DNA from: a virus | DNA length: 64,000 nt | IMG/VR virus record: IMGVR_UViG_3300044731_001604 | Location: 1-64,000 of that record | Strand: one strand, 5' to 3' | Position numbers and translations under genes: made by a program | Notes under the pieces: generated by a model | Told to the model about the DNA's origin: nothing | What the model saw: the letters and a program-made list of their open reading frames with translations, nothing else | Database searches by the model: none | Part shown: positions 1 to 64,000 of the stretch, piece after piece | Position numbering within the stretch: the stretch's first letter is position 1 | Layout: every line of letters starts with the position of its first letter

Positions 1-659
1 CACGCATGAAATTAACTCAATATGGAAGTATTGGATTATTAGGTAGAGTATTACCAGACCATTTAACAAAATATGTCCCACTTCAAGAAGTTGATGTTAG
101 TCATTATGGTGTTGATTTTTCAAAAGCAGTTGTAATTATATCTACCTATAGAGATCCACAAAGAACAATAATTGCAAGTGAAATTAAAAAAATAGCAGAA
201 TACGTATATTCTAAAGGCTTAATTCCAGTGTATGTTGGAAAAACTGGAGCTATGAGCATTTGGAAATCACATTTAGCTAAAAGTGACTTTGATTATCCTG
301 GCTTTGGTGTAGATTTAAGAGACAAGACTTCATTTTTAGAACTAGCTTCTGTAATGAAAAAGTCTAGAGCTGTTGTTGGTATGGATGGTGGCCCAATACA
401 CATTGCCTTTACTACAGATGTAACAGTTGTCTGTGGCTTTACTACAGTTAGTCCATCGCTAAGAATACCGTATAGAGGTATAGCTAAAACAATTGCGGTT
501 ATCCCTAATATTGCATGCAATTTTTGCGAATCAGATTGGTCGCTTGATACATGGAATTTCAACAATTGCCCTAGAAAACTTGAATTGCCAGAATGTGTAA
601 CGAAAATGACCAGCTCAAAGTTTATTGAAGCATTAGAGCAATTAGAAATTTTTAAATGA
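1..659 (+). CDS. GT9 (heptosyltransferase-like) glycosyltransferase, 5' partial
   Basis: The reading frame is open to the left edge; the first ATG is at 6, giving 217 residues. Residues about 100-135 carry the nucleotide-sugar-binding signature of glycosyltransferase family 9 (DLRDKTSFLELASVM, then VVGMDGGPIHIA), which matches the C-terminal Rossmann domain of ADP-heptose:LPS heptosyltransferases. Full-length family members are about 340 residues, and only some 45 residues precede this domain here, so the N-terminal acceptor domain probably lies outside the window. A cysteine-containing tail (IACNFCESDW, NNCPRKLELPEC) is also typical of family members. The likely role is sugar transfer to a surface glycan or to phage DNA or protein; the substrate cannot be told. 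The next gene starts 7 bases after the stop. Confidence 0.75.
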   Translation, partial: RMKLTQYGSIGLLGRVLPDHLTKYVPLQEVDVSHYGVDFSKAVVIISTYRDPQRTIIASEIKKIAEYVYSKGLIPVYVGKTGAMSIWKSHLAKSDFDYPGFGVDLRDKTSFLELASVMKKSRAVVGMDGGPIHIAFTTDVTVVCGFTTVSPSLRIPYRGIAKTIAVIPNIACNFCESDWSLDTWNFNNCPRKLELPECVTKMTSSKFIEALEQLEIFK

Positions 660-666
660 GGTAGTT

Positions 667-882
667 ATGTTTACATATAAGCTAGTAGAAGTTGAATTAG
701 CGCAGATATATATGCAATGCGACCTTATTAAAACGGCGTCTCATGAAGCGTCAATGGCAGTTAAAGATGGTAAAGACCACATTTGCCAGATTAAAATCAA
801 GGACTTAGAGCAACAATTAAAAGAAGCAAATAAGCTAATTTCTCAATTACATTCAAAAATAGAGTATCTTAAAAACTCATAA
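667..882 (+). CDS. small hypothetical protein, C-terminal coiled coil
   Basis: 71 residues, not recognised. The start at 667 has GAGG about 5 bases upstream, overlapping the stop of the glycosyltransferase. The C-terminal half (residues about 42-69) is a charged amphipathic helix with leucine or isoleucine at heptad-like positions (KIKDLEQQLKEANKLISQL), so it probably forms a short coiled coil or dimerises. No signal peptide or membrane segment is seen. It is followed by a probable promoter at about 885-918, so it may be the last gene of its transcription unit. Confidence 0.6.
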   Translation: MFTYKLVEVELAQIYMQCDLIKTASHEASMAVKDGKDHICQIKIKDLEQQLKEANKLISQLHSKIEYLKNS

Positions 883-884
883 GC

Positions 885-919
885 TTGCTATTGTACAGTA
901 TATATGATAAGATATATAT
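885..919 (+). promoter_or_regulatory. probable sigma70-type promoter for the 932 gene
   Basis: Two overlapping readings exist: TTGCTA (885-890), 17 bases, TAAGAT (908-913); or TTGTAC (891-896), 16 bases, TATATA (913-918). Either places a start just before the strong ribosome site TAGGAGGA at 921-928. I cannot choose between them. Confidence 0.5.
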
Positions 920-931
920 GTAGGAGGATTT

Positions 932-1228
932 ATGAGAGTCAGAGCAATTGTTTGTCCGGCATGCGGCACTGCTATATACTCTGTCGCAAACCATGACTAC
1001 AATACATGTGATTGTTCATACCCATGTGGCATAGCTGTAGATGGTGGACATATTGATAAAGATGGCACTCTCTCCTTTAGAAAAATGGCATATGGAACTG
1101 AAATAAATGTAGATGACATTAAAGAAGTAGAAATAAATGTTGACGCTTCTCCTGCTGAATTGTATAAAGATTGGAATGCATCTCTTAAAACCCCACGTAA
1201 ATTTGGGAGAATTGTAGGTTACAAATGA
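932..1228 (+). CDS. zinc-ribbon-like phage protein (DUF7695-like)
   Basis: 98 residues with a strong ribosome site (TAGGAGGA). The N-terminus has CPACG (residues 8-12), and then HDY-CDC-PCGIAVDGGH, giving several Cys/His ligands for one zinc. The phrase CG-IAVDGGH is characteristic of a small conserved phage family that I recall as DUF7695, also seen in T4-like phages; the name is from memory. Function of that family is unknown. The C-terminal part (YGTEINVDDIKEVEINVD) is acidic and without a recognised fold. The stop overlaps the start of the following protease gene (ATGATG at 1225), implying translational coupling. Confidence 0.6.
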   Translation: MRVRAIVCPACGTAIYSVANHDYNTCDCSYPCGIAVDGGHIDKDGTLSFRKMAYGTEINVDDIKEVEINVDASPAELYKDWNASLKTPRKFGRIVGYK

Positions 1229-1977
1229 TGCGCATTATATTAGCAAAAACATTGCTATCTGCCTATTTAGCTTTGCCTGTTAAGGTCGCTGTTATTGATA
1301 CTGGGTTTGATTCTAGCTCTAAATGGGACTATGTTAATCCTAAAATATGCAAAAATGGATTTTATGATGCAACAAAATCTGATAAAGCAGAGCAAGTGGA
1401 AAGTATAACAGATGCACACTTCCCAGGGCACGGAACGCACGTTGCCGGACTTATTGCACAAAATGCAGGTGACTCCAACTACTGTATGGTTATCATGAAG
1501 TTCTACGATCCTAAAAAAGCCACTACTTTTGGACCTAGCAACCTTTTATTAGAGAGAGCAATAGCAGACCGCGTAGATATAATTAACTTTTCTGCTGGCG
1601 GTAACGAATATTCTAAAGAGGAATGCGATTTAGTTAAAAAGGCATTAGATAATAAAATTATTGTTGTTGCTGCAATGGGCAACAAAGGGCAAGATATCGC
1701 CAAACACCCATTTTATCCTGCAAGTTGCGACAAACGAGTGGTTAAAATAGAAAACGCTACTGCTGACAAAACGAGAGATGTAATGTCTAGCTACAGCTCT
1801 GGAAAAGGTGAGCGTATATTTAGCGCAAATGGCGTAAATGCTATAAGTACGTTACCAAATGGACATTACGGCGCACTTTCTGGAACATCTATGGCCACTG
1901 CCATTGTAACTGGTAAAATAACTAAAATAATTAGTCTCAAAAAGGAACAATTGAGACAGAAATTAAAAAATAATTGA
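1225..1977 (+). CDS. subtilisin-like serine protease (peptidase S8)
   Basis: 250 residues with the complete catalytic machinery of family S8: Asp25 in VIDTG, His69 in HGTHVAG, oxyanion Asn153 in AMGNKG and the nucleophile Ser222 in GTSMATA. At 250 residues it is close to a bare catalytic domain, with no recognisable inhibitory propeptide. The first 18 residues are hydrophobic and could be a weak signal sequence or just the first beta strand. ATG codons at 1225 and 1228 are both possible starts; 1225 overlaps the upstream stop. S8 proteases are uncommon in phages. The role could be cleavage of a host protein, prohead processing or action outside the cell; the neighbours (small takeover-type genes) favour the first, by inference only. 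Confidence 0.88.
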   Translation: MMRIILAKTLLSAYLALPVKVAVIDTGFDSSSKWDYVNPKICKNGFYDATKSDKAEQVESITDAHFPGHGTHVAGLIAQNAGDSNYCMVIMKFYDPKKATTFGPSNLLLERAIADRVDIINFSAGGNEYSKEECDLVKKALDNKIIVVAAMGNKGQDIAKHPFYPASCDKRVVKIENATADKTRDVMSSYSSGKGERIFSANGVNAISTLPNGHYGALSGTSMATAIVTGKITKIISLKKEQLRQKLKNN

Positions 1978-1983
1978 AAATTG

Positions 1984-2012
1984 TTGACTTCCAAAAGTAA
2001 CTTTGTTATTCT
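1984..2012 (+). promoter_or_regulatory. sigma70-type promoter for the 2049-4766 gene cluster
   Basis: TTGACT at 1984-1989, an exact 17-base spacer, and TATTCT at 2007-2012, located 37 bases before the ATG at 2049, which has GAGGT as ribosome site. The match to the bacterial housekeeping consensus suggests transcription by unmodified host RNA polymerase early in infection. Confidence 0.7.
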
Positions 2013-2048
2013 TATTTAAGAAGCAAAAAACAAACAATAGAGGTTAAC

Positions 2049-2312
2049 ATGTCTATTAAAATGATGATTAAAAATCCTGAAACAAAACTTGAATATTACG
2101 TTGTAGAAGTATCTGAATTAGGAAAAGTTGTTGGGGTTCCATTTGTGACAAACTCTATTGAAGAAATGGCGATACTTGTTGAGCCGTTTGAAATATTCTT
2201 GGCTGATCTTGATGATGCTGTTAAGTCTATGAAAGAATATGAACATAATACTGCACACTTTGGATCTTTGGGTAGCTTTATGTTTTCTACATATGAAGGA
2301 CGGGTTTCGTAA
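2049..2312 (+). CDS. hypothetical protein
   Basis: 87 residues, not recognised. Mixed alpha/beta composition (MIKNPETKLEYYVVEVSELG, then IEEMAILVEPFEIFLADLDDAV), soluble, acidic, without cysteine, signal peptide or membrane segment. It is the first gene after a good sigma70 promoter and has a clear GAGGT ribosome site. Its stop overlaps the next start as TAATG (2311-2314), so the pair is translationally coupled. Confidence 0.6.
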   Translation: MSIKMMIKNPETKLEYYVVEVSELGKVVGVPFVTNSIEEMAILVEPFEIFLADLDDAVKSMKEYEHNTAHFGSLGSFMFSTYEGRVS

Positions 2313-2506
2313 TGAAAAAAGAGATTTATGAGGTTTGGAGAAATACGCCAATTGGCGATTTAACTATGGGCCTATATACTACAATTGAAGAGGCAAATAA
2401 GCACAAAGAGAGTTGGAATAAGAAGATTAAAACTTCTATGGATAAAGCTTTTATATCTAGAAAAGTAATTCTAGAGAAATATGAAGAGGATTCTAATGGA
2501 ATATGA
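2312..2506 (+). CDS. hypothetical small basic protein
   Basis: 64 residues, lysine-rich (EEANKHKESWNKKIKTSMDKAF), not recognised. It begins at the TAATG overlap with the preceding gene and its end overlaps the following coiled-coil gene by 11 bases. The first half reads like a short beta-hairpin domain (YEVWRNTPIGDLTMGLYTTIEEA), a pattern found in small proteins that display a variable sequence before a helix, but no family can be named. Confidence 0.55.
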   Translation: MKKEIYEVWRNTPIGDLTMGLYTTIEEANKHKESWNKKIKTSMDKAFISRKVILEKYEEDSNGI

Positions 2507-2702
2507 ATTTAAAGCTAAAGAACTTGAAAAGAAGATAGACGAATTGCAAGACGCCAAATTAGAATTGTTGCAAAAGGTAAAAGAAGCTACCGGCGTAGAA
2601 AAAGCCAACTTAATGGATAGATTTCTTGGTTTAAATGAAGAGCAAGAATTATTAGAATTTGAATTATTAACAGTGCAATCAGAAATATATGGTGACGAAT
2701 GA
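2496..2702 (+). CDS. small coiled-coil protein
   Basis: 68 residues, almost entirely helical with heptad-like spacing (AKELEKKIDELQDAKLELLQ at residues 6-25, then further Leu/Glu repeats). I place the start at 2496 because GAGG lies 6 bases upstream; an in-frame ATG at 2481 has no comparable site and would lengthen the overlap with the upstream gene. The stop overlaps the PhoH gene start as ATGA (2699-2702), so the two are probably translated together. It may be a partner of the PhoH-like ATPase, by position only. Confidence 0.55.
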   Translation: MEYEFKAKELEKKIDELQDAKLELLQKVKEATGVEKANLMDRFLGLNEEQELLEFELLTVQSEIYGDE

Positions 2703-3976
2703 ATAAGTCCGTTGTTGTTTTAGACACAAATGTTATTTTAAGCGACTATTCTGTATTAAATAAATTTGATAGAGATGTCTATATACCGCTTTGCGTTATA
2801 GAAGAGATGGATCGTTTTAAAAAAGACATGGGCGAAAACGGTAGGAATGCGCGTCAATTCAGTCGGTCAATTGACTCTCTAAGAGAAAAAGGCAGTTTGG
2901 CCACTGGGGTTCAGGTTGATAATAAAAATCATAAAGTATTTGTTGTAGATTTAACAAATTCTTCATTCTCTACTATGTCAGTAGACAATCAGATTATAGA
3001 GACTGCTCAAATCTTGAGTAAAGAATATGATGTAGAAATAATTTCTAAAGATATTAATGTTCGTATTAAGTCAGATGTAGCAGGAATCAAAGCTTCAAAC
3101 TATGAAGCTACTGCAATTGCAAACGACAGTGCATATACTGGGTATCTGGAACTAGAAGTAGAGCCAGATATGCTAAATTCATTTTACGAAGATGGATATA
3201 TAGAAATTGATTATCCATTTTTAGCGAATCAATATGTTATTATGAGAAGTTTAATCAATTCAAAACATTCGGCACTTGGCAGATATGATAAAAAACTGAA
3301 AGCAGTAGTCCAGTTGCTATTCTCAGACGATGTTTGGGGAATCAGATCTAAGAATGTTGAGCAAAGTTTTGCAATCGACGCCCTTTTAAATGATGATATT
3401 AAACTAGTGTCCTTAGTAGGGATTGCTGGATCAGGAAAAACTTTAATTTCAATAGCAGCGGCTTTGTTTAAAACTCTTGATGAAGGTAAATACGATAAAA
3501 TCTTGGTAAGTAGACCCGTTATTCCAATGGGAAAAGATATTGGGTATCTACCTGGCACTTTAGAAGAGAAATTAGCTCCATGGATTCAACCAATCGTAGA
3601 TAATTTAGAGTTTATTCTAGGTGGGGACAAACACTCTACTAACAGAGCAAAAGAATTAATTGAGCAAGGTATGATTAAAATTGAGGCTTTGACATATATT
3701 AGAGGTCGAAGTATCCCCAATCAGTTCATCCTTATAGATGAAGCTCAAAATCTATCAGCACATGAAATTCAAACTATCCTAACAAGAGTTGGAGAGGGTA
3801 CTAAGATTGTTCTTACTGGAGACCCAAACCAAATTGATAGCCCATATTTAGATGCAACTGATAACGGTCTTGTTCACGCAATCGAAAAATTAAAAGACAA
3901 TGAAATTGTAGCGAGTGTAACACTCACTAAAGGTGAAAGGTCAGAATTGGCTGATTTAGCGGCCAAATTTTTATAA
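2699..3976 (+). CDS. PIN-PhoH fusion ATPase (PhoH2-like)
   Basis: 425 residues in two domains. Residues 1-130 form a PIN nuclease domain (VVVLDTNVILSD with Asp9, acidic EEMDRF at 35-40, and a later acidic site around DNQIIETA). Residues about 210-425 are the PhoH P-loop ATPase: Walker A GIAGSGKT near 241-248, Walker B FILIDEAQN near 343-351, and the GDPNQIDSPYLD motif that follows in PhoH proteins. In characterised bacterial PhoH2 proteins this pair acts as an RNA helicase coupled to ribonuclease activity. Phages often carry phoH, but the PIN fusion is the rarer form. It sits 2 bases before a DEDDh exonuclease, suggesting a shared job in RNA or nucleotide turnover. Confidence 0.9.
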   Translation: MNKSVVVLDTNVILSDYSVLNKFDRDVYIPLCVIEEMDRFKKDMGENGRNARQFSRSIDSLREKGSLATGVQVDNKNHKVFVVDLTNSSFSTMSVDNQIIETAQILSKEYDVEIISKDINVRIKSDVAGIKASNYEATAIANDSAYTGYLELEVEPDMLNSFYEDGYIEIDYPFLANQYVIMRSLINSKHSALGRYDKKLKAVVQLLFSDDVWGIRSKNVEQSFAIDALLNDDIKLVSLVGIAGSGKTLISIAAALFKTLDEGKYDKILVSRPVIPMGKDIGYLPGTLEEKLAPWIQPIVDNLEFILGGDKHSTNRAKELIEQGMIKIEALTYIRGRSIPNQFILIDEAQNLSAHEIQTILTRVGEGTKIVLTGDPNQIDSPYLDATDNGLVHAIEKLKDNEIVASVTLTKGERSELADLAAKFL

Positions 3977-3978
3977 CT

Positions 3979-4560
3979 ATGAAACAGCTTATACTGGATC
4001 TAGAATTTAACCAAGGCACCAAGACAATCATAGAGATTGGTGCCATAGCGTATGATACTAAAAGGGAGTCTATAATAGACACCTTTAATAGATTTATATA
4101 TACCACGGAAGAAATTCATCCAGACATAACTAAGCTAACCGGTATAACTAACGAGACTGTTAGTCGAAGCAATTCTTTAATCTATAATTATACAGAGTTA
4201 ATATCGTTTATAAAACAACATAAATTAGCCAAAGCCCCTATTACATGGGGTTCTGGCGATTCCGAAATGCTTTGGAAACAAGCAGATCCTAATTCTAAAC
4301 TATGGAATGAAAACCCATTAGGAAGAAACAATAAAGACATTAAGCAGCTATACCAGTTAATTGCCATGGGGTATGACCTTAACATCAAAGGCTCTCTGGA
4401 AGAAGTGCTTAAAAGATTTGGCATTGGTTGGGATTCAACCTACGGAAATCCACATAACGCATTAGCTGATTGTCATAATACAATCAGAGCATATAATTAT
4501 ATAAGAAAAAATTTCTTTGACAAGCAAAATATTGTCAATGTTATCGGAGTCCACAAATGA
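3979..4560 (+). CDS. DEDDh-family 3'-5' exonuclease (RNase T/DnaQ-like)
   Basis: 193 residues, about the length of a lone exonuclease domain. The ordered DEDDh catalytic motifs are visible: Exo I LDLEF (Asp7, Glu9), Exo II WGSGDSEML (Asp94), and Exo III NPHNALADC (His159, Asp164). Such proteins trim 3' ends of RNA or DNA, or proofread. No polymerase domain is attached. Loop phrase HPDITKLTGIT is typical of the family. The gene starts 2 bases after PIN-PhoH and its stop overlaps the next ATG (4557), so PhoH, exonuclease and the 69-aa protein form one translational unit. Confidence 0.85.
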   Translation: MKQLILDLEFNQGTKTIIEIGAIAYDTKRESIIDTFNRFIYTTEEIHPDITKLTGITNETVSRSNSLIYNYTELISFIKQHKLAKAPITWGSGDSEMLWKQADPNSKLWNENPLGRNNKDIKQLYQLIAMGYDLNIKGSLEEVLKRFGIGWDSTYGNPHNALADCHNTIRAYNYIRKNFFDKQNIVNVIGVHK

Positions 4561-4766
4561 AACGGTTAGATTATAATATAAAAATTTTAGAATTGATCAG
4601 GAAGTGTGCTGAAAAAAATCCAGATTTCAGATTTAATGAATTGCTGGCAAAACTTGGAATCTCAAGTGTAGACTACTCTTTCCGCGAAGGTCCGATACAT
4701 GAAGTAGACTTTTATGAAGATAGTGAGACAACTTTCAATAAAATTAAACAAGATATAACTATATAG
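4557..4766 (+). CDS. small conserved-type phage protein
   Basis: 69 residues starting at the ATGA overlap with the exonuclease. The sequence (LELIRKCAEKNPDFRFNELL, then DFYEDSETTFNKI) fits a pattern I have seen in many small phage and bacterial proteins: an N-terminal helix, NPD-RF, and a terminal FYE-SE-T phrase. Function is unknown. It is the last gene before the sigma70 promoter at 4767. Confidence 0.6.
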   Translation: MKRLDYNIKILELIRKCAEKNPDFRFNELLAKLGISSVDYSFREGPIHEVDFYEDSETTFNKIKQDITI

Positions 4767-4795
4767 TTGACAGTATATGTCAAAAATGCTACGAT
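4767..4795 (+). promoter_or_regulatory. sigma70 promoter for the 4817 gene
   Basis: TTGACA (4767-4772, perfect -35), 17 bases, TACGAT (4790-4795). The predicted start is just before the ribosome site GAGGAG at 4806-4811 and the ATG at 4817. The -35 begins right at the stop of the upstream gene. Confidence 0.75.
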
Positions 4796-4816
4796 TAAGG
4801 TAATCGAGGAGATAAA

Positions 4817-6457
4817 ATGCCTAAATTAAATAAAAACCACGGAACAGAAGCTCTAAGAAGTAAATTAATTTTGATATATGCAAACCTTGTAAAATCTGGA
4901 ATTCTGTTTCCTAAAAGAAGCGATCTTATCGCTGCAGGCTTGTCTCGCGATTCTATGAGACACCACTTTGGCACAATTGGCAACTTAAGAAAAATTGCAA
5001 AAGAAAGACATCCAGACGCATTTAAAAATGAACTTAGCTTAGACGATTACTTATCTAATTCCAATCTTAAAAAGATACATTCTAGAGTAAAAAAATACAA
5101 TAAATTTTTTATTACAACTGCGATTGCAGGACAAGCTGTACACAAAGATTTTTTAGCATCTATTAACCAATTTTGCAAAATTAATAAAGCTAAATTAATC
5201 TTATTACCATCCCATGACCCAGCGCATAATCTTGATTCTGAAGTTAACTGGATGTTTGATGAAAATATTAAGCACACTGAGTTTGATTACATTTTTGAAG
5301 ACTTAAGACTTAATAGCAATTTAATGATTAGCGGAATTAGAGTTACTGCCAAGCAAATTAACCCTGTAACGGGATTGTCTGAATTATCGCAAAAAGAAGG
5401 CTCTTGTATCTTTGCATCTCCTAAACAATCTCTTGAGTACGATGCTGTTAGTGCTAATCGTTTGCCACACGCACGTATGACTACAGGAGCTATAACTTTA
5501 CCGAATTACAATACAACTAAAGGCAACTCCCTTAGAACTAGCTACATTGCAACATTCCAACATGTTATTGGTGGAATTATAGTAGAAATTGCTGATAATA
5601 ACATTTTCCACTTTACACAAGTACAAGCAGATAAGAACGGATCTTTCTGCCATATGGGTAAAGAGTATTCTAAAAACAAGTGCGTACCAGTAAAAGTATC
5701 ATTTATAATGGGCGACTTACACGCAGGTGAGCATGACATTAAAGCTCTTAATGCTTGGAAAGAAATTATTAAAGAAGTTAAAGCATACCAAGTAGTATTC
5801 CACGATACATTTGATGGTAAATCCATTAGCCACTGGACAGAACAAGATGCTTTAGTTAGAGCTGAATTAGCTATGTCTGGAGAAAATTCTCTAGAGAACG
5901 AACTTAAATTAGTCAGAGATATCTTAGATGACGTATTATCCATCCCATCTGTTAAAAAAGGTGTAATTGTTAAGTCTAACCACGATGACTTCTTAGATCG
6001 TTATCTTAAACGCGGTGGATTCATGAAAGACCCTATTAACTTTAAACTTGGTTGCCAATTAGCAGCAGAAGTTGTAAACACGAATAAAGATGTATTAGAG
6101 CATGGAATTAACCTTGTAGGCGTTGGTAAACACCATAAAAAGATAAAGTTCTTAGGTGTAAATGAAGACTATTTAATTGGAGACGTACATGCCGGTGCGC
6201 ATGGAGATAGATCAAGCAACGGGTCTAAAGGTGCCATTAAGTCTTTAGCTAAGTCTTTTTCTAAAGGTGTATTCGGACATAGCCATACGCCAGGTATCTT
6301 CAAAAAAGCATTTCAAGTTGGAACAACTAGCAAACTAAGACAAGGATATAACAAAGGGCCTAGCTCTTGGGTACACTGTAGCGCCTTGGTCTATGATAAT
6401 GGTCAGGTTCAGCTAATTAACGCTTTAGACGGCAAATGGCGATCAAATAAAAAATAA
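4817..6457 (+). CDS. metallophosphoesterase-like protein, T5 A1-type (DNA transfer protein-like), with N-terminal HTH
   Basis: 546 residues. The C-terminal two thirds carry calcineurin-like metallophosphoesterase motifs in order: GDLHAGEHD (about 299-307), SNHDD (about 387), GDVHAGAHGD (about 455) and GHSHTPG (about 488). Residues about 33-60 (PKRSDLIAAGLSRDSMRHHF) look like a helix-turn-helix. Length and motif order resemble the A1 protein of phage T5, which is needed for second-step DNA transfer, host DNA breakdown and early shutoff; that resemblance is from memory and needs an alignment. A strong private sigma70 promoter and ribosome site imply high early expression, as would fit such a role. 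Confidence 0.7.
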   Translation: MPKLNKNHGTEALRSKLILIYANLVKSGILFPKRSDLIAAGLSRDSMRHHFGTIGNLRKIAKERHPDAFKNELSLDDYLSNSNLKKIHSRVKKYNKFFITTAIAGQAVHKDFLASINQFCKINKAKLILLPSHDPAHNLDSEVNWMFDENIKHTEFDYIFEDLRLNSNLMISGIRVTAKQINPVTGLSELSQKEGSCIFASPKQSLEYDAVSANRLPHARMTTGAITLPNYNTTKGNSLRTSYIATFQHVIGGIIVEIADNNIFHFTQVQADKNGSFCHMGKEYSKNKCVPVKVSFIMGDLHAGEHDIKALNAWKEIIKEVKAYQVVFHDTFDGKSISHWTEQDALVRAELAMSGENSLENELKLVRDILDDVLSIPSVKKGVIVKSNHDDFLDRYLKRGGFMKDPINFKLGCQLAAEVVNTNKDVLEHGINLVGVGKHHKKIKFLGVNEDYLIGDVHAGAHGDRSSNGSKGAIKSLAKSFSKGVFGHSHTPGIFKKAFQVGTTSKLRQGYNKGPSSWVHCSALVYDNGQVQLINALDGKWRSNKK

Positions 6458-6465
6458 GAGATTTT

Positions 6466-7026
6466 ATGAAGTCTATATATTTTATTAAATACTATGACAA
6501 AAATGAGCCGAAACCAACTTTTGCAACAGTTGAGTCTGATTCTCTATTGGAACGCATGGCCTTACCTGGCTCAAGTGATTTAGTAAAAATTACCGAAATG
6601 ACTTACGGAATAGATTATAGATTTCTAATAGAAGTTAAAAACTCGGTATACAAAGAGAATACTGAGTTCATGTTCCGATATGATAACCATTCAATTATAG
6701 ATCAATCAAATAATATAGTTAATATAAAAATATTTAGTGGTATTTATAGAATTTTAAGCCATTTTCACTTCCCATATGCAAACGAATTAACAGGTTCCGT
6801 ACTTCACACAACTGGAAATACAGTTAATCCTTTATACAATCCGGCACCTGCTGTCAATCAAAATACACAATCAAGCTCAAATACCGCACCAAGCCAAGCA
6901 AATACGTCCCAATCGACACAAGATGAAGACAAAGGCGATGACGGCCACACGCATCAATATTCCACATATGTCGGGTTCATAGATACTTATGACTATTGTG
7001 TCATCTGTGGAGAAAGACGCAAATAA
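6466..7026 (+). CDS. hypothetical protein with C-terminal zinc-knuckle-like tail
   Basis: 186 residues in three parts. Residues 1-110 are a compact alpha/beta region (YFIKYYDKNEPKPTFATVES). Residues about 112-160 are a low-complexity linker rich in Asn, Ser, Gln, Thr and Pro. The tail has His-His-Tyr and CVICGERRK, which could bind one zinc as a His2Cys2 site. I do not recognise the family. It follows the A1-like gene by 8 bases and is probably in the same operon. Confidence 0.6.
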   Translation: MKSIYFIKYYDKNEPKPTFATVESDSLLERMALPGSSDLVKITEMTYGIDYRFLIEVKNSVYKENTEFMFRYDNHSIIDQSNNIVNIKIFSGIYRILSHFHFPYANELTGSVLHTTGNTVNPLYNPAPAVNQNTQSSSNTAPSQANTSQSTQDEDKGDDGHTHQYSTYVGFIDTYDYCVICGERRK

Positions 7027-7040
7027 TTTGTGGTATTATA
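7027..7040 (+). promoter_or_regulatory. TGTGGTA-type phage promoter element
   Basis: TTTGTGGTATTATA, immediately after the stop of the 6466 gene and about 75 bases before the next gene. The TGTGG just upstream of a TATTAT -10 recurs at 34597 and in the 63.9 kb divergent region. There is no good -35 at 17 bases, so it would act as an extended -10 promoter or a site for an altered polymerase. Confidence 0.5.
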
Positions 7041-7113
7041 TAGTGTACAAAATACAGAGGTTCTAATTTCAAAACATCTGTAAGTAGACAAAATGCCAGT
7101 TGCAGAGGATTTT

Positions 7114-7362
7114 ATGAAAATATATGTTAAATACGACATGCCTGATGATAAAGAAGATTTTGAATTAGCCCAAAAAGCAGTAAAAATGTCCATCGCCATA
7201 GACGATATGTGGAATGAAGTGTTTAGACCGTTTTACAAACATGGCTATAAAAATAAAGAATTGAATGATCTTACTGAAAATGAAGATGTAGCTAAAGCTA
7301 TAGACCTTTTGGCAGAAATATACAGAGAAGTCTTAAGAGATAATGGATTATACGGAGATTAA
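7114..7362 (+). CDS. small conserved-type phage protein (helical)
   Basis: 82 residues when started at 7114, where AGAGGA lies 7 bases upstream; the in-frame ATG at 7093 has no ribosome site. The sequence (YDMPDDKEDFELAQKAVKM, then EIYREVLRDNGLYGD) matches a very common small phage protein pattern: a beta strand ending in lP-d-edF-la, a long helix, and a terminal REV-RDNGL. Function of that family is not known. It overlaps nothing, but the membrane protein gene starts directly after its stop. Confidence 0.6.
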   Translation: MKIYVKYDMPDDKEDFELAQKAVKMSIAIDDMWNEVFRPFYKHGYKNKELNDLTENEDVAKAIDLLAEIYREVLRDNGLYGD

Positions 7363-7363
7363 A

Positions 7364-7582
7364 ATGAAAGTATGGAATATTGTTATTTTAAGTTTGTTGC
7401 TAGCAATTCTTGGTTCAATGAGCGTAAGTGTGTTGGCAGGAAAGTTCTTACAAAACCCAATGCCAGTAAGCATGATTCTTTCGTTTATTATTGGATTTAA
7501 AGCTAGATCTATTGTTGAAAGTACTGTTGGGTATACTCTCACTGAAGCAATGGATGAAGAGCGTAAAAATCACGTTGAATAG
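7364..7582 (+). CDS. small membrane protein, two transmembrane segments
   Basis: 72 residues. I use the ATG at 7364 (ribosome site GGAG, 7 bases upstream) rather than the in-frame ATG at 7343 inside the previous gene. Residues 3-25 (WNIVILSLLLAILGSMSVSV) and about 34-52 (PVSMILSFIIGFKARS) are hydrophobic. A charged tail follows (EAMDEERKNHVE). Size and topology would allow a holin or a superinfection-exclusion protein, but the endolysin-like gene is 2 kb away on the other strand, so this is only a possibility. Confidence 0.6.
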   Translation: MKVWNIVILSLLLAILGSMSVSVLAGKFLQNPMPVSMILSFIIGFKARSIVESTVGYTLTEAMDEERKNHVE

Positions 7583-7591
7583 AGAGGAAAA

Positions 7592-7696
7592 ATGGGTAAG
7601 TATAGAGAAATTAGTTGGATTGAGATTACGATTTGGGGAATTCTGGCCTTTTCTGGAGTATTTGCAACACTTTACTTAATAGCGTCTCACAGTTAG
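7592..7696 (+). CDS. very small single-span membrane protein
   Basis: 34 residues, short but convincing: GAGAGGA ribosome site right after the preceding stop, ATG at 7592, TAG at 7694-7696. Residues 9-31 (WIEITIWGILAFSGVFATLY) form one transmembrane helix; the first 8 residues are positively charged, predicting an N-in topology. With the two-span protein just upstream it forms a small membrane module. Confidence 0.55.
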   Translation: MGKYREISWIEITIWGILAFSGVFATLYLIASHS

Positions 7697-7728
7697 ATGT
7701 ATCAATTTGAAATAATTAATGAAAAATA

Positions 7729-7757
7729 TTGTTATTTCTATCATTTTGTGTTAAAAT
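7729..7757 (+). promoter_or_regulatory. sigma70-type promoter for the lipoprotein gene
   Basis: TTGTTA (7729-7734), 17 bases, TAAAAT (7752-7757), then GGAG at 7767-7770 and ATG at 7776. The leader would be very short. Confidence 0.6.
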
Positions 7758-7775
7758 TATTACATTGGAGATAAC

Positions 7776-8237
7776 ATGAAATATTTACCATTATTATTTC
7801 TAGTGTTAGCAGGTTGTGGAAAGTCTTTTGTTAAAGTTTTAACAATTAATTCCGACTTACAGCCATATTACCAAGATTTTATTAATGATGGTCTGTCTAG
7901 AGGTGTAGATCTTACAAAGACTGACAATCTAATATTAGAATTTGGTGATCTTCCTCCACATAGATTGGGCGTTTGTACTATTGGTTTTGTTAATAGCAAT
8001 ATGGTTACTCCAGAAGTTACTATTGACAGAAAGTATTGGGCCATTTCTAGCGAATTAGATAAGCAAACTGTTATACACCATGAATTAGCACATTGCCTTT
8101 TGCGCAAAGGACACAATGATTCCGTTAATGCTGATGGCTATCCAGTTAGCATTATGAATACATACTCTGTAAGCGAAGAATTTCCAATATATCTATACGA
8201 ACACTGGGATGAATATTTGGATGAATTGTATAGATAG
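7776..8237 (+). CDS. lipoprotein zinc metallopeptidase (HExxH, metzincin-like)
   Basis: 153 residues. The N-terminus is a classic lipoprotein signal (MKYLPLLFLVLAGCGKS) with the lipobox cysteine at 14. The mature part has HHELAHCLLRKGH: His102, Glu103 and His106 of HExxH, with a third His at 113, then SIMN with Met127 in the place of a Met-turn. Metzincins normally space the third His one residue closer, so the fit is good but not exact. An envelope-anchored protease made from its own promoter early in infection could change the cell surface (superinfection exclusion) or assist lysis; neither can be decided here. The lipobox argues for a host with lipoprotein processing. Confidence 0.8.
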   Translation: MKYLPLLFLVLAGCGKSFVKVLTINSDLQPYYQDFINDGLSRGVDLTKTDNLILEFGDLPPHRLGVCTIGFVNSNMVTPEVTIDRKYWAISSELDKQTVIHHELAHCLLRKGHNDSVNADGYPVSIMNTYSVSEEFPIYLYEHWDEYLDELYR

Positions 8238-8246
8238 GAGGCTTAA

Positions 8247-8456
8247 ATGGAAACATTTTATCTTTCTGATGAAAATAATATTGAATTAGCAATGGAATTA
8301 ACTGAATTAGATTTTGACGAAATAGAAATTATTGTTGGAAGGTTTGCCAAAAACTCATGGAGAGCTGGCAAGCTTAGAGGAGAAGTTGTTAATAATTATG
8401 GCCGTATTTTTATTAGACATCACTTTACTAAAAAATTACTTTGGGAAAAAGATTAA
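8247..8456 (+). CDS. hypothetical small acidic protein
   Basis: 69 residues with a strong TAGGAGG ribosome site, 9 bases after the lipoprotein stop. The first 30 residues are acidic (NNIELAMELTELDFDEIEII); the C-terminal half is basic and aromatic (IFIRHHFTKKLLWEKD). No family recognised, no membrane segment. Confidence 0.55.
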   Translation: METFYLSDENNIELAMELTELDFDEIEIIVGRFAKNSWRAGKLRGEVVNNYGRIFIRHHFTKKLLWEKD

Positions 8457-8468
8457 TTGGGGGATACA

Positions 8469-8684
8469 ATGGAATATATTTTTTTAATAAGCGTTATCAT
8501 AATTTTAGGCGTCTACATACGATTTTCAAGAAAGAAAATGGAAATTGAGCTACAAAGATTAGCAATTCTTAGAGAAGAGTCGTTAGCCAGACAAAAGATT
8601 TTATTAGACTTTCTAGATCCACAGCCAAAAACACCTAAAAATAGAGGATCTTTAACTGTAATTAAGCCAAATACTGAAGAATAG
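8469..8684 (+). CDS. small membrane-anchored coiled-coil protein
   Basis: 71 residues. The ATG at 8469 is preceded by GGGGGA; an in-frame TTG at 8457 would overlap that site. Residues 2-18 (EYIFLISVIIILGVYI) form an N-terminal transmembrane anchor, followed by a basic stretch and a helix of about 30 residues (KMEIELQRLAILREESLARQ), then a Pro/Lys tail. This N-anchored helical layout resembles inner-membrane spanin subunits, but no outer-membrane partner overlaps it, so function stays open. Confidence 0.55.
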   Translation: MEYIFLISVIIILGVYIRFSRKKMEIELQRLAILREESLARQKILLDFLDPQPKTPKNRGSLTVIKPNTEE

Positions 8685-8694
8685 CTTAAAACGA

Positions 8695-8723
8695 TTGACA
8701 ACACTGATACTTTTACATATAAT
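8695..8723 (+). promoter_or_regulatory. perfect-consensus sigma70 promoter
   Basis: TTGACA (8695-8700), exactly 17 bases, TATAAT (8718-8723). Both hexamers match the bacterial consensus at all six positions. The transcript would start near 8730, just ahead of GGAGG (8734-8738). Confidence 0.88.
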
Positions 8724-8743
8724 ATTAATATATGGAGGTTACA

Positions 8744-8935
8744 ATGGCACAATCATCTTATGACGTAAATCCAACATTAGTACAAATTTTAGAAATCTCT
8801 AACAACATGCAGGATTTCCAAGCTGCCATTAACATGGCTTTACAATATGAAACTGATCCATCTAAAAGATACGAAATTTTAAAAGCATTGTTCCAAATGA
8901 AAATGGATGAAGCTACAAAGCTTATTAAGCACTAG
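8744..8935 (+). CDS. small helical protein under a consensus promoter
   Basis: 63 residues from the ATG at 8744. An in-frame ATG at 8732 is rejected because the ribosome site GGAGG (8734-8738) lies after it and it sits at the predicted transcript start. The protein is helical and Met/Gln-rich (LVQILEISNNMQDFQAAINM, then ILKALFQMKMDEATKLIKH), soluble, not recognised. The strongest promoter in the window and a consensus ribosome site predict abundant synthesis immediately after infection, as expected for a host-takeover factor. Confidence 0.65.
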   Translation: MAQSSYDVNPTLVQILEISNNMQDFQAAINMALQYETDPSKRYEILKALFQMKMDEATKLIKH

Positions 8936-8943
8936 GAGTTATT

Positions 8944-9642
8944 ATGATTAGAAGAGGCGAAAAAGGCATAGTTTGCCAACATGATCCGTTCGATGAAACA
9001 TATATGGATGGTGGAGATTCTGCTCGCGTAACGGGATTACTTGCTATGTCAGGTGAGTCTTTAGATAGATTTCTAGTGGATGATTTTGTTAACGAAGATG
9101 GTCTTGGAGTTAGACACCCAACACAAACAAGAAATAATAACAATAATCCAAATAATTTTACTAGAGATCAATTGCTGTGCCTAATGGCAGGTTTGAATTC
9201 AAGCAAAACTGAATTTTCTGAATCAGCAGCAAAAAAATTATTCTATAGTCACGCAAAAAGAGCTTTCTTTTGTCAAAATACACATGACCAAAAAAACGTT
9301 AAGAAGCTTTGGTACAAAAGCAGAGATCCTTTGCACCCAGGTCAAATTGGATTCTTAATTCAAGCAGCTAGAATTAGGTACCTATATCCATTATTAATAT
9401 TTTGCTACCCATTCTTACTCTTAGAATTACTAGTTAACGTATTTGTAACCCCATACAGAGAAAGCAACCAAATCCTCTCTGTAATGAATACATCTGGTAG
9501 CTTTTGGATCAAATTATATTGCAAATTGCATCCAAATTGGAAAAAACCAATAACAGATTATTGGAGTGGGTATCCGTTTAGAGATCAACCTGAAATTGCA
9601 GAAATTATAATTAATTATATTGAAACAAGAATCAAGGGTTAA
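8944..9642 (+). CDS. hypothetical phage protein with central hydrophobic segment
   Basis: 232 residues, GGAG ribosome site, 8 bases after the preceding gene. Residues 1-60 hold GGDSARVTGLLAMSG and later VRHPTQTR; residues about 120-165 hold RDPLHPGQIGFLIQAARIRY followed by a strongly hydrophobic stretch (LYPLLIFCYPFLLLELLV). The GGDSA-TGL and LHP phrases recall a family in other large phages and some bacteria, but I can give no name or function. The 3' end overlaps the convergent peptidase gene by 11 bases (9632-9642), so there is no room for a terminator between them. Confidence 0.6.
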   Translation: MIRRGEKGIVCQHDPFDETYMDGGDSARVTGLLAMSGESLDRFLVDDFVNEDGLGVRHPTQTRNNNNNPNNFTRDQLLCLMAGLNSSKTEFSESAAKKLFYSHAKRAFFCQNTHDQKNVKKLWYKSRDPLHPGQIGFLIQAARIRYLYPLLIFCYPFLLLELLVNVFVTPYRESNQILSVMNTSGSFWIKLYCKLHPNWKKPITDYWSGYPFRDQPEIAEIIINYIETRIKG

Positions 9643-10048
9643 ACCAAAGAGATGAGCCCTCTTTATACGACCCATATGGCACTATTTGCATGTGGGTCCA
9701 GTTCGGTGTAGCATCGAAACTTTCCATCCAAATACCAATCTTCTTTAACTCGTTAACATTATTTTTACACCATTTATGCAAATCTTGATTTGGAGTGTGA
9801 ATGTCTACAGCAAATCCATAAAGATGTTTACTTTTCATTGGTATTTTAGATTTATCGGTAATTCCTTTAGCGGCATATATCTCTAAATGATGCTTCATGC
9901 TTCTATATCCAGATGTAACAGTCATTGGCTTACCGTAAGCAGTTCTAACCATGTTAATTTTTTCCAAAAGCTTTTTGATGTTTTCTTGATGCTCTTTAGG
10001 TAGCTCTTCTAATTTATTTCCAGACAATAATTCATTTAATGAAATCAT
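9632..10048 (-). CDS. M15-family peptidoglycan peptidase (endolysin-like)
   Basis: 138 residues, the size of a lone catalytic domain. Family M15 zinc motifs are complete: SKHLYGFAVDI with His75 and Asp82, and WTHMQ with His119; TSGYRS (residues 45-50) is the usual upstream signature. Such enzymes cut D-Ala or L-Ala-D-Glu bonds in peptidoglycan stems. There is no signal peptide or cell-wall-binding domain, so it would need a holin or act as a virion component. Ribosome site GGAG lies 6 bases before ATG. It is the promoter-distal gene of a unit with the 67-aa zinc protein and the short collar fibre. Confidence 0.87.
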   Translation of the reverse strand: MISLNELLSGNKLEELPKEHQENIKKLLEKINMVRTAYGKPMTVTSGYRSMKHHLEIYAAKGITDKSKIPMKSKHLYGFAVDIHTPNQDLHKWCKNNVNELKKIGIWMESFDATPNWTHMQIVPYGSYKEGSSLWFNP

Positions 10049-10059
10049 ACATTACTCCA

Positions 10060-10263
10060 TTAGTAATAGTCATCGTAACCATCACCTTTTTCCGGCTCAG
10101 GTTTGTTCTTATTTATATGCAACGGACACCATTCTGAATGGTATTCTACGGGACAATCTTTACCGTATGTAATATGAACGCCACATTCACATTTTACTTC
10201 GTCTTTTTTATTATCATTAACCCAAGGGCTAGTCCACTCATTTTGCCAGTCGTATGAATCCAT
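10060..10263 (-). CDS. small zinc-binding phage protein
   Basis: 67 residues with CECGVHITYGKDCPVEYHSE then WCPLH: four Cys plus His residues suited to one zinc. The C-x-CG...YGKDCP-HS-WCP arrangement occurs in small conserved proteins of T4-like and other phages (from memory); its function is unknown. The N-terminus is Trp-rich (YDWQNEWTSPW), the C-terminus acidic. GAGGG ribosome site; 11-12 bases separate it from both neighbours. Confidence 0.65.
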   Translation of the reverse strand: MDSYDWQNEWTSPWVNDNKKDEVKCECGVHITYGKDCPVEYHSEWCPLHINKNKPEPEKGDGYDDYY

Positions 10264-10275
10264 GCTTCCCTCAGA

Positions 10276-10644
10276 TTAAATCTTGATAATCTTGTTGATT
10301 ATGATTGTTCCTCTTAAATCTGGGATATTAAAAGTAGTCGTTCCATTTCCGTATCCGTAGTATGTACCTATGGCTGAAAAAAGCGAAGAGTATGTAGTTC
10401 TAGAAATTTCTTGTCCTGCGCAAATTAAAAAACCAGATGGTGCAGTTGAGCCTGCAAAATCAAGTAATGTTCCTGATGGTAGCGTATTTCCGCGCTCTCC
10501 TGGAGTAATCCATTGCCCATCTTCATAAAGTTTAAATTTATTTTCAATTGAATTATAGTAAATATCTCCATCAATTGCAGTCGATGGTGGAGAAGCCTGT
10601 GGACGTAAATTTAAGCCGTTCTTAACAACAAGAAAATTGCGCAT
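10276..10644 (-). CDS. short tail-collar fibre protein
   Basis: 122 residues in two parts. Residues 5-50 are the anchor-like domain shared by the larger fibres here (GLNLRP, then GDIYYNSIENKFKLYEDGQW). Residues about 55-115 are a phage tail collar domain (LLDFAGSTAPSGFLICAGQE, then YYGYGNGTTTFNIPDLRG). It ends straight after the collar, so the receptor-binding tip found in T4 gp12-like proteins is missing. It could be an adaptor or a minimal fibre. A CCTAATCT-type site lies 59 bases upstream. Confidence 0.8.
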   Translation of the reverse strand: MRNFLVVKNGLNLRPQASPPSTAIDGDIYYNSIENKFKLYEDGQWITPGERGNTLPSGTLLDFAGSTAPSGFLICAGQEISRTTYSSLFSAIGTYYGYGNGTTTFNIPDLRGTIIINKIIKI

Positions 10645-10702
10645 TTTTCATTCCCAATCCTGAAAAGTGTTTCTTAACTCATATATTTATCTTATATGAA
10701 TG

Positions 10703-10714
10703 AGATTAGGCTAA
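10703..10714 (-). promoter_or_regulatory. CCTAATCT-type putative late promoter (site 1)
   Basis: On the minus strand TTAGCCTAATCT, followed by CATTCATATAAG, 59 bases before the start at 10644. One of nine same-orientation copies. Confidence 0.55.
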
Positions 10715-10769
10715 TTTTAATAAAAAGTGAATTTTTTTCTTTAAAAAATATCTTATTTTTAATAGTTTA

Positions 10770-10794
10770 GGACTGTCTAACAATTAGACAGTCC
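10770..10794 (-). terminator. hairpin terminator after the 1663-aa fibre gene
   Basis: A perfect 11-base-pair stem (10770-10780 with 10784-10794) around a three-base loop, 13 bases past the stop of the 10807-15798 gene. The following run on the minus strand (TAAACTATT) is only weakly U-rich, so termination may be partial. Confidence 0.6.
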
Positions 10795-10806
10795 ATGATT
10801 TTTATG

Positions 10807-13800
10807 TTAGATTATGAACCAAACAGAACCGTCAGTAACTAAAGTTTTTGACTCATTTTTAGCACTGATTATTATAGCTCCATCGCTATCAATTGTGCCG
10901 CCACTAATAGTAATAGTGTTAGCTGTGCTATCAGTTTTCTTGATATTGAAAACCTTACCGCTTAAGCCAGTCGGCGACGGAAGAGTAATAGTTTGGCTAG
11001 TAGATGTGCAATCACAAACAAGAACATCGTTTGATGATGTCAATGCATAAGTAGAAGAAGAATTCACTATAACGCTTAGGTAACTAGTTGCGCCACCGCC
11101 TACTTGTGATTCTACACCAGCAGAGTTTAAAATATACAACTTGTTATCTGATTTAGCGTATATTTTATTAGTTCCTGCTGATGGACTTGTTGGAGTGGTT
11201 ATTTGAGTTGCAACAATTTCTTTACTTAAAGAAGTTGTCCCAGTTATTGATACATTTGCTGAAAATGATGCATTTTGATTGTGATCTAATTGTAAAGCTA
11301 AAACTCTTCCAGTTGTTCCATTTAGGGTTGTATAAAAACCCATTTTTGAACCGTTGGCAGAAGATGTCCAGTTTTCAGTTGCAATAGAGTTAATTCCAGA
11401 ACCAATTGCAGTTGTGTGACTTGCATCTGTAGCCCCAGCAAATTGGATTACGCCTATTCTAGATCCAGATAACATAGCTGCGCTTGGGTCAGTTTGCAAT
11501 TGGATTATAGAGCCGCTGCTAGAATTTTGAGTCGTGCTTTTTTGATTGAATTGAGCTATTGGAACAGTGAAAGTAGTCGAGTGTATGTCAACTGTTGCTG
11601 AAGAAACAGAACCTTGTTGATTTATACCTAAACGCTTATTTGTCTCGTCCCATATTAAATCTAAAGTGTCAATCTCTAAATTACCCAAAGTATCAGTATA
11701 AACGATACCTCTTGCAGTATCACTTGCAGATGCTAAGTTAGTGGCTTTAATGTCTGTAGTCGTAACCGTGCCAGTAAAGGTTGGAGAAGCAAAAGGAACC
11801 GGTGTTGTCCAAGAAAGATCCCCAAGTCCATCATTAGTTAAAGTTTGGCCACTAGCGCCTTGTGCTGCTGGTAATGTTAATGTATATGATGTAACTGATG
11901 ATGGAGCAGTAAGGGTAACTGTATGTGTTGAAGCATCGTGTAGTACTACGTTTTTAGTGTGGGTATTTAACCAACCATAATTAGCATCACCTAAACTTTG
12001 CGACAAGTTGCCAGCAGGTATTAAATTCTTATGAACAACTGCTTCTGAAAAACCAGACCAATCAAGAACATTTCCTGATGAATTATATAAAGTACGGCTA
12101 CCATAATTAACACTTGCTATTCCAGAAGAATCTATCAATGAACGAGTTCCGAAAAGAATACTACTGACCCCAGACGAATCATATAGCTCCCTAGAAGCCG
12201 TATCGAGGATTAAAACATCGCTAGTGTCTTTTAGACTGCTTGTATATAAATTACCCCAAATTTTTGCCGTACTACCAAGATCGTGTGTATTATTAGCAGA
12301 TGGAATCAAATCTTGGTTAACAGACGTAGGAGAAGTTAAATTGCTTAAAGTAGTATTTGCACCGCTTCCAGAAGGCGTTGCCCAAGAAAGAGTACCAAAA
12401 CCGTCATTAGTCAGTACTGTAGAAGCTGCCCCTTGAGCTGGCGGCATTGTTAGACTGTACGGCGTAATTGTAGATGGAGATAAAAGGCTAATAACATTTG
12501 ATCCAGCATCTACAAATCTGAAAGAAGATGAGTACGTACTACCCCAAGGGTTTAAAGATGTTCCCAATGATCTACTAAATGCAGAATCTGGAATAATGTT
12601 TTTATAAGAAAAAATTTCAGTTGTACCACTCCATTGTAGCGATAATGATCCAGCAGAATCATATAAATATCTATTTAACCAATCTAATGAAGTATGATTT
12701 GACGCATCCTGTAAATATCTACTTCCCCAGTGTGCAGCAATGTCTCCAACACCGTCAACTAAATATCTATTATTCCAATCCAATGACAGATTAGTAGAAG
12801 AATCAAATAGTCTATCATTAGATAAATTAATGGCAGTGGTGTTTGAAGTATTTGAAATAGTGTTAACGTGCAAGCTATTCCATCTAGTTGTGTTGTTACC
12901 TAAATTGAGACCAGAAGTTCCAGCGATTAAATCTTGACTAACAGCAGTTGGCGAAGTTAAGTTAGAAAGGGCAGTATTGGCTCCAGTTCCAGAAACAGTA
13001 GTCCATGAAAGATTACCAGATCCATCGTTAGTCAATACAGTTGAAACCGCGCCCTGAGTAGAAGGCATTACTAGATTATGCGGTGTAATTGATGACGGAA
13101 CTGTTATATTAACAGAGTGAGCCGATGCATTAACTAAACTAACAGTTCCAGTTTTTACGTAATTCCATGGAGATATATTTGTACCAAGATCATTACTAAG
13201 CCCAGATATTGGAACAATGTCCTTATTAGATGCAATATAACTTATACTTGACCAGTCTAATGAAACGGAACCACTTAAGTCATATATTTTTCTTGCAGAC
13301 CAATCTAAAGATATATTACCATCTGTTGCAACTAAAGAATTGTTGATTACATCAATAGCGGTATTATCTAAAGCATTTTGTATTGACCCAATATATGTCA
13401 AATTCCAAGGCTTAGCCAAACTACCTAAATTCATAGATGTTGTGCTAGGGATTAGATCTTGATTAACAGATGTAGGAGAAGTTAAGTTAGATAAAGATTT
13501 ATTAGCACCAGTTCCAGCAGGAGTTCCCCAAGAAAGATGCCCAGTACCATCAGTAGTTAGTACTTCACCGTTAGAACCGTGAGCAGAAGGTAAAGTTAGG
13601 GTATAAGCTGTAACAGTAGTTGGTGCAACAATTGAAATCTCGTGTATTGTTGAATCAAGGAATTTAAGTCCTTTAGTATATACGTTAGTCCACGGAGCAG
13701 AATTTGTACCAAGAGTTGGCGTATACCCAGATGCTGGAATAATGTTTTTATAAATAGATAAATCAGATAAGCCTGACCAATCTAATATAATGTCACCGAT

Positions 13801-15798
13801 TGAATTAACTAGTTGTCTTGTGTTCCAATAAAGAGAATACGCACCAGTTGAGTCAGATAAATTCCTACTATCCCAGTCTAATGAAGCAGACCCGTCTGTT
13901 GCAATTAAAAGATTATTAATTACGTCAATAGCTGTGTTGTCTAAAGCATTTTGTATAGAACCAATGTAGGCTAAATTCCAAGGTTTAAGTAAGCTTCCTA
14001 AATTAATAGAAGTAGTACTAGGAATTAAATCTTGATTAACTGAGGTTGGAGAAGTTAAGTTAGATAAAGATTTATTAGCACCAGTACCAGCAGGAGTAGA
14101 CCAAGTGAGATTTCCTGCACCATCATTAGTTAATACTGTAGCCGCCGCGCCTTGTGCACCAGGTAAAGTTAAAGTGTGTGATGTAATTGCAGCAGTTCCA
14201 GCCGGAGCTGTTAATGTTAAAACATTTCCATCTAAATCATTGAAGTTATAATTTGAGCTATATACATTAGCCCAAACCGCATTATCAACAACACTTCCGA
14301 GATCAACACCAGTTTGGAGTGGTAATAATTTAGTTTGAATACCAACGCCGTATTGGTTCCAAGATAATGCAATTTGAGTACCAGAATCTTTTAAGTATCT
14401 GGTATGAGTTAAACCAGTATCGCTAATATCAATTGCTGCAGTGTTATCTATTGCAAACAATCTTTTAACGAAAATATTATTCCAATATCTTGCACTTGAA
14501 CCCATATTTAATGAACTAAGCTGTGGTACCAAATCTTGGTTAACTGAAGTAGGAGAAGTTAAGTTAGAAAGAGCAGTATTAGCGCCAGTCGTTGCAGGAG
14601 TAGTCCAAGAAAGATTGCCAGAACCATCAGAAGTTAACACTTGACCAGCGTCACCATCATCGGATGGCAATGTTAATGTAAAATCAGCTGCAAATGTGTC
14701 TGGAGCTTTTAAAGTAATTGAATTAGTTGAAGTTGAATCTACAAACTTATAATTAAGGCCATAGATAGATTCCCAATATTTTTCAAGACTACCAAAATTT
14801 AAAATATTACTTGCCGGAACAAGATCCAAATAAGAAACTACGCCAGGGTTAACTGAGTTAGCCCACTCAAGTGCTGTGCCACCTACAGAATCAGTTAAAA
14901 CCCTAGCAAATGGATTAATAGAATCAACTAGGTAGCTGTCTCTAATTCTACCTACGTATAAATTGTTCCAAGCCTTTAAGTTAGTGCCTAAATTTTGCAA
15001 TTGATCATTAAAAGGAATTAAATCTTGATTAATAGAAGTAGGTAAAGTTAAATTAGATAAACTAGTATTAGCTCCAGTTCCAGAAGGTGTTGTCCAAGAA
15101 AGATTGCCAGATATGTCAGTAGTAAGTACTTGGCCGTTTGATCCTACAGCAGATGGCATAGTCAAAGTATATGGAGTAGTAGCATCTGCAGCTTTAATGG
15201 TTAGTATGCCAGTAGTGGAACCTTTTAATTTTTGGTTATAAGTCCACGTTTCAAGCCAAGGAGTTAAAGAAGTACCCAAGGTTTTAGTAGTATCAGAAGC
15301 AACTAAACTTTGGTTAATAGACGTAGGTGAAGTTAAGTTAGAAAGAGAAGTATTAGCACCAGAAACTGCTGCAGCCCATTTTAAACCAGTTGCTGTAGTT
15401 GAATCAGCAGTTAATACATAATCGTTTAAACCAACAGGTAATACAGTTGGTACAGTGGCATTTCTAACGATAATGTCACCTTTAGCAGTCATTAATGATT
15501 TTTCTATTTTAGAATTTAATTGATTTTGAATTGAAGATGTGGCATCTAGATAAGCTAGAACTGTAGAATCAACTGTAGAAGCTTCAATTAATCCAGTAAT
15601 ACTGTTACTTTGTAAGATTTTACCTAAAGTATAAGCTTTTAATGGATCGCCGTATGTAGTCCATTGATTATCTTGATAAAATTGGAATTTTCCTTGCGTT
15701 CCATCAAAATAAATATCACCGTTTAGTGGTGATAATGGAGCTGAAGTTAAAGATCCTAGAGTTAAACCGTGCCTTACGCCAAAAAAATTGATTGCCAT
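10807..15798 (-). CDS. giant modular tail fibre protein (1663 aa)
   Basis: 1663 residues. Residues about 8-50 are the shared anchor-like domain (GLTLGSL, NGDIYFDGTQGKFQFYQDNQW). Seven modules of roughly 110-250 residues follow, each opening with a variant of NLSWTTPAGTGAN-LSNLTSPTSVNQDLIP, then LG-KPWN, a stretch of D/S-rich short repeats (LYDSSG, SLDW), and TLTLP-AQGA-VLTNDG. The fourth and fifth modules are nearly identical. Residues about 1330-1560 contain a different head-like region (VDIHSTTFTVPIAQFNQKS), and the C-terminus (ITLPSPTGLSGKVFNIKKTD, then LVTDGSVWFII) is shared with the 480-aa fibre. It would be a long, rod-like trimeric fibre. Site 2 of the late motif and a strong terminator lie just upstream. 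Confidence 0.85.
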   Translation of the reverse strand: MAINFFGVRHGLTLGSLTSAPLSPLNGDIYFDGTQGKFQFYQDNQWTTYGDPLKAYTLGKILQSNSITGLIEASTVDSTVLAYLDATSSIQNQLNSKIEKSLMTAKGDIIVRNATVPTVLPVGLNDYVLTADSTTATGLKWAAAVSGANTSLSNLTSPTSINQSLVASDTTKTLGTSLTPWLETWTYNQKLKGSTTGILTIKAADATTPYTLTMPSAVGSNGQVLTTDISGNLSWTTPSGTGANTSLSNLTLPTSINQDLIPFNDQLQNLGTNLKAWNNLYVGRIRDSYLVDSINPFARVLTDSVGGTALEWANSVNPGVVSYLDLVPASNILNFGSLEKYWESIYGLNYKFVDSTSTNSITLKAPDTFAADFTLTLPSDDGDAGQVLTSDGSGNLSWTTPATTGANTALSNLTSPTSVNQDLVPQLSSLNMGSSARYWNNIFVKRLFAIDNTAAIDISDTGLTHTRYLKDSGTQIALSWNQYGVGIQTKLLPLQTGVDLGSVVDNAVWANVYSSNYNFNDLDGNVLTLTAPAGTAAITSHTLTLPGAQGAAATVLTNDGAGNLTWSTPAGTGANKSLSNLTSPTSVNQDLIPSTTSINLGSLLKPWNLAYIGSIQNALDNTAIDVINNLLIATDGSASLDWDSRNLSDSTGAYSLYWNTRQLVNSIGDIILDWSGLSDLSIYKNIIPASGYTPTLGTNSAPWTNVYTKGLKFLDSTIHEISIVAPTTVTAYTLTLPSAHGSNGEVLTTDGTGHLSWGTPAGTGANKSLSNLTSPTSVNQDLIPSTTSMNLGSLAKPWNLTYIGSIQNALDNTAIDVINNSLVATDGNISLDWSARKIYDLSGSVSLDWSSISYIASNKDIVPISGLSNDLGTNISPWNYVKTGTVSLVNASAHSVNITVPSSITPHNLVMPSTQGAVSTVLTNDGSGNLSWTTVSGTGANTALSNLTSPTAVSQDLIAGTSGLNLGNNTTRWNSLHVNTISNTSNTTAINLSNDRLFDSSTNLSLDWNNRYLVDGVGDIAAHWGSRYLQDASNHTSLDWLNRYLYDSAGSLSLQWSGTTEIFSYKNIIPDSAFSRSLGTSLNPWGSTYSSSFRFVDAGSNVISLLSPSTITPYSLTMPPAQGAASTVLTNDGFGTLSWATPSGSGANTTLSNLTSPTSVNQDLIPSANNTHDLGSTAKIWGNLYTSSLKDTSDVLILDTASRELYDSSGVSSILFGTRSLIDSSGIASVNYGSRTLYNSSGNVLDWSGFSEAVVHKNLIPAGNLSQSLGDANYGWLNTHTKNVVLHDASTHTVTLTAPSSVTSYTLTLPAAQGASGQTLTNDGLGDLSWTTPVPFASPTFTGTVTTTDIKATNLASASDTARGIVYTDTLGNLEIDTLDLIWDETNKRLGINQQGSVSSATVDIHSTTFTVPIAQFNQKSTTQNSSSGSIIQLQTDPSAAMLSGSRIGVIQFAGATDASHTTAIGSGINSIATENWTSSANGSKMGFYTTLNGTTGRVLALQLDHNQNASFSANVSITGTTSLSKEIVATQITTPTSPSAGTNKIYAKSDNKLYILNSAGVESQVGGGATSYLSVIVNSSSTYALTSSNDVLVCDCTSTSQTITLPSPTGLSGKVFNIKKTDSTANTITISGGTIDSDGAIIISAKNESKTLVTDGSVWFII

Positions 15799-15843
15799 CT
15801 TTGATTCCTACTATCCTCAAAAATTAATATTCTGTTGTAGATT

Positions 15844-15855
15844 AGATTAGGCTAA
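15844..15855 (-). promoter_or_regulatory. CCTAATCT-type putative late promoter (site 2)
   Basis: TTAGCCTAATCT on the minus strand, 46 bases before the ATG at 15798 and directly abutting the U-tract of the preceding terminator. A new start is needed right after that terminator, which supports a promoter role. Confidence 0.62.
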
Positions 15856-15886
15856 AAAAAAGGGCCCAAGGTTTCCCTTGAGCCCT
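15853..15886 (-). terminator. rho-independent terminator after the 716-aa fibre gene
   Basis: On the minus strand an 11-base stem (15876-15886 with 15861-15871, one G-U pair), GAAA loop and then eight T (15853-15860). This is the clearest intrinsic terminator in the window and lies about 27 bases past the stop of the 15913-18063 gene. Confidence 0.88.
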
Positions 15887-15912
15887 AGATTTAGTTAGAT
15901 TTTAACTAAAGA

Positions 15913-18063
15913 TTAGTTGCCAATTCTGTCTACAGTAACATAATTCTCTGTAGACGAGCCAGTTGTGCTTCTTGTTGCTCCAGAGGTTTGTTTAGCCGTT
16001 ATGCGGCAACCTTCTCCTGCTAAAAGTCTAATTGTAACAGTTCCAGATATTCCAGGAAAAGAATTACCTGTTCCAAAAGTATCAATCCTAGACATTTTAG
16101 TATCTACAGTCGATGACCCACTAATAGCTATTTTTTCAAGACTCATATCCATAGAAAATGCCACTGTATTTGCTAAAGTAACATTTATAATAATACCAGA
16201 TGAAATTTGATAAATACCAGAAACGGGGGCTACGAATTTCCATCCGCCGACTGTAGGAGTCACAGCTGAATGGGTATCCCAAGATTTCTGTGCAAAATCA
16301 ATTCTTGTAGCTATATCATTAGTCATGGATGAAGCAGAATTAGAAACATATTTAGCACTTACAGTCTCAGTCGCAGCTATAGTAGCTGGACCTGAAAGTC
16401 TTTGGATTTCAAGATGTGACCAAGCAGCAGTTACGGAACCAGGTTCTAATACAGCAGCGCCTGAATTTTGCCATATTTGAACTTGAATTAAATCTCCAGC
16501 AACAAAATTTTGGATAGCGCTTGCATTGATATTTGCTCCGCTTGTCGTTGTTCCATCATTTGCACCATTACCAATAGATGCACCATTTTTTGAAATCAAA
16601 ACTTGTTTAGAACCATTAGAAGGACCAAAGAAAAAGCCACAGCTAATTGAGTAAGTGCCAGACACAGGTACAACGTAAGCTGGAGCAGTTGTCCAACTTC
16701 CAGCACTGTAACCTACACCTGAACGCCAAGCTGAGTGTGTATCAACATACGCAGATGTGAAATCAACATAAGTGTATGTTGTGTTCGGCACACTGATTTG
16801 AGCGCCAGAAGCTCTAGATAAAGCCACCACACGCGTGTCAGTATCAGCACTCATCACAGAGTTTGATGACCAGCCGACGATTGGTAACTCAAAACTAAAA
16901 TCAATTATATCGCCAGAATTATAAGTAAAAGGAGTTGTGTTAGAAATCGCCGTTTGAACAGCAGGATCGGCACTAGATCCAGCGTCAGAAGTATTTGTAA
17001 CCGTAGATACTAATTCAATTTTTGCCGATGACTTCACATATCTAACAACGCCTAAATAATTATTTACACCTGTGTCGCCAAACCTAACAATTCCACAAAA
17101 TATTTGATTTGACGATGCAATTGCAGAATCATTAACAGAAAATCCACTCGGCAAAGATACATATAGTGTTGTAAATGCGGCACTTGCTGCACTAAATGTT
17201 ATTTGTCCATTAACTTTAATATTTTGCCCGACCTGCATCCAATATGCTGAAGTAGTAGTGTTAGTAATAGATCCCGTAGCTGTAGATAAAGTCGGCGTAT
17301 ATAATTTTGCATCACTCATTGCTGGACCGTAAGACACGCTTTGTGGACCGAAGTAGAAACTATCCCATAACATTGCAACAGCACCACTTGTATTAGCAGT
17401 AATACAGATGATAGCAACTCTTACAGTAGTAGCGTTACTTGGAGTTTGGAATGTAGCAGTACATTTTCCTACTCCGCTTCCTTGTACCATGTTGTAAACG
17501 CCAGCCGGTTGAATCCAAGCTGAGTTTGCGTTATCATAGATATAAACTGCCCAAGTATTTGAACTTGTCCCAGAAAAGTTCATCAAAGAACTTCCAGTAG
17601 TTGCAGAGTAAGAGAAACTTACTTGCATTACTTTAGCTTTATCTTCAGGAGCAACAGTCATGTTGTTAGAGATAAAACCGTGGCCAGCAGTGATAGTGCC
17701 AGATCCGATAGCAGTTTGTAAACTATATCCACCAGCTAATGCGCCAGAAGAAGTAGTGTTAAAAGTAGTAATAGAAGCAGCACCTGCAGTGATTGCTCCA
17801 GTAGGGATTTTGCTAGTCAATGTAGTATTGAATAATGAGAACATTCCTGTTCCATTGCTTTCAAAACCAGCACCAGCAAGGTAATTTTTACCTAAAGCTG
17901 GTTCGTTAACTAATTGCCAATAACCAGAAGCTAAATCTGATTCAAATACACTTGCAGTGTGAAATGCAATACAAGTGTACATGTTTTTCCCATATTTTGT
18001 TGTGTCATTTACTCCGTAAACGATGCCAGCGGCCCATTTACTTGTGTCTGGTGTAAAACTCAT
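15913..18063 (-). CDS. receptor-binding-type tail protein with C1q-like jelly-roll domains
   Basis: 716 residues. Residues 8-54 form a small aromatic module (WAAGIVYGVNDTTKYGKNMY, ending SGYWQLV) like carbohydrate-binding ChiA1-type domains, related to modules in the 215-aa and 2043-aa proteins here. Residues about 60-250 look like a carbohydrate-binding beta-sandwich. Residues about 430-560 and 570-716 each read as C1q/TNF-like jelly rolls (VPVSGTYSISCGFFF, LIQVQIWQNSG; then VAPVSGIYQISSG, LLAGEGCRITAKQ). Such trimeric heads end many phage fibres and bind surface sugars or proteins. Ribosome site AAGGAG; it follows the 480-aa fibre gene by 10 bases, so the two are one operon. Confidence 0.72.
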   Translation of the reverse strand: MSFTPDTSKWAAGIVYGVNDTTKYGKNMYTCIAFHTASVFESDLASGYWQLVNEPALGKNYLAGAGFESNGTGMFSLFNTTLTSKIPTGAITAGAASITTFNTTSSGALAGGYSLQTAIGSGTITAGHGFISNNMTVAPEDKAKVMQVSFSYSATTGSSLMNFSGTSSNTWAVYIYDNANSAWIQPAGVYNMVQGSGVGKCTATFQTPSNATTVRVAIICITANTSGAVAMLWDSFYFGPQSVSYGPAMSDAKLYTPTLSTATGSITNTTTSAYWMQVGQNIKVNGQITFSAASAAFTTLYVSLPSGFSVNDSAIASSNQIFCGIVRFGDTGVNNYLGVVRYVKSSAKIELVSTVTNTSDAGSSADPAVQTAISNTTPFTYNSGDIIDFSFELPIVGWSSNSVMSADTDTRVVALSRASGAQISVPNTTYTYVDFTSAYVDTHSAWRSGVGYSAGSWTTAPAYVVPVSGTYSISCGFFFGPSNGSKQVLISKNGASIGNGANDGTTTSGANINASAIQNFVAGDLIQVQIWQNSGAAVLEPGSVTAAWSHLEIQRLSGPATIAATETVSAKYVSNSASSMTNDIATRIDFAQKSWDTHSAVTPTVGGWKFVAPVSGIYQISSGIIINVTLANTVAFSMDMSLEKIAISGSSTVDTKMSRIDTFGTGNSFPGISGTVTIRLLAGEGCRITAKQTSGATRSTTGSSTENYVTVDRIGN

Positions 18064-18073
18064 AAAAATCTCC

Positions 18074-19516
18074 TTAAATTAAAAACCAGTTAGCCCCGTC
18101 AGAGACAAGGGTAATATTTTGATATTGTGTTGTAATAACTTTGCTAGTAGCGCCATCAATTGTTTGTGCAGCAACAGCAGAAACAGTGATTGCGTTTGCA
18201 GTAGCGTCTGTTTTTTTGATGTCTAATTTTTTACCAGTGTAGCCTACAGCAGTTGGTAAAGTAATAGTAATCGCATTAGCAGCGCCAGAAGCTAAGATAA
18301 CTCCGTTAGATGCAGTAGCTGTGTAAGTAGCAGCAGTTACAGTATCAACAGCAACATTTGAACTTGCGCCAGCAACAGCAGAATCTACATAAGCAGTAGT
18401 AGCTTTTCCAGCAACAGCAGCAGTAATAGCAGCATCACGTGCAGAAGCTTCAGCAGCTACAGCAGTAGTGATTTCACTAAAAGCAGCATTAACAGCAATT
18501 TGACGAGAAGAAACTTCAGCATCAACGAGGTTGTAAGTATATGTATGGGCAGTGTTAATAGCATAAGCGCCCATTTCATCAACATAAGTTTTAACAATAT
18601 ATGAAGATGGAACTTTTGCGATTGATGGACTAGGGCCCCCAGTTAAAGTAAAGGCAACATTGTCTAAATAAGATAAAGGCATTTTAGAACTAGCTAAGCT
18701 AGTAATAGCATTATTTAAATTAGTGTCAGCAGCTTCAAACGCAGCAACAACTTCGCTCAATGAATCAAGAGAAGTAGGATCAATGTTAGAGAGAACATTG
18801 TCGATTTGGCTTTGTAAGCTAGCATCAGCAGCATCTACATAAGCAGTAGTAGCTTTACCAGCAACAGCAGCGTCTGCATAAGCTTCAGTAGCTTTTCCAG
18901 CAACAGCAGCGTCTACATAAGCTTTAACAGCTTTTTGAGAAGCAACCTTAACATCTGAATTAGCAACAAAAGTACCATCAGTGTCTAAATAAGAAAGTGG
19001 CATTTGAGCAACATCAGAAACATTGCTTAAACTAACCATAGCTTTAGTTAATGCAGGCATTTGAGTTGATTCAAGTTTACCATCAGCATCTAAAGTAGCA
19101 ATACCAAGAGCGATACCTTTTTCTGAAGAATCAACTTTAGCAGCTAAACCTGGAACAGTTGGGGCACTAGCAGTTCCGCCTAAATCACCAGCTAATTGGA
19201 TTAATCCAAGTGCAGATGCAGTCGCTGGAGAAGCACTGCTTCCGCCACCGCTAGCTTGACCTGTGTAAGCTGTAGTTTGTTCAGAACCATCTGGGAATAC
19301 TAGAGCGCCTTGTGCAGTGAAAACACTACCGCTAGAAGAAGAACTTCCGGCTAACTCTACCCATTGGTTTATTTTGTAAATTTTGACTTTACCATCTGTT
19401 GAATCATAATATATATCCCCATTAACTGGTTCAGTTGGGGCACTTGATTGTGGTTTTAATACTAAGCCTTTATTTAAATAAAGACTTGAACTAATACCAA
19501 GAAAACGACGTGACAT
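18074..19516 (-). CDS. tail fibre protein (480 aa)
   Basis: 480 residues. Shared anchor-like domain at about 14-52 (GLVLKPQ, NGDIYYDSTDGKVKIYKINQW). Middle region has phrases recurring in the 547-aa and 1730-aa fibres: SNVSDVAQMPLSYLD, KVASQKAVKAYVD and the module SLQSQIDNVLSNIDP followed by LDSLSEVVAAFEAADTNLN, in a coiled-coil context. The C-terminal 90 residues (ITLPTAVGYTGKKLDIKKTD to LVSDGANWFLI) match the tip of the 1663-aa fibre and look like a small beta-structured cap. Ribosome site AGGAGA. Preceded by a late-motif copy. Confidence 0.82.
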   Translation of the reverse strand: MSRRFLGISSSLYLNKGLVLKPQSSAPTEPVNGDIYYDSTDGKVKIYKINQWVELAGSSSSSGSVFTAQGALVFPDGSEQTTAYTGQASGGGSSASPATASALGLIQLAGDLGGTASAPTVPGLAAKVDSSEKGIALGIATLDADGKLESTQMPALTKAMVSLSNVSDVAQMPLSYLDTDGTFVANSDVKVASQKAVKAYVDAAVAGKATEAYADAAVAGKATTAYVDAADASLQSQIDNVLSNIDPTSLDSLSEVVAAFEAADTNLNNAITSLASSKMPLSYLDNVAFTLTGGPSPSIAKVPSSYIVKTYVDEMGAYAINTAHTYTYNLVDAEVSSRQIAVNAAFSEITTAVAAEASARDAAITAAVAGKATTAYVDSAVAGASSNVAVDTVTAATYTATASNGVILASGAANAITITLPTAVGYTGKKLDIKKTDATANAITVSAVAAQTIDGATSKVITTQYQNITLVSDGANWFLI

Positions 19517-19530
19517 TTTATATCTCCTGT

Positions 19531-19574
19531 TTCATCGTATGTTAATATCTGCGCAGTAAAATACTACGCAGTTT
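19531..19574 (-). other. leader hairpin upstream of the 480-aa fibre gene
   Basis: On the minus strand, CTGCGTAGTA and TACTGCGCAG form a 10-base stem with one wobble and a TTT loop (about 19551-19573), between the late motif and the ribosome site. There is no U-tract, so it may stabilise the transcript 5' end rather than terminate. Confidence 0.4.
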
Positions 19575-19586
19575 AGATTAAGCTAA
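19575..19586 (-). promoter_or_regulatory. CCTAATCT-type putative late promoter (site 3, variant)
   Basis: TTAGCTTAATCT on the minus strand, one change from the core, 59 bases before the ATG at 19516. Here the site is also part of a palindrome (AGATTAAGCTAATCT). Confidence 0.48.
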
Positions 19587-19608
19587 TCTTAACCTGTTTT
19601 GTAACTAT

Positions 19609-19953
19609 TTAAATAGTGACAGTTTTTTCAACTCCCACTAATACTTCTAACCCAGACATAGACGTGTCTATTTGTGGGTTAATAATGCTCTCCTGCAATT
19701 CAAGCCATTGAACCGGAGCATGTCGTAAAATATATTGGTCAAGCTCTTCTCCAGTTGGAGATGGTGTTTGCCAAATATTAATGTTGTAATCTGTTCTGCA
19801 ACTTTTTACAGTTCCATCATCATTTTTTTCAACTGTTCCATCTGTATATTTAACAGATGACAGCATTTCCTCTGTTAATACATCAGTATAAAATCTGACT
19901 ATTATAGAATGCTCTGTTGTATCTATTTGTAATATTTTGTATTTAATGTTCAT
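19609..19953 (-). CDS. hypothetical virion-associated protein
   Basis: 114 residues, not recognised by family. Beta-rich N-terminus (MNIKYKILQIDTTEHSIIVR), then a middle with YNINIWQTPSPTGEELDQYI and a C-terminal LELQESIINPQIDTSMSGLE. The phrase IW-PSPTGEELD-YI is reminiscent of small proteins found next to tail fibres in large phages, possibly fibre chaperones or adaptors. It lies 11 bases after the glycine-rich adhesin gene with ribosome site AAGGAG, in the same operon. Confidence 0.6.
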   Translation of the reverse strand: MNIKYKILQIDTTEHSIIVRFYTDVLTEEMLSSVKYTDGTVEKNDDGTVKSCRTDYNINIWQTPSPTGEELDQYILRHAPVQWLELQESIINPQIDTSMSGLEVLVGVEKTVTI

Positions 19954-19964
19954 AAAATCTCCTT

Positions 19965-21041
19965 TTATACTTTCGTTCCATTAACTGTGCCTAAATTTAA
20001 CCATGTTATATTAGAATCGTTTGATACACTGTATCCTCGCGATCCACTTGCTCCAGTAGCGCCATTGGTTCCGACCAATGTAGTGCCTTTTACGCCGCCA
20101 GCTGCTCCGAAACTATTTCCTACCCCAGGTGTAATAGCTAGGGTCCAAAATGTTCCTCCATCAGTTTTTGTAGAGTATCCACCAACAGTTCCGTTCTCTT
20201 CACGATTGCCGCCTCTTCCGCCATTACCATTAAAATAATTAGTATTAAAATTACTATAATCTCGGCTTCCGCCAGCACCATATGTAAATGAAGATCCGTT
20301 TCCGCCAATTAAATTATCTGTAATAGTAGGCTGATTCGCTGTAGATACGCTATATTGCCACCATCCTGAGTGACCTCCAAGTCCTCCAGTTGATCCGCTT
20401 CCGCCGCCTCCGCCGCCTCCGCTAATATAAGTTGTAGATCCTCCCCCAACAGGTCCATTTCTACCACATGCGCCTCCGCCGCCTCCGCCTCCGCCGCCGG
20501 GAGCTGTGGCACCAGTTCCGCCAGCACCGCCAATTCCGCCAGCTCCGCCAGTAATATTTCCATAATTTTTTAGACATGTAACAATTCTATTAGAATTAGT
20601 ACCTAAAAATGCAATTCCGCCATCTCCTCCGGCATAACCGTTACCGCCGTTTGCAGAAAGACCAGATTGCGCAACTCCATTTCCACCAGAAGATCCTGCA
20701 GTTGGGCTAAAAGCAACACGGCTTGCATTCCAACCTCCGCCAATTCCACCAGCTCCACCAGCACCACTAGTGACAGAACCGTTACTTCCGGTACTACCAG
20801 TTCGTCCAGTTGCGCCAACAATTGTTCCACTGTTAAGTATATGTATCCATGACGCAGCATTCCAATCAGATCCGACTGTAAATGCTGGCGTACTTATATT
20901 CGATGCAGAAACAGTTCCAGTTACAGTTACGTGACAAGCAACTGGCTCCTTTAAAGAACCTGCAGCAGTATATAAATTATAATCTGTCGCAGAAGCAACA
21001 TTTACCACGACTGTTCGTGGTGGTAAAAACATGATAGCCAT
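19965..21041 (-). CDS. glycine-rich tail adhesin (gp38/J-tip-like)
   Basis: 358 residues. Residues 1-95 form a beta domain (PPRTVVVNVASATDYNLYTA, later WIHILNSGTIVGATG) like those at tips of lambda-group and related tail proteins. Residues about 90-340 are exceptionally rich in glycine, with runs such as GGAGGIGGAGGTGATAPGG and nine consecutive Gly, interrupted by short specific loops (SNRIVTCLKNYGNI, SGWWQYSVSTANQ). In T-even gp38 adhesins such glycine segments form packed polyglycine-II helices that present variable loops to the receptor. I infer the same fold. The start overlaps the stop of the 547-aa fibre (TAATG), consistent with the adhesin capping that fibre. Confidence 0.78.
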   Translation of the reverse strand: MAIMFLPPRTVVVNVASATDYNLYTAAGSLKEPVACHVTVTGTVSASNISTPAFTVGSDWNAASWIHILNSGTIVGATGRTGSTGSNGSVTSGAGGAGGIGGGWNASRVAFSPTAGSSGGNGVAQSGLSANGGNGYAGGDGGIAFLGTNSNRIVTCLKNYGNITGGAGGIGGAGGTGATAPGGGGGGGGGACGRNGPVGGGSTTYISGGGGGGGSGSTGGLGGHSGWWQYSVSTANQPTITDNLIGGNGSSFTYGAGGSRDYSNFNTNYFNGNGGRGGNREENGTVGGYSTKTDGGTFWTLAITPGVGNSFGAAGGVKGTTLVGTNGATGASGSRGYSVSNDSNITWLNLGTVNGTKV

Positions 21042-22684
21042 TACGCAATACCTCTTAAGTAACTTCCGATCAAAATAGATCCATCGTAATAAAAAGAGAT
21101 CAAGTCTATGCTATTTGCAGAAGTTGATAAAACCGGAACTGCTCCTGCTGGCCATTTAAACATGCTATCCCAAGTAATCATTCTGCTACCAGTTGAATCT
21201 TGGATTACTTTTAATACATAAGTAGCGCCATTTTTAAGATTAGTTGGATTTGCCATAGTAGTATTACCAGTTAAAGTAAGAACAGCTCCTCCACCATTAT
21301 CTGCGTTCCAATTTGTAGTTGCACCAAAAGTTAAATTTTGAGTAGTCCAAGTTGGATTAGTCAAAGTTGGATTTGGAGTAGAAGATGCAGCAGGAGTTAC
21401 CCAGCTAGCAGTTGTTCCGTCTGTTTGTAAAACTTTACCAGAATTAGATGTTTGAGCTGGCAATAATGCATTCAAAGCACCAGCGGCAGTAGTTTGTCCA
21501 GTACCACCAGCAGAAATAGCTAGCGTTCCAGTCAATGATGATAAAGCAAGTCCAGTAACTGTTCCAGAAAAAGTTGGACTAGAAATAGTTGGACTTGTTA
21601 AAGTTTTGTTAGTTAATGTCGCAACTGCGCTATTTTTTGTAGCATCAGATGTATTGTCTACATTTCCTAAACCAACATCGCTAGCAGAAATTGTAATATT
21701 TGAACTTAATACGTGACCGTTTACAGTTGTAGTTTTAGCTACTTTAGTATCAGCATAAACTTTAGTAGCTGCTTGAGAAGCAATTTTAATATCTGAATTG
21801 GCAGCAAAAGTTGAATCAGTATCTAAATAAGATAAAGGAATTTTTGTACTAGCAGCTGTAGATGCAGAACTAGCTAAGCTAGTAATAGCATTATTTAAGT
21901 TACTATCAGCAGCTTCAAAAGCAGCAACAACTTCACTTAAAGAATCAAGAGAAGCAGGATCAGTATTAGAAATAATGTTTGTAATTTGAGTTTGTAAATC
22001 AGTAACAGAAGCTGTACGAGAAGTAGCTTCGGCAGCTACAGCAGCATCTACATAAGCTTCGGTAGTTTTACCAGCTACAGCATCGTCAACATAAATTTTA
22101 ACAGCAGCTTGAGAAGCAACCTTAACATCTGAATTAGCAGCAAAAGTGCCGTCAACATCTAAATAAGAAAGTGGCATTTGAGCAACGTTATCAACATTAC
22201 CAAGACCAACATCTTCTTTTGTTACTGTTGTAGTACCAGCAGATCCGCCCATTAAATTAATAGCAGCAATTTGAAGATCAACATAAGATTTAACAGCTTT
22301 TTGAGAAGGAACTTTAGCATCTGAATTATCAGCTAAATTACTATTAGTATCTAAAAAATAAAGAGGCATTTGAGCAACATTAGATACATTACCCAATCCA
22401 ACCATTGCAGCAGTAATACCAGAAACTGTACCAGTAAAAGTTGGAGAAGCAAGAGGAGCCTTTAAATCTAAACTAGAATAAATTCCATATAAATCTACAG
22501 ATGAAGAAGTAGCTCCGAGATCGCTCCATGAACCGTTTTCATATTTTTGGAATTTATTTAAAACACTATTGTAATACATATCACCATTCATAGCTGGTGA
22601 CGGTGCAGTTGCCATTGGTTTAAACGTCAATCCATTAGATAGATAGACATTTGAACTTAATGTAAGAAATCTACGTATAGCCAT
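21041..22684 (-). CDS. tail fibre protein (547 aa)
   Basis: 547 residues. Anchor-like domain at about 14-55 (GLTFKPMATAPSPAMNGDMY). Coiled-coil and repeat phrases follow: SNVAQMPLYFLD, KVPSQKAVKSYVD, NVDNVAQMPLSYLD, and the module LQTQITNIISNTDP with LDSLSEVVAAFEAADSNLN at about 235-280. Residues about 340-400 carry the common fibre phrase TNKTLTSPTISSPTFSGTV, and the C-terminus (about 455-547) is a beta-rich tip (NLKNGATYVLKVIQDSTG, then TWDSMFKWPAG) like C-terminal domains of other phage fibres. Ribosome site AAGGAA. It is translated with the glycine-rich adhesin. Confidence 0.82.
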   Translation of the reverse strand: MAIRRFLTLSSNVYLSNGLTFKPMATAPSPAMNGDMYYNSVLNKFQKYENGSWSDLGATSSSVDLYGIYSSLDLKAPLASPTFTGTVSGITAAMVGLGNVSNVAQMPLYFLDTNSNLADNSDAKVPSQKAVKSYVDLQIAAINLMGGSAGTTTVTKEDVGLGNVDNVAQMPLSYLDVDGTFAANSDVKVASQAAVKIYVDDAVAGKTTEAYVDAAVAAEATSRTASVTDLQTQITNIISNTDPASLDSLSEVVAAFEAADSNLNNAITSLASSASTAASTKIPLSYLDTDSTFAANSDIKIASQAATKVYADTKVAKTTTVNGHVLSSNITISASDVGLGNVDNTSDATKNSAVATLTNKTLTSPTISSPTFSGTVTGLALSSLTGTLAISAGGTGQTTAAGALNALLPAQTSNSGKVLQTDGTTASWVTPAASSTPNPTLTNPTWTTQNLTFGATTNWNADNGGGAVLTLTGNTTMANPTNLKNGATYVLKVIQDSTGSRMITWDSMFKWPAGAVPVLSTSANSIDLISFYYDGSILIGSYLRGIA

Positions 22685-22741
22685 TTCGTTTTCCTTTTTA
22701 ATATCTTGCCTTTATTAGCAAGGTTGTATAATTACAATAAA

Positions 22742-22766
22742 GGGACCGAAGAAAATCCTCGGTCCC
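22742..22766 (-). terminator. hairpin terminator after the 1730-aa fibre gene
   Basis: An 8-base GC-rich stem (GGGACCGA with TCGGTCCC) and 9-base loop, followed on the minus strand by TTTATT; 26 bases past the stop of the coiled-coil fibre gene. The U-tract is short. No late motif is seen between it and the next gene start at 22684, unlike at 15.85 kb. Confidence 0.7.
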
Positions 22767-22791
22767 ACAATCTAACTATACAGTCAAATTA

Positions 22792-25700
22792 TTAAGCTTT
22801 AATTAGCTTAACGTCCATTCTTGCAACAGCAGTAGTAGCACCGCTATCATAAGTAACGTTTATGTTTCCACCGCTAACTACAGCAGCAAAAGAGATTCCA
22901 GTAGCATCAGTCTCAACGCTCATATCATTGTATGATACCTCAGAACCGTTTGTAACTACGCGGAATGTTCCAATTACTACTTTACCAGCACTGTCTTTCA
23001 TTTTGTAAGTAATCTCACAACCTTCAAAAGAAGCAGTACTGAAAGTTAAATCAGCGATAACTTCGCCAGTTTTTCCAGCAGCAAGGGCGATTGCATCAAA
23101 GTACTGTTCTTGAACGAGAGCGCCAGCAGCACCACGTTTAACAGTTCCTCTGAACAATGGATCAGCAGCAACCATAGTATCAGCAACGATACCATCAGCG
23201 TTAACTTTCAATCCAGCACTAGATGTAGTTAAAGAACTTCCATCAAGTTTGATTGCAAGTTTATCGCCAGATCCACCTTGTAAACCACCGCTAGAAGACA
23301 ATGCAGAAGCGTTGATGTGAGCTTCGTCAACAACAACAGAATCAACATAACCTTTAGTAGCTGCATCAGAAGAAGCAGTTGGTGTAGCTAAGTTAGTAAC
23401 TTTGTTTGCGCCCATATCAATAGCGCCAGACATTGTACCGCCAGCTAAATCAAGTTTAAGAGCAAGAGCATCTTCAACAAGAAGGCCGAGGTCGTCTTTA
23501 GCAGCATTTGAAGCGTCGATTTGGCTTTGTAAGCTAGCATCAGCAGCAATACGTGCAGATTGCTCAGCAGCATCAGCAGCAATTCTTGCAGATTGCTCAG
23601 CATTTAAGCCAGTTTGTAAACTAGACTCAGCAGCAGTTGCTCTAGTAATTTCTGCATTTAATGCAGTAGAAGCAGCAGTAGAAAGAGTCGTAATAGCACT
23701 GTTTAAGTTACCATCAGCAGCTTGGAAAGCATTAACGATTTCAGTTAATGAATCAAGGGCAGCAGGGTCAGTGTTAGAAACAATACTATCAATTTGTGAT
23801 TGTAAACCAGAAACTGCAGTTTGTCTTGAAGAAACTTCAGCAGCTAAATCAGCAGAGATAACTAAGTCAGCAGCTTCACGTGCAGATTGCTCAGCAGCGA
23901 TTGCAGAAGTTAATACACCTTCAGCAGCAGTAGCTCTAGAAACCTCAGCGTTAATTGCTGTGTTAAGATTTGCATCAGCAGCAATACGTTGTGATTGTTC
24001 AAGTTGAGCAGCAGTCAATCTTAAAGATTGCTCAGCATCAATAGCAGCTTGACGAGAAGTGATCTCAGCATTTAATGCATCTGTAAGAGCAGAATCAGCA
24101 GCAATACGTGCAGATTCTTCAGCAGAAACAGCAGCTTGTCTAGATGATACTTCAGCGTTTAATGCAGAAGTTAAAACTCCTTCAGCAGCAGTAGCTCTAG
24201 AAATCTCAGCAGCTAGATCAGAAGCAATGTTTGCTTCAGCAGCACTTGCTCTAGTTACTTCTGCGTTTAATGCGCTAGTAAGAGCAGCATCAGCAGCAAT
24301 TCTTGCAGATTCTTCAGCAGCAACAGCAGCTTGTCTAGATGATACTTCAGCAGCAACAGCAGCAGTAAGAACATCATCAGCAGCGATTCTAGCAGATTGC
24401 TCAGCAGAATCAGCAGCCATACGAGCAGATTGCTCTGCATTGTCAGCAGCAATTCTTGCAGACTCTTCAGCAGCAACAGCAGCCATGCGAGCAGATTGCT
24501 CAGTAGCTACAGCAGCAGTAAGAACACCCTCAGCAGCACCAGCTCTAGCAATTTCAGCAGCTAAGCTGTTAGAAACAGCAGTAACAGCAGCTTGTCTAGA
24601 AGACATTTCAGCGGCATCAGCAGCAATACGTGCAGATTGTTCAGCAGCTAGATCGCTAGTAAGTTGAGCATCAGCAGCGATTCTAGCAGATTGCTCAGTA
24701 GCATCAGCAGCAATTCTTGCAGACTCTTCAGCAGCAACAGCAGCAACACGAGCAGAAGCTTCAGCAGCAACAGCGTTAGAAGCAGCTAACTCAGCAGCAG
24801 CAACAGCAGCTTGACGAGAAGAAACTTCAGCAGATAAATCAGCAGCAAGAGCAGCATCACCAGCAATACGAGCAGATTGCTCAGCAGCTAAGTTAGAAGC
24901 AGCAGAATCAGCTAAAGTAGTAATAGCGCCATTTAAGTTGCTATCAGCAGCTTGGAATGCACTAACAATTTCAGTTAATGAATCAAGAGCAGTAGGATCA
25001 ACATTAGAAAGAACATTATCAATTTGAGCTTGTAAAGATTGCTCAGCAGAAGTAGCTCTAGAAACCTCAGCAGTGATTGCAGAAGTTAAAACACCTTCAG
25101 CAGCAGTAGCTCTAGAAACCTCAGCAGCTAAATCAGCAGTAAGTTGTGCATCAGCAGCAATTCTTGCAGATTGCTCAGCAGCGTCAGCAGCAATACGTGC
25201 AGATTGTTCTGCAGCCATTGCATTAGAAGCAGCTAACTCAGCAGCAGCTACAGCGTTTTGTCTAGAAGTAGCTTCAGCAGAAACTGCAGCTTGTCTAGAT
25301 GACACTTCAGCATTTAATGCATCTGTAAGAGCAGAATCAGCAGCAATACGTGCAGATTGCTCAGTAGCATCAGCAGCAGTAAGAACAGCCTCAGCAGCCA
25401 TTGCTCTAGATTGCTCAGCAGCCTCAGCAGCCATTGCTCTAGATTGTTCAGTGGCATCAGCAGCAATACGTGCAGAAGCTTCAGCATCTACAGCAGCAAT
25501 ACGTGCAGATTGTTCAAGAGCCTCAGCAGCCATTGCTCTAGATTGCTCAGCAGATACAGCAGCTTGACGTGAACTAACTTCAGCAGCTAGATCAGCAGTA
25601 AGAGTAGCATCAGCAGCAATACGAGCAGATTGCTCAGCAGCTAAATCAGCAGTAAGTTGAGCATCAGCAGCAATACGTGCAGATTGCTCAGCATTAATAG

Positions 25701-27984
25701 ATACTGTAATACCTTGAGTAGTAGACTGTTGTAATGTAGTGATATCAGCAGCAAGAAGAGCTTCAGCAGCCATTGCTCTAGATTGTTCAGCATTAACAGC
25801 AGCAACACGAGCAGAAGCTTCAGCAGCAACAGAAGTATCTGTATAGACTTCAGCAGCATCAATAGCAGCAGCTACAGCGTTTTGTCTAGAAGTAGTTTCA
25901 GCAGCATCAGCAGCAATACGAGCAGATTGTTCAGCAGCTAAATCAGCAGCAAGTTGAGCATCACCAGCAATACGCGCAGATTGCTCAGTAGCTACAGCAG
26001 AAGTTAAAACTCCTTCAGCAGCAACAGCTCTAGAAACTTCAGCAGCTAAATTATTAGAAGCACTATCAGCTAATTGGCTAAGAGTAGTGTTGATACTACC
26101 GTCAGCATTTTGGAATGCGCTTACGATTTCAGTTAATGAATCGAGAGCAACAGGATCAATATTAGAAACAATATTGTCGATTTGTGATTGTAAAGATTGG
26201 TCAGCAGCAATACGAGCAGACGCTTCTGCATCTACAGCATTAGTACGTGAACTTGCTTCAGCCGCAATAGCAGCGATGCGAGCAGAAGCTTCAGCAGCTA
26301 AATCAGCAGCGATACCAGCTTCAGCAGCAGTTGCTCTAGAAACTTCAGCATTTAATGCATCAGTAACAACTACATCACCAGCAATTCTTGCAGCTTGTTC
26401 AGCAGCAACAGCAGCTTGACGTGCAGATTGCTCAGTAGCTAGATCAGAAGCAAGTTGTGCATCAGCAGCAATACGAGCAGATTGCTCAGTAGCTAAATCA
26501 GCAGCAAGAGCAGCATCACCAGCAATTCTTGCAGATTGTTCTGCAGAATCAGCAGCAACACGAGCAGATTGCTCAGCAGTTACAGCAGCTTGTCTAGATG
26601 ATACTTCAGCAGCTAGATCAGCAGTTAATACGCCTTCAGCAGCAGTTGCTCTAGAAACTTCAGCATTTAATGCACTATTTAAAGTAGCATCGCCAGCAAT
26701 ACGAGCAGATTGTTCAGCGGCATCAGCAGCAATACGAGCAGATTGCTCAGTAGCTAGATCAGCAGTAAGAGTAGCATCAGCAGCAACGCGAGCAGATTGC
26801 TCAGCAGCATCAGCAGCAATACGAGCAGATTCTTCAGCAGAAACAGCAGCAACACGAGCAGAAGCTTCAGCAGCAACAGAAGTATCTGTATAACCTTCAA
26901 CAGCATCAATAGCAGCAGCTACAGCAGCTTGACGTGAACTAACTTCAGCAGCTAAATCAGCAGTAAGTTGTGCATCAGCAGCAATACGTGCAGATTGTTC
27001 AGCAGCTAAATCACTAGTAATAGTGTTTTCTGCAGCAACACGAGCAGCAGTTTCGTTAGCTAAATTAGTAGCAGCAGCGCCAGCTAAAGTAGTAATAGCA
27101 CTGTTTAAATTGCCATCAGCAGTTTGGAATGCATCAACGATTTCAGTTAACGAATCAAGAGCTGTTGGATCAATGTTAGAGAGAACATTGTCGATTTGGC
27201 TTTGTAAGCTAGCGTCAGCAGCAATACGTGCAGATTGTTCTGCAGTATCAGCAGCAATTCTTGCAGACTCTTCAGCAGAAACAGCAGCAACACGAGCAGA
27301 AGCTTCAGCAGATACAGCGGCTTGTCTAGATGATACTTCAGCAGCTAGATCGCTAGTAAGTTGAGCATCAGCAGCAATACGAGCAGAAGCTTCAGCAGAT
27401 ACAGCAGCTTGACGTGAAGTTAATTCAGCAGCGTCAGCAGCAATTCTTGCAGACTCTTCAGCAGCAACAGCAGCAACACGAGCAGATTGCTCAGTAGCTA
27501 CAGCAGCAGTAAGAACATCATCAGCAGCAATACGTGCTGATTGTTCAGCAGCAACAGCAGCAGCACGAGCAGTTTGCTCAGCAGCTAAATCGCTAGCAAG
27601 TTGTGCGTCAGCAGCAATACGTGCTGATTGTTCAGCAGCAACAGCAGCAATACGAGCAGATTGTTCAGTAGCTAAATCGGCTTGAACGCCAGAAATTGCA
27701 GTTTGGAAAGCAGCAGCTTGCGAATTTAATGCAGCATCAATACCAGCTAAGTGAGATGCAATAACATTTGCATCACTAGCAGTATAGTTAACTCCTTGAG
27801 TTAAACTACCTACTGTATAATTAAATACAGCTGAATCAATAAGCGTTTTCCATTGACCGCCAGTTCTAATCTTGAAACTATTTGACGTAGTATCAAAATA
27901 TAACTGTCCGTCAACAGCTTTCGCTGGTGGGTTAGTTAAACCGCGGAGTTGTATACCGCCGGAAACTTTTAATAAATTTGACAT
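22792..27984 (-). CDS. giant coiled-coil tail fibre (1730 aa)
   Basis: 1730 residues. Residues about 9-48 are a variant of the anchor-like domain (GIQLRGLTNPPAKAVDGQLY). From about 80 to 1500 it is a continuous Ala-rich helix built from variants of AEQSARIAADAQLTADLAAE and AAEVSSRQAAVAAEQSARIA, broken by four copies of a module LQSQIDNVLSNIDPTALDSL-TEIV-AFQ-AD. Residues about 1530-1600 contain TKGYVDSVVVDE, common where a fibre shaft meets its head. The last 110 residues form a beta domain (TGEVIADLTFSTASFEGCEI to ARMDVKLIKA) related to modules in the 729-aa and 215-aa proteins. A parallel trimeric coiled coil of this length would exceed 200 nm. Antisense ORFs here are composition artefacts. 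Confidence 0.85.
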   Translation of the reverse strand: MSNLLKVSGGIQLRGLTNPPAKAVDGQLYFDTTSNSFKIRTGGQWKTLIDSAVFNYTVGSLTQGVNYTASDANVIASHLAGIDAALNSQAAAFQTAISGVQADLATEQSARIAAVAAEQSARIAADAQLASDLAAEQTARAAAVAAEQSARIAADDVLTAAVATEQSARVAAVAAEESARIAADAAELTSRQAAVSAEASARIAADAQLTSDLAAEVSSRQAAVSAEASARVAAVSAEESARIAADTAEQSARIAADASLQSQIDNVLSNIDPTALDSLTEIVDAFQTADGNLNSAITTLAGAAATNLANETAARVAAENTITSDLAAEQSARIAADAQLTADLAAEVSSRQAAVAAAIDAVEGYTDTSVAAEASARVAAVSAEESARIAADAAEQSARVAADATLTADLATEQSARIAADAAEQSARIAGDATLNSALNAEVSRATAAEGVLTADLAAEVSSRQAAVTAEQSARVAADSAEQSARIAGDAALAADLATEQSARIAADAQLASDLATEQSARQAAVAAEQAARIAGDVVVTDALNAEVSRATAAEAGIAADLAAEASARIAAIAAEASSRTNAVDAEASARIAADQSLQSQIDNIVSNIDPVALDSLTEIVSAFQNADGSINTTLSQLADSASNNLAAEVSRAVAAEGVLTSAVATEQSARIAGDAQLAADLAAEQSARIAADAAETTSRQNAVAAAIDAAEVYTDTSVAAEASARVAAVNAEQSRAMAAEALLAADITTLQQSTTQGITVSINAEQSARIAADAQLTADLAAEQSARIAADATLTADLAAEVSSRQAAVSAEQSRAMAAEALEQSARIAAVDAEASARIAADATEQSRAMAAEAAEQSRAMAAEAVLTAADATEQSARIAADSALTDALNAEVSSRQAAVSAEATSRQNAVAAAELAASNAMAAEQSARIAADAAEQSARIAADAQLTADLAAEVSRATAAEGVLTSAITAEVSRATSAEQSLQAQIDNVLSNVDPTALDSLTEIVSAFQAADSNLNGAITTLADSAASNLAAEQSARIAGDAALAADLSAEVSSRQAAVAAAELAASNAVAAEASARVAAVAAEESARIAADATEQSARIAADAQLTSDLAAEQSARIAADAAEMSSRQAAVTAVSNSLAAEIARAGAAEGVLTAAVATEQSARMAAVAAEESARIAADNAEQSARMAADSAEQSARIAADDVLTAAVAAEVSSRQAAVAAEESARIAADAALTSALNAEVTRASAAEANIASDLAAEISRATAAEGVLTSALNAEVSSRQAAVSAEESARIAADSALTDALNAEITSRQAAIDAEQSLRLTAAQLEQSQRIAADANLNTAINAEVSRATAAEGVLTSAIAAEQSAREAADLVISADLAAEVSSRQTAVSGLQSQIDSIVSNTDPAALDSLTEIVNAFQAADGNLNSAITTLSTAASTALNAEITRATAAESSLQTGLNAEQSARIAADAAEQSARIAADASLQSQIDASNAAKDDLGLLVEDALALKLDLAGGTMSGAIDMGANKVTNLATPTASSDAATKGYVDSVVVDEAHINASALSSSGGLQGGSGDKLAIKLDGSSLTTSSAGLKVNADGIVADTMVAADPLFRGTVKRGAAGALVQEQYFDAIALAAGKTGEVIADLTFSTASFEGCEITYKMKDSAGKVVIGTFRVVTNGSEVSYNDMSVETDATGISFAAVVSGGNINVTYDSGATTAVARMDVKLIKA
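23520..27690 (-). repeat. degenerate coding repeat of the coiled-coil fibre
   Basis: About 4.2 kb of imperfect short tandem units, on the plus strand variants of GCAGATTGCTCAGCAGC and AGCAGCAATACGTGCAG, encoding the Ala-rich helical shaft. Repeat identity is high enough to allow slippage or recombination that would change fibre length in multiples of the unit. Confidence 0.8.
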
Positions 27985-28036
27985 GGTTTTTCCTTTTTTT
28001 TTAAGGGGTTTGGTGTATAGAAACTATACACGTAAA

Positions 28037-28048
28037 AGATTAGGCTTT
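28037..28048 (-). promoter_or_regulatory. CCTAATCT-type putative late promoter (site 4)
   Basis: AAAGCCTAATCT on the minus strand, 53 bases before the ATG at 27984, followed by TTTACGTGTATAG and a small hairpin (GTGTATAG-TT-CTATACAC). Confidence 0.5.
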
Positions 28049-28085
28049 GGCCCAATTGTTAGGATTACCTCCAAACTATAGGCCA
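28042..28085 (-). terminator. possible terminator or leader hairpin
   Basis: On the minus strand CTTTGGCC and GGCCAAAG form an 8-base stem around a long (about 28-base) loop, between the 729-aa gene and the coiled-coil fibre gene. The stem runs into CCTAATCTTTT. The long loop makes intrinsic termination uncertain. Confidence 0.4.
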
Positions 28086-28117
28086 AAGTATTGATTTTAT
28101 TATATTTTTTATGGGTA

Positions 28118-30307
28118 TTATGGTTCCATTAACCAACGACGTATGAATATCTTCATGGTAGCGTCATAAGTAGAGTCTGTTGACACATATTGAATTGATA
28201 CTGTAGAACCGTCATTAATAATATTAAAAATGACGCCGGTATCGTTAGTTTCAACATAGTCATCCCAGATTTCTGCTACTGTTTCATTAGAAGCAATTAA
28301 CATTTCTCCGGTTCTCATGTCTGGACCTCGACGAATACCGTAATCCACAACTACGTTAGTGTATTCTGCTGCTGCATAAGTAATAATAGTAACTGGATCT
28401 GATTGATTGTCTAAAAGAGTAATCGTATCTGATAAAGACATTAATTGAAGACCATTTAGATTAATGGCATTATTAACTCCATCCCATTTAAAATGAGAAT
28501 TTGAAGACAATTGACCAGAGCCATTGAATTGAACTTCGCCCTGATTACCAGCAGCACCTAAAGTAGGGCTATAGTAAGATGAATAATTAGGCATTCCGCT
28601 TGGACCGCCATCAGCATCAGACCATCTTTGAGCAAAGTATTTCATTATACCATCTGAACCAGTATCAGTTGTAGAATAGTATAAAGTTATAATGCCGGTA
28701 TCAATTTCAGCATAAAAACTAACGCCAGTAACTTCAGTAGATGAATTATGTTGGGCAACATTGGCAGTTGTTCCGTCTGAAGTTATAGTCAGTTGACCGG
28801 CCTCTTTACCAGTTCCTCTAATAATTGAATAAGAAAGAATAAAGTTTTCTGAACCAGCAACACTTACGGAGAAAATAATTCCATCTGTATTATTAACAAT
28901 TTCTGTTGTTTTAACAGATGTTTGTTCCCAAAAATCTACAGATGTGTCATCAAAATAACGAACAACATCATTAAAAGCAAAGATTGATCCATTGTACATA
29001 CCGATCTGATTACCAAAAATGTCGCCTTTTTGTATGTATATTTGATCACCTTTAGTTGGATTAACTGAATCATTGAAAACACTTTGTATTTCAAAAGAAA
29101 TAGAGGTTCCAACACCACTTATTTTATAAACGCCTGGATCAAAATTCAAATTTGGGAATAGTATTAAATCGCCATTCACCATCGCGACATTATCAACAGT
29201 ATAAGTTGTTCCAGTTGGTATAGCCATTGACAATGGGTCATTTGCAGTTATTTGAATCAATCCACCGCTTGTAGTAGAAGATGAACCTCCTGCTGCAGCA
29301 TTTTGTACAATATCATTTTGTATAATATTAATAATAGTGCCGCCATCATTGAAAACAAATACTTGTCCTAAGTTAATACCAGTTGGATAGTTTGCTTTAA
29401 CAGCAGTTGTTATGCCAGTAGCGTCTGTATCAGCTGAAACTACTAAAAGTTTTCCATCTATTTCATTAAATGAATTAACAGAATTTGCCGCTAAAGTTAC
29501 AGAATACCATCGTCCGTAGCCTGGCGCCACAGTAATTAATGGAGACATAAAGTTATCGCCAAGCGGAGTAACTCCATCTTCTTTATAGATTTGGCCAGTA
29601 AAGAAATTGATTACTGCTCCACTGAAATTTAAAAATTTATTTTGGAAAGCCATTCCAAATTCAGTACCATCAATTGATAACTTGTTTACAGCAGTAACGT
29701 CTACTAAAGTAGAAGCATCCCTTGCTATTAATCTTAATTGTCCAGATGAATCTGTTTCAGAAGAAGCACCAATTGCAGCTAGTATTTCTCTGGAAGTTCC
29801 TTCGATTGTTTTAGATTGGCCTTCAAATAATACCATTGACCCGACATGGAACTCATTACCGCTTTTAAGAGCAACAATAAGAACATCTCTGTCTTGTGGC
29901 AATGTAGAAGTTTGTGCAACGGTAACTGGCAATATAGAACTTACACCAGTTCTGTCTAAAGTTACATAAGCACAATATCCATCGGCTAGACCAGCAATTG
30001 TTTGTGCAGAAATCGTATTTGAAGCCAATGGCCTACCGGGCAATTGTATAAAAGCATCGTCTGATATAGTTAATTCGTCAACACCAGCAATCCACACTCC
30101 GCCTTGAACAAGTTTTGCGTTCTTGTCTTGGAATGCCTCAGTTTGTGATACAGATAGATCTTCCCAAATAGGAAAAATGTCTGTACAAATTCTTAGTCTA
30201 TTAAGATCAGTATTAAAATAAATTTCTCCAACTTTTCCAGTTAATGGATCAGCATTAAGTCGAGGATATAATCTAATAAATTCAAAATTTTTGGTTGGAT
30301 TTGACAT
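28118..30307 (-). CDS. virion structural protein with repeated beta modules (729 aa)
   Basis: 729 residues. The N-terminus (FEFIRLYPRLNADPLTGKVG, then EIYFNTDLNRLRI) is a divergent form of the fibre anchor-like domain. The middle (GRPLASNTISAQTIAGLADG, APGYGRWYSVTLAANSVNSF) is beta-rich and unrecognised. Two related C-terminal modules, at about 470-560 and 640-729, follow the pattern R-G/T-G-L-I-S-GT, ETGV-F, then YYSTTDTGSDG-MKYFAQRW; the same pattern occurs in the 215-aa protein and at the tip of the 1730-aa fibre. I infer a tail or baseplate component that docks fibres. It follows the collar-protein genes by 11 bases and shares their operon. Confidence 0.68.
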   Translation of the reverse strand: MSNPTKNFEFIRLYPRLNADPLTGKVGEIYFNTDLNRLRICTDIFPIWEDLSVSQTEAFQDKNAKLVQGGVWIAGVDELTISDDAFIQLPGRPLASNTISAQTIAGLADGYCAYVTLDRTGVSSILPVTVAQTSTLPQDRDVLIVALKSGNEFHVGSMVLFEGQSKTIEGTSREILAAIGASSETDSSGQLRLIARDASTLVDVTAVNKLSIDGTEFGMAFQNKFLNFSGAVINFFTGQIYKEDGVTPLGDNFMSPLITVAPGYGRWYSVTLAANSVNSFNEIDGKLLVVSADTDATGITTAVKANYPTGINLGQVFVFNDGGTIINIIQNDIVQNAAAGGSSSTTSGGLIQITANDPLSMAIPTGTTYTVDNVAMVNGDLILFPNLNFDPGVYKISGVGTSISFEIQSVFNDSVNPTKGDQIYIQKGDIFGNQIGMYNGSIFAFNDVVRYFDDTSVDFWEQTSVKTTEIVNNTDGIIFSVSVAGSENFILSYSIIRGTGKEAGQLTITSDGTTANVAQHNSSTEVTGVSFYAEIDTGIITLYYSTTDTGSDGIMKYFAQRWSDADGGPSGMPNYSSYYSPTLGAAGNQGEVQFNGSGQLSSNSHFKWDGVNNAINLNGLQLMSLSDTITLLDNQSDPVTIITYAAAEYTNVVVDYGIRRGPDMRTGEMLIASNETVAEIWDDYVETNDTGVIFNIINDGSTVSIQYVSTDSTYDATMKIFIRRWLMEP

Positions 30308-30318
30308 AATATTATCCT

Positions 30319-30996
30319 TTATATTTTAACTATCCACTTTTGGACTAAGTATGGTTGCATGTTATTGTGTTTGTTTACTGCTGATGCAGGTGTAGAATTG
30401 GCCAAATCCCCAGTCAGTGTGTGAGAATGGGCACCGCTTATACTGCTTGCTCCGGCATCAGCCTGGCCGCTAGGTGTTGAATAGAAATAATATCCATAAT
30501 CTGTAGCGCCACTAAAATACCATGACATATCTGTTTTATAAGATGGATTTAATGAAGTTATATCATTTGATTGTTCTACCGAAAACGTAATAGGGTCAGT
30601 GTCTTTCATAAACATATAATGCTTATGTTCACCTGCGTAATCTAAAGTAATAGTGCTTGTATTGTGAGAATGAGTTGGATTTCCAATTTCATCAGCAGTT
30701 AATTGATGCTTCTCGGCACCATTAAAACTTCCGAGAATTCTGGTTACAGAACCAGACACTGGGTCAGTGTAAGTACCAGCACCAATTACTGTTCTTCCAA
30801 TCATGTTAGGAAGATTTGCACCAAATATACTATATAATAGTGGGTATTGAGCCTGTGTAATCGCAGACCCATCTAATTCTAACCAACCAGATGGAATGGT
30901 AGCCATGGACCATACTTTAATAGTTCCAGATGGCTCTAAACCTTCGCCTTTTTTTATTGAATGATTATTTGTGGTTAATCCTGATCTTTTTGCCAT
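30319..30996 (-). CDS. tail-collar/short tail fibre protein, copy 3
   Basis: 225 residues. N-terminus MAKRSGLTTNNHSIKKGEGL is common to three adjacent paralogues. Residues about 22-60 are the collar domain (SGTIKVWSMATIPSGWLELD); unlike its neighbours it lacks the G-ADGS-F loop and reads SIFGANLPNMIG. Then TYTDPVSGSVTRILGSFNGA, and paired His motifs (PTHSHN, GEHKHY, AHSHT), ending KHNNMQPYLVQKWIVKI. In T4 gp12-type and microcystin-dependent proteins the H-x-H rows bind metal down the trimer axis and the middle variable loops contact the receptor. 1-2 bases separate the three paralogous genes. Confidence 0.8.
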   Translation of the reverse strand: MAKRSGLTTNNHSIKKGEGLEPSGTIKVWSMATIPSGWLELDGSAITQAQYPLLYSIFGANLPNMIGRTVIGAGTYTDPVSGSVTRILGSFNGAEKHQLTADEIGNPTHSHNTSTITLDYAGEHKHYMFMKDTDPITFSVEQSNDITSLNPSYKTDMSWYFSGATDYGYYFYSTPSGQADAGASSISGAHSHTLTGDLANSTPASAVNKHNNMQPYLVQKWIVKI

Positions 30997-30997
30997 A

Positions 30998-31735
30998 TTA
31001 CACCTTTATAATCCATTTTTGTACTATATATGGCTGCATATTATTATGCGCAGTTGCTAATTCAGATATGCTTGTAAAAGATAAATCAGTATTAGGACCT
31101 GTGTGCGTATGTTGACCAGAACTATTATATCCAGAGCCAACAGCATACGATGTTTGTATTCTTGATGGCTCAAGTCCAGTATAAATACCAAGAACTGATG
31201 AAAAAGAAACTTTTGAAGCAGCGCCACCAAAAACCATACCGCCCATTAATGAATATGCAACATTGCCATAATTTGGAACTGTGTGAAATTCAATTATTCC
31301 AGTTCCAAAATATTTTGACATTGTATAGTGTGTATGATTTCCTGCCGATACTGAAAGCACAGACCCTCTTGCATGCGAATGGGCAACTTCTCCTGATTCT
31401 GCATTTAATACTTTGTGCTTTTCAGCGCCATTTGAAGTTCCTAAAAATCTAATGACTGAACCAGACACTGGGTCAGTGTAAGTACCAGAACCAATTGGAA
31501 CTCTCCCTGCCAAATTGGGAAGATTAAAATGTGAACTGTCTGCAGATCCGTAAATTGTACCTAAAATAGAAAACAGTCTAGCGTAATCAGTTCGAGATAA
31601 AGATGATCCATCTAATTCTAACCAACCAGATGGAATAGTAGCTCCGCCCCAACAAATTACTGTTCCTGTAGTAACTGCACCGTCTGTTATTTGTATTGAT
31701 TGAGTTGTTGTATTTAATCCAAGTCTTGCTGCCAT
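30998..31735 (-). CDS. tail-collar/short tail fibre protein, copy 2
   Basis: 245 residues, the longest of the three tandem collar paralogues. It has a complete collar domain (TVICWGGATIPSGWLELDGS, then IYGSADSSHFNLPNLAGRVP), the conserved TYTDPVSGSV-R-LG-SNGAEKH bridge, and H-x-H pairs (AHSHARG, GNHTHYT, QHTHTG) with the terminal AHNNMQPYIVQKWIIKV. The stretch between the second and third His pairs (residues about 135-200) is the part that differs most from its neighbours, as expected for a receptor-contacting insertion. Ribosome site AAGG inside the end of the preceding gene. Confidence 0.8.
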   Translation of the reverse strand: MAARLGLNTTTQSIQITDGAVTTGTVICWGGATIPSGWLELDGSSLSRTDYARLFSILGTIYGSADSSHFNLPNLAGRVPIGSGTYTDPVSGSVIRFLGTSNGAEKHKVLNAESGEVAHSHARGSVLSVSAGNHTHYTMSKYFGTGIIEFHTVPNYGNVAYSLMGGMVFGGAASKVSFSSVLGIYTGLEPSRIQTSYAVGSGYNSSGQHTHTGPNTDLSFTSISELATAHNNMQPYIVQKWIIKV

Positions 31736-31736
31736 A

Positions 31737-32423
31737 TTAAACCTTCACTATCCATCTTTGAACTAAATATGGTTGCATATTGTTATGTGAATTTGCTGCA
31801 TTGGCAGCAGCTGAAGACATAACGCCCCCCGAAGTCACATGATAATGATTACCAGAAGTTGAGCTAGCCCCTCTATCTGCGGCAGATTCGTGTCCTCTTA
31901 TTGAATAAGCAAACCATGCACCAAAATCACTGTAATGTAAAGCTAATGGCAGATTTTCATTTGGATACACGGCTGGGTCTACATTCGTCTGAGATGTGCT
32001 ATGGTACACTCCATAATGTTGATGGCTATTTGATGAAACAGAATTTACATTTATGTTGTGTTTGTGTTGAACCAATGCACTTTCTGCTGAAAGCAATAAA
32101 TGTTTTTCAGCACCATTCGATGCACCTAATACTCTAGTTACAGAACCAGATACTGGATCAGTATAAGTACCAGCACCAACTGGAACTCTGCCAACCAAAT
32201 TTGGAATACCAAAAGTTGTTGAACCGTCACCAGCTCCATAAGTTGTACCGTATATACCAAAAAGATTTGGATACAAAGTCCTTGAAACTGGTATACCATT
32301 ACACTCTATCCACCCAGGAGGATAGACATTTGAAGACCACGGCTTTACAGTCCCTGGCTTTTCGTAACCAAGGTGGCCTTGCATTGTAGAGTTATTTATA
32401 TTTAAACCTGATCTTGCTGCCAT
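31737..32423 (-). CDS. tail-collar/short tail fibre protein, copy 1
   Basis: 228 residues, first of the three collar paralogues in transcription order. Start overlaps the stop of the beta-helix gene (TAATG at 32423). Collar domain TVKPWSSNVYPPGWIECNGI and IYGTTYGAGDGSTTFGIPNL, the shared TYTDPVSGSVTRVLGASNGA bridge, H-x-H pairs (QHKHNI, SHQHYG, GNHYHV), and the end SHNNMQPYLVQRWIVKV. Its variable middle (TSQTNVDPAVYPNENLPLAL) is unlike the other two, so the three copies may offer alternative specificities or build a heterotrimer. Confidence 0.8.
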   Translation of the reverse strand: MAARSGLNINNSTMQGHLGYEKPGTVKPWSSNVYPPGWIECNGIPVSRTLYPNLFGIYGTTYGAGDGSTTFGIPNLVGRVPVGAGTYTDPVSGSVTRVLGASNGAEKHLLLSAESALVQHKHNINVNSVSSNSHQHYGVYHSTSQTNVDPAVYPNENLPLALHYSDFGAWFAYSIRGHESAADRGASSTSGNHYHVTSGGVMSSAAANAANSHNNMQPYLVQRWIVKV

Positions 32424-33577
32424 TATGTGTCTTCACAATCCAAATCTGCGTTGTTAGAACCAACATAGTTTATACCAATTTTATTAGTAGAAACTACGTC
32501 ATTAAAAGCGCAATCATTTATTCTATTATTCGATCCGTTAACTAATGCACCGACAGTTGATGTATTATTAGTTGAATTAGTTAAGTTAATACGGCAATCT
32601 CTAATTCTGCAATAGTTTCCGGTTACAAGAACTGTATAGCTATTGTGCCCAGCTAATGTCTCAATGTTTAAACCGTCTAAAATACATCTGTTACCTAATT
32701 CAATATATCCGCCAGATGCAATTTTAATAGCGCCAGAATCAACTGAGCTTGAAAGTTTGTCCATTCCTCGACCTAAAATTTTAATGCCATTAGTTAAAGT
32801 AACGCCAGAAGATATGGTAAAAGTTTTCGTTATAAGAATAATTCCGCCACCCAAAGCAGTTAAGTCTGTGATAGCTTGTTGTAATTCTGTTTGATTAGAA
32901 GCAAATTTTTCTGGATAAGCAGTTGCGCCAGAAACTAAAACTGCTCCCAATTGAGAAGTAGTTCCTGCTGGCCACATGATACCATGCGGAACAAATAACA
33001 AGTCGTTACCGCGTCTTAAGGCCAATGGAATACTAAATATTGAAGACGAACCAGTAGTAGTTATTTCAAGTTTTGGCATTGCAGTAGACATAGGTTGCTT
33101 AACAACTCTAAATCCAGTGCTAGTTGAACCGCCGTTAATTCCGTTTTCAAGATTGAAAGAACTTCCTTGGTCAACTAACAATGCAGAATCTAATTCTAGA
33201 TAAACTAATTCGCCGTCAGCGATATCAATGTATTCAAAAGTTGTAAGCGTGTTTGTAGCTCCACCTTGAAGTCTTAATACCATAGAGCTATTTACAGAAC
33301 CTTCAGTTGCTAATATTTCCATGCTCATAGAATTAACAAGAGTGTTGGCATCGAAACGAAGCTGTGTTCCAGTCCAAGTGATTTGACCACCTTCAGAATG
33401 AAGTATGTAATTAGTTTTTCTAGACAATTCAGCGATTGCTTTAAAAGTATTTTCTAAAGTAACTAAAGCGTTTTCCTGCTCATCAGAGTTAGCTAAAAAA
33501 GGAATTTGTCTGTCGATTGCTATTTCTGATAATTTAGTATTGCCTTGATTTTTGGGCTGATTAGAATCGTAACTCAT
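32423..33577 (-). CDS. beta-helix (pectate-lyase-fold) tailspike-like protein
   Basis: 384 residues. Residues 1-50 are a short head-binding region with a helix. Residues about 215-384 read as a right-handed beta-helix, entered by TELQQAITDLTALGGGIILI and continuing as GIKILGRG, GGYIELGNRCILDGLNIETL, YCRIRDCRINLTN and NNRINDCAFND. Such folds occur in tailspikes that bind or cut polysaccharide, but no catalytic Asp/Glu pair can be identified and the helix has only about five to six coils, so binding is more likely than hydrolysis. The protein ends abruptly in an acidic phrase (NNADLDCEDT). Starts and stops overlap both neighbours. Confidence 0.72.
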   Translation of the reverse strand: MSYDSNQPKNQGNTKLSEIAIDRQIPFLANSDEQENALVTLENTFKAIAELSRKTNYILHSEGGQITWTGTQLRFDANTLVNSMSMEILATEGSVNSSMVLRLQGGATNTLTTFEYIDIADGELVYLELDSALLVDQGSSFNLENGINGGSTSTGFRVVKQPMSTAMPKLEITTTGSSSIFSIPLALRRGNDLLFVPHGIMWPAGTTSQLGAVLVSGATAYPEKFASNQTELQQAITDLTALGGGIILITKTFTISSGVTLTNGIKILGRGMDKLSSSVDSGAIKIASGGYIELGNRCILDGLNIETLAGHNSYTVLVTGNYCRIRDCRINLTNSTNNTSTVGALVNGSNNRINDCAFNDVVSTNKIGINYVGSNNADLDCEDT

Positions 33578-33807
33578 TATTCCCCCCTAAGAAATTTGGA
33601 GATATCAATATTTGCAGCAGTGACTGTTTCGATAGCGTTAGCATTGGCTGGTTCAAATGTAGTAGTCAATATGTCCACTGGAAAAATTATATTCCCAGGG
33701 ATACTTCGTAAAGCCTCAAGCTCTCTAATTCTAGCATCTTTAAGTTCTAAAAGCTTGGTAAGCTCAACAACTTGCTCTCGTAGTAATTGTTCAATTGGAC
33801 TGCTCAT
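33577..33807 (-). CDS. small coiled-coil protein in the fibre operon
   Basis: 76 residues. The first 36 form a charged helix with Leu heptads (IEQLLREQVVELTKLLELKD), the rest is a Pro-containing tail (GNIIFPVDILTTTFEPANAN) ending in a short amphipathic helix. Stop and start overlap the neighbouring genes by one base or so (TAATG-like junctions at 33577 and 33807), implying coupling. It might be a fibre-trimerising or adaptor subunit; nothing more can be said. Confidence 0.55.
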   Translation of the reverse strand: MSSPIEQLLREQVVELTKLLELKDARIRELEALRSIPGNIIFPVDILTTTFEPANANAIETVTAANIDISKFLRGE

Positions 33808-34454
33808 TAGAATCCTTTTAAAACATATTTAAGAGTGAGTGGAACCCCTTCTAGATCAGAAGTATATTTTAATTTAACGCTTCCAGATTCCATAACAATA
33901 GAGAGCCAAGCGCTTACATCGTTACCGATTTCTGTAAAGGAATGATCATAAGCAACGGAGCTAAAGCCGTCATTTAATATGTTGAAATCGCCTTTTCTTT
34001 TACGGCCATTACCAGTAGTTCTTTGTAATGTGTATTCGATATTTGCAAATGGTTTAGATGAACCAACGAAAACCAAAGCATCTGCTAACGTAGCTTGGCC
34101 ATCTACTAAGGTGATTGTTAACGGAACTTCGCCGACGCCAGTCCAAATGTTAGCAGCTCTTTGATAAATAGTTGAAGAAGACCCTTGAATAACAATAGCT
34201 ACATCGCCATCTTTTGTTCCGGTATATAATACTTCCCAACTGTTTGGGTTAGTATCGGGCTGTAGACCTACGTTTGAATTTACTTTGGAACGGTACATCT
34301 TTCCAGAGTATTCTAAGCAATTATATTGTGAGTAAGTAGTTGAAACATCCCAGTAATCTACTAGGTTGTTTGAAGAAAATACAATAGCAGCGTTCGCGTT
34401 ATCGGTTAAAGAACCTCGACCTAAAGCTAATGAGTCTATTTTTTGTAATGCCAC
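33807..34454 (-). CDS. virion protein with carbohydrate-binding-like module (215 aa)
   Basis: 215 residues with a GTG start at 34454 (ribosome site GAGGAG 5 bases upstream). Residues about 33-77 form the aromatic module YWDVSTTYSQYNCLEYSGKM then PDTNPNSWEVLY, the pattern W-x-ST-Y-x-x-x-V-Y-G-x-x-Y...PD-NP-SWE that also occurs near residue 1700 of the 2043-aa baseplate protein. Residues about 115-215 are a beta domain ending SGSVKLKYTSDLEGVPLTLK, related to the C-terminal modules of the 729-aa protein. First gene of the operon running to 28118. Confidence 0.65.
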   Translation of the reverse strand: MALQKIDSLALGRGSLTDNANAAIVFSSNNLVDYWDVSTTYSQYNCLEYSGKMYRSKVNSNVGLQPDTNPNSWEVLYTGTKDGDVAIVIQGSSSTIYQRAANIWTGVGEVPLTITLVDGQATLADALVFVGSSKPFANIEYTLQRTTGNGRKRKGDFNILNDGFSSVAYDHSFTEIGNDVSAWLSIVMESGSVKLKYTSDLEGVPLTLKYVLKGF

Positions 34455-34525
34455 TTTACTCCTCTCTTTGGGACCATCTGGGCCAAAAGACCAACAAGCA
34501 TTTCTGATTGCAGGAATTATCTATA

Positions 34526-34545
34526 AGATTAGGTTAAACTGCTAT
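34526..34545 (-). promoter_or_regulatory. CCTAATCT-type putative late promoter (site 5)
   Basis: TTAACCTAATCTTATAGATA on the minus strand (plus-strand coordinates of the core 34526-34537; the TATAGATA lies at 34518-34525), 72 bases before the GTG at 34454. It drives leftward away from the small-protein array. Confidence 0.6.
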
Positions 34546-34580
34546 ATATTACAATATATTAGGGTATATGGCATTTCAGG

Positions 34581-34610
34581 TTGATTTTATTCAAGTTTTG
34601 TGGTAATATT
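34581..34610 (+). promoter_or_regulatory. promoter of the small-protein array (sigma70-like with TGTGG)
   Basis: TTGATT (34581-34586), 17 bases, TAATAT (34604-34609), with the TTTGTGGTAATATT element at 34597-34610 overlapping the -10. It is the only recognisable promoter ahead of the roughly 6-kb rightward array. Confidence 0.62.
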
Positions 34611-34621
34611 ATTAGGTGGTG

Positions 34622-34654
34622 CCGCATACAAAGTTGCTCAAACAATTTGTGCGG
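34622..34654 (+). ncRNA. leader RNA hairpin of the array operon
   Basis: CCGCATACAAA (34622-34632) pairs with TTTGTGCGG (34646-34654), a 9-base-pair stem with one bulged T and a 13-base loop. It begins only a few bases after the predicted transcription start, so it would cap the 5' end of the long polycistronic mRNA. No U-tract follows. It could protect the RNA from decay or be a protein-binding site; it matches no riboswitch class I know. Confidence 0.45.
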
Positions 34655-34689
34655 AATTGCATTAACATCATTAAGTTATGGAAATAATT

Positions 34690-34869
34690 ATGGAATTATA
34701 TAAGCTTTTAGTTGTTAGAAATAGAGAAAAGAAGGTTATTGCCGAAAACTTGAGCAAAGAAGAGGTGTCTGTAGCAAAGACAGATTGGGCAACTATTTAT
34801 AATAACGACGTTTATTTCGATCCAGTTCCAGTGTTATTGGTTGAAGTGCAGCGTGAGGGTGAAGAATGA
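34690..34869 (+). CDS. first gene of the array operon, not of the M-x-K-R family
   Basis: 59 residues from the ATG at 34690 (GGAAA 5 bases upstream); an in-frame ATG at 34678 lacks a ribosome site. The sequence (MELYKLLVVRNREKKVIAEN, then DVYFDPVPVLLVEVQREGEE) is a beta-rich small domain and lacks the basic N-terminal motif of the following genes. It does not resemble anything I can name. It overlaps the first array member as ATGA. Confidence 0.55.
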   Translation: MELYKLLVVRNREKKVIAENLSKEEVSVAKTDWATIYNNDVYFDPVPVLLVEVQREGEE

Positions 34870-35066
34870 GGAAACGCGAGCAGGCAGAAGTACATAACGC
34901 CTTGTTCTATCAAGTAAGGTACATTCTAGATGTAATTCAAGAACCTGAAGAAGTTACAGAATATACTATTATGGATATCTTGTTAGATAATCGACTCAGA
35001 CCTGTTGATGTTGCTGAGTTGCAAAAGCAAGTAAGATATTTTATTGCGAATCGGAATATAAGGTAA
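34866..35066 (+). CDS. array member 1 (M-x-K-R small protein family)
   Basis: 66 residues. N-terminal signature MRKREQAEV, the basic head typical of the array. The body has no clear QL repeat; the end VAELQKQVRYFIANRNIR is a basic amphipathic helix comparable with the tails of other members. Starts inside the upstream stop (ATGA). Function unknown. Confidence 0.65.
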   Translation: MRKREQAEVHNALFYQVRYILDVIQEPEEVTEYTIMDILLDNRLRPVDVAELQKQVRYFIANRNIR

Positions 35067-35070
35067 ATAT

Positions 35071-35268
35071 ATGGTCAAAAGAAGGCAGCTAAGTGATTTT
35101 CTTAAAAAGTATCTCTACAATAAGCTTTATAGCCAGTCTATGATCACAACTGAATACGTTTGGGACAAAGTATGGTACAGCACTAGACCTGATCTCTACC
35201 TATTGCTTCATGTTAATATCGAAATAGAAATTACTAAACACATAAGACAAATTAAGGCCACTAAATGA
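35071..35268 (+). CDS. array member 2
   Basis: 65 residues, MVKRRQLSDF head, then FLKKYLYNKLYSQ with Leu every four residues, a Trp/Tyr-rich middle (YVWDKVWYSTRPDLYLLLHV) and tail ITKHIRQIKATK. One of few members separated from its predecessor (4 bases). No known family. Confidence 0.62.
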   Translation: MVKRRQLSDFLKKYLYNKLYSQSMITTEYVWDKVWYSTRPDLYLLLHVNIEIEITKHIRQIKATK

Positions 35269-35456
35269 GGAAAAGAGACCAGATTGATGATTCTAAATTT
35301 TTTTGGCGATTAGTTGACCGCACCTTATCTTGGCGCATAGACGATGAACTTGGGGCATATCTTAGATGGCAATTTCGCGACAATTTAGATGATAACCTTT
35401 ACTATCACTTGTATAGACACATAAGCGATTTCTTAAGGCAAGAGGAATTAAAATGA
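35265..35456 (+). CDS. array member 3
   Basis: 63 residues, MRKRDQIDDS head. The C-terminal half shows the family tetrad pattern clearly: DDELGAYLRWQFRDNLDDNL and then YYHLYRHISDFLRQ, with Leu or aromatic residues every fourth position. ATGA overlaps at both ends. Confidence 0.65.
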   Translation: MRKRDQIDDSKFFWRLVDRTLSWRIDDELGAYLRWQFRDNLDDNLYYHLYRHISDFLRQEELK

Positions 35457-35632
35457 GAAGAAGAAATTCAATTGATGCATACCATAGACTATTGCTCTCT
35501 CTTGCTAAGAATTCAGGTAAAGTCGTAAAAGATGACTATTTTAACAGACTTATGGATATAGTTCGCGAAGGGGCTAACCAAGAAATGAAAATTAAGCTCT
35601 ATGCCTATTTAAAAGATGTGAGGTCAAAATGA
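35453..35632 (+). CDS. array member 4
   Basis: 59 residues (MRRRNSIDAYHRLLLSLAKN, then YFNRLMDIVREGANQEMKIK and YAYLKDVRSK). The head is MRRR instead of MKKR/MRKR but position 8 keeps Asp after Ile. Reading frame defined by ATGA overlaps at 35453 and 35629. Confidence 0.6.
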   Translation: MRRRNSIDAYHRLLLSLAKNSGKVVKDDYFNRLMDIVREGANQEMKIKLYAYLKDVRSK

Positions 35633-35811
35633 AGAAACATATTCACATGGACGACATGTTTTATATAAAAATGCATACAGCCATAAAGTCTAGATTAGAT
35701 GATAGTTTGTACGATAGATTGTATTTTATATTTTTAGACGACAAGATGAATTGCATTAGGCGTGAATTGAGAAGACATATAGCAAATTCTCTCGTAAGAT
35801 GGCACAGATGA
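35629..35811 (+). CDS. array member 5 (divergent head)
   Basis: 60 residues. The head is MKKHIHMDDM, with His replacing the Arg at position 4, one of the few exceptions. The middle SRLDDSLYDRLYFIFLDDKM and tail RRELRRHIANSLVRWHR keep the family pattern of spaced Leu with Asp/Arg. Confidence 0.6.
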   Translation: MKKHIHMDDMFYIKMHTAIKSRLDDSLYDRLYFIFLDDKMNCIRRELRRHIANSLVRWHR

Positions 35812-35987
35812 GAAAACGAGAATTTATTGAAAAAAATTTTCATGAAAAAATCTATGAAAAATACCACGATCAACTTGATGCAAATTTGCATTTTAAATTA
35901 CACCAAAAAATATACCACGAACTACGTGAAGACATTTATTGGGAATTATATAAACAAGTTAGGAACATAGTAGCTAATTGGAGCTAA
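35808..35987 (+). CDS. array member 6
   Basis: 59 residues, MRKREFIEKNFHEKIYEKYH, then DQLDANLHFKLHQKIYHELR with hydrophobic residues every four positions. I start at 35808 because of the ATGA overlap and the family head; an in-frame ATG at 35799 would add MAQ. Confidence 0.63.
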   Translation: MRKREFIEKNFHEKIYEKYHDQLDANLHFKLHQKIYHELREDIYWELYKQVRNIVANWS

Positions 35988-35988
35988 T

Positions 35989-36174
35989 GTGAAGAAACGT
36001 AAGCAATTAGATAAATTCTTTTTCAGAACACGAATGAGGTTGAATAAAGACATACCATTTCGTTTATATTCTAGTGGCCGCGTAAATCATTATATTGATT
36101 CATCTTTGACAAACAATTCTGTATGTAGCGGTATTATATTGTTAATTAAATCAGAAATCGAGGGCGAAGAATGA
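35989..36174 (+). CDS. array member 7 (GTG start)
   Basis: 61 residues, MKKRKQLDKFFFRTRMRLNK head and a polar middle (YSSGRVNHYIDSSLTNNSVC). GTG at 35989; the ATG two bases earlier is out of frame. The tail IKSEIEGEE is acidic, unlike most members. Confidence 0.58.
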   Translation: MKKRKQLDKFFFRTRMRLNKDIPFRLYSSGRVNHYIDSSLTNNSVCSGIILLIKSEIEGEE

Positions 36175-36383
36175 GGAAGAGGGAGAGGGCCAACCTTCAG
36201 GTTAGAAGGTTAGTAGATTACATACCATGCGATATACTTACGGCTGGGTTAACAAGCAGAATCAGCTTTAAAGCCGCTGATATGTATGATATACTTAAAG
36301 TGGGTATTATTAATAGGCTTATACATTGCATACAAGACTATGATTCAAAAAAGGCATCAAATGAGGCGAAGAGAAATACTTAA
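36171..36383 (+). CDS. array member 8
   Basis: 70 residues, MRKRERANLQVRRLVDYIPC head. It contains DILKVGIINRLIHCIQDYDS and a basic tail (SKKASNEAKRNT). It overlaps the next member by 23 bases, more than the usual four, suggesting a 3' extension after loss of its original stop. Confidence 0.58.
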   Translation: MRKRERANLQVRRLVDYIPCDILTAGLTSRISFKAADMYDILKVGIINRLIHCIQDYDSKKASNEAKRNT

Positions 36384-36570
36384 CCAGCAGTTTTATATTT
36401 GGAACGAAAGCCAATGGATTGATAAGCTTTGGTATCAACTTGGAAGCGAGAGAACTAAGGTATTGATACCATTTATTAAAAACCATATTGGTGTTGAACT
36501 TAAAGAACAGATATATGGACAGCTTAAGTGTAATTTGAGATTACATGTAAGAAATACTGAAGGGATTTAA
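36361..36570 (+). CDS. array member 9
   Basis: 69 residues from ATG at 36361 (MRRREILNQQF); longer in-frame starts upstream lack the family head. The tetrad pattern is visible in HIGVELKEQIYGQLKCNLRL. The middle has WNESQWIDKLWYQLGSERTK. Confidence 0.6.
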   Translation: MRRREILNQQFYIWNESQWIDKLWYQLGSERTKVLIPFIKNHIGVELKEQIYGQLKCNLRLHVRNTEGI

Positions 36571-36571
36571 G

Positions 36572-36751
36572 ATGATAAAAAGAATTCCTATTTCTAGTGA
36601 AAAGATTAGCGATAAGCTTTTTGATATGGTGTATAGTCAACCTTATTATGGAATGCGAAAGCGTATTCGTAATCAACTTAGTGTTAAGCTCAGTAACCAA
36701 TTATATCAGGAATTGATTTTGCCTATTGCCTATCAAAAGAGGGTTAATTAA
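36572..36751 (+). CDS. array member 10
   Basis: 59 residues, MIKRIPISSEKISDKLFDMV, then RIRNQLSVKLSNQLYQELIL with QL every four residues and end AYQKRVN. The head M-V/I-K-R-I-P is shared with the member at 37186. Its last bases form the left copy of a 33-base direct repeat. Confidence 0.6.
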   Translation: MIKRIPISSEKISDKLFDMVYSQPYYGMRKRIRNQLSVKLSNQLYQELILPIAYQKRVN

Positions 36752-36769
36752 TATGAAAAAGCGAAAACA
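36737..36769 (+). repeat. 33-base direct repeat, left copy
   Basis: Identical to 36987-37019. It spans the end of one array gene, the TAA, and the first codons (M-K-K-R-K-Q) of the next. The 250-base period covers exactly one gene, as left by a tandem duplication or recombination at the conserved gene junction. Confidence 0.85.
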
Positions 36770-37001
36770 GTTGGAGAATCAGTTCGGGTATCAGTTGGGG
36801 TATGAGTCGGTGAATCAGTTGGTGAATCAGTTGAGGTATCAGTTGGTGTATCAGTTGGTGTATCAGTTGGTGTATCAGTTGGAGAATCAGTTGGTGAATC
36901 AGTTGGAGAATCAGTTGAGGTATCAGTTGAGGTATCAGTTGAGGGATCAGTTGGTGAATCAGTTGAGAAAAACTGAAACTGTTTACAAGAGGGTTAATTA
37001 A
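36753..37001 (+). CDS. array member 11: (N/Y-Q-L-x)n tetrapeptide-repeat protein
   Basis: 82 residues. Head MKKRKQLE, then 16 tandem four-residue units at residues 9-72, mostly NQLV, NQLR, YQLV, YQLR or NQLE, and the tail KTETVYKRVN. The start is set by the family head; an in-frame ATG at 36726 lies inside the previous gene. Leu recurs every fourth residue and Gln before it, so one helix face would be Leu/Gln. The same but degenerate spacing in other members suggests that they derive from such repeats. The antisense strand is also open here only because of the repeat. Confidence 0.7.
   Translation: MKKRKQLENQFGYQLGYESVNQLVNQLRYQLVYQLVYQLVYQLENQLVNQLENQLRYQLRYQLRDQLVNQLRKTETVYKRVN
36777..36968 (+). 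repeat. 12-base tandem repeat within array member 11
   Basis: Sixteen 12-base units, chiefly TATCAGTTGGTG and AATCAGTTGGTG with G-A changes in the last codon. Changes are concentrated at the first base of the N/Y codon and at the fourth codon, so units have drifted little and the tract is probably young. Confidence 0.88.
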
Positions 37002-37019
37002 TATGAAAAAGCGAAAACA
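36987..37019 (+). repeat. 33-base direct repeat, right copy
   Basis: Identical to 36737-36769, at the junction between array members 11 and 12. Confidence 0.85.
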
Positions 37020-37185
37020 AATTGCAGACATATCATTTAATGTTTTCAGAGAAGCATTTATTACACAGATTTATAAAAAAAGTGACTTAAAGTATAATTG
37101 CATAATTGATGAGCAACTGACCTCTAAATTAGTAAATCAGACTCTTGGATATCAAATACGATACTTGATTATAGGTTTGTTCTAA
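37003..37185 (+). CDS. array member 12
   Basis: 60 residues, MKKRKQIADISFNVFREAFI, then DEQLTSKLVNQTLGYQIRYL and a hydrophobic end (IIGLF). Its first 17 bases are identical to those of member 11 through the direct repeat, yet the rest is unrelated in sequence. Confidence 0.6.
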   Translation: MKKRKQIADISFNVFREAFITQIYKKSDLKYNCIIDEQLTSKLVNQTLGYQIRYLIIGLF

Positions 37186-37365
37186 ATGGTTAAAAGAATC
37201 CCACTCAAAGACGGATTATATGTTAAAATAGACAGTGCTTTTAACTGCCAGTTAGAGTACAAAGTCTATACGCTGCTTCGTGAAAAGCTTTTCGTTGTTC
37301 TTTGGGACGAAATTAGGGATCAACTTGAAAGAAATGTCAGAATATCTTTAAAAAACAGGGCATAA
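37186..37365 (+). CDS. array member 13
   Basis: 59 residues, MVKRIPLKDGLYVKIDSAFN, CQLEYKVYTLLREKLFVVLW, DEIRDQLERNVRISLKNRA. ATG directly follows the preceding TAA. Its head resembles member 10 (K-R-I-P) rather than its neighbour. Confidence 0.6.
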   Translation: MVKRIPLKDGLYVKIDSAFNCQLEYKVYTLLREKLFVVLWDEIRDQLERNVRISLKNRA

Positions 37366-37366
37366 G

Positions 37367-37540
37367 ATGAGGAAAAGAGAGCAGATTGATAACATTTTAT
37401 TTGTTCAATTTACAGATGTGCTTAAAGACTCATTTGGGGACAATGTAAGCATGCCATTTTTTTATAAGATAATGCTGGCATTACAAGGGGAATTAGTTGG
37501 CGAACTTTATAGACAATTAGAATCACAGGTGTTGAGATGA
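37367..37540 (+). CDS. array member 14
   Basis: 57 residues, MRKREQIDNILFVQFTDVLK, then a Phe-rich middle (MPFFYKIMLALQ) and GELVGELYRQLESQVLR. The head MRKREQIDN is identical to the member at 39658. Confidence 0.6.
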   Translation: MRKREQIDNILFVQFTDVLKDSFGDNVSMPFFYKIMLALQGELVGELYRQLESQVLR

Positions 37541-37734
37541 AGAAACGAGAACAACTGATAACTAACTTATATTTTAAATTTTATAAGAAATATAACGATT
37601 TGCCAAATGAGGAAACTTTTGATATAATCAACGGAGAACTTGGCGATAAGTTAAATAGACAGATTTGGTATCCTGTTCGTGGGGAGTTATTCGATCAACT
37701 TTATTGTCATACTATTAAGAAAGAAGCGAAATGA
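37537..37734 (+). CDS. array member 15
   Basis: 65 residues, MKKREQLITNLYFKFYKKYN head, ELGDKLNRQIWYPVRGELFD middle, QLYCHTIKKEAK tail. ATGA overlaps at both ends. Confidence 0.62.
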   Translation: MKKREQLITNLYFKFYKKYNDLPNEETFDIINGELGDKLNRQIWYPVRGELFDQLYCHTIKKEAK

Positions 37735-37940
37735 AAAAACGAGTTCAAATACCTGGGCATCTTGGTGACAAATTGTGGGAACAACTGGCTTACACCATGA
37801 GCGGTCAATTAAGATTCAAGCTTAAAATGGTTTTAGCAAACTCTAGTTTAGTTGATGAATATGACACTGCTGCGGCGCATTGCCACCTTAGAAAAAATGT
37901 TTATTGCCACCTTAGATTTAACAGTGGGATTAGAAAATGA
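37731..37940 (+). CDS. array member 16
   Basis: 69 residues, MKKRVQIPGHLGDKLWEQLA. It contains an internal duplication-like pair CHLRKNVYCHLRF near the C-terminus, with two His-Leu-Arg units and two cysteines; other members mostly lack cysteine. Confidence 0.6.
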   Translation: MKKRVQIPGHLGDKLWEQLAYTMSGQLRFKLKMVLANSSLVDEYDTAAAHCHLRKNVYCHLRFNSGIRK

Positions 37941-38107
37941 GACAACGCGATCAAATATATAGACATTTTTCTTCGCATTTAGATTATGAACTAAAGTGTT
38001 TGTATAGAAATCAATTTGATGAGTGGTTGTTTTATCATATTGGGCGAAACATAGGAAATACTGTCAAGTATGATCTTATTAATTTGCAGGAATTGTTGGG
38101 AAAATGA
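37937..38107 (+). CDS. array member 17
   Basis: 56 residues, the shortest member: MRQRDQIYRHFSSHLDYELK, CLYRNQFDEWLFYHIGRNIG, then LINLQELLGK. Head is MRQR. Frame set by ATGA junctions at 37937 and 38104. Confidence 0.58.
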   Translation: MRQRDQIYRHFSSHLDYELKCLYRNQFDEWLFYHIGRNIGNTVKYDLINLQELLGK

Positions 38108-38295
38108 GAAAGCGCGAAGAAATAAGTGTTATAAACAGCATAGACCAGATTTCTAGAAACAAAATGCTTATTCAAGTAGGTACGCCTGTACGTAATCAGA
38201 TTGTTAGCAGATTGCGCGACAATCTTTTAAATGAACTATTAGACCAACTGTATATGCATACGGCTTATTACCTCAATGAGAGGGTGACAAAATGA
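38104..38295 (+). CDS. array member 18
   Basis: 63 residues, MRKREEISVINSIDQISRNK, then PVRNQIVSRLRDNLLNELLD and QLYMHTAYYLNERVTK. The second half follows the every-fourth Leu/Ile spacing closely. Confidence 0.62.
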   Translation: MRKREEISVINSIDQISRNKMLIQVGTPVRNQIVSRLRDNLLNELLDQLYMHTAYYLNERVTK

Positions 38296-38489
38296 AAAAA
38301 AGGATTGAGATTGATTCCATGGTTTTTGATAAGATTCAGGAGCATCTTTTTAATTTTTATTTCGATAAGAGAATTGATCGGTCGCTATACAAGAAATTCT
38401 TAGATGATCTTGAGGAATCTGACGCAAACAATTCCGTCAATCTTATAATGTCGGCAGTAATTTGGCGCATTGAAAGGGAAACACTATGA
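38292..38489 (+). CDS. array member 19
   Basis: 65 residues, MKKRIEIDSMVFDKIQEHLF. The middle is acidic (YKKFLDDLEESDANNSVNL) and the tail IMSAVIWRIERETL is hydrophobic. It has the weakest QL pattern of the run. Confidence 0.58.
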   Translation: MKKRIEIDSMVFDKIQEHLFNFYFDKRIDRSLYKKFLDDLEESDANNSVNLIMSAVIWRIERETL

Positions 38490-38683
38490 AAAAACGTGAT
38501 CAAATTAACTATCAACTTTATGAGCTATACTTTGAATTTAATAAACTGTATCCAAAGTTATCATCAACAAATGATTATTACGTAATTAATACTGCAACAA
38601 GAACAGCACTTTATGATATGTTTTACGGTGAAATTAGATGGCATCTTAAAGGTTTTGTGAGAGATTTTAAGGGTTTGTCATGA
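38486..38683 (+). CDS. array member 20
   Basis: 65 residues, MKKRDQINYQLYELYFEFNK, aromatic and polar middle (YPKLSSTNDYYVINTATRT), tail YGEIRWHLKGFVRDFKGLS. Confidence 0.6.
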   Translation: MKKRDQINYQLYELYFEFNKLYPKLSSTNDYYVINTATRTALYDMFYGEIRWHLKGFVRDFKGLS

Positions 38684-38874
38684 TAAAGCGTAAGCAGATT
38701 AACGACAAAGTACATAGTAGACTACTCAAAGTGTGCTTTTCTAAATTAAAATTACCCAACAATGTTTACTTCGCAATTCATGACAGGCTTACTGAAAAAC
38801 TATATGAAATTAGTTGGGGGCAGATTAGAAGCAAGGTTTACGACGAAATACATATGATAAGTAAAGTGAATTAA
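38680..38874 (+). CDS. array member 21
   Basis: 64 residues, MIKRKQINDKVHSRLLKVCF, then IHDRLTEKLYEISWGQIRSK and VYDEIHMISKVN. The D-R-L-T-E-K-L-Y-E-I pattern is typical of the family core. Confidence 0.62.
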   Translation: MIKRKQINDKVHSRLLKVCFSKLKLPNNVYFAIHDRLTEKLYEISWGQIRSKVYDEIHMISKVN

Positions 38875-38875
38875 A

Positions 38876-39067
38876 ATGACTAAAAGATATCAATTAACAG
38901 ACAGATTATATACCAGCGTACTAAGAGTATACATGCCGTCCTCTTCTTGGGTATATGACATGCTGCTTGATGAAATTTATAATCCCATTTATTTACAACT
39001 TAGGGATCAACTTAGAGAACACGTTCGCAACAGTATCGAATCGTTAAAGCAAAGTGAACTAAAATGA
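38876..39067 (+). CDS. array member 22
   Basis: 63 residues, MTKRYQLTDRLYTSVLRVYM, then LLDEIYNPIYLQLRDQLREH and VRNSIESLKQSELK. Good tetrad spacing across YLQLRDQLREHV. Confidence 0.62.
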   Translation: MTKRYQLTDRLYTSVLRVYMPSSSWVYDMLLDEIYNPIYLQLRDQLREHVRNSIESLKQSELK

Positions 39068-39261
39068 TTAAAAGAGAGCAGATCGACAGCCAGATAGATA
39101 TTATATTATATGCATACGTTGATGAACAAATTTATTATCAATTGGATAAGCTTTTTGAAAATTTCTTGAGAGAAGAGCTTGATGACCAATTATATACGGA
39201 GCTTGATATAAATCTTCGTCTTGAGCTGTACAGATATCTAAATAATGGGGTATTAAGATGA
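39064..39261 (+). CDS. array member 23
   Basis: 65 residues, MIKREQIDSQIDIILYAYVD, EQIYYQLDKLFENFLREELD, DQLYTELDINLRLELYRYLN. Spacing of Leu/Tyr every four residues runs over about 45 residues, the best example after the repeat protein. The head MIKREQIDS is identical to the member at 39440. Confidence 0.65.
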   Translation: MIKREQIDSQIDIILYAYVDEQIYYQLDKLFENFLREELDDQLYTELDINLRLELYRYLNNGVLR

Positions 39262-39443
39262 AGAAGAGAGAATGTTTAGAGATGAAATTAGGTGATAAAC
39301 TAGCTTTCAAATATTATAATGAGTTACAAGATGGCCAACACCATTTAATATACGCTCATGTAAAAAAAACTCTCGTGAAAGAGGTTCACCAAAATGTTAG
39401 AACTCAGCTAAGTGCCTATCTGAGAGCAGAGGTACCAAAGTGA
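39258..39443 (+). CDS. array member 24
   Basis: 61 residues, MKKRECLEMKLGDKLAFKYY, a His-rich middle (LQDGQHHLIYAHVKKTL), tail VHQNVRTQLSAYLRAEVPK. Confidence 0.6.
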   Translation: MKKRECLEMKLGDKLAFKYYNELQDGQHHLIYAHVKKTLVKEVHQNVRTQLSAYLRAEVPK

Positions 39444-39661
39444 TAAAACGCGAGCAGATTGATAGTCATATATATACTTTTATCTATGATGATTTATACA
39501 ATCAGCTATATGGTCAAATTAGCGTCACGTGCGGTAAATGGACATTTGACTATGTTTACAGTAGTTTAACTTTGCAGTATTATAACTTATCATCAGATGG
39601 CCAGTACAGCTCTTTGGTAAACATCGTTTTAACTGATCTAGAGAAAAAGGTGTTGAAATGA
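39440..39661 (+). CDS. array member 25 (GTG start)
   Basis: 73 residues. GTG at 39440 overlaps the previous stop as GTGA. Head MIKREQIDSHIYTFIYDDLY, then YNQLYGQISVTCGKWTFDYV, followed by a Tyr/Ser-rich stretch and tail LVNIVLTDLEKKVLK. Confidence 0.6.
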   Translation: MIKREQIDSHIYTFIYDDLYNQLYGQISVTCGKWTFDYVYSSLTLQYYNLSSDGQYSSLVNIVLTDLEKKVLK

Positions 39662-39837
39662 GAAAAAGAGAGCAGATTGACAACACATTGGATGACAATA
39701 TAAGAGACATTTTGAATGTCAGCTTGGGCTCTAACTTTAGAAATCAAATGTTTTCACGTATTTATAGAAATGTTAGCGCAAGGGCTGATCTGCTACATTT
39801 TATATATTACTATATAAGTACACAAAAGGTTAAATAA
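39658..39837 (+). CDS. array member 26
   Basis: 59 residues, MRKREQIDNTLDDNIRDILN, VSLGSNFRNQMFSRIYRNVS, then LLHFIYYYISTQKVK. Starts within ATGA at 39658; its TAA shares a base with the next ATG (TAATG). Confidence 0.6.
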   Translation: MRKREQIDNTLDDNIRDILNVSLGSNFRNQMFSRIYRNVSARADLLHFIYYYISTQKVK

Positions 39838-40037
39838 TGAGGAAAAGAGTACAGATAGACAGACAAATTAATGAGAATCTCAGAGACCCTTTTTACGTAA
39901 AGCTTAGTAATCAATTTAATTATTATGCTTACAATGACATTAGGTCTAACCTATACCCAGAACTTTTCTTGATTGTATACGATCAATTATATAATAATAT
40001 ATATTATGTCATGAGAGAATTGGTAGTGTCAAAATGA
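39837..40037 (+). CDS. array member 27
   Basis: 66 residues, MRKRVQIDRQINENLRDPFY, then Tyr/Asn-rich NQFNYYAYNDIRSNLYPELF and YDQLYNNIYYVMRELVVSK. Confidence 0.62.
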   Translation: MRKRVQIDRQINENLRDPFYVKLSNQFNYYAYNDIRSNLYPELFLIVYDQLYNNIYYVMRELVVSK

Positions 40038-40279
40038 AAAAGCGAGATCGGTTACTAGATAACACAATGAGTCGGTTAATAGATCTTTTAGAAGACAGGC
40101 TTGAGAATAAGATAGTGGATTATTTGGGTTGTCAGTTAGATGATAAGTTATATTATGAGTTTAGAAGTGAGTTAAGAATTAAGTTTTATGATCGGTTAGT
40201 AGATCAAATGAATAATCAACTAAGACATCATTTAAGGACGCAAGTATATGGAGTCGAGAGAAAACATAGAAATATTTGA
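40034..40279 (+). CDS. array member 28 (81 aa)
   Basis: 81 residues, MKKRDRLLDNTMSRLIDLLE, then DDKLYYEFRSELRIKFYDRL and VDQMNNQLRHHLRTQVYGVE. Strong tetrad spacing in LVDQMNNQLRHHLRTQV. It overlaps the next member by 32 bases; as for member 8, this looks like a read-through extension past the usual length. Confidence 0.63.
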   Translation: MKKRDRLLDNTMSRLIDLLEDRLENKIVDYLGCQLDDKLYYEFRSELRIKFYDRLVDQMNNQLRHHLRTQVYGVERKHRNI

Positions 40280-40427
40280 TTATACTCGTATAATAATGAG
40301 ATCGTCATATTTTTCTTCTAACAAAATTATATTTGAAACAGATCAAAAGCTCATGTGTATGCTAATTCCATTTTTTCTAGAAATGAGGCAGCAAATCAGG
40401 GAGCATATTACGGGCAATTGCAAATGA
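40248..40427 (+). CDS. array member 29 (divergent, hidden by overlap)
   Basis: 59 residues, MESRENIEIFDYTRIIMRSS, then FETDQKLMCMLIPFFLEMRQ and QIREHITGNCK. The head M-E-S-R-E-N-I is a degenerate form of M-K-K-R-x-Q-I. The case rests on the exact 59-residue length shared with several members, the ATGA junction with the next gene at 40424, and otherwise empty space between 40280 and 40423. Confidence 0.55.
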   Translation: MESRENIEIFDYTRIIMRSSYFSSNKIIFETDQKLMCMLIPFFLEMRQQIREHITGNCK

Positions 40428-40603
40428 AGAAACGTAAACAGATTTTCTTGAAGGAATATAACCGCGTATTTACTAAAATGGGTATGCCACTTCCGTCTTC
40501 AGTTGAAGAGGCGGTAGAAACTCAGTTAAAAGATAAGCTTAGGGATGAATTGTTACACCAACTTAGGCTTCACGTTAAAACCCATTTAATGGAAATGAAA
40601 TGA
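40424..40603 (+). CDS. array member 30
   Basis: 59 residues, MKKRKQIFLKEYNRVFTKMG, then AVETQLKDKLRDELLHQLRL and HVKTHLMEMK. I start at 40424 (family head, ATGA junction); an in-frame ATG at 40355 would lie inside member 29. Confidence 0.63.
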   Translation: MKKRKQIFLKEYNRVFTKMGMPLPSSVEEAVETQLKDKLRDELLHQLRLHVKTHLMEMK

Positions 40604-40794
40604 TTAAAAGAAAAATGATACAATACAATTTTAAGACTTTGTTCCACGATTGCCTGTATTCTCAACTTGAGCCAATATTGTATCATAGGCTAAGAGACAG
40701 CTTAAACCATAAGCTTCAGCACTATACGCATAACCCACTTAAGATAGAGCTTTACTATCACATGAATGAAAAGAAAAGCTCCAATTCTAATTAA
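40600..40794 (+). CDS. array member 31 (last)
   Basis: 64 residues, MIKRKMIQYNFKTLFHDCLY, then SQLEPILYHRLRDSLNHKLQ and a Lys/Ser/Asn end. Its TAA overlaps the convergent 1583-aa gene's TAA (both within TTAA at 40791-40794), so no terminator separates the two strands. Confidence 0.63.
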   Translation: MIKRKMIQYNFKTLFHDCLYSQLEPILYHRLRDSLNHKLQHYTHNPLKIELYYHMNEKKSSNSN

Positions 40795-43700
40795 GCAACA
40801 CCAACTGGTTGATATTCAACAGAAATTGCCCATTGAATAGTCGCACCACTAGTACCATAAACAACCGCAACAACATCATTACCTGAAAGAGCAAATGTAA
40901 TTGCATAGTCGCTACCATCGCCATCATATCCATTGATGTTTGAGATAGGGCTTCCAGCAGCTTGAGCCGTTCCACCTGATCTGTAGAAAGTTCCCTCTAA
41001 AGCAAATGAACTAACACCGAGTGGGCCATCGCTTCTTCTAGCAACTGCATTAACTTTAATTCTATAAGAATAGTTATCAGATAAAGTAACTTCAGATCCG
41101 CTAATGATTGTACCAGTAGCTCCAACAACAACTTGCGCAGCAGTTTTTCTAGTTACCGCTGAGTCTGGATGAGATGAATGAGTTTTAAGTTTCTCTACAC
41201 CAGTCCAAACTTCTTTTGGTTTATTGTTTTCTCTACCGATTACAAAGCTTTGGTCTGTAGATTCATTGAATATTCCACCAAGCGCACTTGTTCCGCCAGC
41301 GATTGCAATTGAACCTCTGTTAATGAAACTTGTTTCGCCACCGTTTACGTTTGAAGCAGTTATATTAACCGGTCTTCCTGGGGAAGTTTGAATATCAGCG
41401 CCAGTATTATAAGCCGCTTGTAAACTGATGTCAGCAGATTTAGCTGCTAATACAGATCCATAAGAAGCCATGGCTCTGAAACGGAGTCTAGTATTAGGTG
41501 GTAAAGTACGCTTAAGTCTGATCTTAGCTTTTGGGCCACCAAACGTTTCAACGTAATCGTAACCAGCTTCTCTGATTCCATCATTAACAATAACTAAAAG
41601 CTCTTCGCCAGTTAAGCTCAACTCAGTTGTTTGTTTATAAACTGAATGTGCTCCGTAAGTACCGATACCGCCAGCAGAAAGAACTTCTGTACGTTTATTC
41701 GGTGGAAGAACTAATTCTGTTCCAGTATCACCAAGTGGTGCTGGATCTCCATAAAGTGATACGCCAGCAAAAGGACCATCACCTGGGTTATTCACGGTTC
41801 CTACCATATTGCCGTTTTGGTAAATGCTTGTACCATCAGCAAAGGTACCATTAACTATGTTAATGACAATTGAATTACTACCTTGTAGACCGCCCGGCAT
41901 AACGATAGAAGCAGATTCTATTGTTTCAGTTACATCGGCACTTCCGTGAAGAACCCAGGCTAGGGAGGTGGGACTTTCGATTGAACCTTGGTAGATGTAA
42001 CTGCCTGAGCGTATAATATCTCCGCCAAAATTTGGCGTAAAATCCATTTTTTGTATATAGACAGACTCATCGTATACTGGTCTCTTAAGAGCAGTATTGA
42101 TGCTCCCAACATTCCTGTCCTGTTTTCTATGTGCCAAAGTCAAATTGTCTTGGTCTTCAATGTGCTGATTAACTTGGTAATAAGCCAAAGTATCACTAAC
42201 ACTTAAAGCTGAAATATTTTGATCAACTATAACTGTAATAGACGACAATGGGAATTTAACTGTGTAATAATGGTGATTTCCACTTAAGTCAATAAACTCA
42301 AGCTTATCACCAGTTTGATAACCTAAAAGGTTTGAAGCACTCAAAGTAATCATTTGAGTTTTAGCGTCTAATGCTATAACCTCAACTTGAGATTTATAGA
42401 TGTAAGATCCGCTAGCATCTGCAATACTGTAGTTTGGATTAACTGCAGATTCAGTCATCGCACCAGTGTAAACTAAGTGGTTTGAACCTTGGTTATCGTT
42501 AACCTGTCTTACTTCACCTGGCTCCATCTCTAAAGATCTGAAGTAAACTTTAGCAGAATTATTGTTATCTCTACGTAATGCAAACCAGTAGATATCTGAA
42601 GAGTTTTCAACTAGATAATGCTTAGTAACAAAAACGTCAGAGTAAACACCTTTAGTATAAACCATAGCGCCAGTGTTAGCTGGTCTGTGTACTGTGCTAG
42701 GTGCTTGGCCATCGTTTCCGACTAAGATCATAGATGATGTTGAGATGCTGCCAATTTTTAACCAATGAGAATCTTCTTCATTAGCAAACTTAACAAAGTC
42801 TCCTACTTCTAATAGATTACCGCTGATATCTAAGAAGTTACCAGCAATTGTAGCACTTCCGCCCAATGTACTGTAAACAACACCATTAGAGATTGGTTGA
42901 TTTCTTTCTAACTTAACAAAAGCAACTTCGCCATCTTCCAAGAAAGCTGTGCCAGTTACGCCACTTGTGTTAAACTTGTTAGCTTCAGGTGAAGATCCAG
43001 TAGTATCTACTGTAGCAGTTTGTGGAATAGTGATAGCTAAATCACCGACAACAGACTTAACAACCATGTCACCAGTCCATTGAACCGGACCTGCGTATGG
43101 ATTATTGTCGAAATTTAAGAATACATTTTGGATACCAGTGTTAGTGAAATCAGTTCCGCTTGGGATCTCAGTAGTGCTAGTTAATTTAAATGATGTAGCA
43201 TCAATGTAAGTTAACGTAACTAGCTTATATGCTTTAATAAAAGGAGATAAATTTGAATCGCCATGAATAACAACTGTAGTTGATGGGTTAGAAACTAAAC
43301 CATGATCAACAGTAGTAGTTACTTTAACTTCAGTAGCAGAAAGCTTTTGGATAGAAACAATTCTATTTGGATTAGCTACAGTAGTTTCAGCAACAACTGT
43401 ATCAAAACAGATATCACCACTAGCACTGAATAATTCAGGTAATGCGCTATCTTGTCCAACTGTGTATTGAGCTTTATCGCCAGCGATACAGAAAATTGCT
43501 TGATTAGTTGTATTGTAAGTATTTGAAATAGCGCCAGTAACAGTTGTAATAACTTTGTGGAAAGCTATCTCAGCGTAACCGCCAGTATTAATTTGTGTAA
43601 TTGCTGGATATCCTAGATCAACTGTGATATCTTCACTTACCCCAATGCTTTCAATAGTTTTAATACCGCTAGCTTCTCTATTAGGAGCGCCGATAACTAC

Positions 43701-45542
43701 TAAGTCAGATAATAAAACAACTTGTTTAGCAATAAAGCTAGTGCCAGATGGTAAGGCAACTATAGTAGATGAGATAAATAAAGTATTTGTAGCAACATTA
43801 ATATCTAAGATGTAAGCATAACCGCCAGTGATGTTTGCATCAGTAATTTTCATACCGTTTTCAAATGAAGAGATATTACCAGAAGTTACTGCTATATAGT
43901 TAGCGCCACCAACAAAAACAGTTGTACCTGTAACTGGAGCTTTAAACGTATTTCTTGGAATAGTTAAAACAGCAAAGCCAGGGGTTGCATCCATAGTAGC
44001 ATTTGTGATTTCTAACGGTGAAGTAAATGGATGTCTAACTGTTTGATCAGTTAAATCAACGCCATTGGTACCGCTTACAGTTGCTACACCGCTTTGTTGT
44101 TTATTAACAGCATAAGTTAAAACATTGCCTTGGATCTTTAAAATTCTGTGTGTTCCAGTAGCTGAATCATCTGCTGCAGAAATGCCAGAAACTTTAATGA
44201 ATTGACCAGGCGCGAAGTTGGCGATGTTAGAAACATTGATACTAATTAAAGAAAACGAAAAATCTGATACAGAGTTAGTTACGTTCTCATAACTCCAGCT
44301 ATTGATATTACCAGCAGTAGTGCTAGATGATTTTCTTTGTAAAGTACCAAGTCTAGCTGTGTTATGTGGCTCATCAATTAAAAGCCAGCTAGCAGAAGAT
44401 GGTCTAAACTTGCGTCTGAATCTTAAGCTCTCTGAATAAACAAAACCAGCAGAAGTCAATGAGTTAATTAAGGTGCTGTTATTATTAAATGAAGTAACTG
44501 TAGCTTTAACACCAGAAGTAGCACCCTCAACATACGCATCACCAGATAAAACAGTTGAATCAGTGAATGATGACTGATAGTTACCATCAGTTGGAGTAGT
44601 AGTCTCTAAAACTAAGTTGTAAGAAATAGCGCCAGAACCAGTTAAAACTGATCCAACAGAATCCCACCAAACGCTATTAATAGTTGGTGAACCAGAACCT
44701 GCAACAGAGTTTGTATACCAGTAGTTTGACCCAGTTATCTCTTTTAATCGGGTCATGATGCTATCCATCCAATCCTTAAGATTTTTGATAGCAAAATCAC
44801 CGTAGTCAAAAGCTTGAACGTCTTTACCAGGAGTTACAGAAACTGGATTAGCTCCAACAACGTCTGAAGTCCATTCTTTTCTTCCATCTAATGTTTGGGT
44901 ATTTGTTAAGTTGCCCCAGTTGAAAGAATTAGCTGGATCTGGGTTAGCTCCACCAGAACCTAAACGAAATAAGTTTTGAGTTGCTTTTGTAATAGAAGAA
45001 ACTTTACCGTTAACATCAGTATAAACTATGTATAGAGGTAAATAAGTACTGAAACCAATTGGAGAAATAATATAACGGTATTCTAATACTTTACCGATAG
45101 CTGTGCTTCTTTGGTATTCTAATTTTTGAGATGCAGACCATCCGCTCATTGCGTCGATAGTCGAAGTATCTGTAACGCGTCTGTAATCCAAAGAGACATA
45201 GTTCGCAACACCTGATTGGAATGAACCGATAACTTTATTATTGCTTGAATCTAAGATATCGTTTGCAGTTCCAGCAGGTACGGTCAAGATTGTTCCAGAT
45301 TCAGATGCAGTTGAATGTAAGATTGCTGAATCAGAAACTTCTATTTCAAGGTTAGTTGCAGCAATTGCATTTTGAGGAATTTTTATTCTGAATCCTCTGA
45401 TAAGATAAGGTTTATTTAAACCAGTTACCATACCTCGGATAAAAGAATCAAAATCATATGCAACCGAAGACTCGATGCTCTTTACATGAGAAACATCTAA
45501 TCTTGCACCACTAAAAAAATTTAGTCTACGTTTTACGCTCAC
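40791..45542 (-). CDS. large baseplate/tail structural protein (1583 aa)
   Basis: 1583 residues with a GTG start at 45542 (ribosome site GAGGT). The N-terminal 200 residues (RRLNFFSGARLDVSHVKSIE, then FIRGMVTGLNKPYLIRGFRI) resemble the head of large virion proteins of jumbo phages often placed in the baseplate or at fibre attachment (DUF4815-like, from memory). The long middle is beta-rich with many immunoglobulin-like stretches (TEVKVTTTVDHGLVSNPSTT, HGLVS phrases shared with the 741-aa and 2043-aa proteins). The C-terminus (SYRIKVNAVARRSDGPLGVS to WAISVEYQPVGVA) is a compact beta domain. Its own late-motif copy lies 30 bases upstream. Confidence 0.68.
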   Translation of the reverse strand: MSVKRRLNFFSGARLDVSHVKSIESSVAYDFDSFIRGMVTGLNKPYLIRGFRIKIPQNAIAATNLEIEVSDSAILHSTASESGTILTVPAGTANDILDSSNNKVIGSFQSGVANYVSLDYRRVTDTSTIDAMSGWSASQKLEYQRSTAIGKVLEYRYIISPIGFSTYLPLYIVYTDVNGKVSSITKATQNLFRLGSGGANPDPANSFNWGNLTNTQTLDGRKEWTSDVVGANPVSVTPGKDVQAFDYGDFAIKNLKDWMDSIMTRLKEITGSNYWYTNSVAGSGSPTINSVWWDSVGSVLTGSGAISYNLVLETTTPTDGNYQSSFTDSTVLSGDAYVEGATSGVKATVTSFNNNSTLINSLTSAGFVYSESLRFRRKFRPSSASWLLIDEPHNTARLGTLQRKSSSTTAGNINSWSYENVTNSVSDFSFSLISINVSNIANFAPGQFIKVSGISAADDSATGTHRILKIQGNVLTYAVNKQQSGVATVSGTNGVDLTDQTVRHPFTSPLEITNATMDATPGFAVLTIPRNTFKAPVTGTTVFVGGANYIAVTSGNISSFENGMKITDANITGGYAYILDINVATNTLFISSTIVALPSGTSFIAKQVVLLSDLVVIGAPNREASGIKTIESIGVSEDITVDLGYPAITQINTGGYAEIAFHKVITTVTGAISNTYNTTNQAIFCIAGDKAQYTVGQDSALPELFSASGDICFDTVVAETTVANPNRIVSIQKLSATEVKVTTTVDHGLVSNPSTTVVIHGDSNLSPFIKAYKLVTLTYIDATSFKLTSTTEIPSGTDFTNTGIQNVFLNFDNNPYAGPVQWTGDMVVKSVVGDLAITIPQTATVDTTGSSPEANKFNTSGVTGTAFLEDGEVAFVKLERNQPISNGVVYSTLGGSATIAGNFLDISGNLLEVGDFVKFANEEDSHWLKIGSISTSSMILVGNDGQAPSTVHRPANTGAMVYTKGVYSDVFVTKHYLVENSSDIYWFALRRDNNNSAKVYFRSLEMEPGEVRQVNDNQGSNHLVYTGAMTESAVNPNYSIADASGSYIYKSQVEVIALDAKTQMITLSASNLLGYQTGDKLEFIDLSGNHHYYTVKFPLSSITVIVDQNISALSVSDTLAYYQVNQHIEDQDNLTLAHRKQDRNVGSINTALKRPVYDESVYIQKMDFTPNFGGDIIRSGSYIYQGSIESPTSLAWVLHGSADVTETIESASIVMPGGLQGSNSIVINIVNGTFADGTSIYQNGNMVGTVNNPGDGPFAGVSLYGDPAPLGDTGTELVLPPNKRTEVLSAGGIGTYGAHSVYKQTTELSLTGEELLVIVNDGIREAGYDYVETFGGPKAKIRLKRTLPPNTRLRFRAMASYGSVLAAKSADISLQAAYNTGADIQTSPGRPVNITASNVNGGETSFINRGSIAIAGGTSALGGIFNESTDQSFVIGRENNKPKEVWTGVEKLKTHSSHPDSAVTRKTAAQVVVGATGTIISGSEVTLSDNYSYRIKVNAVARRSDGPLGVSSFALEGTFYRSGGTAQAAGSPISNINGYDGDGSDYAITFALSGNDVVAVVYGTSGATIQWAISVEYQPVGVA

Positions 45543-45571
45543 GGCAATACCTCGAATTTTATGTATCTATA

Positions 45572-45591
45572 AGATTAGGCTAAATTGCAAA
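45572..45591 (-). promoter_or_regulatory. CCTAATCT-type putative late promoter (site 6)
   Basis: TTAGCCTAATCTTATAGATA on the minus strand (core 45572-45583, TATAGATA at 45564-45571), 30 bases before the GTG at 45542. The TAG stop of the upstream gene is the first part of the motif. Confidence 0.65.
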
Positions 45592-46068
45592 TCCAGGAGT
45601 GGCGTACATACCGTCAAACTGTAGCGCAACCTCAACTAATCCTTTGGCAGAAACCCCAAGAGTATATGAGCCAATTTTACAATAATCAGCCGAAAGTACT
45701 AGGTTTTGGGTAGATCTGTCGTATATTCTAATGTGCATGTATTTAGATAAAGCAGCAATGTTATTGCTCTGTTTTCCGCCCTCAACATCATTAGATGATG
45801 GGCCAGATTTTTGTCTGTGGGGAACTAGCCCCATGCTTTCAACTGTCGAGCCTTTTGGTAAGAATATAGTCATTGACCCTTTAACAAAAGATGCAGCCGC
45901 ACCTTGAGCTATTTCAGTAGGTAAAACTGAGTCAACTCCATAAGTTACCTTCTGACCATTTACAACAGAGAAGTTCAAATTCTTAACGAATCCAATAGTT
46001 TTTTCATCGCCTGATTCATAGGCCACGCGCATAACTAGCGACGCGCCAGTATGTGTTTTCGGTGTCAT
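45580..46068 (-). CDS. tail-tube-like virion protein (162 aa)
   Basis: 162 residues. Beta-rich, with SLVMRVAYESGDEKTIGFVK NLNF near the start and a terminal SYTLGVSAKGLVEVALQFDG. The two long beta regions flanking a central helix-poor loop resemble the tube-like fold shared by tail tube, tube-initiator and some hub proteins; this is a fold guess. Position, between the 741-aa baseplate protein and the 1583-aa protein, suits a baseplate adaptor rather than the main tube. Starts at an ATGA overlap with the 82-aa gene. Confidence 0.5.
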   Translation of the reverse strand: MTPKTHTGASLVMRVAYESGDEKTIGFVKNLNFSVVNGQKVTYGVDSVLPTEIAQGAAASFVKGSMTIFLPKGSTVESMGLVPHRQKSGPSSNDVEGGKQSNNIAALSKYMHIRIYDRSTQNLVLSADYCKIGSYTLGVSAKGLVEVALQFDGMYATPGFAI

Positions 46069-46313
46069 GCGTTACCTCCAAAATTAACGTAAGGTGGAAT
46101 AGTACCAAAATCTATTCCAAACTTGCTTTTGCTTAAGTTTGCGATAATCTTAAGCTTTTCCCGTGAACGCGATAACGCATCTTTAATATCATCAATGTTT
46201 CCTGCGTATGGACCTAAGTCTTCTAAATCACTAAGCTCTTCAGCAAGGTTGATGTACTTATAAAGCTCAGCCTCATATAAAGATCTAATAGTGTATTCAT
46301 CAGAAGACATCAT
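46065..46313 (-). CDS. small helical baseplate-cluster protein
   Basis: 82 residues, not recognised. Two helices (EYTIRSLYEAELYKYINLAE; IDDIKDALSRSREKLKIIAN) and a short Gly/Pro end (FGTIPPYVNFGGNA). ATGA overlaps with both neighbours mean it is translated together with the 741-aa and 162-aa virion proteins, so a structural or assembly role is likely. Confidence 0.55.
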   Translation of the reverse strand: MMSSDEYTIRSLYEAELYKYINLAEELSDLEDLGPYAGNIDDIKDALSRSREKLKIIANLSKSKFGIDFGTIPPYVNFGGNA

Positions 46314-48535
46314 TCAGGACCCCACACCCATAGAGCATCGCTAACCTTTGTATCAGTACTAACAAGAGATTCGCCTGCGTTACCTAGACCAACATCGCCA
46401 GGATAAATAATAATAACTTCTAATTTAATACCTAAAGCCGTGATTTGTATAATTAAATCGTTGGCAAAAATTCTTCCACCACTTGTTCCTGTGATATACG
46501 GAGCATAATCTGACCCGTCCATTTCTGGCTCATAAGCAATAATGTCAGATAGAAGCGTTATGTCTGTACCAACTTCTTGTGTATATTTAAAAGAATAAGA
46601 CGAATCCATAACTAAGGTACTAACAGCAGATTCAACTAAAGGAGTTGATGTCCCAGAATTTTCATAAAAAGTACCAGATACTGGATTAGTGAAAGTATAG
46701 ATATTAGCAGATGGAACTGATTCAACCGTCCAAGAATTATTGAAATTAGTTGTGCCAGCTATTAGCACGTCTTGGCCAACAACAGCGCCATGTGAACTAG
46801 CAGTTGTAACAGTTACAGTATTTCCAACCTGAGATATAGAGCTTATTGTTACAGCAGCAACACCAGAAGCAGTTTGAGCTGCGATGTATTTAACTGGGCT
46901 CTCTTCATTGTCTTGGTTTAATGAAAACAATAAGTTACCTTGCTCATTAGGCAAAACACCTTCAATTAAAAGCGTGTTTCTTTTCTCCCCAGCTAAAACC
47001 TTTTCTCTTAACTTAACCATTGTAGACGTCAAAGTAAACTTGTTTTCAGAGTTTACAATATAAGGTCCTAGGAACGAATTTGCTGTATCGTCTGTGGCCA
47101 CAACTGTTTGAATTCCAATAATCTTATCAGTTAGTTGCATTCCATTGATAACGCCATAAGGAAGATTGTGATTAGTTTTAGTAATAATAGTTACGTAACC
47201 ATTTTCTCTAGTGATCGTCTCTATGTCTATTACATTAGAATCCCAAGTAAGTGTTCCATTAGTAGATGAAACATCGTAACCATTTGTTTGATACCTAACA
47301 GTATTATAAGAAACAACGTGAACCTTTTCTGAATCAACTGTAGCTGACCCGAAAGATCCGTTTAATTCACTATCACCATATTTTAAATGTAAGTGAGCTG
47401 CACCAATCAAGTTTCTTTCAACCACATTTGTGGTAGCCGGCATGTAAACTTTTAATAAAGAATCCTGTGGCTCCCATGCTAACGAATATCTCATCTGAGA
47501 ATAAGGAGTCGCTTTCTTAGGTAAGAAAAACTTCAAATCATCATAAGAGCTTTGCGTAAGAGTAATTGTATAAGTTTTAGACGGAGTGTTAATCGGTGCC
47601 GGCAAGTTGGGTGTGCTTGATGCTAGTGGAGAGTTGCCTTCCATAGAAAACTCAAAATACCCAGCACTATATGAAATAGTGTTAGCCGGCGGAACAACTG
47701 CCGTAATAGTGTAAGTACCAACGAAACCAGCAGTTTCAAACTGTGGTCCATATAATAACAATGTGTCGCCAACTAATACTTTATCTAAAAGTGGGGCAGA
47801 GCCAGAAACCCAGCGGAAGCGATGAGTTGAACCGACGTTTCTAGTTATTTCCCAAACAGTGTCATTATAAGTTAAAACGGTTGCTCTCATTGTTGGAAAT
47901 TCTAATTTAGATTGGATCTTGCCGCCAAGAACTTTAATATAAGAAAAAGGACCTTTTGCCCCACCGTATATCTCAACATATTGTAATTGTGTATCTTGGT
48001 CAGTGTAAACTTGAGCAAATCCATTAGAGCCATTTTGTCTGATGAATCGTGTAATGATATCGGCCACTTCACCTGGGGTAGCATTCTGAATATTTTCAAA
48101 CTCATCACCGATCAAGGTAAGAGTTAGCGCTTCACCGTTTTCTAGTTCAAATATTAAATCATCACCAGCTTCAAATGAATAAGAGCCTGGGACACCGGAT
48201 GTTACATGCGCTCTGACTGCCTCATTCCCATAGAACGTGGTCAGAATATTATGGATTGATTCTATAACCTGTTTAGATTGATTAATAGATATACCCAATT
48301 GTCTGTATGCTACATCCGACATCCCAAGTTCTTGTGGTCTAACTATTCCAATTTCTGAAAACTGTTTGTCCAAGTAGATATCTTCTGCCGTTGATTTATA
48401 TAATTGATTGTTTACCGAAACGGATAAATCATCTTGCTTTTGTAACTGGTCTGCAATAGCTTGCAGTAGGGCCTCTGAGTTGGGCCCTGTTATCCAATTA
48501 CTTATGTATTGTCTAAGTTGAGTTAATTTATCCAT
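46310..48535 (-). CDS. baseplate structural protein (741 aa)
   Basis: 741 residues. Residues 1-90 (LRQYISNWITGPNSEALLQA, then DIYLDKQFSEIGIVRPQELG) are helical and similar in style to the N-terminal domains of baseplate wedge proteins that sit next to gpJ-type proteins. The rest is beta-rich with HG/HN-L phrases (TITRENGYVTIITKTNHNLP; ASSHGAVVGQDVLIAGTTNF) typical of Ig-like or adhesion repeats. I place it in the baseplate wedge or periphery because it lies between the baseplate J and 162-aa genes. A late-motif copy lies only 10 bases before the ATG, so its leader would be minimal. Confidence 0.62.
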   Translation of the reverse strand: MDKLTQLRQYISNWITGPNSEALLQAIADQLQKQDDLSVSVNNQLYKSTAEDIYLDKQFSEIGIVRPQELGMSDVAYRQLGISINQSKQVIESIHNILTTFYGNEAVRAHVTSGVPGSYSFEAGDDLIFELENGEALTLTLIGDEFENIQNATPGEVADIITRFIRQNGSNGFAQVYTDQDTQLQYVEIYGGAKGPFSYIKVLGGKIQSKLEFPTMRATVLTYNDTVWEITRNVGSTHRFRWVSGSAPLLDKVLVGDTLLLYGPQFETAGFVGTYTITAVVPPANTISYSAGYFEFSMEGNSPLASSTPNLPAPINTPSKTYTITLTQSSYDDLKFFLPKKATPYSQMRYSLAWEPQDSLLKVYMPATTNVVERNLIGAAHLHLKYGDSELNGSFGSATVDSEKVHVVSYNTVRYQTNGYDVSSTNGTLTWDSNVIDIETITRENGYVTIITKTNHNLPYGVINGMQLTDKIIGIQTVVATDDTANSFLGPYIVNSENKFTLTSTMVKLREKVLAGEKRNTLLIEGVLPNEQGNLLFSLNQDNEESPVKYIAAQTASGVAAVTISSISQVGNTVTVTTASSHGAVVGQDVLIAGTTNFNNSWTVESVPSANIYTFTNPVSGTFYENSGTSTPLVESAVSTLVMDSSYSFKYTQEVGTDITLLSDIIAYEPEMDGSDYAPYITGTSGGRIFANDLIIQITALGIKLEVIIIYPGDVGLGNAGESLVSTDTKVSDALWVWGPE

Positions 48536-48544
48536 ATACCTAAA

Positions 48545-48557
48545 AGATTAAGGTTAA
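48545..48557 (-). promoter_or_regulatory. CCTAATCT-type putative late promoter (site 7, variant)
   Basis: TTAACCTTAATCTTTTAGG on the minus strand, one extra T in the core, 10 bases before the ATG at 48535. The stop of the 2043-aa gene lies within the motif. The very short distance to the ATG makes this the weakest promoter candidate of the set. Confidence 0.42.
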
Positions 48558-51500
48558 TTTAATGCCGAAATACTAATATCACTAGTATCTAAAACAAAAG
48601 CTCTTTCATTTGGAGCAACTGTAATTAAATCATTAGATGAATCATAAATCGGATAAGTCACAGCAACCGAAACAACCCCTGGGATTGAACCACAAGCGGC
48701 TATCATGCTAGAAATACTTACTGACTCACCAACGTCTAAAGAATTGACATACCCAGCTACTGCAGCTTTACACCTGTCTCTGATCTCACCGAATGGAACG
48801 CCTGATTTAACTCTAACCACAAAATCAGCAGTAATTCGTCTAAGAATCGCCTCTTTAATGCCTATTGAAGTACCTGCAGCTCTAACGCCTGGGTAATTAG
48901 TTGTATCAGTTGGATCTCCGTAAATGATTCTGTTTAATTCTTGGATCAAACCTTTATAACTTTGATATCCATCAATACCGTAAGCTGCAGAAGTAGTGAA
49001 ACCAAGCTTACCTTTAACAGAGATTCCAGCGCCTAATGAGTTAGATATTTTAGTGATTAAATTAGGAGAATCAACAATGATGTTATACAATTGAGAATTA
49101 GCTGGGCCCAATGCCATTATGTTTTTCCACAAAGAAGTTGGATCTTTTTCTTCTACGTTAAACTGAGAATAGTCTCCGCCTAAAGTCAAAGAAGAAACGG
49201 CGGTTGGAATTGCAGTTGTATAAAGTCTAGTCGCTGTTGGGAATGATGTAGTAGTAGAATCATCTAAAACAGTATATCTTCCAATGTTTTGCGTACCAAA
49301 GTTATCAGTAGTAATAACTACAGTGTCGCCTGGCATAACAGAATCATAAGAATAAAATTGTATGTTGTTAGCATTTCCTAAAAAGAAAGTCTCTTCAACT
49401 GCATTTGAATGTTTAATCCAGAATGAGTTACCAAATGTTCTAACAACTTGGAATATACCTTGGTTAGCTTGGTTGAATTCTCTACGTTCCCAACTGTTTG
49501 GATTGATATCAGGTTGTTGTCCGTTGTTAGCCAATATAGCATAATAACGAATTCCTAAATAGTTTACATAACTTCCGATTGGATAGAAAGTAGACACAGA
49601 CCAATCAGTTGCTTGGATGTTTTTAAATCTTACCCAGTCGCCCTCAGTGATTCCGCCAGCAGTTATGTTGAACAAGCCGTCAACAGGGATAATCGCTAAG
49701 AAATCCCCATGCTTTTCAGTTTTAAGCAAAGTAAGGTCAGTTGCCGCAACAGTTTTAGGAGTTTGGAATATACCAGAACCAGCAGTTATCTCAACGCCAT
49801 TAGTGTATAATTTAATAGTGGTAGTATTATCGAAGTTTAATACTTTGTTTTGTCTAACGGTATTATATACGTTAATCCATTGGTTAGGCAATAAACCTTG
49901 GCGAGTTTCGTATGGAACTTTGAGTAAACCAAGTTTATAGTTAAGTTCAGTCGCGCCTGATTGTACGGCTAAGTCAGTTGAGTTAGCAGTTCCGCCAGTA
50001 ATTTGAACAGACCCATTGCCACCAAACGTTTTAGTTGAAAGCTGCATATCTCTGCCATATCTTGATTGAGCAATGTTACCGGTATTAGAAAATCCAGTAA
50101 CTATTAGCTTGTTCCAGAATCTATTTAAATGGTCATTAGTAACAGCGACTAACTTGAGGTTTTCGCCTATTTCAGGTGCATATGACCAAGATTTTTTCAT
50201 AGCAAACATTGGGATTGCTGGACCTGAGCTTAAGTTACTGATTAGTACGCTGTTTTCGCCATCAACCATAGTTCTAAGTGGTAAAGACCCAGTAGCAGTA
50301 ACAGTAACCGCATGAGACGAAGTGGCCACAGATACGATAGGTAAGCATATTTCAGCAAAGTATCTACCAGTTGAAACATCATAAAAAGAATCTAAAACTA
50401 CATAAGTACTAGCTAAAATAGCAACGTCATTTGGCTCACCGATTGTGCCAGATAGTTTAATGAAAGATCCAGCCAATATCTCACTAGTAGATTTTAAATA
50501 AGCTTTTCTAGAGTTAGCGTAGAAGTTCATTCCGTCAACACTAATGTTGATATAGTTACTTGCAAGACCAAGATCTTGTGTAGATATACTAATAACAGCA
50601 GATGAATTGCCAATAGAGGTTGCAACTAACTTATCAGAAAGATTGCTAGAAATGTAATCTACTACTTCTTGAGCTGTGGTTGTTACGCTAAAGAATTGTA
50701 AGTTATTGCCAGCATTTCCGCCTAAAGATCTAGCCATTGAAGCAGTCGCACTTTGGAAGTAAATGTTTCCAGAACTAATTGGAGAGCTAGCTCCAGCAAC
50801 TGAGTATTCAATTTGAGTAGGAGTTGGTATACCACTAATTGTAAATAAACCGTCATAACTTCCACCAGCGCCAGTAACTAAGATTAGATTACCTGCAGTA
50901 AAGCCATGTGGTGTACTTGTATTTAACGTAACAGTTCCAGCAATATGTGTGCCATATTGTATAGGGCTGCTAGGAACTGCAGTTGGAGTATTAATAGTAA
51001 AAGTGTTTGAACTTAAAACAGTAACAATACTAGTTTCATTAAATGGATACGTTGAACCATAACTTGCGTCAGTGTTCCAAATACCAATTCTTTGGCCAGT
51101 TGTTAAGTTGTGGCTAGCTGAAGTCGTGCAAAGAGTTGTTGCCCCAGTATTTAAGAAACCCAATAAAGGAGTATCGTCATTTTCGTAAGCGCCAGTTGGC
51201 ATTTGAACTGTAAAAGAAGTAGCCGTTACGTTTGAGATTCTACCAGTTATACCTTTGTTTACAGACAAGAAATCTGAATTAGCAGAGATTGTAACGATGT
51301 CGCCCAAAAGAACGCTTGAGCCAGTAACGCTGAAATCTGGTTGAGTTCCAGATCTATAAGTAAATGTAATTGAGTCTTTTCCACCAGTAGTTGTTTTACT
51401 TACGCTGAATGAAGTAGTATAATCCCAATTAGGAGTTCTGATGTCACCCACAGGTAGAGTAATTTTGATGTCAGATAATTCTGATGTATCAAAGCTGTGG

Positions 51501-54500
51501 CTTAGTTCAGTTTGAGAAGATCCGTCTGGGTAGACGAAACCAACTCTTACTTTATTTCCTTGGGGTCCATAATCAATGTTTTTAATTGAAATAGAATAAG
51601 TTCCATTAGTTAGAACTGTTCTAGCTTGTCTGTGTACTTTGAAGTTACTGAAATCAAAATCATAGAATGAAGCTGGGTCATTCATAGCTAAAGAAGACTC
51701 AGCATCGCTTGCAGAGAAGTCTGCAGTTGATGGAGTTGAATGATTTGAAACTGTCAATAATCTTGACACAGGTAATGCATAAGTCTTTGTAGACAGGTCA
51801 CTATCAACGATAACGCCAACAGTATCTTTTGAATCAAACATGTAAGGTTTTCTCAAAAAGAATCTATCGTCTTGCTGCATTAAAGATTCGCCAGATCTCA
51901 TGTATTGCGGTACTTTAAAACTAGCTAAGCCGCCAACATAATTAGTCATGAATGATCTTCTTGATTTGTTAGAATCAATTATATCAGATGGAGAAGATAT
52001 GTTACCGTTTTTATTTAGTATCTCAATGAAGTCGCCGTCAAAAGATTTAACTACATTAGGGTCTGGAAATGCAAAAGTGCTATCAGATAGTGCAGAGCCT
52101 AAAGTTCCGTAAGTAAATGAAGGTACGTTAACTTCGCCATCAGTTGTAGCTACGAATCCGAAATGTGATTGACTATTAGCCATAGCTAGATCTTTAGTTA
52201 AACCCAAAGCTCCACCGTTAGCATCTGCAGCAACTAAGTATAATTCACCGTCATTAGCTAGCGTTTTAGTTGATAGTCTAACGCGAGTTCCGATTACGTC
52301 TGTTTGAACGCCAACTAATTGATTAGATACTTCTGTCAAGAAATTAGACAAACTACCAGCAGTGAAGTTAAGCTCTTGCACCGGTGCGTCAGATCTTACT
52401 ATCAATATTCTATCGCTAGATACAGTAGTAAAGCCTGGAGTTCTAACAGTTGTGCCGTCGTCTACAGTTATTGAACCTGTAGCAGTTGATTCAATTCTCC
52501 AAAAACCTTGGTTGTTTATTAATGCTGATGGGTCTGTATCGTTTGCCCATACAACTAACCAATCGCCTTTTTTAGCTAATTCAAATCCTTCAGGTACGGC
52601 AGAAGGGGATTGGCCATCAATTGTTAGTTTAGTTCCAGTTTTAGAGAAAGTAATCAAAGTATCAGTTTTGAGTCCATTTACTATAGATTCAACCGAACCG
52701 TCAGCTATTAACCAAAGTTTACCTGCAGCCGCTGGTCCAGTATATAATTGAGAAGTAATTAAATTCCCACGGGTATATTGAGATCCAACTGTGACTTTAT
52801 CGCCAGCAACTAAAGTAGTAGTTAAAGATAGTTGACCAGTTTGTTTGTTTAAAGTATAATCAGATGATTTACCTGTTTTAGATAAAGTGGCAGAAGTAGA
52901 GAATAATTTCCCTATGATAGTTCCGCCAGTAATAGCAATTGACGCAGAGTTAGAAAATCCACGAGCTGATTTGAATACAAGCACATCGCCAACAACAGAT
53001 GTTAAAACGCCAGGCATTAAGTTATTACATACTTGAGCCCACACGTCAATAGAAGTGCTTGATGAAACTGTTTGAGAGATGTCGATTGCTTGGAATGCCT
53101 CAAGTGTAAACGTAGTAGTCACTGCAGGTGTACCGTCAACTTGGTAAGTTAATGTATCTCCAGCAGTAATTGATGGTTGCCATAAGCTTTTTGATAAACT
53201 AGAAACCTCAGCTTCGTATCCATCTTGATATAAAGGCAAGTCGTTTTTGTATAGTCTTAGTGTAGTTGTTTCATTTAAAGGGAATTGTAGAATATCATTA
53301 GCATTCTCACCAGAGATCGGTGTTTTGATCTTGATATTATTAGAGAAACGATCTTTGGGGTAAATAACTACATTAGCTCCACCACCAAAAGTTGAGCATA
53401 AGAAATTAAGGTTGTAATTACCGTTGATAGATGCAGCAATCTCTGCCGCTGTACCAGAACTAAGTACTTTGAAATCAGTAGCTTTAAATTGGTGTTGAGT
53501 TTCAACGCCATCAATCTCTACTGCTAGAAATGATAAGTCATTTACGTAAAATGGTGAGATCGCAGCACTTTTTAATCTAGCTTGAGCAATTGGCTTTTGT
53601 CTTAGTTGGAGTTCTTTCTCTCCACCCACAGCTTGATCTACTACAGTTTCAAATGGTGAACCAACAAAGTTTGGCTCATATCCGCTACCATCATCAAATA
53701 CTAATTCGCTTGAGTTATCTGGGTATCTAACTATAGATGAAGATTTAACTTTCTTAAGTTCGTCTTTAGCTGTAACGCCGATTGACGCGTACTGAATAGC
53801 TACTTCGATACCCTTAGCTTTAGCCTGCTCATACTTTTTAATTCTATCTCTGATAACATCGTCATAGTCTGCATCAGATCCATTTGAAAAAGCTGAATCA
53901 TTATAAGATACTGCATTAAAAGATAAGCCGAGAACTTCTTTAAGCGCACCGCGAGCAATGTTACCCAAAGTGCCAGGACTTGAACACTTGACTGGAACGT
54001 TTGAGATGGATGTTTCACCGTCTAAAATAGTTGCAGCAGAAGTCGTAATAAAGCCGACCGCAGATACAGATGCACCTTGTGCTGTTTGTAAAGTTGTGTT
54101 AGCTTGAATGTATCTATTTCCACCTTGAGCAAAAACTATTGATTCACCGATATTGTGATATCTAGTAGTCGGTGAAGTTCCAGCCAAAGTAATTGACCAA
54201 TAAGCTCCACCAGCTTCTGGAGTTACAGCAGTGTAAGTCAATGGGCCTTCTACATTATTAGTTTGTCTTCCAATATAGATTTGTCCACCAGTTGAAGAGA
54301 ACTTAGATGCGTCAGCAACATATATCTTAACTGAACCAGCAACAGGAGCTGGTTGGCCAGGGTAGATAGAAGTAGAGATTTTAGTAAAGGTTGTATCAGT
54401 AATAGTGACGCGACCAGTTGCCGGCATAGCAGAAAGTATTGGTACGTTTCTATCTAAGGCCAATCTTTGCAAGCTTTCGCCTGTGGCTCTATCAACTGAA

Positions 54501-54685
54501 TTAGAGTCGATCATTGTGATAATATCAGCACTAGATTTAAATAAATTTTGTGCAATAGCTTCAATAAATTGCATCAAAACAGAATTATCTGTGATGTCAA
54601 TGTCTTTACGAACTCTAGCTCTAACAGAATCTAGAATTTCACCAGCAATTTGCTCTTTCGACCTTAATTCAGGAAGTTTTGGCAT
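48554..54685 (-). CDS. giant baseplate J-like protein (2043 aa)
   Basis: 2043 residues. Residues 1-330 are the N-terminal part of a baseplate J protein: helical start (RSKEQIAGEILDSVRARVRK), DSNSVDRATGESLQRLALDR, then PGTLGNIARGALKEV and SNGSDADYDDVIRDRIKKY. The matching C-terminal part is at about 1880-2043 (GIKEAILRRITADFVVRVKS, GEIRDRCKAAVAGYVNSLDV, CGSIPGVVSVAVTYPI). Between them about 1500 residues of beta-rich, Ig-like repeats are inserted, including the aromatic module WSVSTFYPIGSYVNYLGIRY then PDINPNSWE near 1700. Typical gpJ proteins are 300-600 residues. It would form baseplate wedges with long peripheral extensions. Confidence 0.85.
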   Translation of the reverse strand: MPKLPELRSKEQIAGEILDSVRARVRKDIDITDNSVLMQFIEAIAQNLFKSSADIITMIDSNSVDRATGESLQRLALDRNVPILSAMPATGRVTITDTTFTKISTSIYPGQPAPVAGSVKIYVADASKFSSTGGQIYIGRQTNNVEGPLTYTAVTPEAGGAYWSITLAGTSPTTRYHNIGESIVFAQGGNRYIQANTTLQTAQGASVSAVGFITTSAATILDGETSISNVPVKCSSPGTLGNIARGALKEVLGLSFNAVSYNDSAFSNGSDADYDDVIRDRIKKYEQAKAKGIEVAIQYASIGVTAKDELKKVKSSSIVRYPDNSSELVFDDGSGYEPNFVGSPFETVVDQAVGGEKELQLRQKPIAQARLKSAAISPFYVNDLSFLAVEIDGVETQHQFKATDFKVLSSGTAAEIAASINGNYNLNFLCSTFGGGANVVIYPKDRFSNNIKIKTPISGENANDILQFPLNETTTLRLYKNDLPLYQDGYEAEVSSLSKSLWQPSITAGDTLTYQVDGTPAVTTTFTLEAFQAIDISQTVSSSTSIDVWAQVCNNLMPGVLTSVVGDVLVFKSARGFSNSASIAITGGTIIGKLFSTSATLSKTGKSSDYTLNKQTGQLSLTTTLVAGDKVTVGSQYTRGNLITSQLYTGPAAAGKLWLIADGSVESIVNGLKTDTLITFSKTGTKLTIDGQSPSAVPEGFELAKKGDWLVVWANDTDPSALINNQGFWRIESTATGSITVDDGTTVRTPGFTTVSSDRILIVRSDAPVQELNFTAGSLSNFLTEVSNQLVGVQTDVIGTRVRLSTKTLANDGELYLVAADANGGALGLTKDLAMANSQSHFGFVATTDGEVNVPSFTYGTLGSALSDSTFAFPDPNVVKSFDGDFIEILNKNGNISSPSDIIDSNKSRRSFMTNYVGGLASFKVPQYMRSGESLMQQDDRFFLRKPYMFDSKDTVGVIVDSDLSTKTYALPVSRLLTVSNHSTPSTADFSASDAESSLAMNDPASFYDFDFSNFKVHRQARTVLTNGTYSISIKNIDYGPQGNKVRVGFVYPDGSSQTELSHSFDTSELSDIKITLPVGDIRTPNWDYTTSFSVSKTTTGGKDSITFTYRSGTQPDFSVTGSSVLLGDIVTISANSDFLSVNKGITGRISNVTATSFTVQMPTGAYENDDTPLLGFLNTGATTLCTTSASHNLTTGQRIGIWNTDASYGSTYPFNETSIVTVLSSNTFTINTPTAVPSSPIQYGTHIAGTVTLNTSTPHGFTAGNLILVTGAGGSYDGLFTISGIPTPTQIEYSVAGASSPISSGNIYFQSATASMARSLGGNAGNNLQFFSVTTTAQEVVDYISSNLSDKLVATSIGNSSAVISISTQDLGLASNYINISVDGMNFYANSRKAYLKSTSEILAGSFIKLSGTIGEPNDVAILASTYVVLDSFYDVSTGRYFAEICLPIVSVATSSHAVTVTATGSLPLRTMVDGENSVLISNLSSGPAIPMFAMKKSWSYAPEIGENLKLVAVTNDHLNRFWNKLIVTGFSNTGNIAQSRYGRDMQLSTKTFGGNGSVQITGGTANSTDLAVQSGATELNYKLGLLKVPYETRQGLLPNQWINVYNTVRQNKVLNFDNTTTIKLYTNGVEITAGSGIFQTPKTVAATDLTLLKTEKHGDFLAIIPVDGLFNITAGGITEGDWVRFKNIQATDWSVSTFYPIGSYVNYLGIRYYAILANNGQQPDINPNSWERREFNQANQGIFQVVRTFGNSFWIKHSNAVEETFFLGNANNIQFYSYDSVMPGDTVVITTDNFGTQNIGRYTVLDDSTTTSFPTATRLYTTAIPTAVSSLTLGGDYSQFNVEEKDPTSLWKNIMALGPANSQLYNIIVDSPNLITKISNSLGAGISVKGKLGFTTSAAYGIDGYQSYKGLIQELNRIIYGDPTDTTNYPGVRAAGTSIGIKEAILRRITADFVVRVKSGVPFGEIRDRCKAAVAGYVNSLDVGESVSISSMIAACGSIPGVVSVAVTYPIYDSSNDLITVAPNERAFVLDTSDISISALN

Positions 54686-54714
54686 GATAACCTCTAATTG
54701 TCTTTATAGATGTA

Positions 54715-54726
54715 AGATTAGGTTAT
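54715..54726 (-). promoter_or_regulatory. CCTAATCT-type putative late promoter (site 8)
   Basis: ATAACCTAATCTTACATCTATAAAG on the minus strand overlaps the stop of the upstream gene and lies 30 bases before the ATG at 54685. Confidence 0.6.
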
Positions 54727-57251
54727 CTAGGAATTTCTGCGCCTATAGGAAGCGATATGCTAGTATCAGAGATTTCTACCAATAATTTAATATCAATAGA
54801 GGTTCCTTTAAGCTGGACCTCTCCGCCAGAAACACCTGCAAATCTTGGATCATTGGCAAATGACTGCTCTAACGATCTCATAACCTCTTTAACATCTATT
54901 TCAGAGTTTGGCTGACCAACTTGTACCGGATTACCAAACCCTGGATCTTGTAGTAAAGTATTTGTATTCGTTTTAATTTTCATCAATGCTGCTTGGATTA
55001 AATTGGTCATACCGTAAGCAAGTTTAACGTCACCTGCACTAGAGAATACCATATCACCATTTTGATCTAGTAAAAAGTCAACCTTAGCCATTCTAGCAAT
55101 ACCAGTTAAATCAGACACTTCTGGGCTTGTTTTAAGCATTGAAGTGAAGTTAGGTGGAATTAGAGATGGGATAGCTATAAGCATACTTGAATTAATAGTA
55201 TCCGGAGCGTAGACTTTTATCTTAGCATTTTGTGATACTTTATATATACTTAGTAGTGTTTGGCCCGGCTCAAATGTCAAAAGAGTAGATATAGCATTAA
55301 CTACGTCTATTGATTTAATTTTTCTCACCGTCGCTCTTTCGTTATCAGAAGAGATTTCAACAGTTTGCCCTACATAGAATCCAAACGGAGAAGCTACTGA
55401 TAATGTGTCTCCACCAACTGAAGAAGTTACAGTTACATACGTACCTTCTTCATCTACATAAGGAGCCTTTAAAGCATTTAATGCAGCTAGTTCAACCCAA
55501 CGCTCAGATGAACCAAGATACTTCATTGCGACTTGCTCTAATGTTCCGTTTAATGGAAAAGGAACTAGGAATCTTGATTGACTGTTTTGTTCAAATCTAA
55601 TGCCACTTGAAACAGCATAGTCAGAATAGAATTTAAAGTAATCATCTTGAGTTGTTTCAGTGTCATCCATTACAGCTATGATGGAGTCCATTGCACTTAT
55701 TGCATTATTTAATTCATTCAATAAGTTAATATCATCAGTTGTCAACTTTTTATACGTTTTAGTAACAGAGCCATATCCTTTAGATAAGTTATAACTAGAT
55801 GAACCGCCACCGAATGATTCAGAGATAGATCTAGAAAAATCTTCTACCATTTTACGCTTAGCGATCATATCAGCAGATGTTAAAGAATCAATTGATGCAT
55901 CTATTAAATCTAATGCCTCTTGTTCGTTTGGTGATAGAGTCAATGATTCCATTGGAATTTTATCTAATATCTCTGGGTGCTTAACAGCATTATCTAAGAA
56001 CGCATCAAATGGGTCTGAACTATCGCCCGGTTTTGTGTAGTCATCCGGTTGGCCATCGTTTAACTTACTGTTAGTTGTAGCAGTAGTTATGTCATTAGAT
56101 GCTGACGTTCTATCAATAGTTATAATAACGTCTTGATTAACAGACCAAGAATTGCTGAAATATTGTCTTAGTGGCTCTCTTAAATCTTGTTTAATAAAAG
56201 TAGAATTCCAAACGTAATCGCCAACTGTTTTAGTTGCAGATCCAAGTTCCCTAGCAAATGCAGTAGCTTGACCCATTGGAGTTACTAAAGAATCATGTAT
56301 GTCAGATCTAATACCAGATAATACCCCATGCACTCCAGCCACAGTATCTCTAGCTCTTCTTAAAGCTACAAGGGCTGCTGACATTTTGTTAGTTACTGGT
56401 TTTGATGGAGCTTTTGGTATAGATACTTTGCCAATAGATTTGACATTTGGGTACCTTTTATAAGCTATTAGATTAATGTTGTAGCTATACTCATTAGTTC
56501 CAGCACTTTTATTAATAGAATAACTATTTAATGAACAAGCGTAATACTCATTGTCTTTGTTCATTAAAAACACTAGTCTCCAACCTTTATTGGCAGCTAA
56601 TTTTTTGCCGGCCAAATAATAATCAAAGAATCTGGTCATATCGTGGATAGTTTGGTATCCAGTTAATAGGCCAGCATCACTTGAATAATTAAGTGGGGCA
56701 TTGAATGCAGCATCAGCACCAAAAGCAACCTTAACAGCATTAAGAGCTGCGTTTGCTTGGTTTTGAAGATTGTCAATAGATTTGATAGTATTTTTAAATG
56801 CAAACTTAAGAATATCACTAGTTCCGGCATTATTAGCAGCAGAATTTGGAGCAGTTGGGTGTATAGTCCCAGATGTCCCAGCTATAGATATTTGTCTGAA
56901 AGGAGCACCGTTTGCTGTGCTGTATATTCCCTTCATTGTTGCTTCTAATGTCTCAGTTGAAGGTACGCTCTTTTGAATAGCTTGTGGTGGAATTGGAAAA
57001 GTATATACAGCTATAACACCTTTAGACTTATCAACTATTTGGAATTCATAAGAAAGAGACTTATTGAAGTTAGTATTGTTAAGTTTAGAGAATCGGAAGA
57101 ATGTATCAGACGACATAACAGTAGATGAATCTACCGTAGACAATCCACTAATTGCACTATTTGGTTTTTTACCCTGCAAAGACGCAGCAGTACTGCTAAG
57201 TGTTTTCTTAGCTAAATCCCCAGCTTTGCCTAATAAGTTATTGGTACTCAA
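54723..57251 (-). CDS. baseplate hub protein fused to LysM-like and gp25-like domains
   Basis: 842 residues from a TTG start at 57251. That TTG overlaps the upstream stop (TTGA) and has GGGAG 7 bases before it; a longer frame from an ATG at 57329 would run through the upstream gene. Residues about 60-300 match the phage hub/peptidoglycan-hydrolase-associated type (YEFQIVDKSKGVIAVYTFPI, then NEYYACSLNSYSINK). Residues about 580-625 (PFPLNGTLEQVAMKYLGSSE, RWVELAALNAL) are LysM/gp53-like. The last 110 residues (GDMVFSSAGDVKLAYGMTNL, then PGFGNPV, SLEQSFANDPRFAGV) are a gp25-like sheath-initiator domain. In T4 these are separate wedge proteins. Confidence 0.75.
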   Translation of the reverse strand: MSTNNLLGKAGDLAKKTLSSTAASLQGKKPNSAISGLSTVDSSTVMSSDTFFRFSKLNNTNFNKSLSYEFQIVDKSKGVIAVYTFPIPPQAIQKSVPSTETLEATMKGIYSTANGAPFRQISIAGTSGTIHPTAPNSAANNAGTSDILKFAFKNTIKSIDNLQNQANAALNAVKVAFGADAAFNAPLNYSSDAGLLTGYQTIHDMTRFFDYYLAGKKLAANKGWRLVFLMNKDNEYYACSLNSYSINKSAGTNEYSYNINLIAYKRYPNVKSIGKVSIPKAPSKPVTNKMSAALVALRRARDTVAGVHGVLSGIRSDIHDSLVTPMGQATAFARELGSATKTVGDYVWNSTFIKQDLREPLRQYFSNSWSVNQDVIITIDRTSASNDITTATTNSKLNDGQPDDYTKPGDSSDPFDAFLDNAVKHPEILDKIPMESLTLSPNEQEALDLIDASIDSLTSADMIAKRKMVEDFSRSISESFGGGSSSYNLSKGYGSVTKTYKKLTTDDINLLNELNNAISAMDSIIAVMDDTETTQDDYFKFYSDYAVSSGIRFEQNSQSRFLVPFPLNGTLEQVAMKYLGSSERWVELAALNALKAPYVDEEGTYVTVTSSVGGDTLSVASPFGFYVGQTVEISSDNERATVRKIKSIDVVNAISTLLTFEPGQTLLSIYKVSQNAKIKVYAPDTINSSMLIAIPSLIPPNFTSMLKTSPEVSDLTGIARMAKVDFLLDQNGDMVFSSAGDVKLAYGMTNLIQAALMKIKTNTNTLLQDPGFGNPVQVGQPNSEIDVKEVMRSLEQSFANDPRFAGVSGGEVQLKGTSIDIKLLVEISDTSISLPIGAEIPR

Positions 57252-57979
57252 ATTGCAACTCCCGTTCCTGTGCCAACTGCCGGCAATCCACACACTTGCG
57301 CTCCTGCTGGAGGAACTAGTGGTATACATACACCGATTATTGTTACGTTAGCTTTCGCGCTTGACATAACACCATCAGCGTAACCTTTAGCTATCGCATT
57401 ACAAAAATCTGGCCAGAACTCACCTTTAAGATTAGGTGAAAAGCTTTGAATACTTGTGCCAACTAAATCTGGCATAATTCCAGTGAATTTATGGTTTAAA
57501 AGTGGGTCAACTTGGCCTGATCCTGAATATATAATAGTATGAGTGGAATTCAACGTCCAAGCTACAGCAAAGTGTTCTTTCACAGCTTTTGCTATACCAT
57601 CAGAAATTGCTTTCAAATATTCCCCAGAGTTTTTTGGTTTAGGTGGCCAGCTATCGTGCATAGTCCCACCGTACTTACTAACAATAGCATCTCTAGCAGA
57701 ATTGTATATATTCTTGCTGATAAGATTTTGATCTACTATTATCCCAGATCCAGTCCCAACTCCTGGCGGAACTAACGGAGCTGAAGTAAATCCGTTATCT
57801 GAAGTTGTGAAAGACAATGACGTAGTTGATGCTGCTATGCCCCGTCCAATTGATTGACACATTTGTGTAAAGTATATTGGATTTTCTTGGGCCATTGGGT
57901 CATATCCACTAATTTTTGTCATATTAGTTCTGATATTGGTTTGAATCATGTTACTAAAAACGTCTGGAATGATTGCCAT
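57248..57979 (-). CDS. virion protein of the spike/baseplate cluster (243 aa)
   Basis: 243 residues. Two Pro/Gly-rich phrases recur: APLVPPGVGTGSGI at about 72-85 and PLVPPAGAQVCGLPAVGTGTG near the end. Between them is an alpha/beta region with SKYGGTMHDSWPPKPKNSGE YLKAISDGIAKAVKEHF. The N-terminus (MAIIPDVFSNMIQTNIRTNM) is helical. No family name is certain; the layout is known to me from baseplate clusters of other large phages. Start at TAATG overlap with the spike gene, end at TTGA overlap with the hub gene, so all three are made together. Confidence 0.6.
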   Translation of the reverse strand: MAIIPDVFSNMIQTNIRTNMTKISGYDPMAQENPIYFTQMCQSIGRGIAASTTSLSFTTSDNGFTSAPLVPPGVGTGSGIIVDQNLISKNIYNSARDAIVSKYGGTMHDSWPPKPKNSGEYLKAISDGIAKAVKEHFAVAWTLNSTHTIIYSGSGQVDPLLNHKFTGIMPDLVGTSIQSFSPNLKGEFWPDFCNAIAKGYADGVMSSAKANVTIIGVCIPLVPPAGAQVCGLPAVGTGTGVAI

Positions 57980-58695
57980 TAAAATGGGCCTCCAGCTTTT
58001 ACGTTTCTAACACCAATTGACGGCTGACCAGTGATATTATCTACTAGCGGCATAGTCTTAGTAGTTAACACTTCGCCCATATCGCCATTTAAGTTTATCT
58101 CTTTTGCAGTAATTGTTGCATTATTTGAAGCAGTTACATCTACATTTTTACAGTTTAAAGTAACATCTCCGGCCACTGTAACCGACATAGCATTCTTAAT
58201 ATTAATCTTTAAATCTTTGGCATCTATTGTAATAGTATTACTTGCTTTATCTAAAACTATTTTTTCGCCAACAGAATCATTTAACTCTATGGTATTTTTA
58301 GTTAATTTAAAACTAGGTCCAGAATCAGATGTGACAGAATAATTGCCGTCTTTGTCTATATATCTAACAATGCTATTAAATCTATTGCGCCAATGTTTTC
58401 CTAAGCTAGCATTTTGACTAGCTGGATAATGCCTGGTACCGCCTTGAATAATTCCAAGTGAAGTATCTCCGCGTGGAAACATAACCATAACCTTAGCGCC
58501 AACTTCTAATACTATATCCTCGAAATCATCATTTGTTCCGAATACATCGCCACGTATACAGCGACAAGGTAATTGAGCATATTCATCCGCTGTGATAAGA
58601 ACTTGGTATTGGTACTGATAGCCAGATGAGTTGATCTTATCTTTTGGCGCATAAACATTTGTTATTGTTCCGAAATAATATCCGTTAAGTTTCAT
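57979..58695 (-). CDS. central spike protein (gpV/gp5-like OB fold plus beta-helix)
   Basis: 238 residues. Residues 1-110 form an OB-fold base (YYFGTITNVYAPKDKINSSG, then CRCIRGDVFGTNDDFEDIVL, VMVMFPRGDTSLGIIQGG). From about 125 it shows the short-strand pattern of a trimeric beta-helix needle (FKLTKNTIELNDSVGEKIVL, DKASNTITIDAKDLKINIKN, and VTVAGDVTLNCKNVDVTASN). This is the domain order of gpV of P2 and gp5 of T4 without the lysozyme. No PAAR tip is attached; the adjacent 243-aa protein might cap it. Overlaps the hub gene as ATGA. Confidence 0.82.
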   Translation of the reverse strand: MKLNGYYFGTITNVYAPKDKINSSGYQYQYQVLITADEYAQLPCRCIRGDVFGTNDDFEDIVLEVGAKVMVMFPRGDTSLGIIQGGTRHYPASQNASLGKHWRNRFNSIVRYIDKDGNYSVTSDSGPSFKLTKNTIELNDSVGEKIVLDKASNTITIDAKDLKINIKNAMSVTVAGDVTLNCKNVDVTASNNATITAKEINLNGDMGEVLTTKTMPLVDNITGQPSIGVRNVKAGGPF

Positions 58696-60770
58696 AACTC
58701 ACCTTCATCATCTCTGTTCTTACGTGCGCCCGTGTACTGTATATCAGTAAATCCTGGTAAATTATTTTGATCAATCATAGAGTTAGTAGTTTCAAAATCT
58801 ATATTGCCAGTTGGGTATTGTGGAATTCCGCTAACTGAGGACGCTATCATTCCATTTGAAACTTGACAAACTGTTCTAAACATTTTTCTTCCTGAAGCAT
58901 CCAAAGATCCTGTGTGAGAAACTGCGTCAATATGGAATAGGACTCCCCTTACTTGGAGATTATCTCCTTCACAGATTGGCTCTTGAATTCCTTGCAATGA
59001 CACAGATCCGAAATGTTTTAGGTGTCCATTAAATAGCCAGTCAGCTCTTTGTCTAGCTAATATATCAACTATGGTTCCGAAGTCATCAGACGCAACGTCG
59101 TAATTAGTCTCAGTAATATCAGCTCTTAATCCGTGACGTTTAATGTCCCCATCATCAGATACATAGTTCGGTTTTAGGAACTGAACTCTTTTCATTGTTT
59201 CAGGGCTAACAGCTCCGCCTGATATTTCAGCAGCTCTATTTCTTCCCCAAACTTGAACAAAGTTAATTCTATTAGATTCGCTTGATGCTGTATCAATACT
59301 TAAAAGGACAGATTCGTCAATTATCCAACGCGGCAATTCTCCGAACATTGTTCTTTCAGCTAGATCTGGAGCAACCTTTGCTATCTTTTCATAAGTTTTA
59401 GCCATATCAGAAGTGTTCGGAACCTTGTTCTCTTTCTCTTTTGCTATCTTATCTTTGATTTGATCAGCAATGCTTTTCTTTTTTGGAGATCCAGCTTTCT
59501 TTTCTTGTAACACTGGAGCCTTTTTTAATAGATATGGAAATAGCCCGGTGCTTAATGGTTTCTCTCTAACTATTAAATGAGGTCTTATTTGTCCTTGTCT
59601 ATTGCACCTTAATACAGTGTACATTTCGTTTACAACTGGATTTAAGAATTGGGAATATATATTCCAAAATGAGTTATTGTCCCAAATAGGTGGCATTAAA
59701 AATGGGACATACCCTTTGCAGCGAGTTTTACTTCTATGGAAAACACCTTCAGCAGATGATTCTGGAGTAAAGTCTGGGGAGAATTGTTCCCAAGTATTTT
59801 TACCTGTATTTTTATATTTTTGTAAGCCCAAGTTTAAATTGTATAATTGCCACAATTTGCTAGCCTTTGGCGCATGGAAAATGTTAGCTACGCTATCGGG
59901 TATTCCAATAGCATCAGAGAAAACCCCTTTTGCTCCCGGTATAACATTGTTGGCTAAGTTTGAACTTGTATCAACACCCATTGTTATAATAAACAATAAT
60001 CCAATGATCGCCTCTGGAGATGTATCCCCAGTTATTCCACTTCCGCTTGGGTTTGCTCTATAGAAATTCAGGAACGCTTTACTTAAGTTGGTTAAAGCTG
60101 CGTCCATGCCATTTGTTACGCCTTTTTGTGGAATGCTTGCTTTTTGGCCAGGATTTAATGAATCTCCTAGTTTTTCCAATTCATTTTGTAAAAAGGATTG
60201 GGCAGCTAGATTAGAATCTCTTGAATTAAGACCGCTGATAACATCTTGCGCTACGAAACTATAATAAACACTTGAGCTTAATTCTAAAAAGGATTGACAC
60301 GAAACTGTTTGATTTATAGATCTTTGTCCACTTGAAGAAATAGAGTCAGAATTCTGTACACTTAAAACTCTTCCAAAGAACTTAAGTCCAGATCTCCAAT
60401 CATTTAAAGATACTTTGCCTTTACCGAAAAGAGCGTCAACTATACCGTCAATATGATTTTGTTGATCAGACATCCACACAAAAACGTAATCACCTGGGGC
60501 AACTGCGTGTGGGTACCATATATCACCCGGTTTCATTGTTAATGAGCAAGTTTTGGCAAATGATGATTTGGAATTATTGATAGAAACAGATACGCAATCA
60601 TTTTCTACTACCATTAGTGGTTTTTCTGCGAATGGCTTTTCATTACCTGAATACATAAAGCCTGGAGTTTTAAATCTTACAAACGCAACGCACCATGAAG
60701 GGTTTCTGCTTTCAAAGAAATCCCCCTCACTGTCTTTTGTTGCTGTTAAAAGGTAAGATGGTGCCGTCAT
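58692..60770 (-). CDS. baseplate hub protein (gpD/gp27-like)
   Basis: 692 residues. The N-terminal part has the features of hub proteins (CVSVSINNSKSSFAKTCSLT, MKPGDIWYPHAVAPGDYVFV, then GLKFFGRVLSVQNSDSISSS), that is, tube-like barrels that carry the spike. The middle has a helical insertion and a Lys-rich stretch (KKAGSPKKKSIADQIKDKIA). The C-terminus (GHLKHFGSVSLQGIQEPICE, then VRGVLFHIDAVSHTGSLDAS) matches the final barrel of gpD-type hubs. It starts as TAATG with the tape measure stop and ends overlapping the spike. Confidence 0.75.
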   Translation of the reverse strand: MTAPSYLLTATKDSEGDFFESRNPSWCVAFVRFKTPGFMYSGNEKPFAEKPLMVVENDCVSVSINNSKSSFAKTCSLTMKPGDIWYPHAVAPGDYVFVWMSDQQNHIDGIVDALFGKGKVSLNDWRSGLKFFGRVLSVQNSDSISSSGQRSINQTVSCQSFLELSSSVYYSFVAQDVISGLNSRDSNLAAQSFLQNELEKLGDSLNPGQKASIPQKGVTNGMDAALTNLSKAFLNFYRANPSGSGITGDTSPEAIIGLLFIITMGVDTSSNLANNVIPGAKGVFSDAIGIPDSVANIFHAPKASKLWQLYNLNLGLQKYKNTGKNTWEQFSPDFTPESSAEGVFHRSKTRCKGYVPFLMPPIWDNNSFWNIYSQFLNPVVNEMYTVLRCNRQGQIRPHLIVREKPLSTGLFPYLLKKAPVLQEKKAGSPKKKSIADQIKDKIAKEKENKVPNTSDMAKTYEKIAKVAPDLAERTMFGELPRWIIDESVLLSIDTASSESNRINFVQVWGRNRAAEISGGAVSPETMKRVQFLKPNYVSDDGDIKRHGLRADITETNYDVASDDFGTIVDILARQRADWLFNGHLKHFGSVSLQGIQEPICEGDNLQVRGVLFHIDAVSHTGSLDASGRKMFRTVCQVSNGMIASSVSGIPQYPTGNIDFETTNSMIDQNNLPGFTDIQYTGARKNRDDEGEL

Positions 60771-63007
60771 TATCTATTCTTTTGTGGTCCGGTTACGACC
60801 TGTGGCGGAGCATTACTTGTCCCAACTGGACCTTTTGCCCCTAGTTTTTGTATTTCATCTATTGTATTTTGGTATCCTTTTATAACAGCTCTTGTTATAG
60901 CGTCGGATACCTGAGCGCCTGTTTTATTTAACATATTTTGCATTGCAGTATCTGCGCCTGCTTCAACTCCAGCTCTTCCTCTATCTGTAATATCAGCACC
61001 AGAAACAGCGGCAACTTCCACTGGCTTAGAACCTTCTGGAGGAGTGAATGAAGCTTTAGCTACATCGAAGAATCCGCCTCCGCCTTTTGTATTATCAAAA
61101 GCTTTAAGAGATCCTGTCATGTATAAAGTTGATACGTCTTTTCCGGTCGCTCTATTTAATCTCTCTAATTCAGGTGCGCCAACACTGCTTGCAAATGCAG
61201 TTTTAGCTATATCTAAACTTGAGCCCAAAGCAGCGGCAACTTCTTTAGGCGACATTTTGCCGCCCAAATATTTAGAAATTGCTTCATGTGTGCTTGATGC
61301 AGTTAAATCCATTTTAGAGAACGTTTCCACAGCAAAGGCATTTGTTATGCCCATTGATGCAAGTTTTTGAATCATGATAGTATTGATTCCGCCGCCGCCG
61401 ATCCCCATTCTTTGTTGCAATGCTTCAAAATTTGTTATGCCTTGGAATGTTTTTTCAACTCCCGGCAACATAGGGTTAACTGCAGATACTGCGCCGGCAA
61501 CTGCTCCGCCAACTGTCAATTCGCTTTCGCCCAAACCACGTTGGCCAGCGCGAGCGGCTATGTAATCATTCATGGCACTTCTAGCCGGTTGATCTAAAAC
61601 AGAAGTTAATCCAGATATAGCACCAAGTGTATTATACCCAGCTTGTGCAGCAGGTAAACTGATTCTATTTAAAGCTGCATTTCTTAATTGTGCCTGTTGA
61701 GTTGCGGCACTAAATCCATAAGCTGCATTTGCGAATGAAAATGATGCAATCTCAGCTTCTCTTCCCATTGGATTAATACCTTGTGCAACCATTGCATTTA
61801 AAATTGGATTAGCTCTTGTCATACTAACGCCCTGTCTACTGATTAAAGCAGACAAAGTATCAGTTGCAGCCACTCCCAAAAGCCTTTGGATTTTTTCTAA
61901 ATCAGCATCACGAGTCATTCTGTTTGAACCAGCTTCTCGTCCAGCAAGTCCATATAATTCTAAATCTCTAGATCTATATTCGCCACGAGTTTCAGCTTCA
62001 ATTTGTTCTCTAGTTTTTTCTGTAGCACGACCAGCAAAAAAACCGCCAGCGCCACCAATTAAACCACCGAGCAATGTTCCAACTGGACCGCCCATAAATG
62101 TACCAGCAACAGCTCCAGCCCCTGCGCCTTGTAAAGCTCTGGCCCAGGCAGTTTGTAATCTTGTTTTTGAGCTAACCATATTTGAATATGCTGGGTCATT
62201 GGTAATATTTGCTTCTAATCCAACACCTGATTCTTGTAAAAGTAAGGCAGTTGGGTCGCCTTGCATAGCACCCTGAGCAGCGCCAAGTCTCAGACGTCTT
62301 TGCGCTAAGTATGCATCAGTCCCCATAGTATAATCTTGTCTGATGCTTCCTTCATTGTATAAGCCCCAAGCTCTTTCAGCTCCAACATAAGCTCCACCAA
62401 CTCCAGCCAATAATCTAGGACCATATTGCATTAATGCGCCACGAGTAGCGTATTCGCCTAAACCAACAGACGACATTGATGAATATAATCTTTCGTTTAT
62501 TGGGCTAGCAACTCTAATTTGTTGCTCAAGTTGTTGTTTTTGTTGTGCAATTGCTACAGCAGATGCTTGTGTAGCGGCAAGTTCTTTTTGTCTTAGAGCT
62601 TCCCCAGCTTGAAAATCAGATTCAGACATAGACGCTTTTTTAGCTCTAAACTTTTCTAATTCCGCCTCATTATCTTTTAATTTTCTTAAAATTTCGTCTG
62701 ATTGCTGCTCGAAGTGTTTGACTTCAATTTTAGCAGCATCAATTATTCCTTTATAGCTTTTTCCTAGGAATTCATTCGATTTACGGGTTAGTTCATCAAA
62801 AGCATTAGTTATTCCACCTAGACCGCTTTGAGATTTTGTCAAAGATTCTAATGCTTTAGTGATTGATTGCATTTTTTTGTCAATACCATCAAATGATGTA
62901 CCGCCAGCATTACCCAAGCTATTTAGGCGCGACTCAGCCTCTTTTAACAATGTATTCACATTGTCTAAGCCTTCGATTCCTGCTGAAAATGTTAACTTGG
63001 CAGCCAC
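60770..63007 (-). CDS. tail tape measure protein
   Basis: 745 residues with a GTG start (63007) and GAGG ribosome site. Residues about 1-190 are helical and coiled-coil forming (FEQQSDEILRKLKDNEAELE). A Gly-rich hydrophobic segment at about 290-330 (GAGAGAVAGTFMGGPVGTLL, then GGLIGGAGGFFAGRATEK) is a glycine-zipper-like membrane segment, common in tape measures. The C-terminal half is Ala/Gly/Met-rich without enzymatic motif. At about 1.5 A per residue of helix the length predicts a tail of roughly 110 nm. It is followed by hub and spike and preceded by two small genes, the standard order. Confidence 0.82.
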   Translation of the reverse strand: MAAKLTFSAGIEGLDNVNTLLKEAESRLNSLGNAGGTSFDGIDKKMQSITKALESLTKSQSGLGGITNAFDELTRKSNEFLGKSYKGIIDAAKIEVKHFEQQSDEILRKLKDNEAELEKFRAKKASMSESDFQAGEALRQKELAATQASAVAIAQQKQQLEQQIRVASPINERLYSSMSSVGLGEYATRGALMQYGPRLLAGVGGAYVGAERAWGLYNEGSIRQDYTMGTDAYLAQRRLRLGAAQGAMQGDPTALLLQESGVGLEANITNDPAYSNMVSSKTRLQTAWARALQGAGAGAVAGTFMGGPVGTLLGGLIGGAGGFFAGRATEKTREQIEAETRGEYRSRDLELYGLAGREAGSNRMTRDADLEKIQRLLGVAATDTLSALISRQGVSMTRANPILNAMVAQGINPMGREAEIASFSFANAAYGFSAATQQAQLRNAALNRISLPAAQAGYNTLGAISGLTSVLDQPARSAMNDYIAARAGQRGLGESELTVGGAVAGAVSAVNPMLPGVEKTFQGITNFEALQQRMGIGGGGINTIMIQKLASMGITNAFAVETFSKMDLTASSTHEAISKYLGGKMSPKEVAAALGSSLDIAKTAFASSVGAPELERLNRATGKDVSTLYMTGSLKAFDNTKGGGGFFDVAKASFTPPEGSKPVEVAAVSGADITDRGRAGVEAGADTAMQNMLNKTGAQVSDAITRAVIKGYQNTIDEIQKLGAKGPVGTSNAPPQVVTGPQKNR

Positions 63008-63042
63008 GGTTTAACCTCTTTTAATTGTATCTTGTATATATA

Positions 63043-63062
63043 AGATTAGGTCAAAATTCATC
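63043..63062 (-). promoter_or_regulatory. CCTAATCT-type putative late promoter (site 9)
   Basis: TTGACCTAATCTTATATATA on the minus strand (core 63043-63054, TATATATA at 63035-63042), 36 bases before the tape measure GTG. The TGA stop of the 138-aa gene is inside the motif. Confidence 0.62.
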
Positions 63063-63467
63063 AGAATCTTGAAATTCTTCAAAAGGTATTTCTTCATTAA
63101 CTTCAACTACTTGGTTTTTATCAAACTCTTTATCTATATTGGCCAATTCTTGTTTATACCATTCGTCATCTTCAAGGTAAACTTGTTCAGCCTCTTCGTC
63201 AAGAACAGAGCCTCTAACTGCATCTTCGATAACTTCTTCAAAGATCTTCTTCTCTTCTTCTGAACCGTTTGCTAGTTTATAAAACTGTTCTTCATAATAA
63301 TTTTGCAGGACAAACTCATACGGATAATCTAATACCGTTTTTAACGGGGTGCTAAATTCTCTGCTAAACCAGCGGCAAATGCTTCTATACCAACTATCAA
63401 AAGTTGGATTTTTAGTGTCAGCAATTGCCGTGTTTTTAATAACTAGGAGTTCGTCCTGAGTAATCAT
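63051..63467 (-). CDS. probable tail assembly chaperone, second gene
   Basis: 138 residues, very acidic (EEEKKIFEEVIEDAVRGSVL, later EVNEEIPFEEFQDSDEF) with helical N-terminus (FDSWYRSICRWFSREFSTPL). Position directly before the tape measure and after another small acidic/helical gene is the gpG-gpGT position of tail assembly chaperones. It has its own ATG with AAAGG 6 bases upstream and lies in the -1 frame relative to the preceding gene. No sequence motif proves the role. Confidence 0.58.
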   Translation of the reverse strand: MITQDELLVIKNTAIADTKNPTFDSWYRSICRWFSREFSTPLKTVLDYPYEFVLQNYYEEQFYKLANGSEEEKKIFEEVIEDAVRGSVLDEEAEQVYLEDDEWYKQELANIDKEFDKNQVVEVNEEIPFEEFQDSDEF

Positions 63468-63469
63468 TA

Positions 63470-63847
63470 CTAGCCTTTTGCAAGTTGCTCTAAAGCTTTT
63501 TTGGCTTTATCTTTTAATTCTTCTTTGCGTTTTTTCTCTTCTTTTAAACATGCTTCAAAAAGAAGTGGGATAAGATTTTCATCTACTAAATCTAATCCGC
63601 TATTTGAATTTGTCCACCAAGCTGGGGCTTCGAGGATTCTGACAGACAATTCAGCAATCATGTAAGCTTCACCTTGTAAAGCTGGCGGAGCAGCTTGGGA
63701 ATCATTGCCCAATACAAAGCGACGTTTTTCGTCAGAAACAAACTGATCTCTTCTGCTTAGTAAAGTTTTTACTTTGAATTTGCCTTCAAAAATGCTTCCT
63801 GTTTCAGATCCAACTTCACTAAAATTAATGATACCAACTTCTTCCAT
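63470..63847 (-). CDS. probable tail assembly chaperone, first gene
   Basis: 125 residues. Beta start (GIINFSEVGSETGSIFEGKF KVKTLLSRRDQFVSDEKRR), then QGEAYMIAELSVRILEAPAW W, DENLIPLLFEACLKEEKKRK, and a Lys-rich helical tail (EELKDKAKKALEQLAKG). The order of a small beta domain, an ALxxLSxRIxxAPxWW phrase and a helical tail is familiar from structural-cluster proteins annotated as tail assembly chaperones. Strong ribosome site GGAGG. First gene of the tail operon, transcribed from the divergent promoter region at 63863-63926. Confidence 0.62.
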   Translation of the reverse strand: MEEVGIINFSEVGSETGSIFEGKFKVKTLLSRRDQFVSDEKRRFVLGNDSQAAPPALQGEAYMIAELSVRILEAPAWWTNSNSGLDLVDENLIPLLFEACLKEEKKRKEELKDKAKKALEQLAKG

Positions 63848-63862
63848 TTAAACCTCCGGTAA

Positions 63863-63876
63863 TATAATATACCACA
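63863..63876 (-). promoter_or_regulatory. TGTGGTA-type promoter, leftward
   Basis: TGTGGTATATTATA on the minus strand, 16 bases before the start at 63847 apart from the GGAGG site. It forms an inverted pair with the rightward copy at 63913. Confidence 0.5.
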
Positions 63877-63878
63877 TT

Positions 63879-63910
63879 ATTTAGTTTGAATTTAATTTAG
63901 TTTCAATTTA
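63879..63910. repeat. tandem 16-base repeat between divergent promoters
   Basis: Two adjacent copies, ATTTAGTTTGAATTTA (63879-63894) and the same with C for G at position 10 (63895-63910). They fill the space between the two outward-facing TGTGG elements and look like an operator that could control both genes. Confidence 0.6.
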
Positions 63911-63912
63911 AT

Positions 63913-63926
63913 TTTGTGGTATATTT
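63913..63926 (+). promoter_or_regulatory. TGTGGTA-type promoter, rightward
   Basis: TTTGTGGTATATTT, 21 bases before the gene starting at 63947. Confidence 0.5.
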
Positions 63927-63946
63927 GTTTAATTAAAGGAGAATAT

Positions 63947-64000
63947 ATGTCTGATAGTTTACCTTCAGCTAAGCAAGAGATGTACCACGTAATCATGTTA
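63947..64000 (+). CDS. hypothetical protein, 3' partial
   Basis: ATG at 63947 preceded by AAAGGAG (6 bases). Only 18 residues are in the window (MSDSLPSAKQEMYHVIML), too few for any family call. The frame is open to the right edge. It is divergent from the tail operon and shares its promoter/operator region. Confidence 0.6.
   Translation, partial: MSDSLPSAKQEMYHVIML

Follow-up and report, generated by a model that had tools for sequence, protein, structure and literature searches.

A phage array of 31 small tetrapeptide-repeat genes and the association of such repeats with DUF6745 proteins

The internal proteins of phage T4 carry a common capsid-targeting head in front of divergent bodies, and some of them defeat host defences. 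Pentapeptide-repeat proteins are built from a short-period repeat with one hydrophobic residue in each unit. Mycobacteriophage Tweety gp54 is the only characterised phage protein that we found to bear tetrapeptide repeats like those described here, and the number of its repeats tunes which prophage defence is overcome (PMC9262239, PMC8549241). We analysed a window of 64,000 nucleotides (positions 1 to 64,000 of IMG/VR record IMGVR_UViG_3300044731_001604, a 157-kb phage contig), in which 31 back-to-back ORFs, each of 56-82 aa, occupy positions 34866-40794 of the plus strand. With T4 internal proteins they have in common a short shared N-terminus and a variable body, although their bodies are periodic repeats and their copy number is far higher. 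The hydrophobic residue in each unit of a short-period repeat recalls pentapeptide-repeat proteins, but the period is 4 rather than 5, with signal at lags 4, 8 and 12 only, and the array members scanned gave no Pfam match to that family.

Tweety gp54 resembles the array proteins in having four-residue repeats derived from a 12-nt unit, in which the last two residues and the number of copies vary (PMC2884959, PMC9262239, PMC8549241); here the 12-nt unit is intact in one member and degenerate in the other 47 of the family defined below. Unlike this family, gp54 is a single large protein in which AAxx repeats separate an N and a C domain peculiar to it, and it has neither a small-protein array nor an M-x-K-R head. 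Gp54 matches phrog_3416; a scan of 10 array members and of the DUF6745 protein gave no match to it. The same repeat type as in the window family is found in gp38 of the Mycobacterium prophage prophiGD102-1, a DUF6745 (PF20530) protein with an insert in which QL is followed by two mostly polar residues. Inserts of this kind differ from the window family, which consists of 48 separate small proteins mostly eroded to a hydrophobic pattern. The possibility that gp54 is itself a DUF6745 protein was tested and rejected, as it contains no DUF6745; the two systems share the repeat period and a W/G/S-rich style only, and are not homologous outside the repeat.

The first-pass annotation had described 31 consecutive ORFs on one strand with no other content, which we confirm. 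Its figure of about 20 ATGA or GTGA junctions agrees with our recount of four-nucleotide overlaps at 19 of 30 junctions, the rest being mostly +1 or 0. The shared M-x-K-R start is exact in 26 of the 31 ORFs, the others reading MRRR (twice), MKKH, MRQR and MESR, and x-Q-[IL] directly follows the head in 17. In a mechanical list of ORFs of 40-130 aa, such starts are found in 23 of 32 ORFs on the plus strand of the array, 0 of 10 on its minus strand and 11 of 546 in the remainder of the contig, and these 11 are mostly additional family members. The array sits among tail-fibre genes in the tail/tail-fibre region, and scans for promoters and terminators gave chance-level results only. At the front of the operon lies a leader ORF (34678-34869, plus strand, 63 aa) missed by the earlier annotation; it lacks the M-x-K-R head and any Pfam or PHROG match, and is outside the family.

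All array members lie on the plus strand. The array opens with A01 (34866-35066, head MRKREQAEV), A02 (35071-35268, MVKRRQLSD), A03 (35265-35456, MRKRDQIDD, period-4 z 6.2), A04 (35453-35632, MRRRNSIDA), A05 (35629-35811, MKKHIHMDD, period-4 z 4.4) and A06 (35808-35987, MRKREFIEK, period-4 z 9.0). These are followed by A07 (35989-36174), which has a GTG start and continues KKRKQLD, and by A08 (36171-36383, MRKRERANL), A09 (36361-36570, MRRREILNQ) and A10 (36572-36751, MIKRIPISS). A11 (36753-37001; MKKRKQLENQFGYQL) is the sole member with intact QLxx repeats, and within it Tandem Repeats Finder (TRF) detects 16.5 copies of a 12-nt tandem DNA repeat at 36768-36965, together with a 48-nt higher-order unit. 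Downstream are A12 (37003-37185, MKKRKQIAD), A13 (37186-37365, MVKRIPLKD), A14 (37367-37540, MRKREQIDN), A15 (37537-37734, MKKREQLIT), A16 (37731-37940, MKKRVQIPG), A17 (37937-38107, MRQRDQIYR), A18 (38104-38295, MRKREEISV), A19 (38292-38489, MKKRIEIDS), A20 (38486-38683, MKKRDQINY), A21 (38680-38874, MIKRKQIND) and A22 (38876-39067, MTKRYQLTD). AlphaFold2 predicts a single helix over residues 2-64 of A23 (39064-39261, MIKREQIDS), with a mean pLDDT of 93.6. The remainder comprises A24 (39258-39443, MKKRECLEM), A25 (39440-39661, GTG start, then IKREQIDS), A26 (39658-39837, MRKREQIDN), A27 (39837-40037, MRKRVQIDR), A28 (40034-40279, MKKRDRLLD), the weakest member A29 (40248-40427, MESRENIEI), which overlaps A28 by 32 nt, A30 (40424-40603, MKKRKQIFL) and A31 (40600-40794, MIKRKMIQY).

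A further 17 members are located elsewhere in the contig (65-78 kb and 105 kb), giving a total of 48; neither these nor the 12-nt repeat of A11 had been noted before. The 48 small ORFs are one family, diverged versions of a single four-residue repeat. The bodies consist of a tetrapeptide repeat, x-Q-[LI]-x, in degenerate form, which stays in phase with the M-x-K-R head up to residue 59, and residues 7, 11, 15 and so on to 59 are hydrophobic in 92% declining to 45% of the 48 unaligned members. The Leu/Ile/Tyr spacing of four reported in the first-pass annotation is borne out by LIV autocorrelation, for which z is 18 at lag 4, 15 at lag 8 and 13 at lag 12; lags 3, 7 and 11 give no positive signal, and 3 and 7 are negative. 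The common head and body pattern exceed chance, in keeping with the proposal of one multiplied and diverged family. That the bodies diverged far faster than the heads holds only in part, as divergence is evident but the bodies keep one four-residue pattern, and the first x-Q-[IL] unit belongs to what had been called the head. The head is excluded as a DNA or translation signal by the codons for its Arg4, for which AGR and CGN are both used. Selection acts on the protein, as is shown by these mixed Arg4 codons and by the codons of the hydrophobic phase, where T occupies position 2 in 62% (0.27 bits) and preserves the pattern, whereas position 3 has lost it and stands at background level (0.002 bits). 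Across the array, two sibling contigs match the window phage exactly and so offer no differences for dN/dS.

No block of alignment columns is conserved enough for alignment-based collection scans of the family. A search of IMG/VR with the tandem-head pattern recovered only the siblings of the window phage, and the same pattern in GTDB genomes gave six chance matches without such ORFs. No DNA-level relatives of the array were found in the phage collection, and such ORFs are absent from Myxococcus phage Mx1, which by DnaE (33%) is the nearest phage. PHROGs, Pfam and NCBIfam gave only weak, mutually inconsistent matches to array members, including a below-cut-off Integrase_H2C2 match on A06 that we take to be spurious; 10 array members scanned at the Pfam gathering score had no PF20530 match. 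The L027 match was discarded as unrelated, PDB sequence matches were due to chance and mostly to low-complexity repeats, and Foldseek with both structural models returned no meaningful match. Literature searches agree with the earlier statement that no family of this architecture has been described. The A11 head with an intact QL body does occur in other phages (L039, L285 and L286).

The earlier view treated the array on its own, and lacked both the similar arrays in other phages and the tie to DUF6745. Phage DUF6745 proteins often bear a tetrapeptide-repeat insert, of type QL, QV, SV, SL, NI or others, at a constant position, as in prophiGD102-1 gp38. PF20530 is present in 6 of 8 contigs with free QL ORFs versus 0 of 19 control contigs (Fisher 9e-5). 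When loci were selected solely on a DUF6745 motif, small ORFs of period 4, often in tandem, were present no more than 1.5 kb from the DUF6745 gene at 10 of 20 insert-less loci, versus 0 of 28 that bear an insert (Fisher 3e-5). On the DUF6745 tree the fused state changes at least 12 times and the array state at least 11 times, of which well-supported branches force 7 and 4 changes, respectively. In L034 the QL ORF and the DUF6745 gene overlap by 4 nt. The association of the repeats with DUF6745 is thus complementary and recurrent, split in some phages and fused in others, and the window array is the largest instance we have seen of an undescribed phage arrangement. The window phage encodes an insert-less DUF6745 protein of 208 aa (contig 72741-73367), with a weak, partial PF20530 match of 32.8 bits (cut-off 27) and a very long branch on the tree. 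The family ORFs of a second array run from 73391 on the same strand, 24 nt after the end of this gene, showing the adjacent gene pairing of split DUF6745 systems. The main array lies ~32 kb from the DUF6745 gene, and therefore its link to the domain is by family only.

Given these features, the reading we prefer, and to which we give about an even chance, is that the small proteins are repeat modules which have become detached and diversified and which work with insert-less DUF6745, most likely against variable host or prophage defences. The ORFs would encode separately translated chains, each an N-terminal M-x-K-R cap followed by (x-Q-[LI]-x)n, representing the detached form of the insert found in the DUF6745 proteins of other phages, and the chains and the insert-less protein would together form a repertoire of interchangeable interaction modules. 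Variants would be born as genes duplicate and the 12-nt repeat slips, and would then diverge by point mutation while selection holds the four-residue hydrophobic pattern, each chain setting the target engaged by the complex as repeat number does in gp54. The partnership would be a physical one. The modelled helix would provide an interaction surface, though it may mislead because residues spaced strictly by four do not line up as one hydrophobic face along an ordinary alpha helix. A role in counter-defence is possible by analogy, because repeat-number mutants of gp54 tune counter-defence. The same analogy lends indirect support to the panel of defence inhibitors suggested in the first-pass annotation. 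Only tentatively would we go further, to a combinatorial adaptor system in which one DUF6745 core pairs with one of many repeat chains, the variable residues form the target-binding surface, and slippage of the 12-nt unit with gene duplication breeds specificities, leaving a 48-member repertoire diverse except for the head and four-residue frame.

Alternatively, in line with the first-pass annotation, each small protein could be a stand-alone inhibitor of its own host or defence target, with DUF6745 merely a frequent neighbour. This would suit the extreme diversity behind a kept head, the position of the main array and several members (65, 70 and 105 kb) away from DUF6745, and the MxKR-QL genes of L039, L285 and L286, contigs that are fragments and in which no DUF6745 was detected. 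However, if DUF6745 had no working link to the repeats, it would be hard to see why its genes have repeatedly alternated between carrying an insert and having an array beside them, and independent inhibitors are rather unlikely. Toxin-antitoxin-like conflicts typically involve immunity-like copies that lie in tandem and have diverged, and DUF6745 is sporadic among bacterial chromosomes (in 7 of 98 cyanobacterial genomes) and also occurs in one Mycobacterium prophage, both as expected if DUF6745 were the effector of a toxin-antitoxin-like or superinfection-exclusion module and the chains its regulators or immunity factors, instead of parts of a counter-defence device. We consider this unlikely, as searches with DUF6745 found neither a toxin fold nor a known defence family.

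The location in the tail region and the single long predicted helix could instead indicate scaffold, internal head or tail parts. Yet array size and presence differ among phages, the genes are dispersed in the window phage, the associated gene is DUF6745 and not a virion gene, and the array members searched match no virion family, so that a structural or assembly role is improbable. Most improbable of all is a selfish or neutral origin, in which easily expanding 12-nt repeats spawn functionless short ORFs. Members with an intact repeat consist almost entirely of the 12-nt unit, and such repeats are open in several frames and on both strands, but synonymous sites in the window family no longer show the DNA repeat, whereas the hydrophobic phase, the head, the start/stop overlaps and the open frames have survived; the codon-position evidence largely refutes a by-product for this array.

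The DUF6745 link and the arrays point to a hitherto undescribed phage system that diversifies fast and may be directed against bacterial defences. They join three puzzles, namely strings of tiny orphan phage genes, coding repeats of 12 nt and an uncharacterised domain common to phages and bacteria, and provide a clear case of microproteins that arise from a repeat, lose nearly all sequence identity and retain a selected periodicity. If the partnership is true, the array would be a virus-built, adaptive-looking repertoire with specificity bred in repeats, and the obscure mechanism of tunable counter-defence by gp54 would become testable in other phages. PADLOC matches on DUF6745 proteins are weak and unrelated to each other, and the only one with a position given, in L120 (residues 85-166), covers the repeat and not the domain.

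The phage contig from IMG/VR that holds the window is 157,572 nt long, and ORF calling places 31 small ORFs of 56-82 aa on the plus strand at 34866-40794, exactly the run described in the first-pass annotation. Stop and start codons overlap by 4 nt at 19 of the 30 junctions, where about 20 had been claimed, and an SD-like motif lies upstream of 26 of the 31 ORFs. Five further regions of the contig together hold 17 more family members: 65128-65495, 69839-70421 (three members, minus strand), 73391-76208 (a second array), 78169-78417 and 105120-105311 (minus strand). At contig 69839-72641 (minus strand), a MoxR-type ATPase and a VWA/DUF2201 gene precede the three members on the same strand, with spacing compatible with one operon. 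By DNA polymerase III alpha, the closest named phage is Myxococcus phage Mx1 (33% identity), examination of which revealed no array-type ORFs. The same array is present in two other IMG/VR contigs, which are uninformative on its evolution because the array DNA is 100% identical. Within the stretches compared, the sole difference is one extra 45-nt unit in sibling contig 3300035666_000004, located in a minisatellite gene (contig 67588-69735, minus strand; L001:4589-6736) with the 15-aa unit VDVGNFPATQTVNGT.

Standard family searches gave no identification of the array proteins. Nevertheless, the proposal that they form a single family is borne out by a shared four-residue body pattern: in an autocorrelation of 47 members (A11, at 36753-37001, excluded), Leu/Ile/Val give positive signals at lags 4, 8 and 12 (z = 18, 15 and 13) and fall below expectation at lags 1-3 and 5-7. 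Counted from the start codon without alignment, residues 7, 11, 15 and so on to 59 are hydrophobic in 92% declining to 45% of the 48 members; for most other positions the figure is about 15-30%. The preceding residue is often Gln or Lys, and the two that follow are often Tyr/Arg and then Asp/Ser/Asn. Since this phase runs from the start codon, the conserved head M-x-K-R-x-Q-[IL] consists of a cap and the first unit of the repeat. The underlying DNA repeat is kept in A11 (16.5 copies of a 12-nt unit), and single genes with the family head and an intact QL body exist in other phages (L285, MKKRKQLKYQLRSQL...; L039/L286, M[IT]KRKQIKGQLYGQL...). Given both, the family is best read as an expanded, eroded version of such a single MxKR-headed QL gene. 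Owing to their palindromic CAATTG/CAGCTG core, 12-nt QL repeats frequently give open frames on both strands, as at window 36744-37031 (minus strand), L050, L084 and L086.

Neutral decay of a DNA repeat, leaving the array ORFs as unselected by-products, would erode the three codon positions equally. In the hydrophobic phase, T occupies codon position 2 in 62% of cases (0.27 bits above background), while position 1 lies near background (0.057 bits) and position 3 does not depart from it (0.002 bits), a pattern that argues against neutrality. In addition, Arg4 of the head is encoded by AGA/AGG in 23 members and by CGN in 23, and therefore the amino acid is conserved and not the DNA. These codon signals speak strongly against unselected ORFs and point to selection as proteins.

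Apart from microsatellite noise, the proteins returned by a scan of IMG/VR for DNA encoding (QLxx)6 fell into two classes: small QL ORFs, and large proteins with a QL repeat between two conserved halves. The small ORFs are often in tandem and share heads within a locus, as in the eight at L036 (mostly M[NK]FxxP[IL]), about eleven at L113 (mostly MNRSQL...QLERDSE) and those at L121/L137 (M[KN][QE]IN). The C-terminal half of the large proteins is Pfam DUF6745 (PF20530), which is present in 6 of the 8 contigs that carry free QL ORFs and in none of the 19 controls (Fisher, 9e-5). In the window phage itself, the second array begins 24 nt downstream of an insert-less DUF6745 gene (contig 72741-73367; 32.8 bits against a cut-off of 27). 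Because these loci had been chosen via QL repeats, a second set was selected by the DUF6745 motif alone. Among the matches listed, the insert was always some tetrapeptide repeat, of QL, QV, SV, SL, NI, KV, NL and AV types. Period-4 small ORFs (four-residue period z > 4) were found within 1.5 kb of DUF6745 at 10 of 20 insert-less and 0 of 28 insert-bearing loci, among the matches listed (Fisher, 3e-5); one more insert-less match, L176, was judged spurious and excluded. Free arrays beside DUF6745 include those at L190 (head MKSV[SK]N), L178 (MKS[VI]xKQI) and L220 (MLG[KE]S), and at L214 and L186, each with its own head.

On a quick tree of the DUF6745 C-terminal part with the insert omitted (66 rows from the matches listed, 10 of them neither fused nor array by the criteria used, and two labeled array with arrays more than 1.5 kb away), the fused state changes at least 12 times and the array state at least 11. 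Restricting the count to well-supported branches leaves 7 and 4 required changes, respectively, among the matches listed. From the neighbor counts and the tree, therefore, the repeat lies either inside DUF6745 or on adjacent separate proteins, and has switched many times. This alternation strongly, if indirectly, suggests that DUF6745 acts jointly with the repeat chains, and we consider a partnership of the small repeat proteins with DUF6745 rather probable.

Across IMG/VR DUF6745 loci L156-L264, at least eight insert types occupy a single site, and each unit has one residue that varies widely (R/G/W/Y/D/H/N); this position could conceivably carry a residue code. A separate phage repeat family, roughly (GKLHRxDGPAxxYADGxKxWYxN)n, occurs at L164, L169, L196, L207, L212, L222, L246, L251 and L261 and has the motif LH..GPA..Y.DG in common with DUF6745. 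In cyanobacterial chromosomes DUF6745 is sporadic (7 of 98 genomes, at most 4 copies per genome).

AlphaFold2 predicts A23 (39064-39261) as a single helix over residues 2-64 (pLDDT 93.6). In the L120 model, the QL insert is predicted at lower confidence as a helical hairpin (62-108 and 114-160) between well-predicted DUF6745 halves. A structure search with both models found no matching solved folds. With an exact period of four, successive units on an alpha helix are offset by 40 degrees, and the Gly/Asp/Ser/Asn/Val-rich variants are poor helix formers, so the predicted helix may not be the true fold of the repeats.

The favored reading is that the small proteins are a repertoire of repeat chains that set the target of a DUF6745 complex. 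Such a complex would most likely be employed in phage-host conflict, a step that we put forward tentatively. The sole characterized phage protein with such repeats found here is Tweety gp54, in which a 12-bp repeat encodes 48 AAxx units and the substitutions are described as "consistent with selection for variation" (PMC2884959); escape mutants that gained or lost gp54 repeats specifically overcome Phrann or MichelleMyBell prophage defence (PMC9262239; PMC8549241). The likeness is a tetrapeptide repeat built from a 12-bp unit, but gp54 proved not to be a DUF6745 protein, and therefore the likeness is one of repeat analogy and not of family membership. Within the literature collection searched, DUF6745, repeat strings and phage tetrapeptide-repeat proteins matched the Tweety papers alone, in keeping with the claim that no family of such architecture had been described. 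The split-repeat array system would be new in category as an architecture, although a counter-defence gene with tetrapeptide repeats is already known from a phage; if gp54 is counted as the same kind, the arrays become a variation on it. A DUF6745 protein with a QL insert is also found in a Mycobacterium abscessus prophage (prophiGD102-1 gp38).
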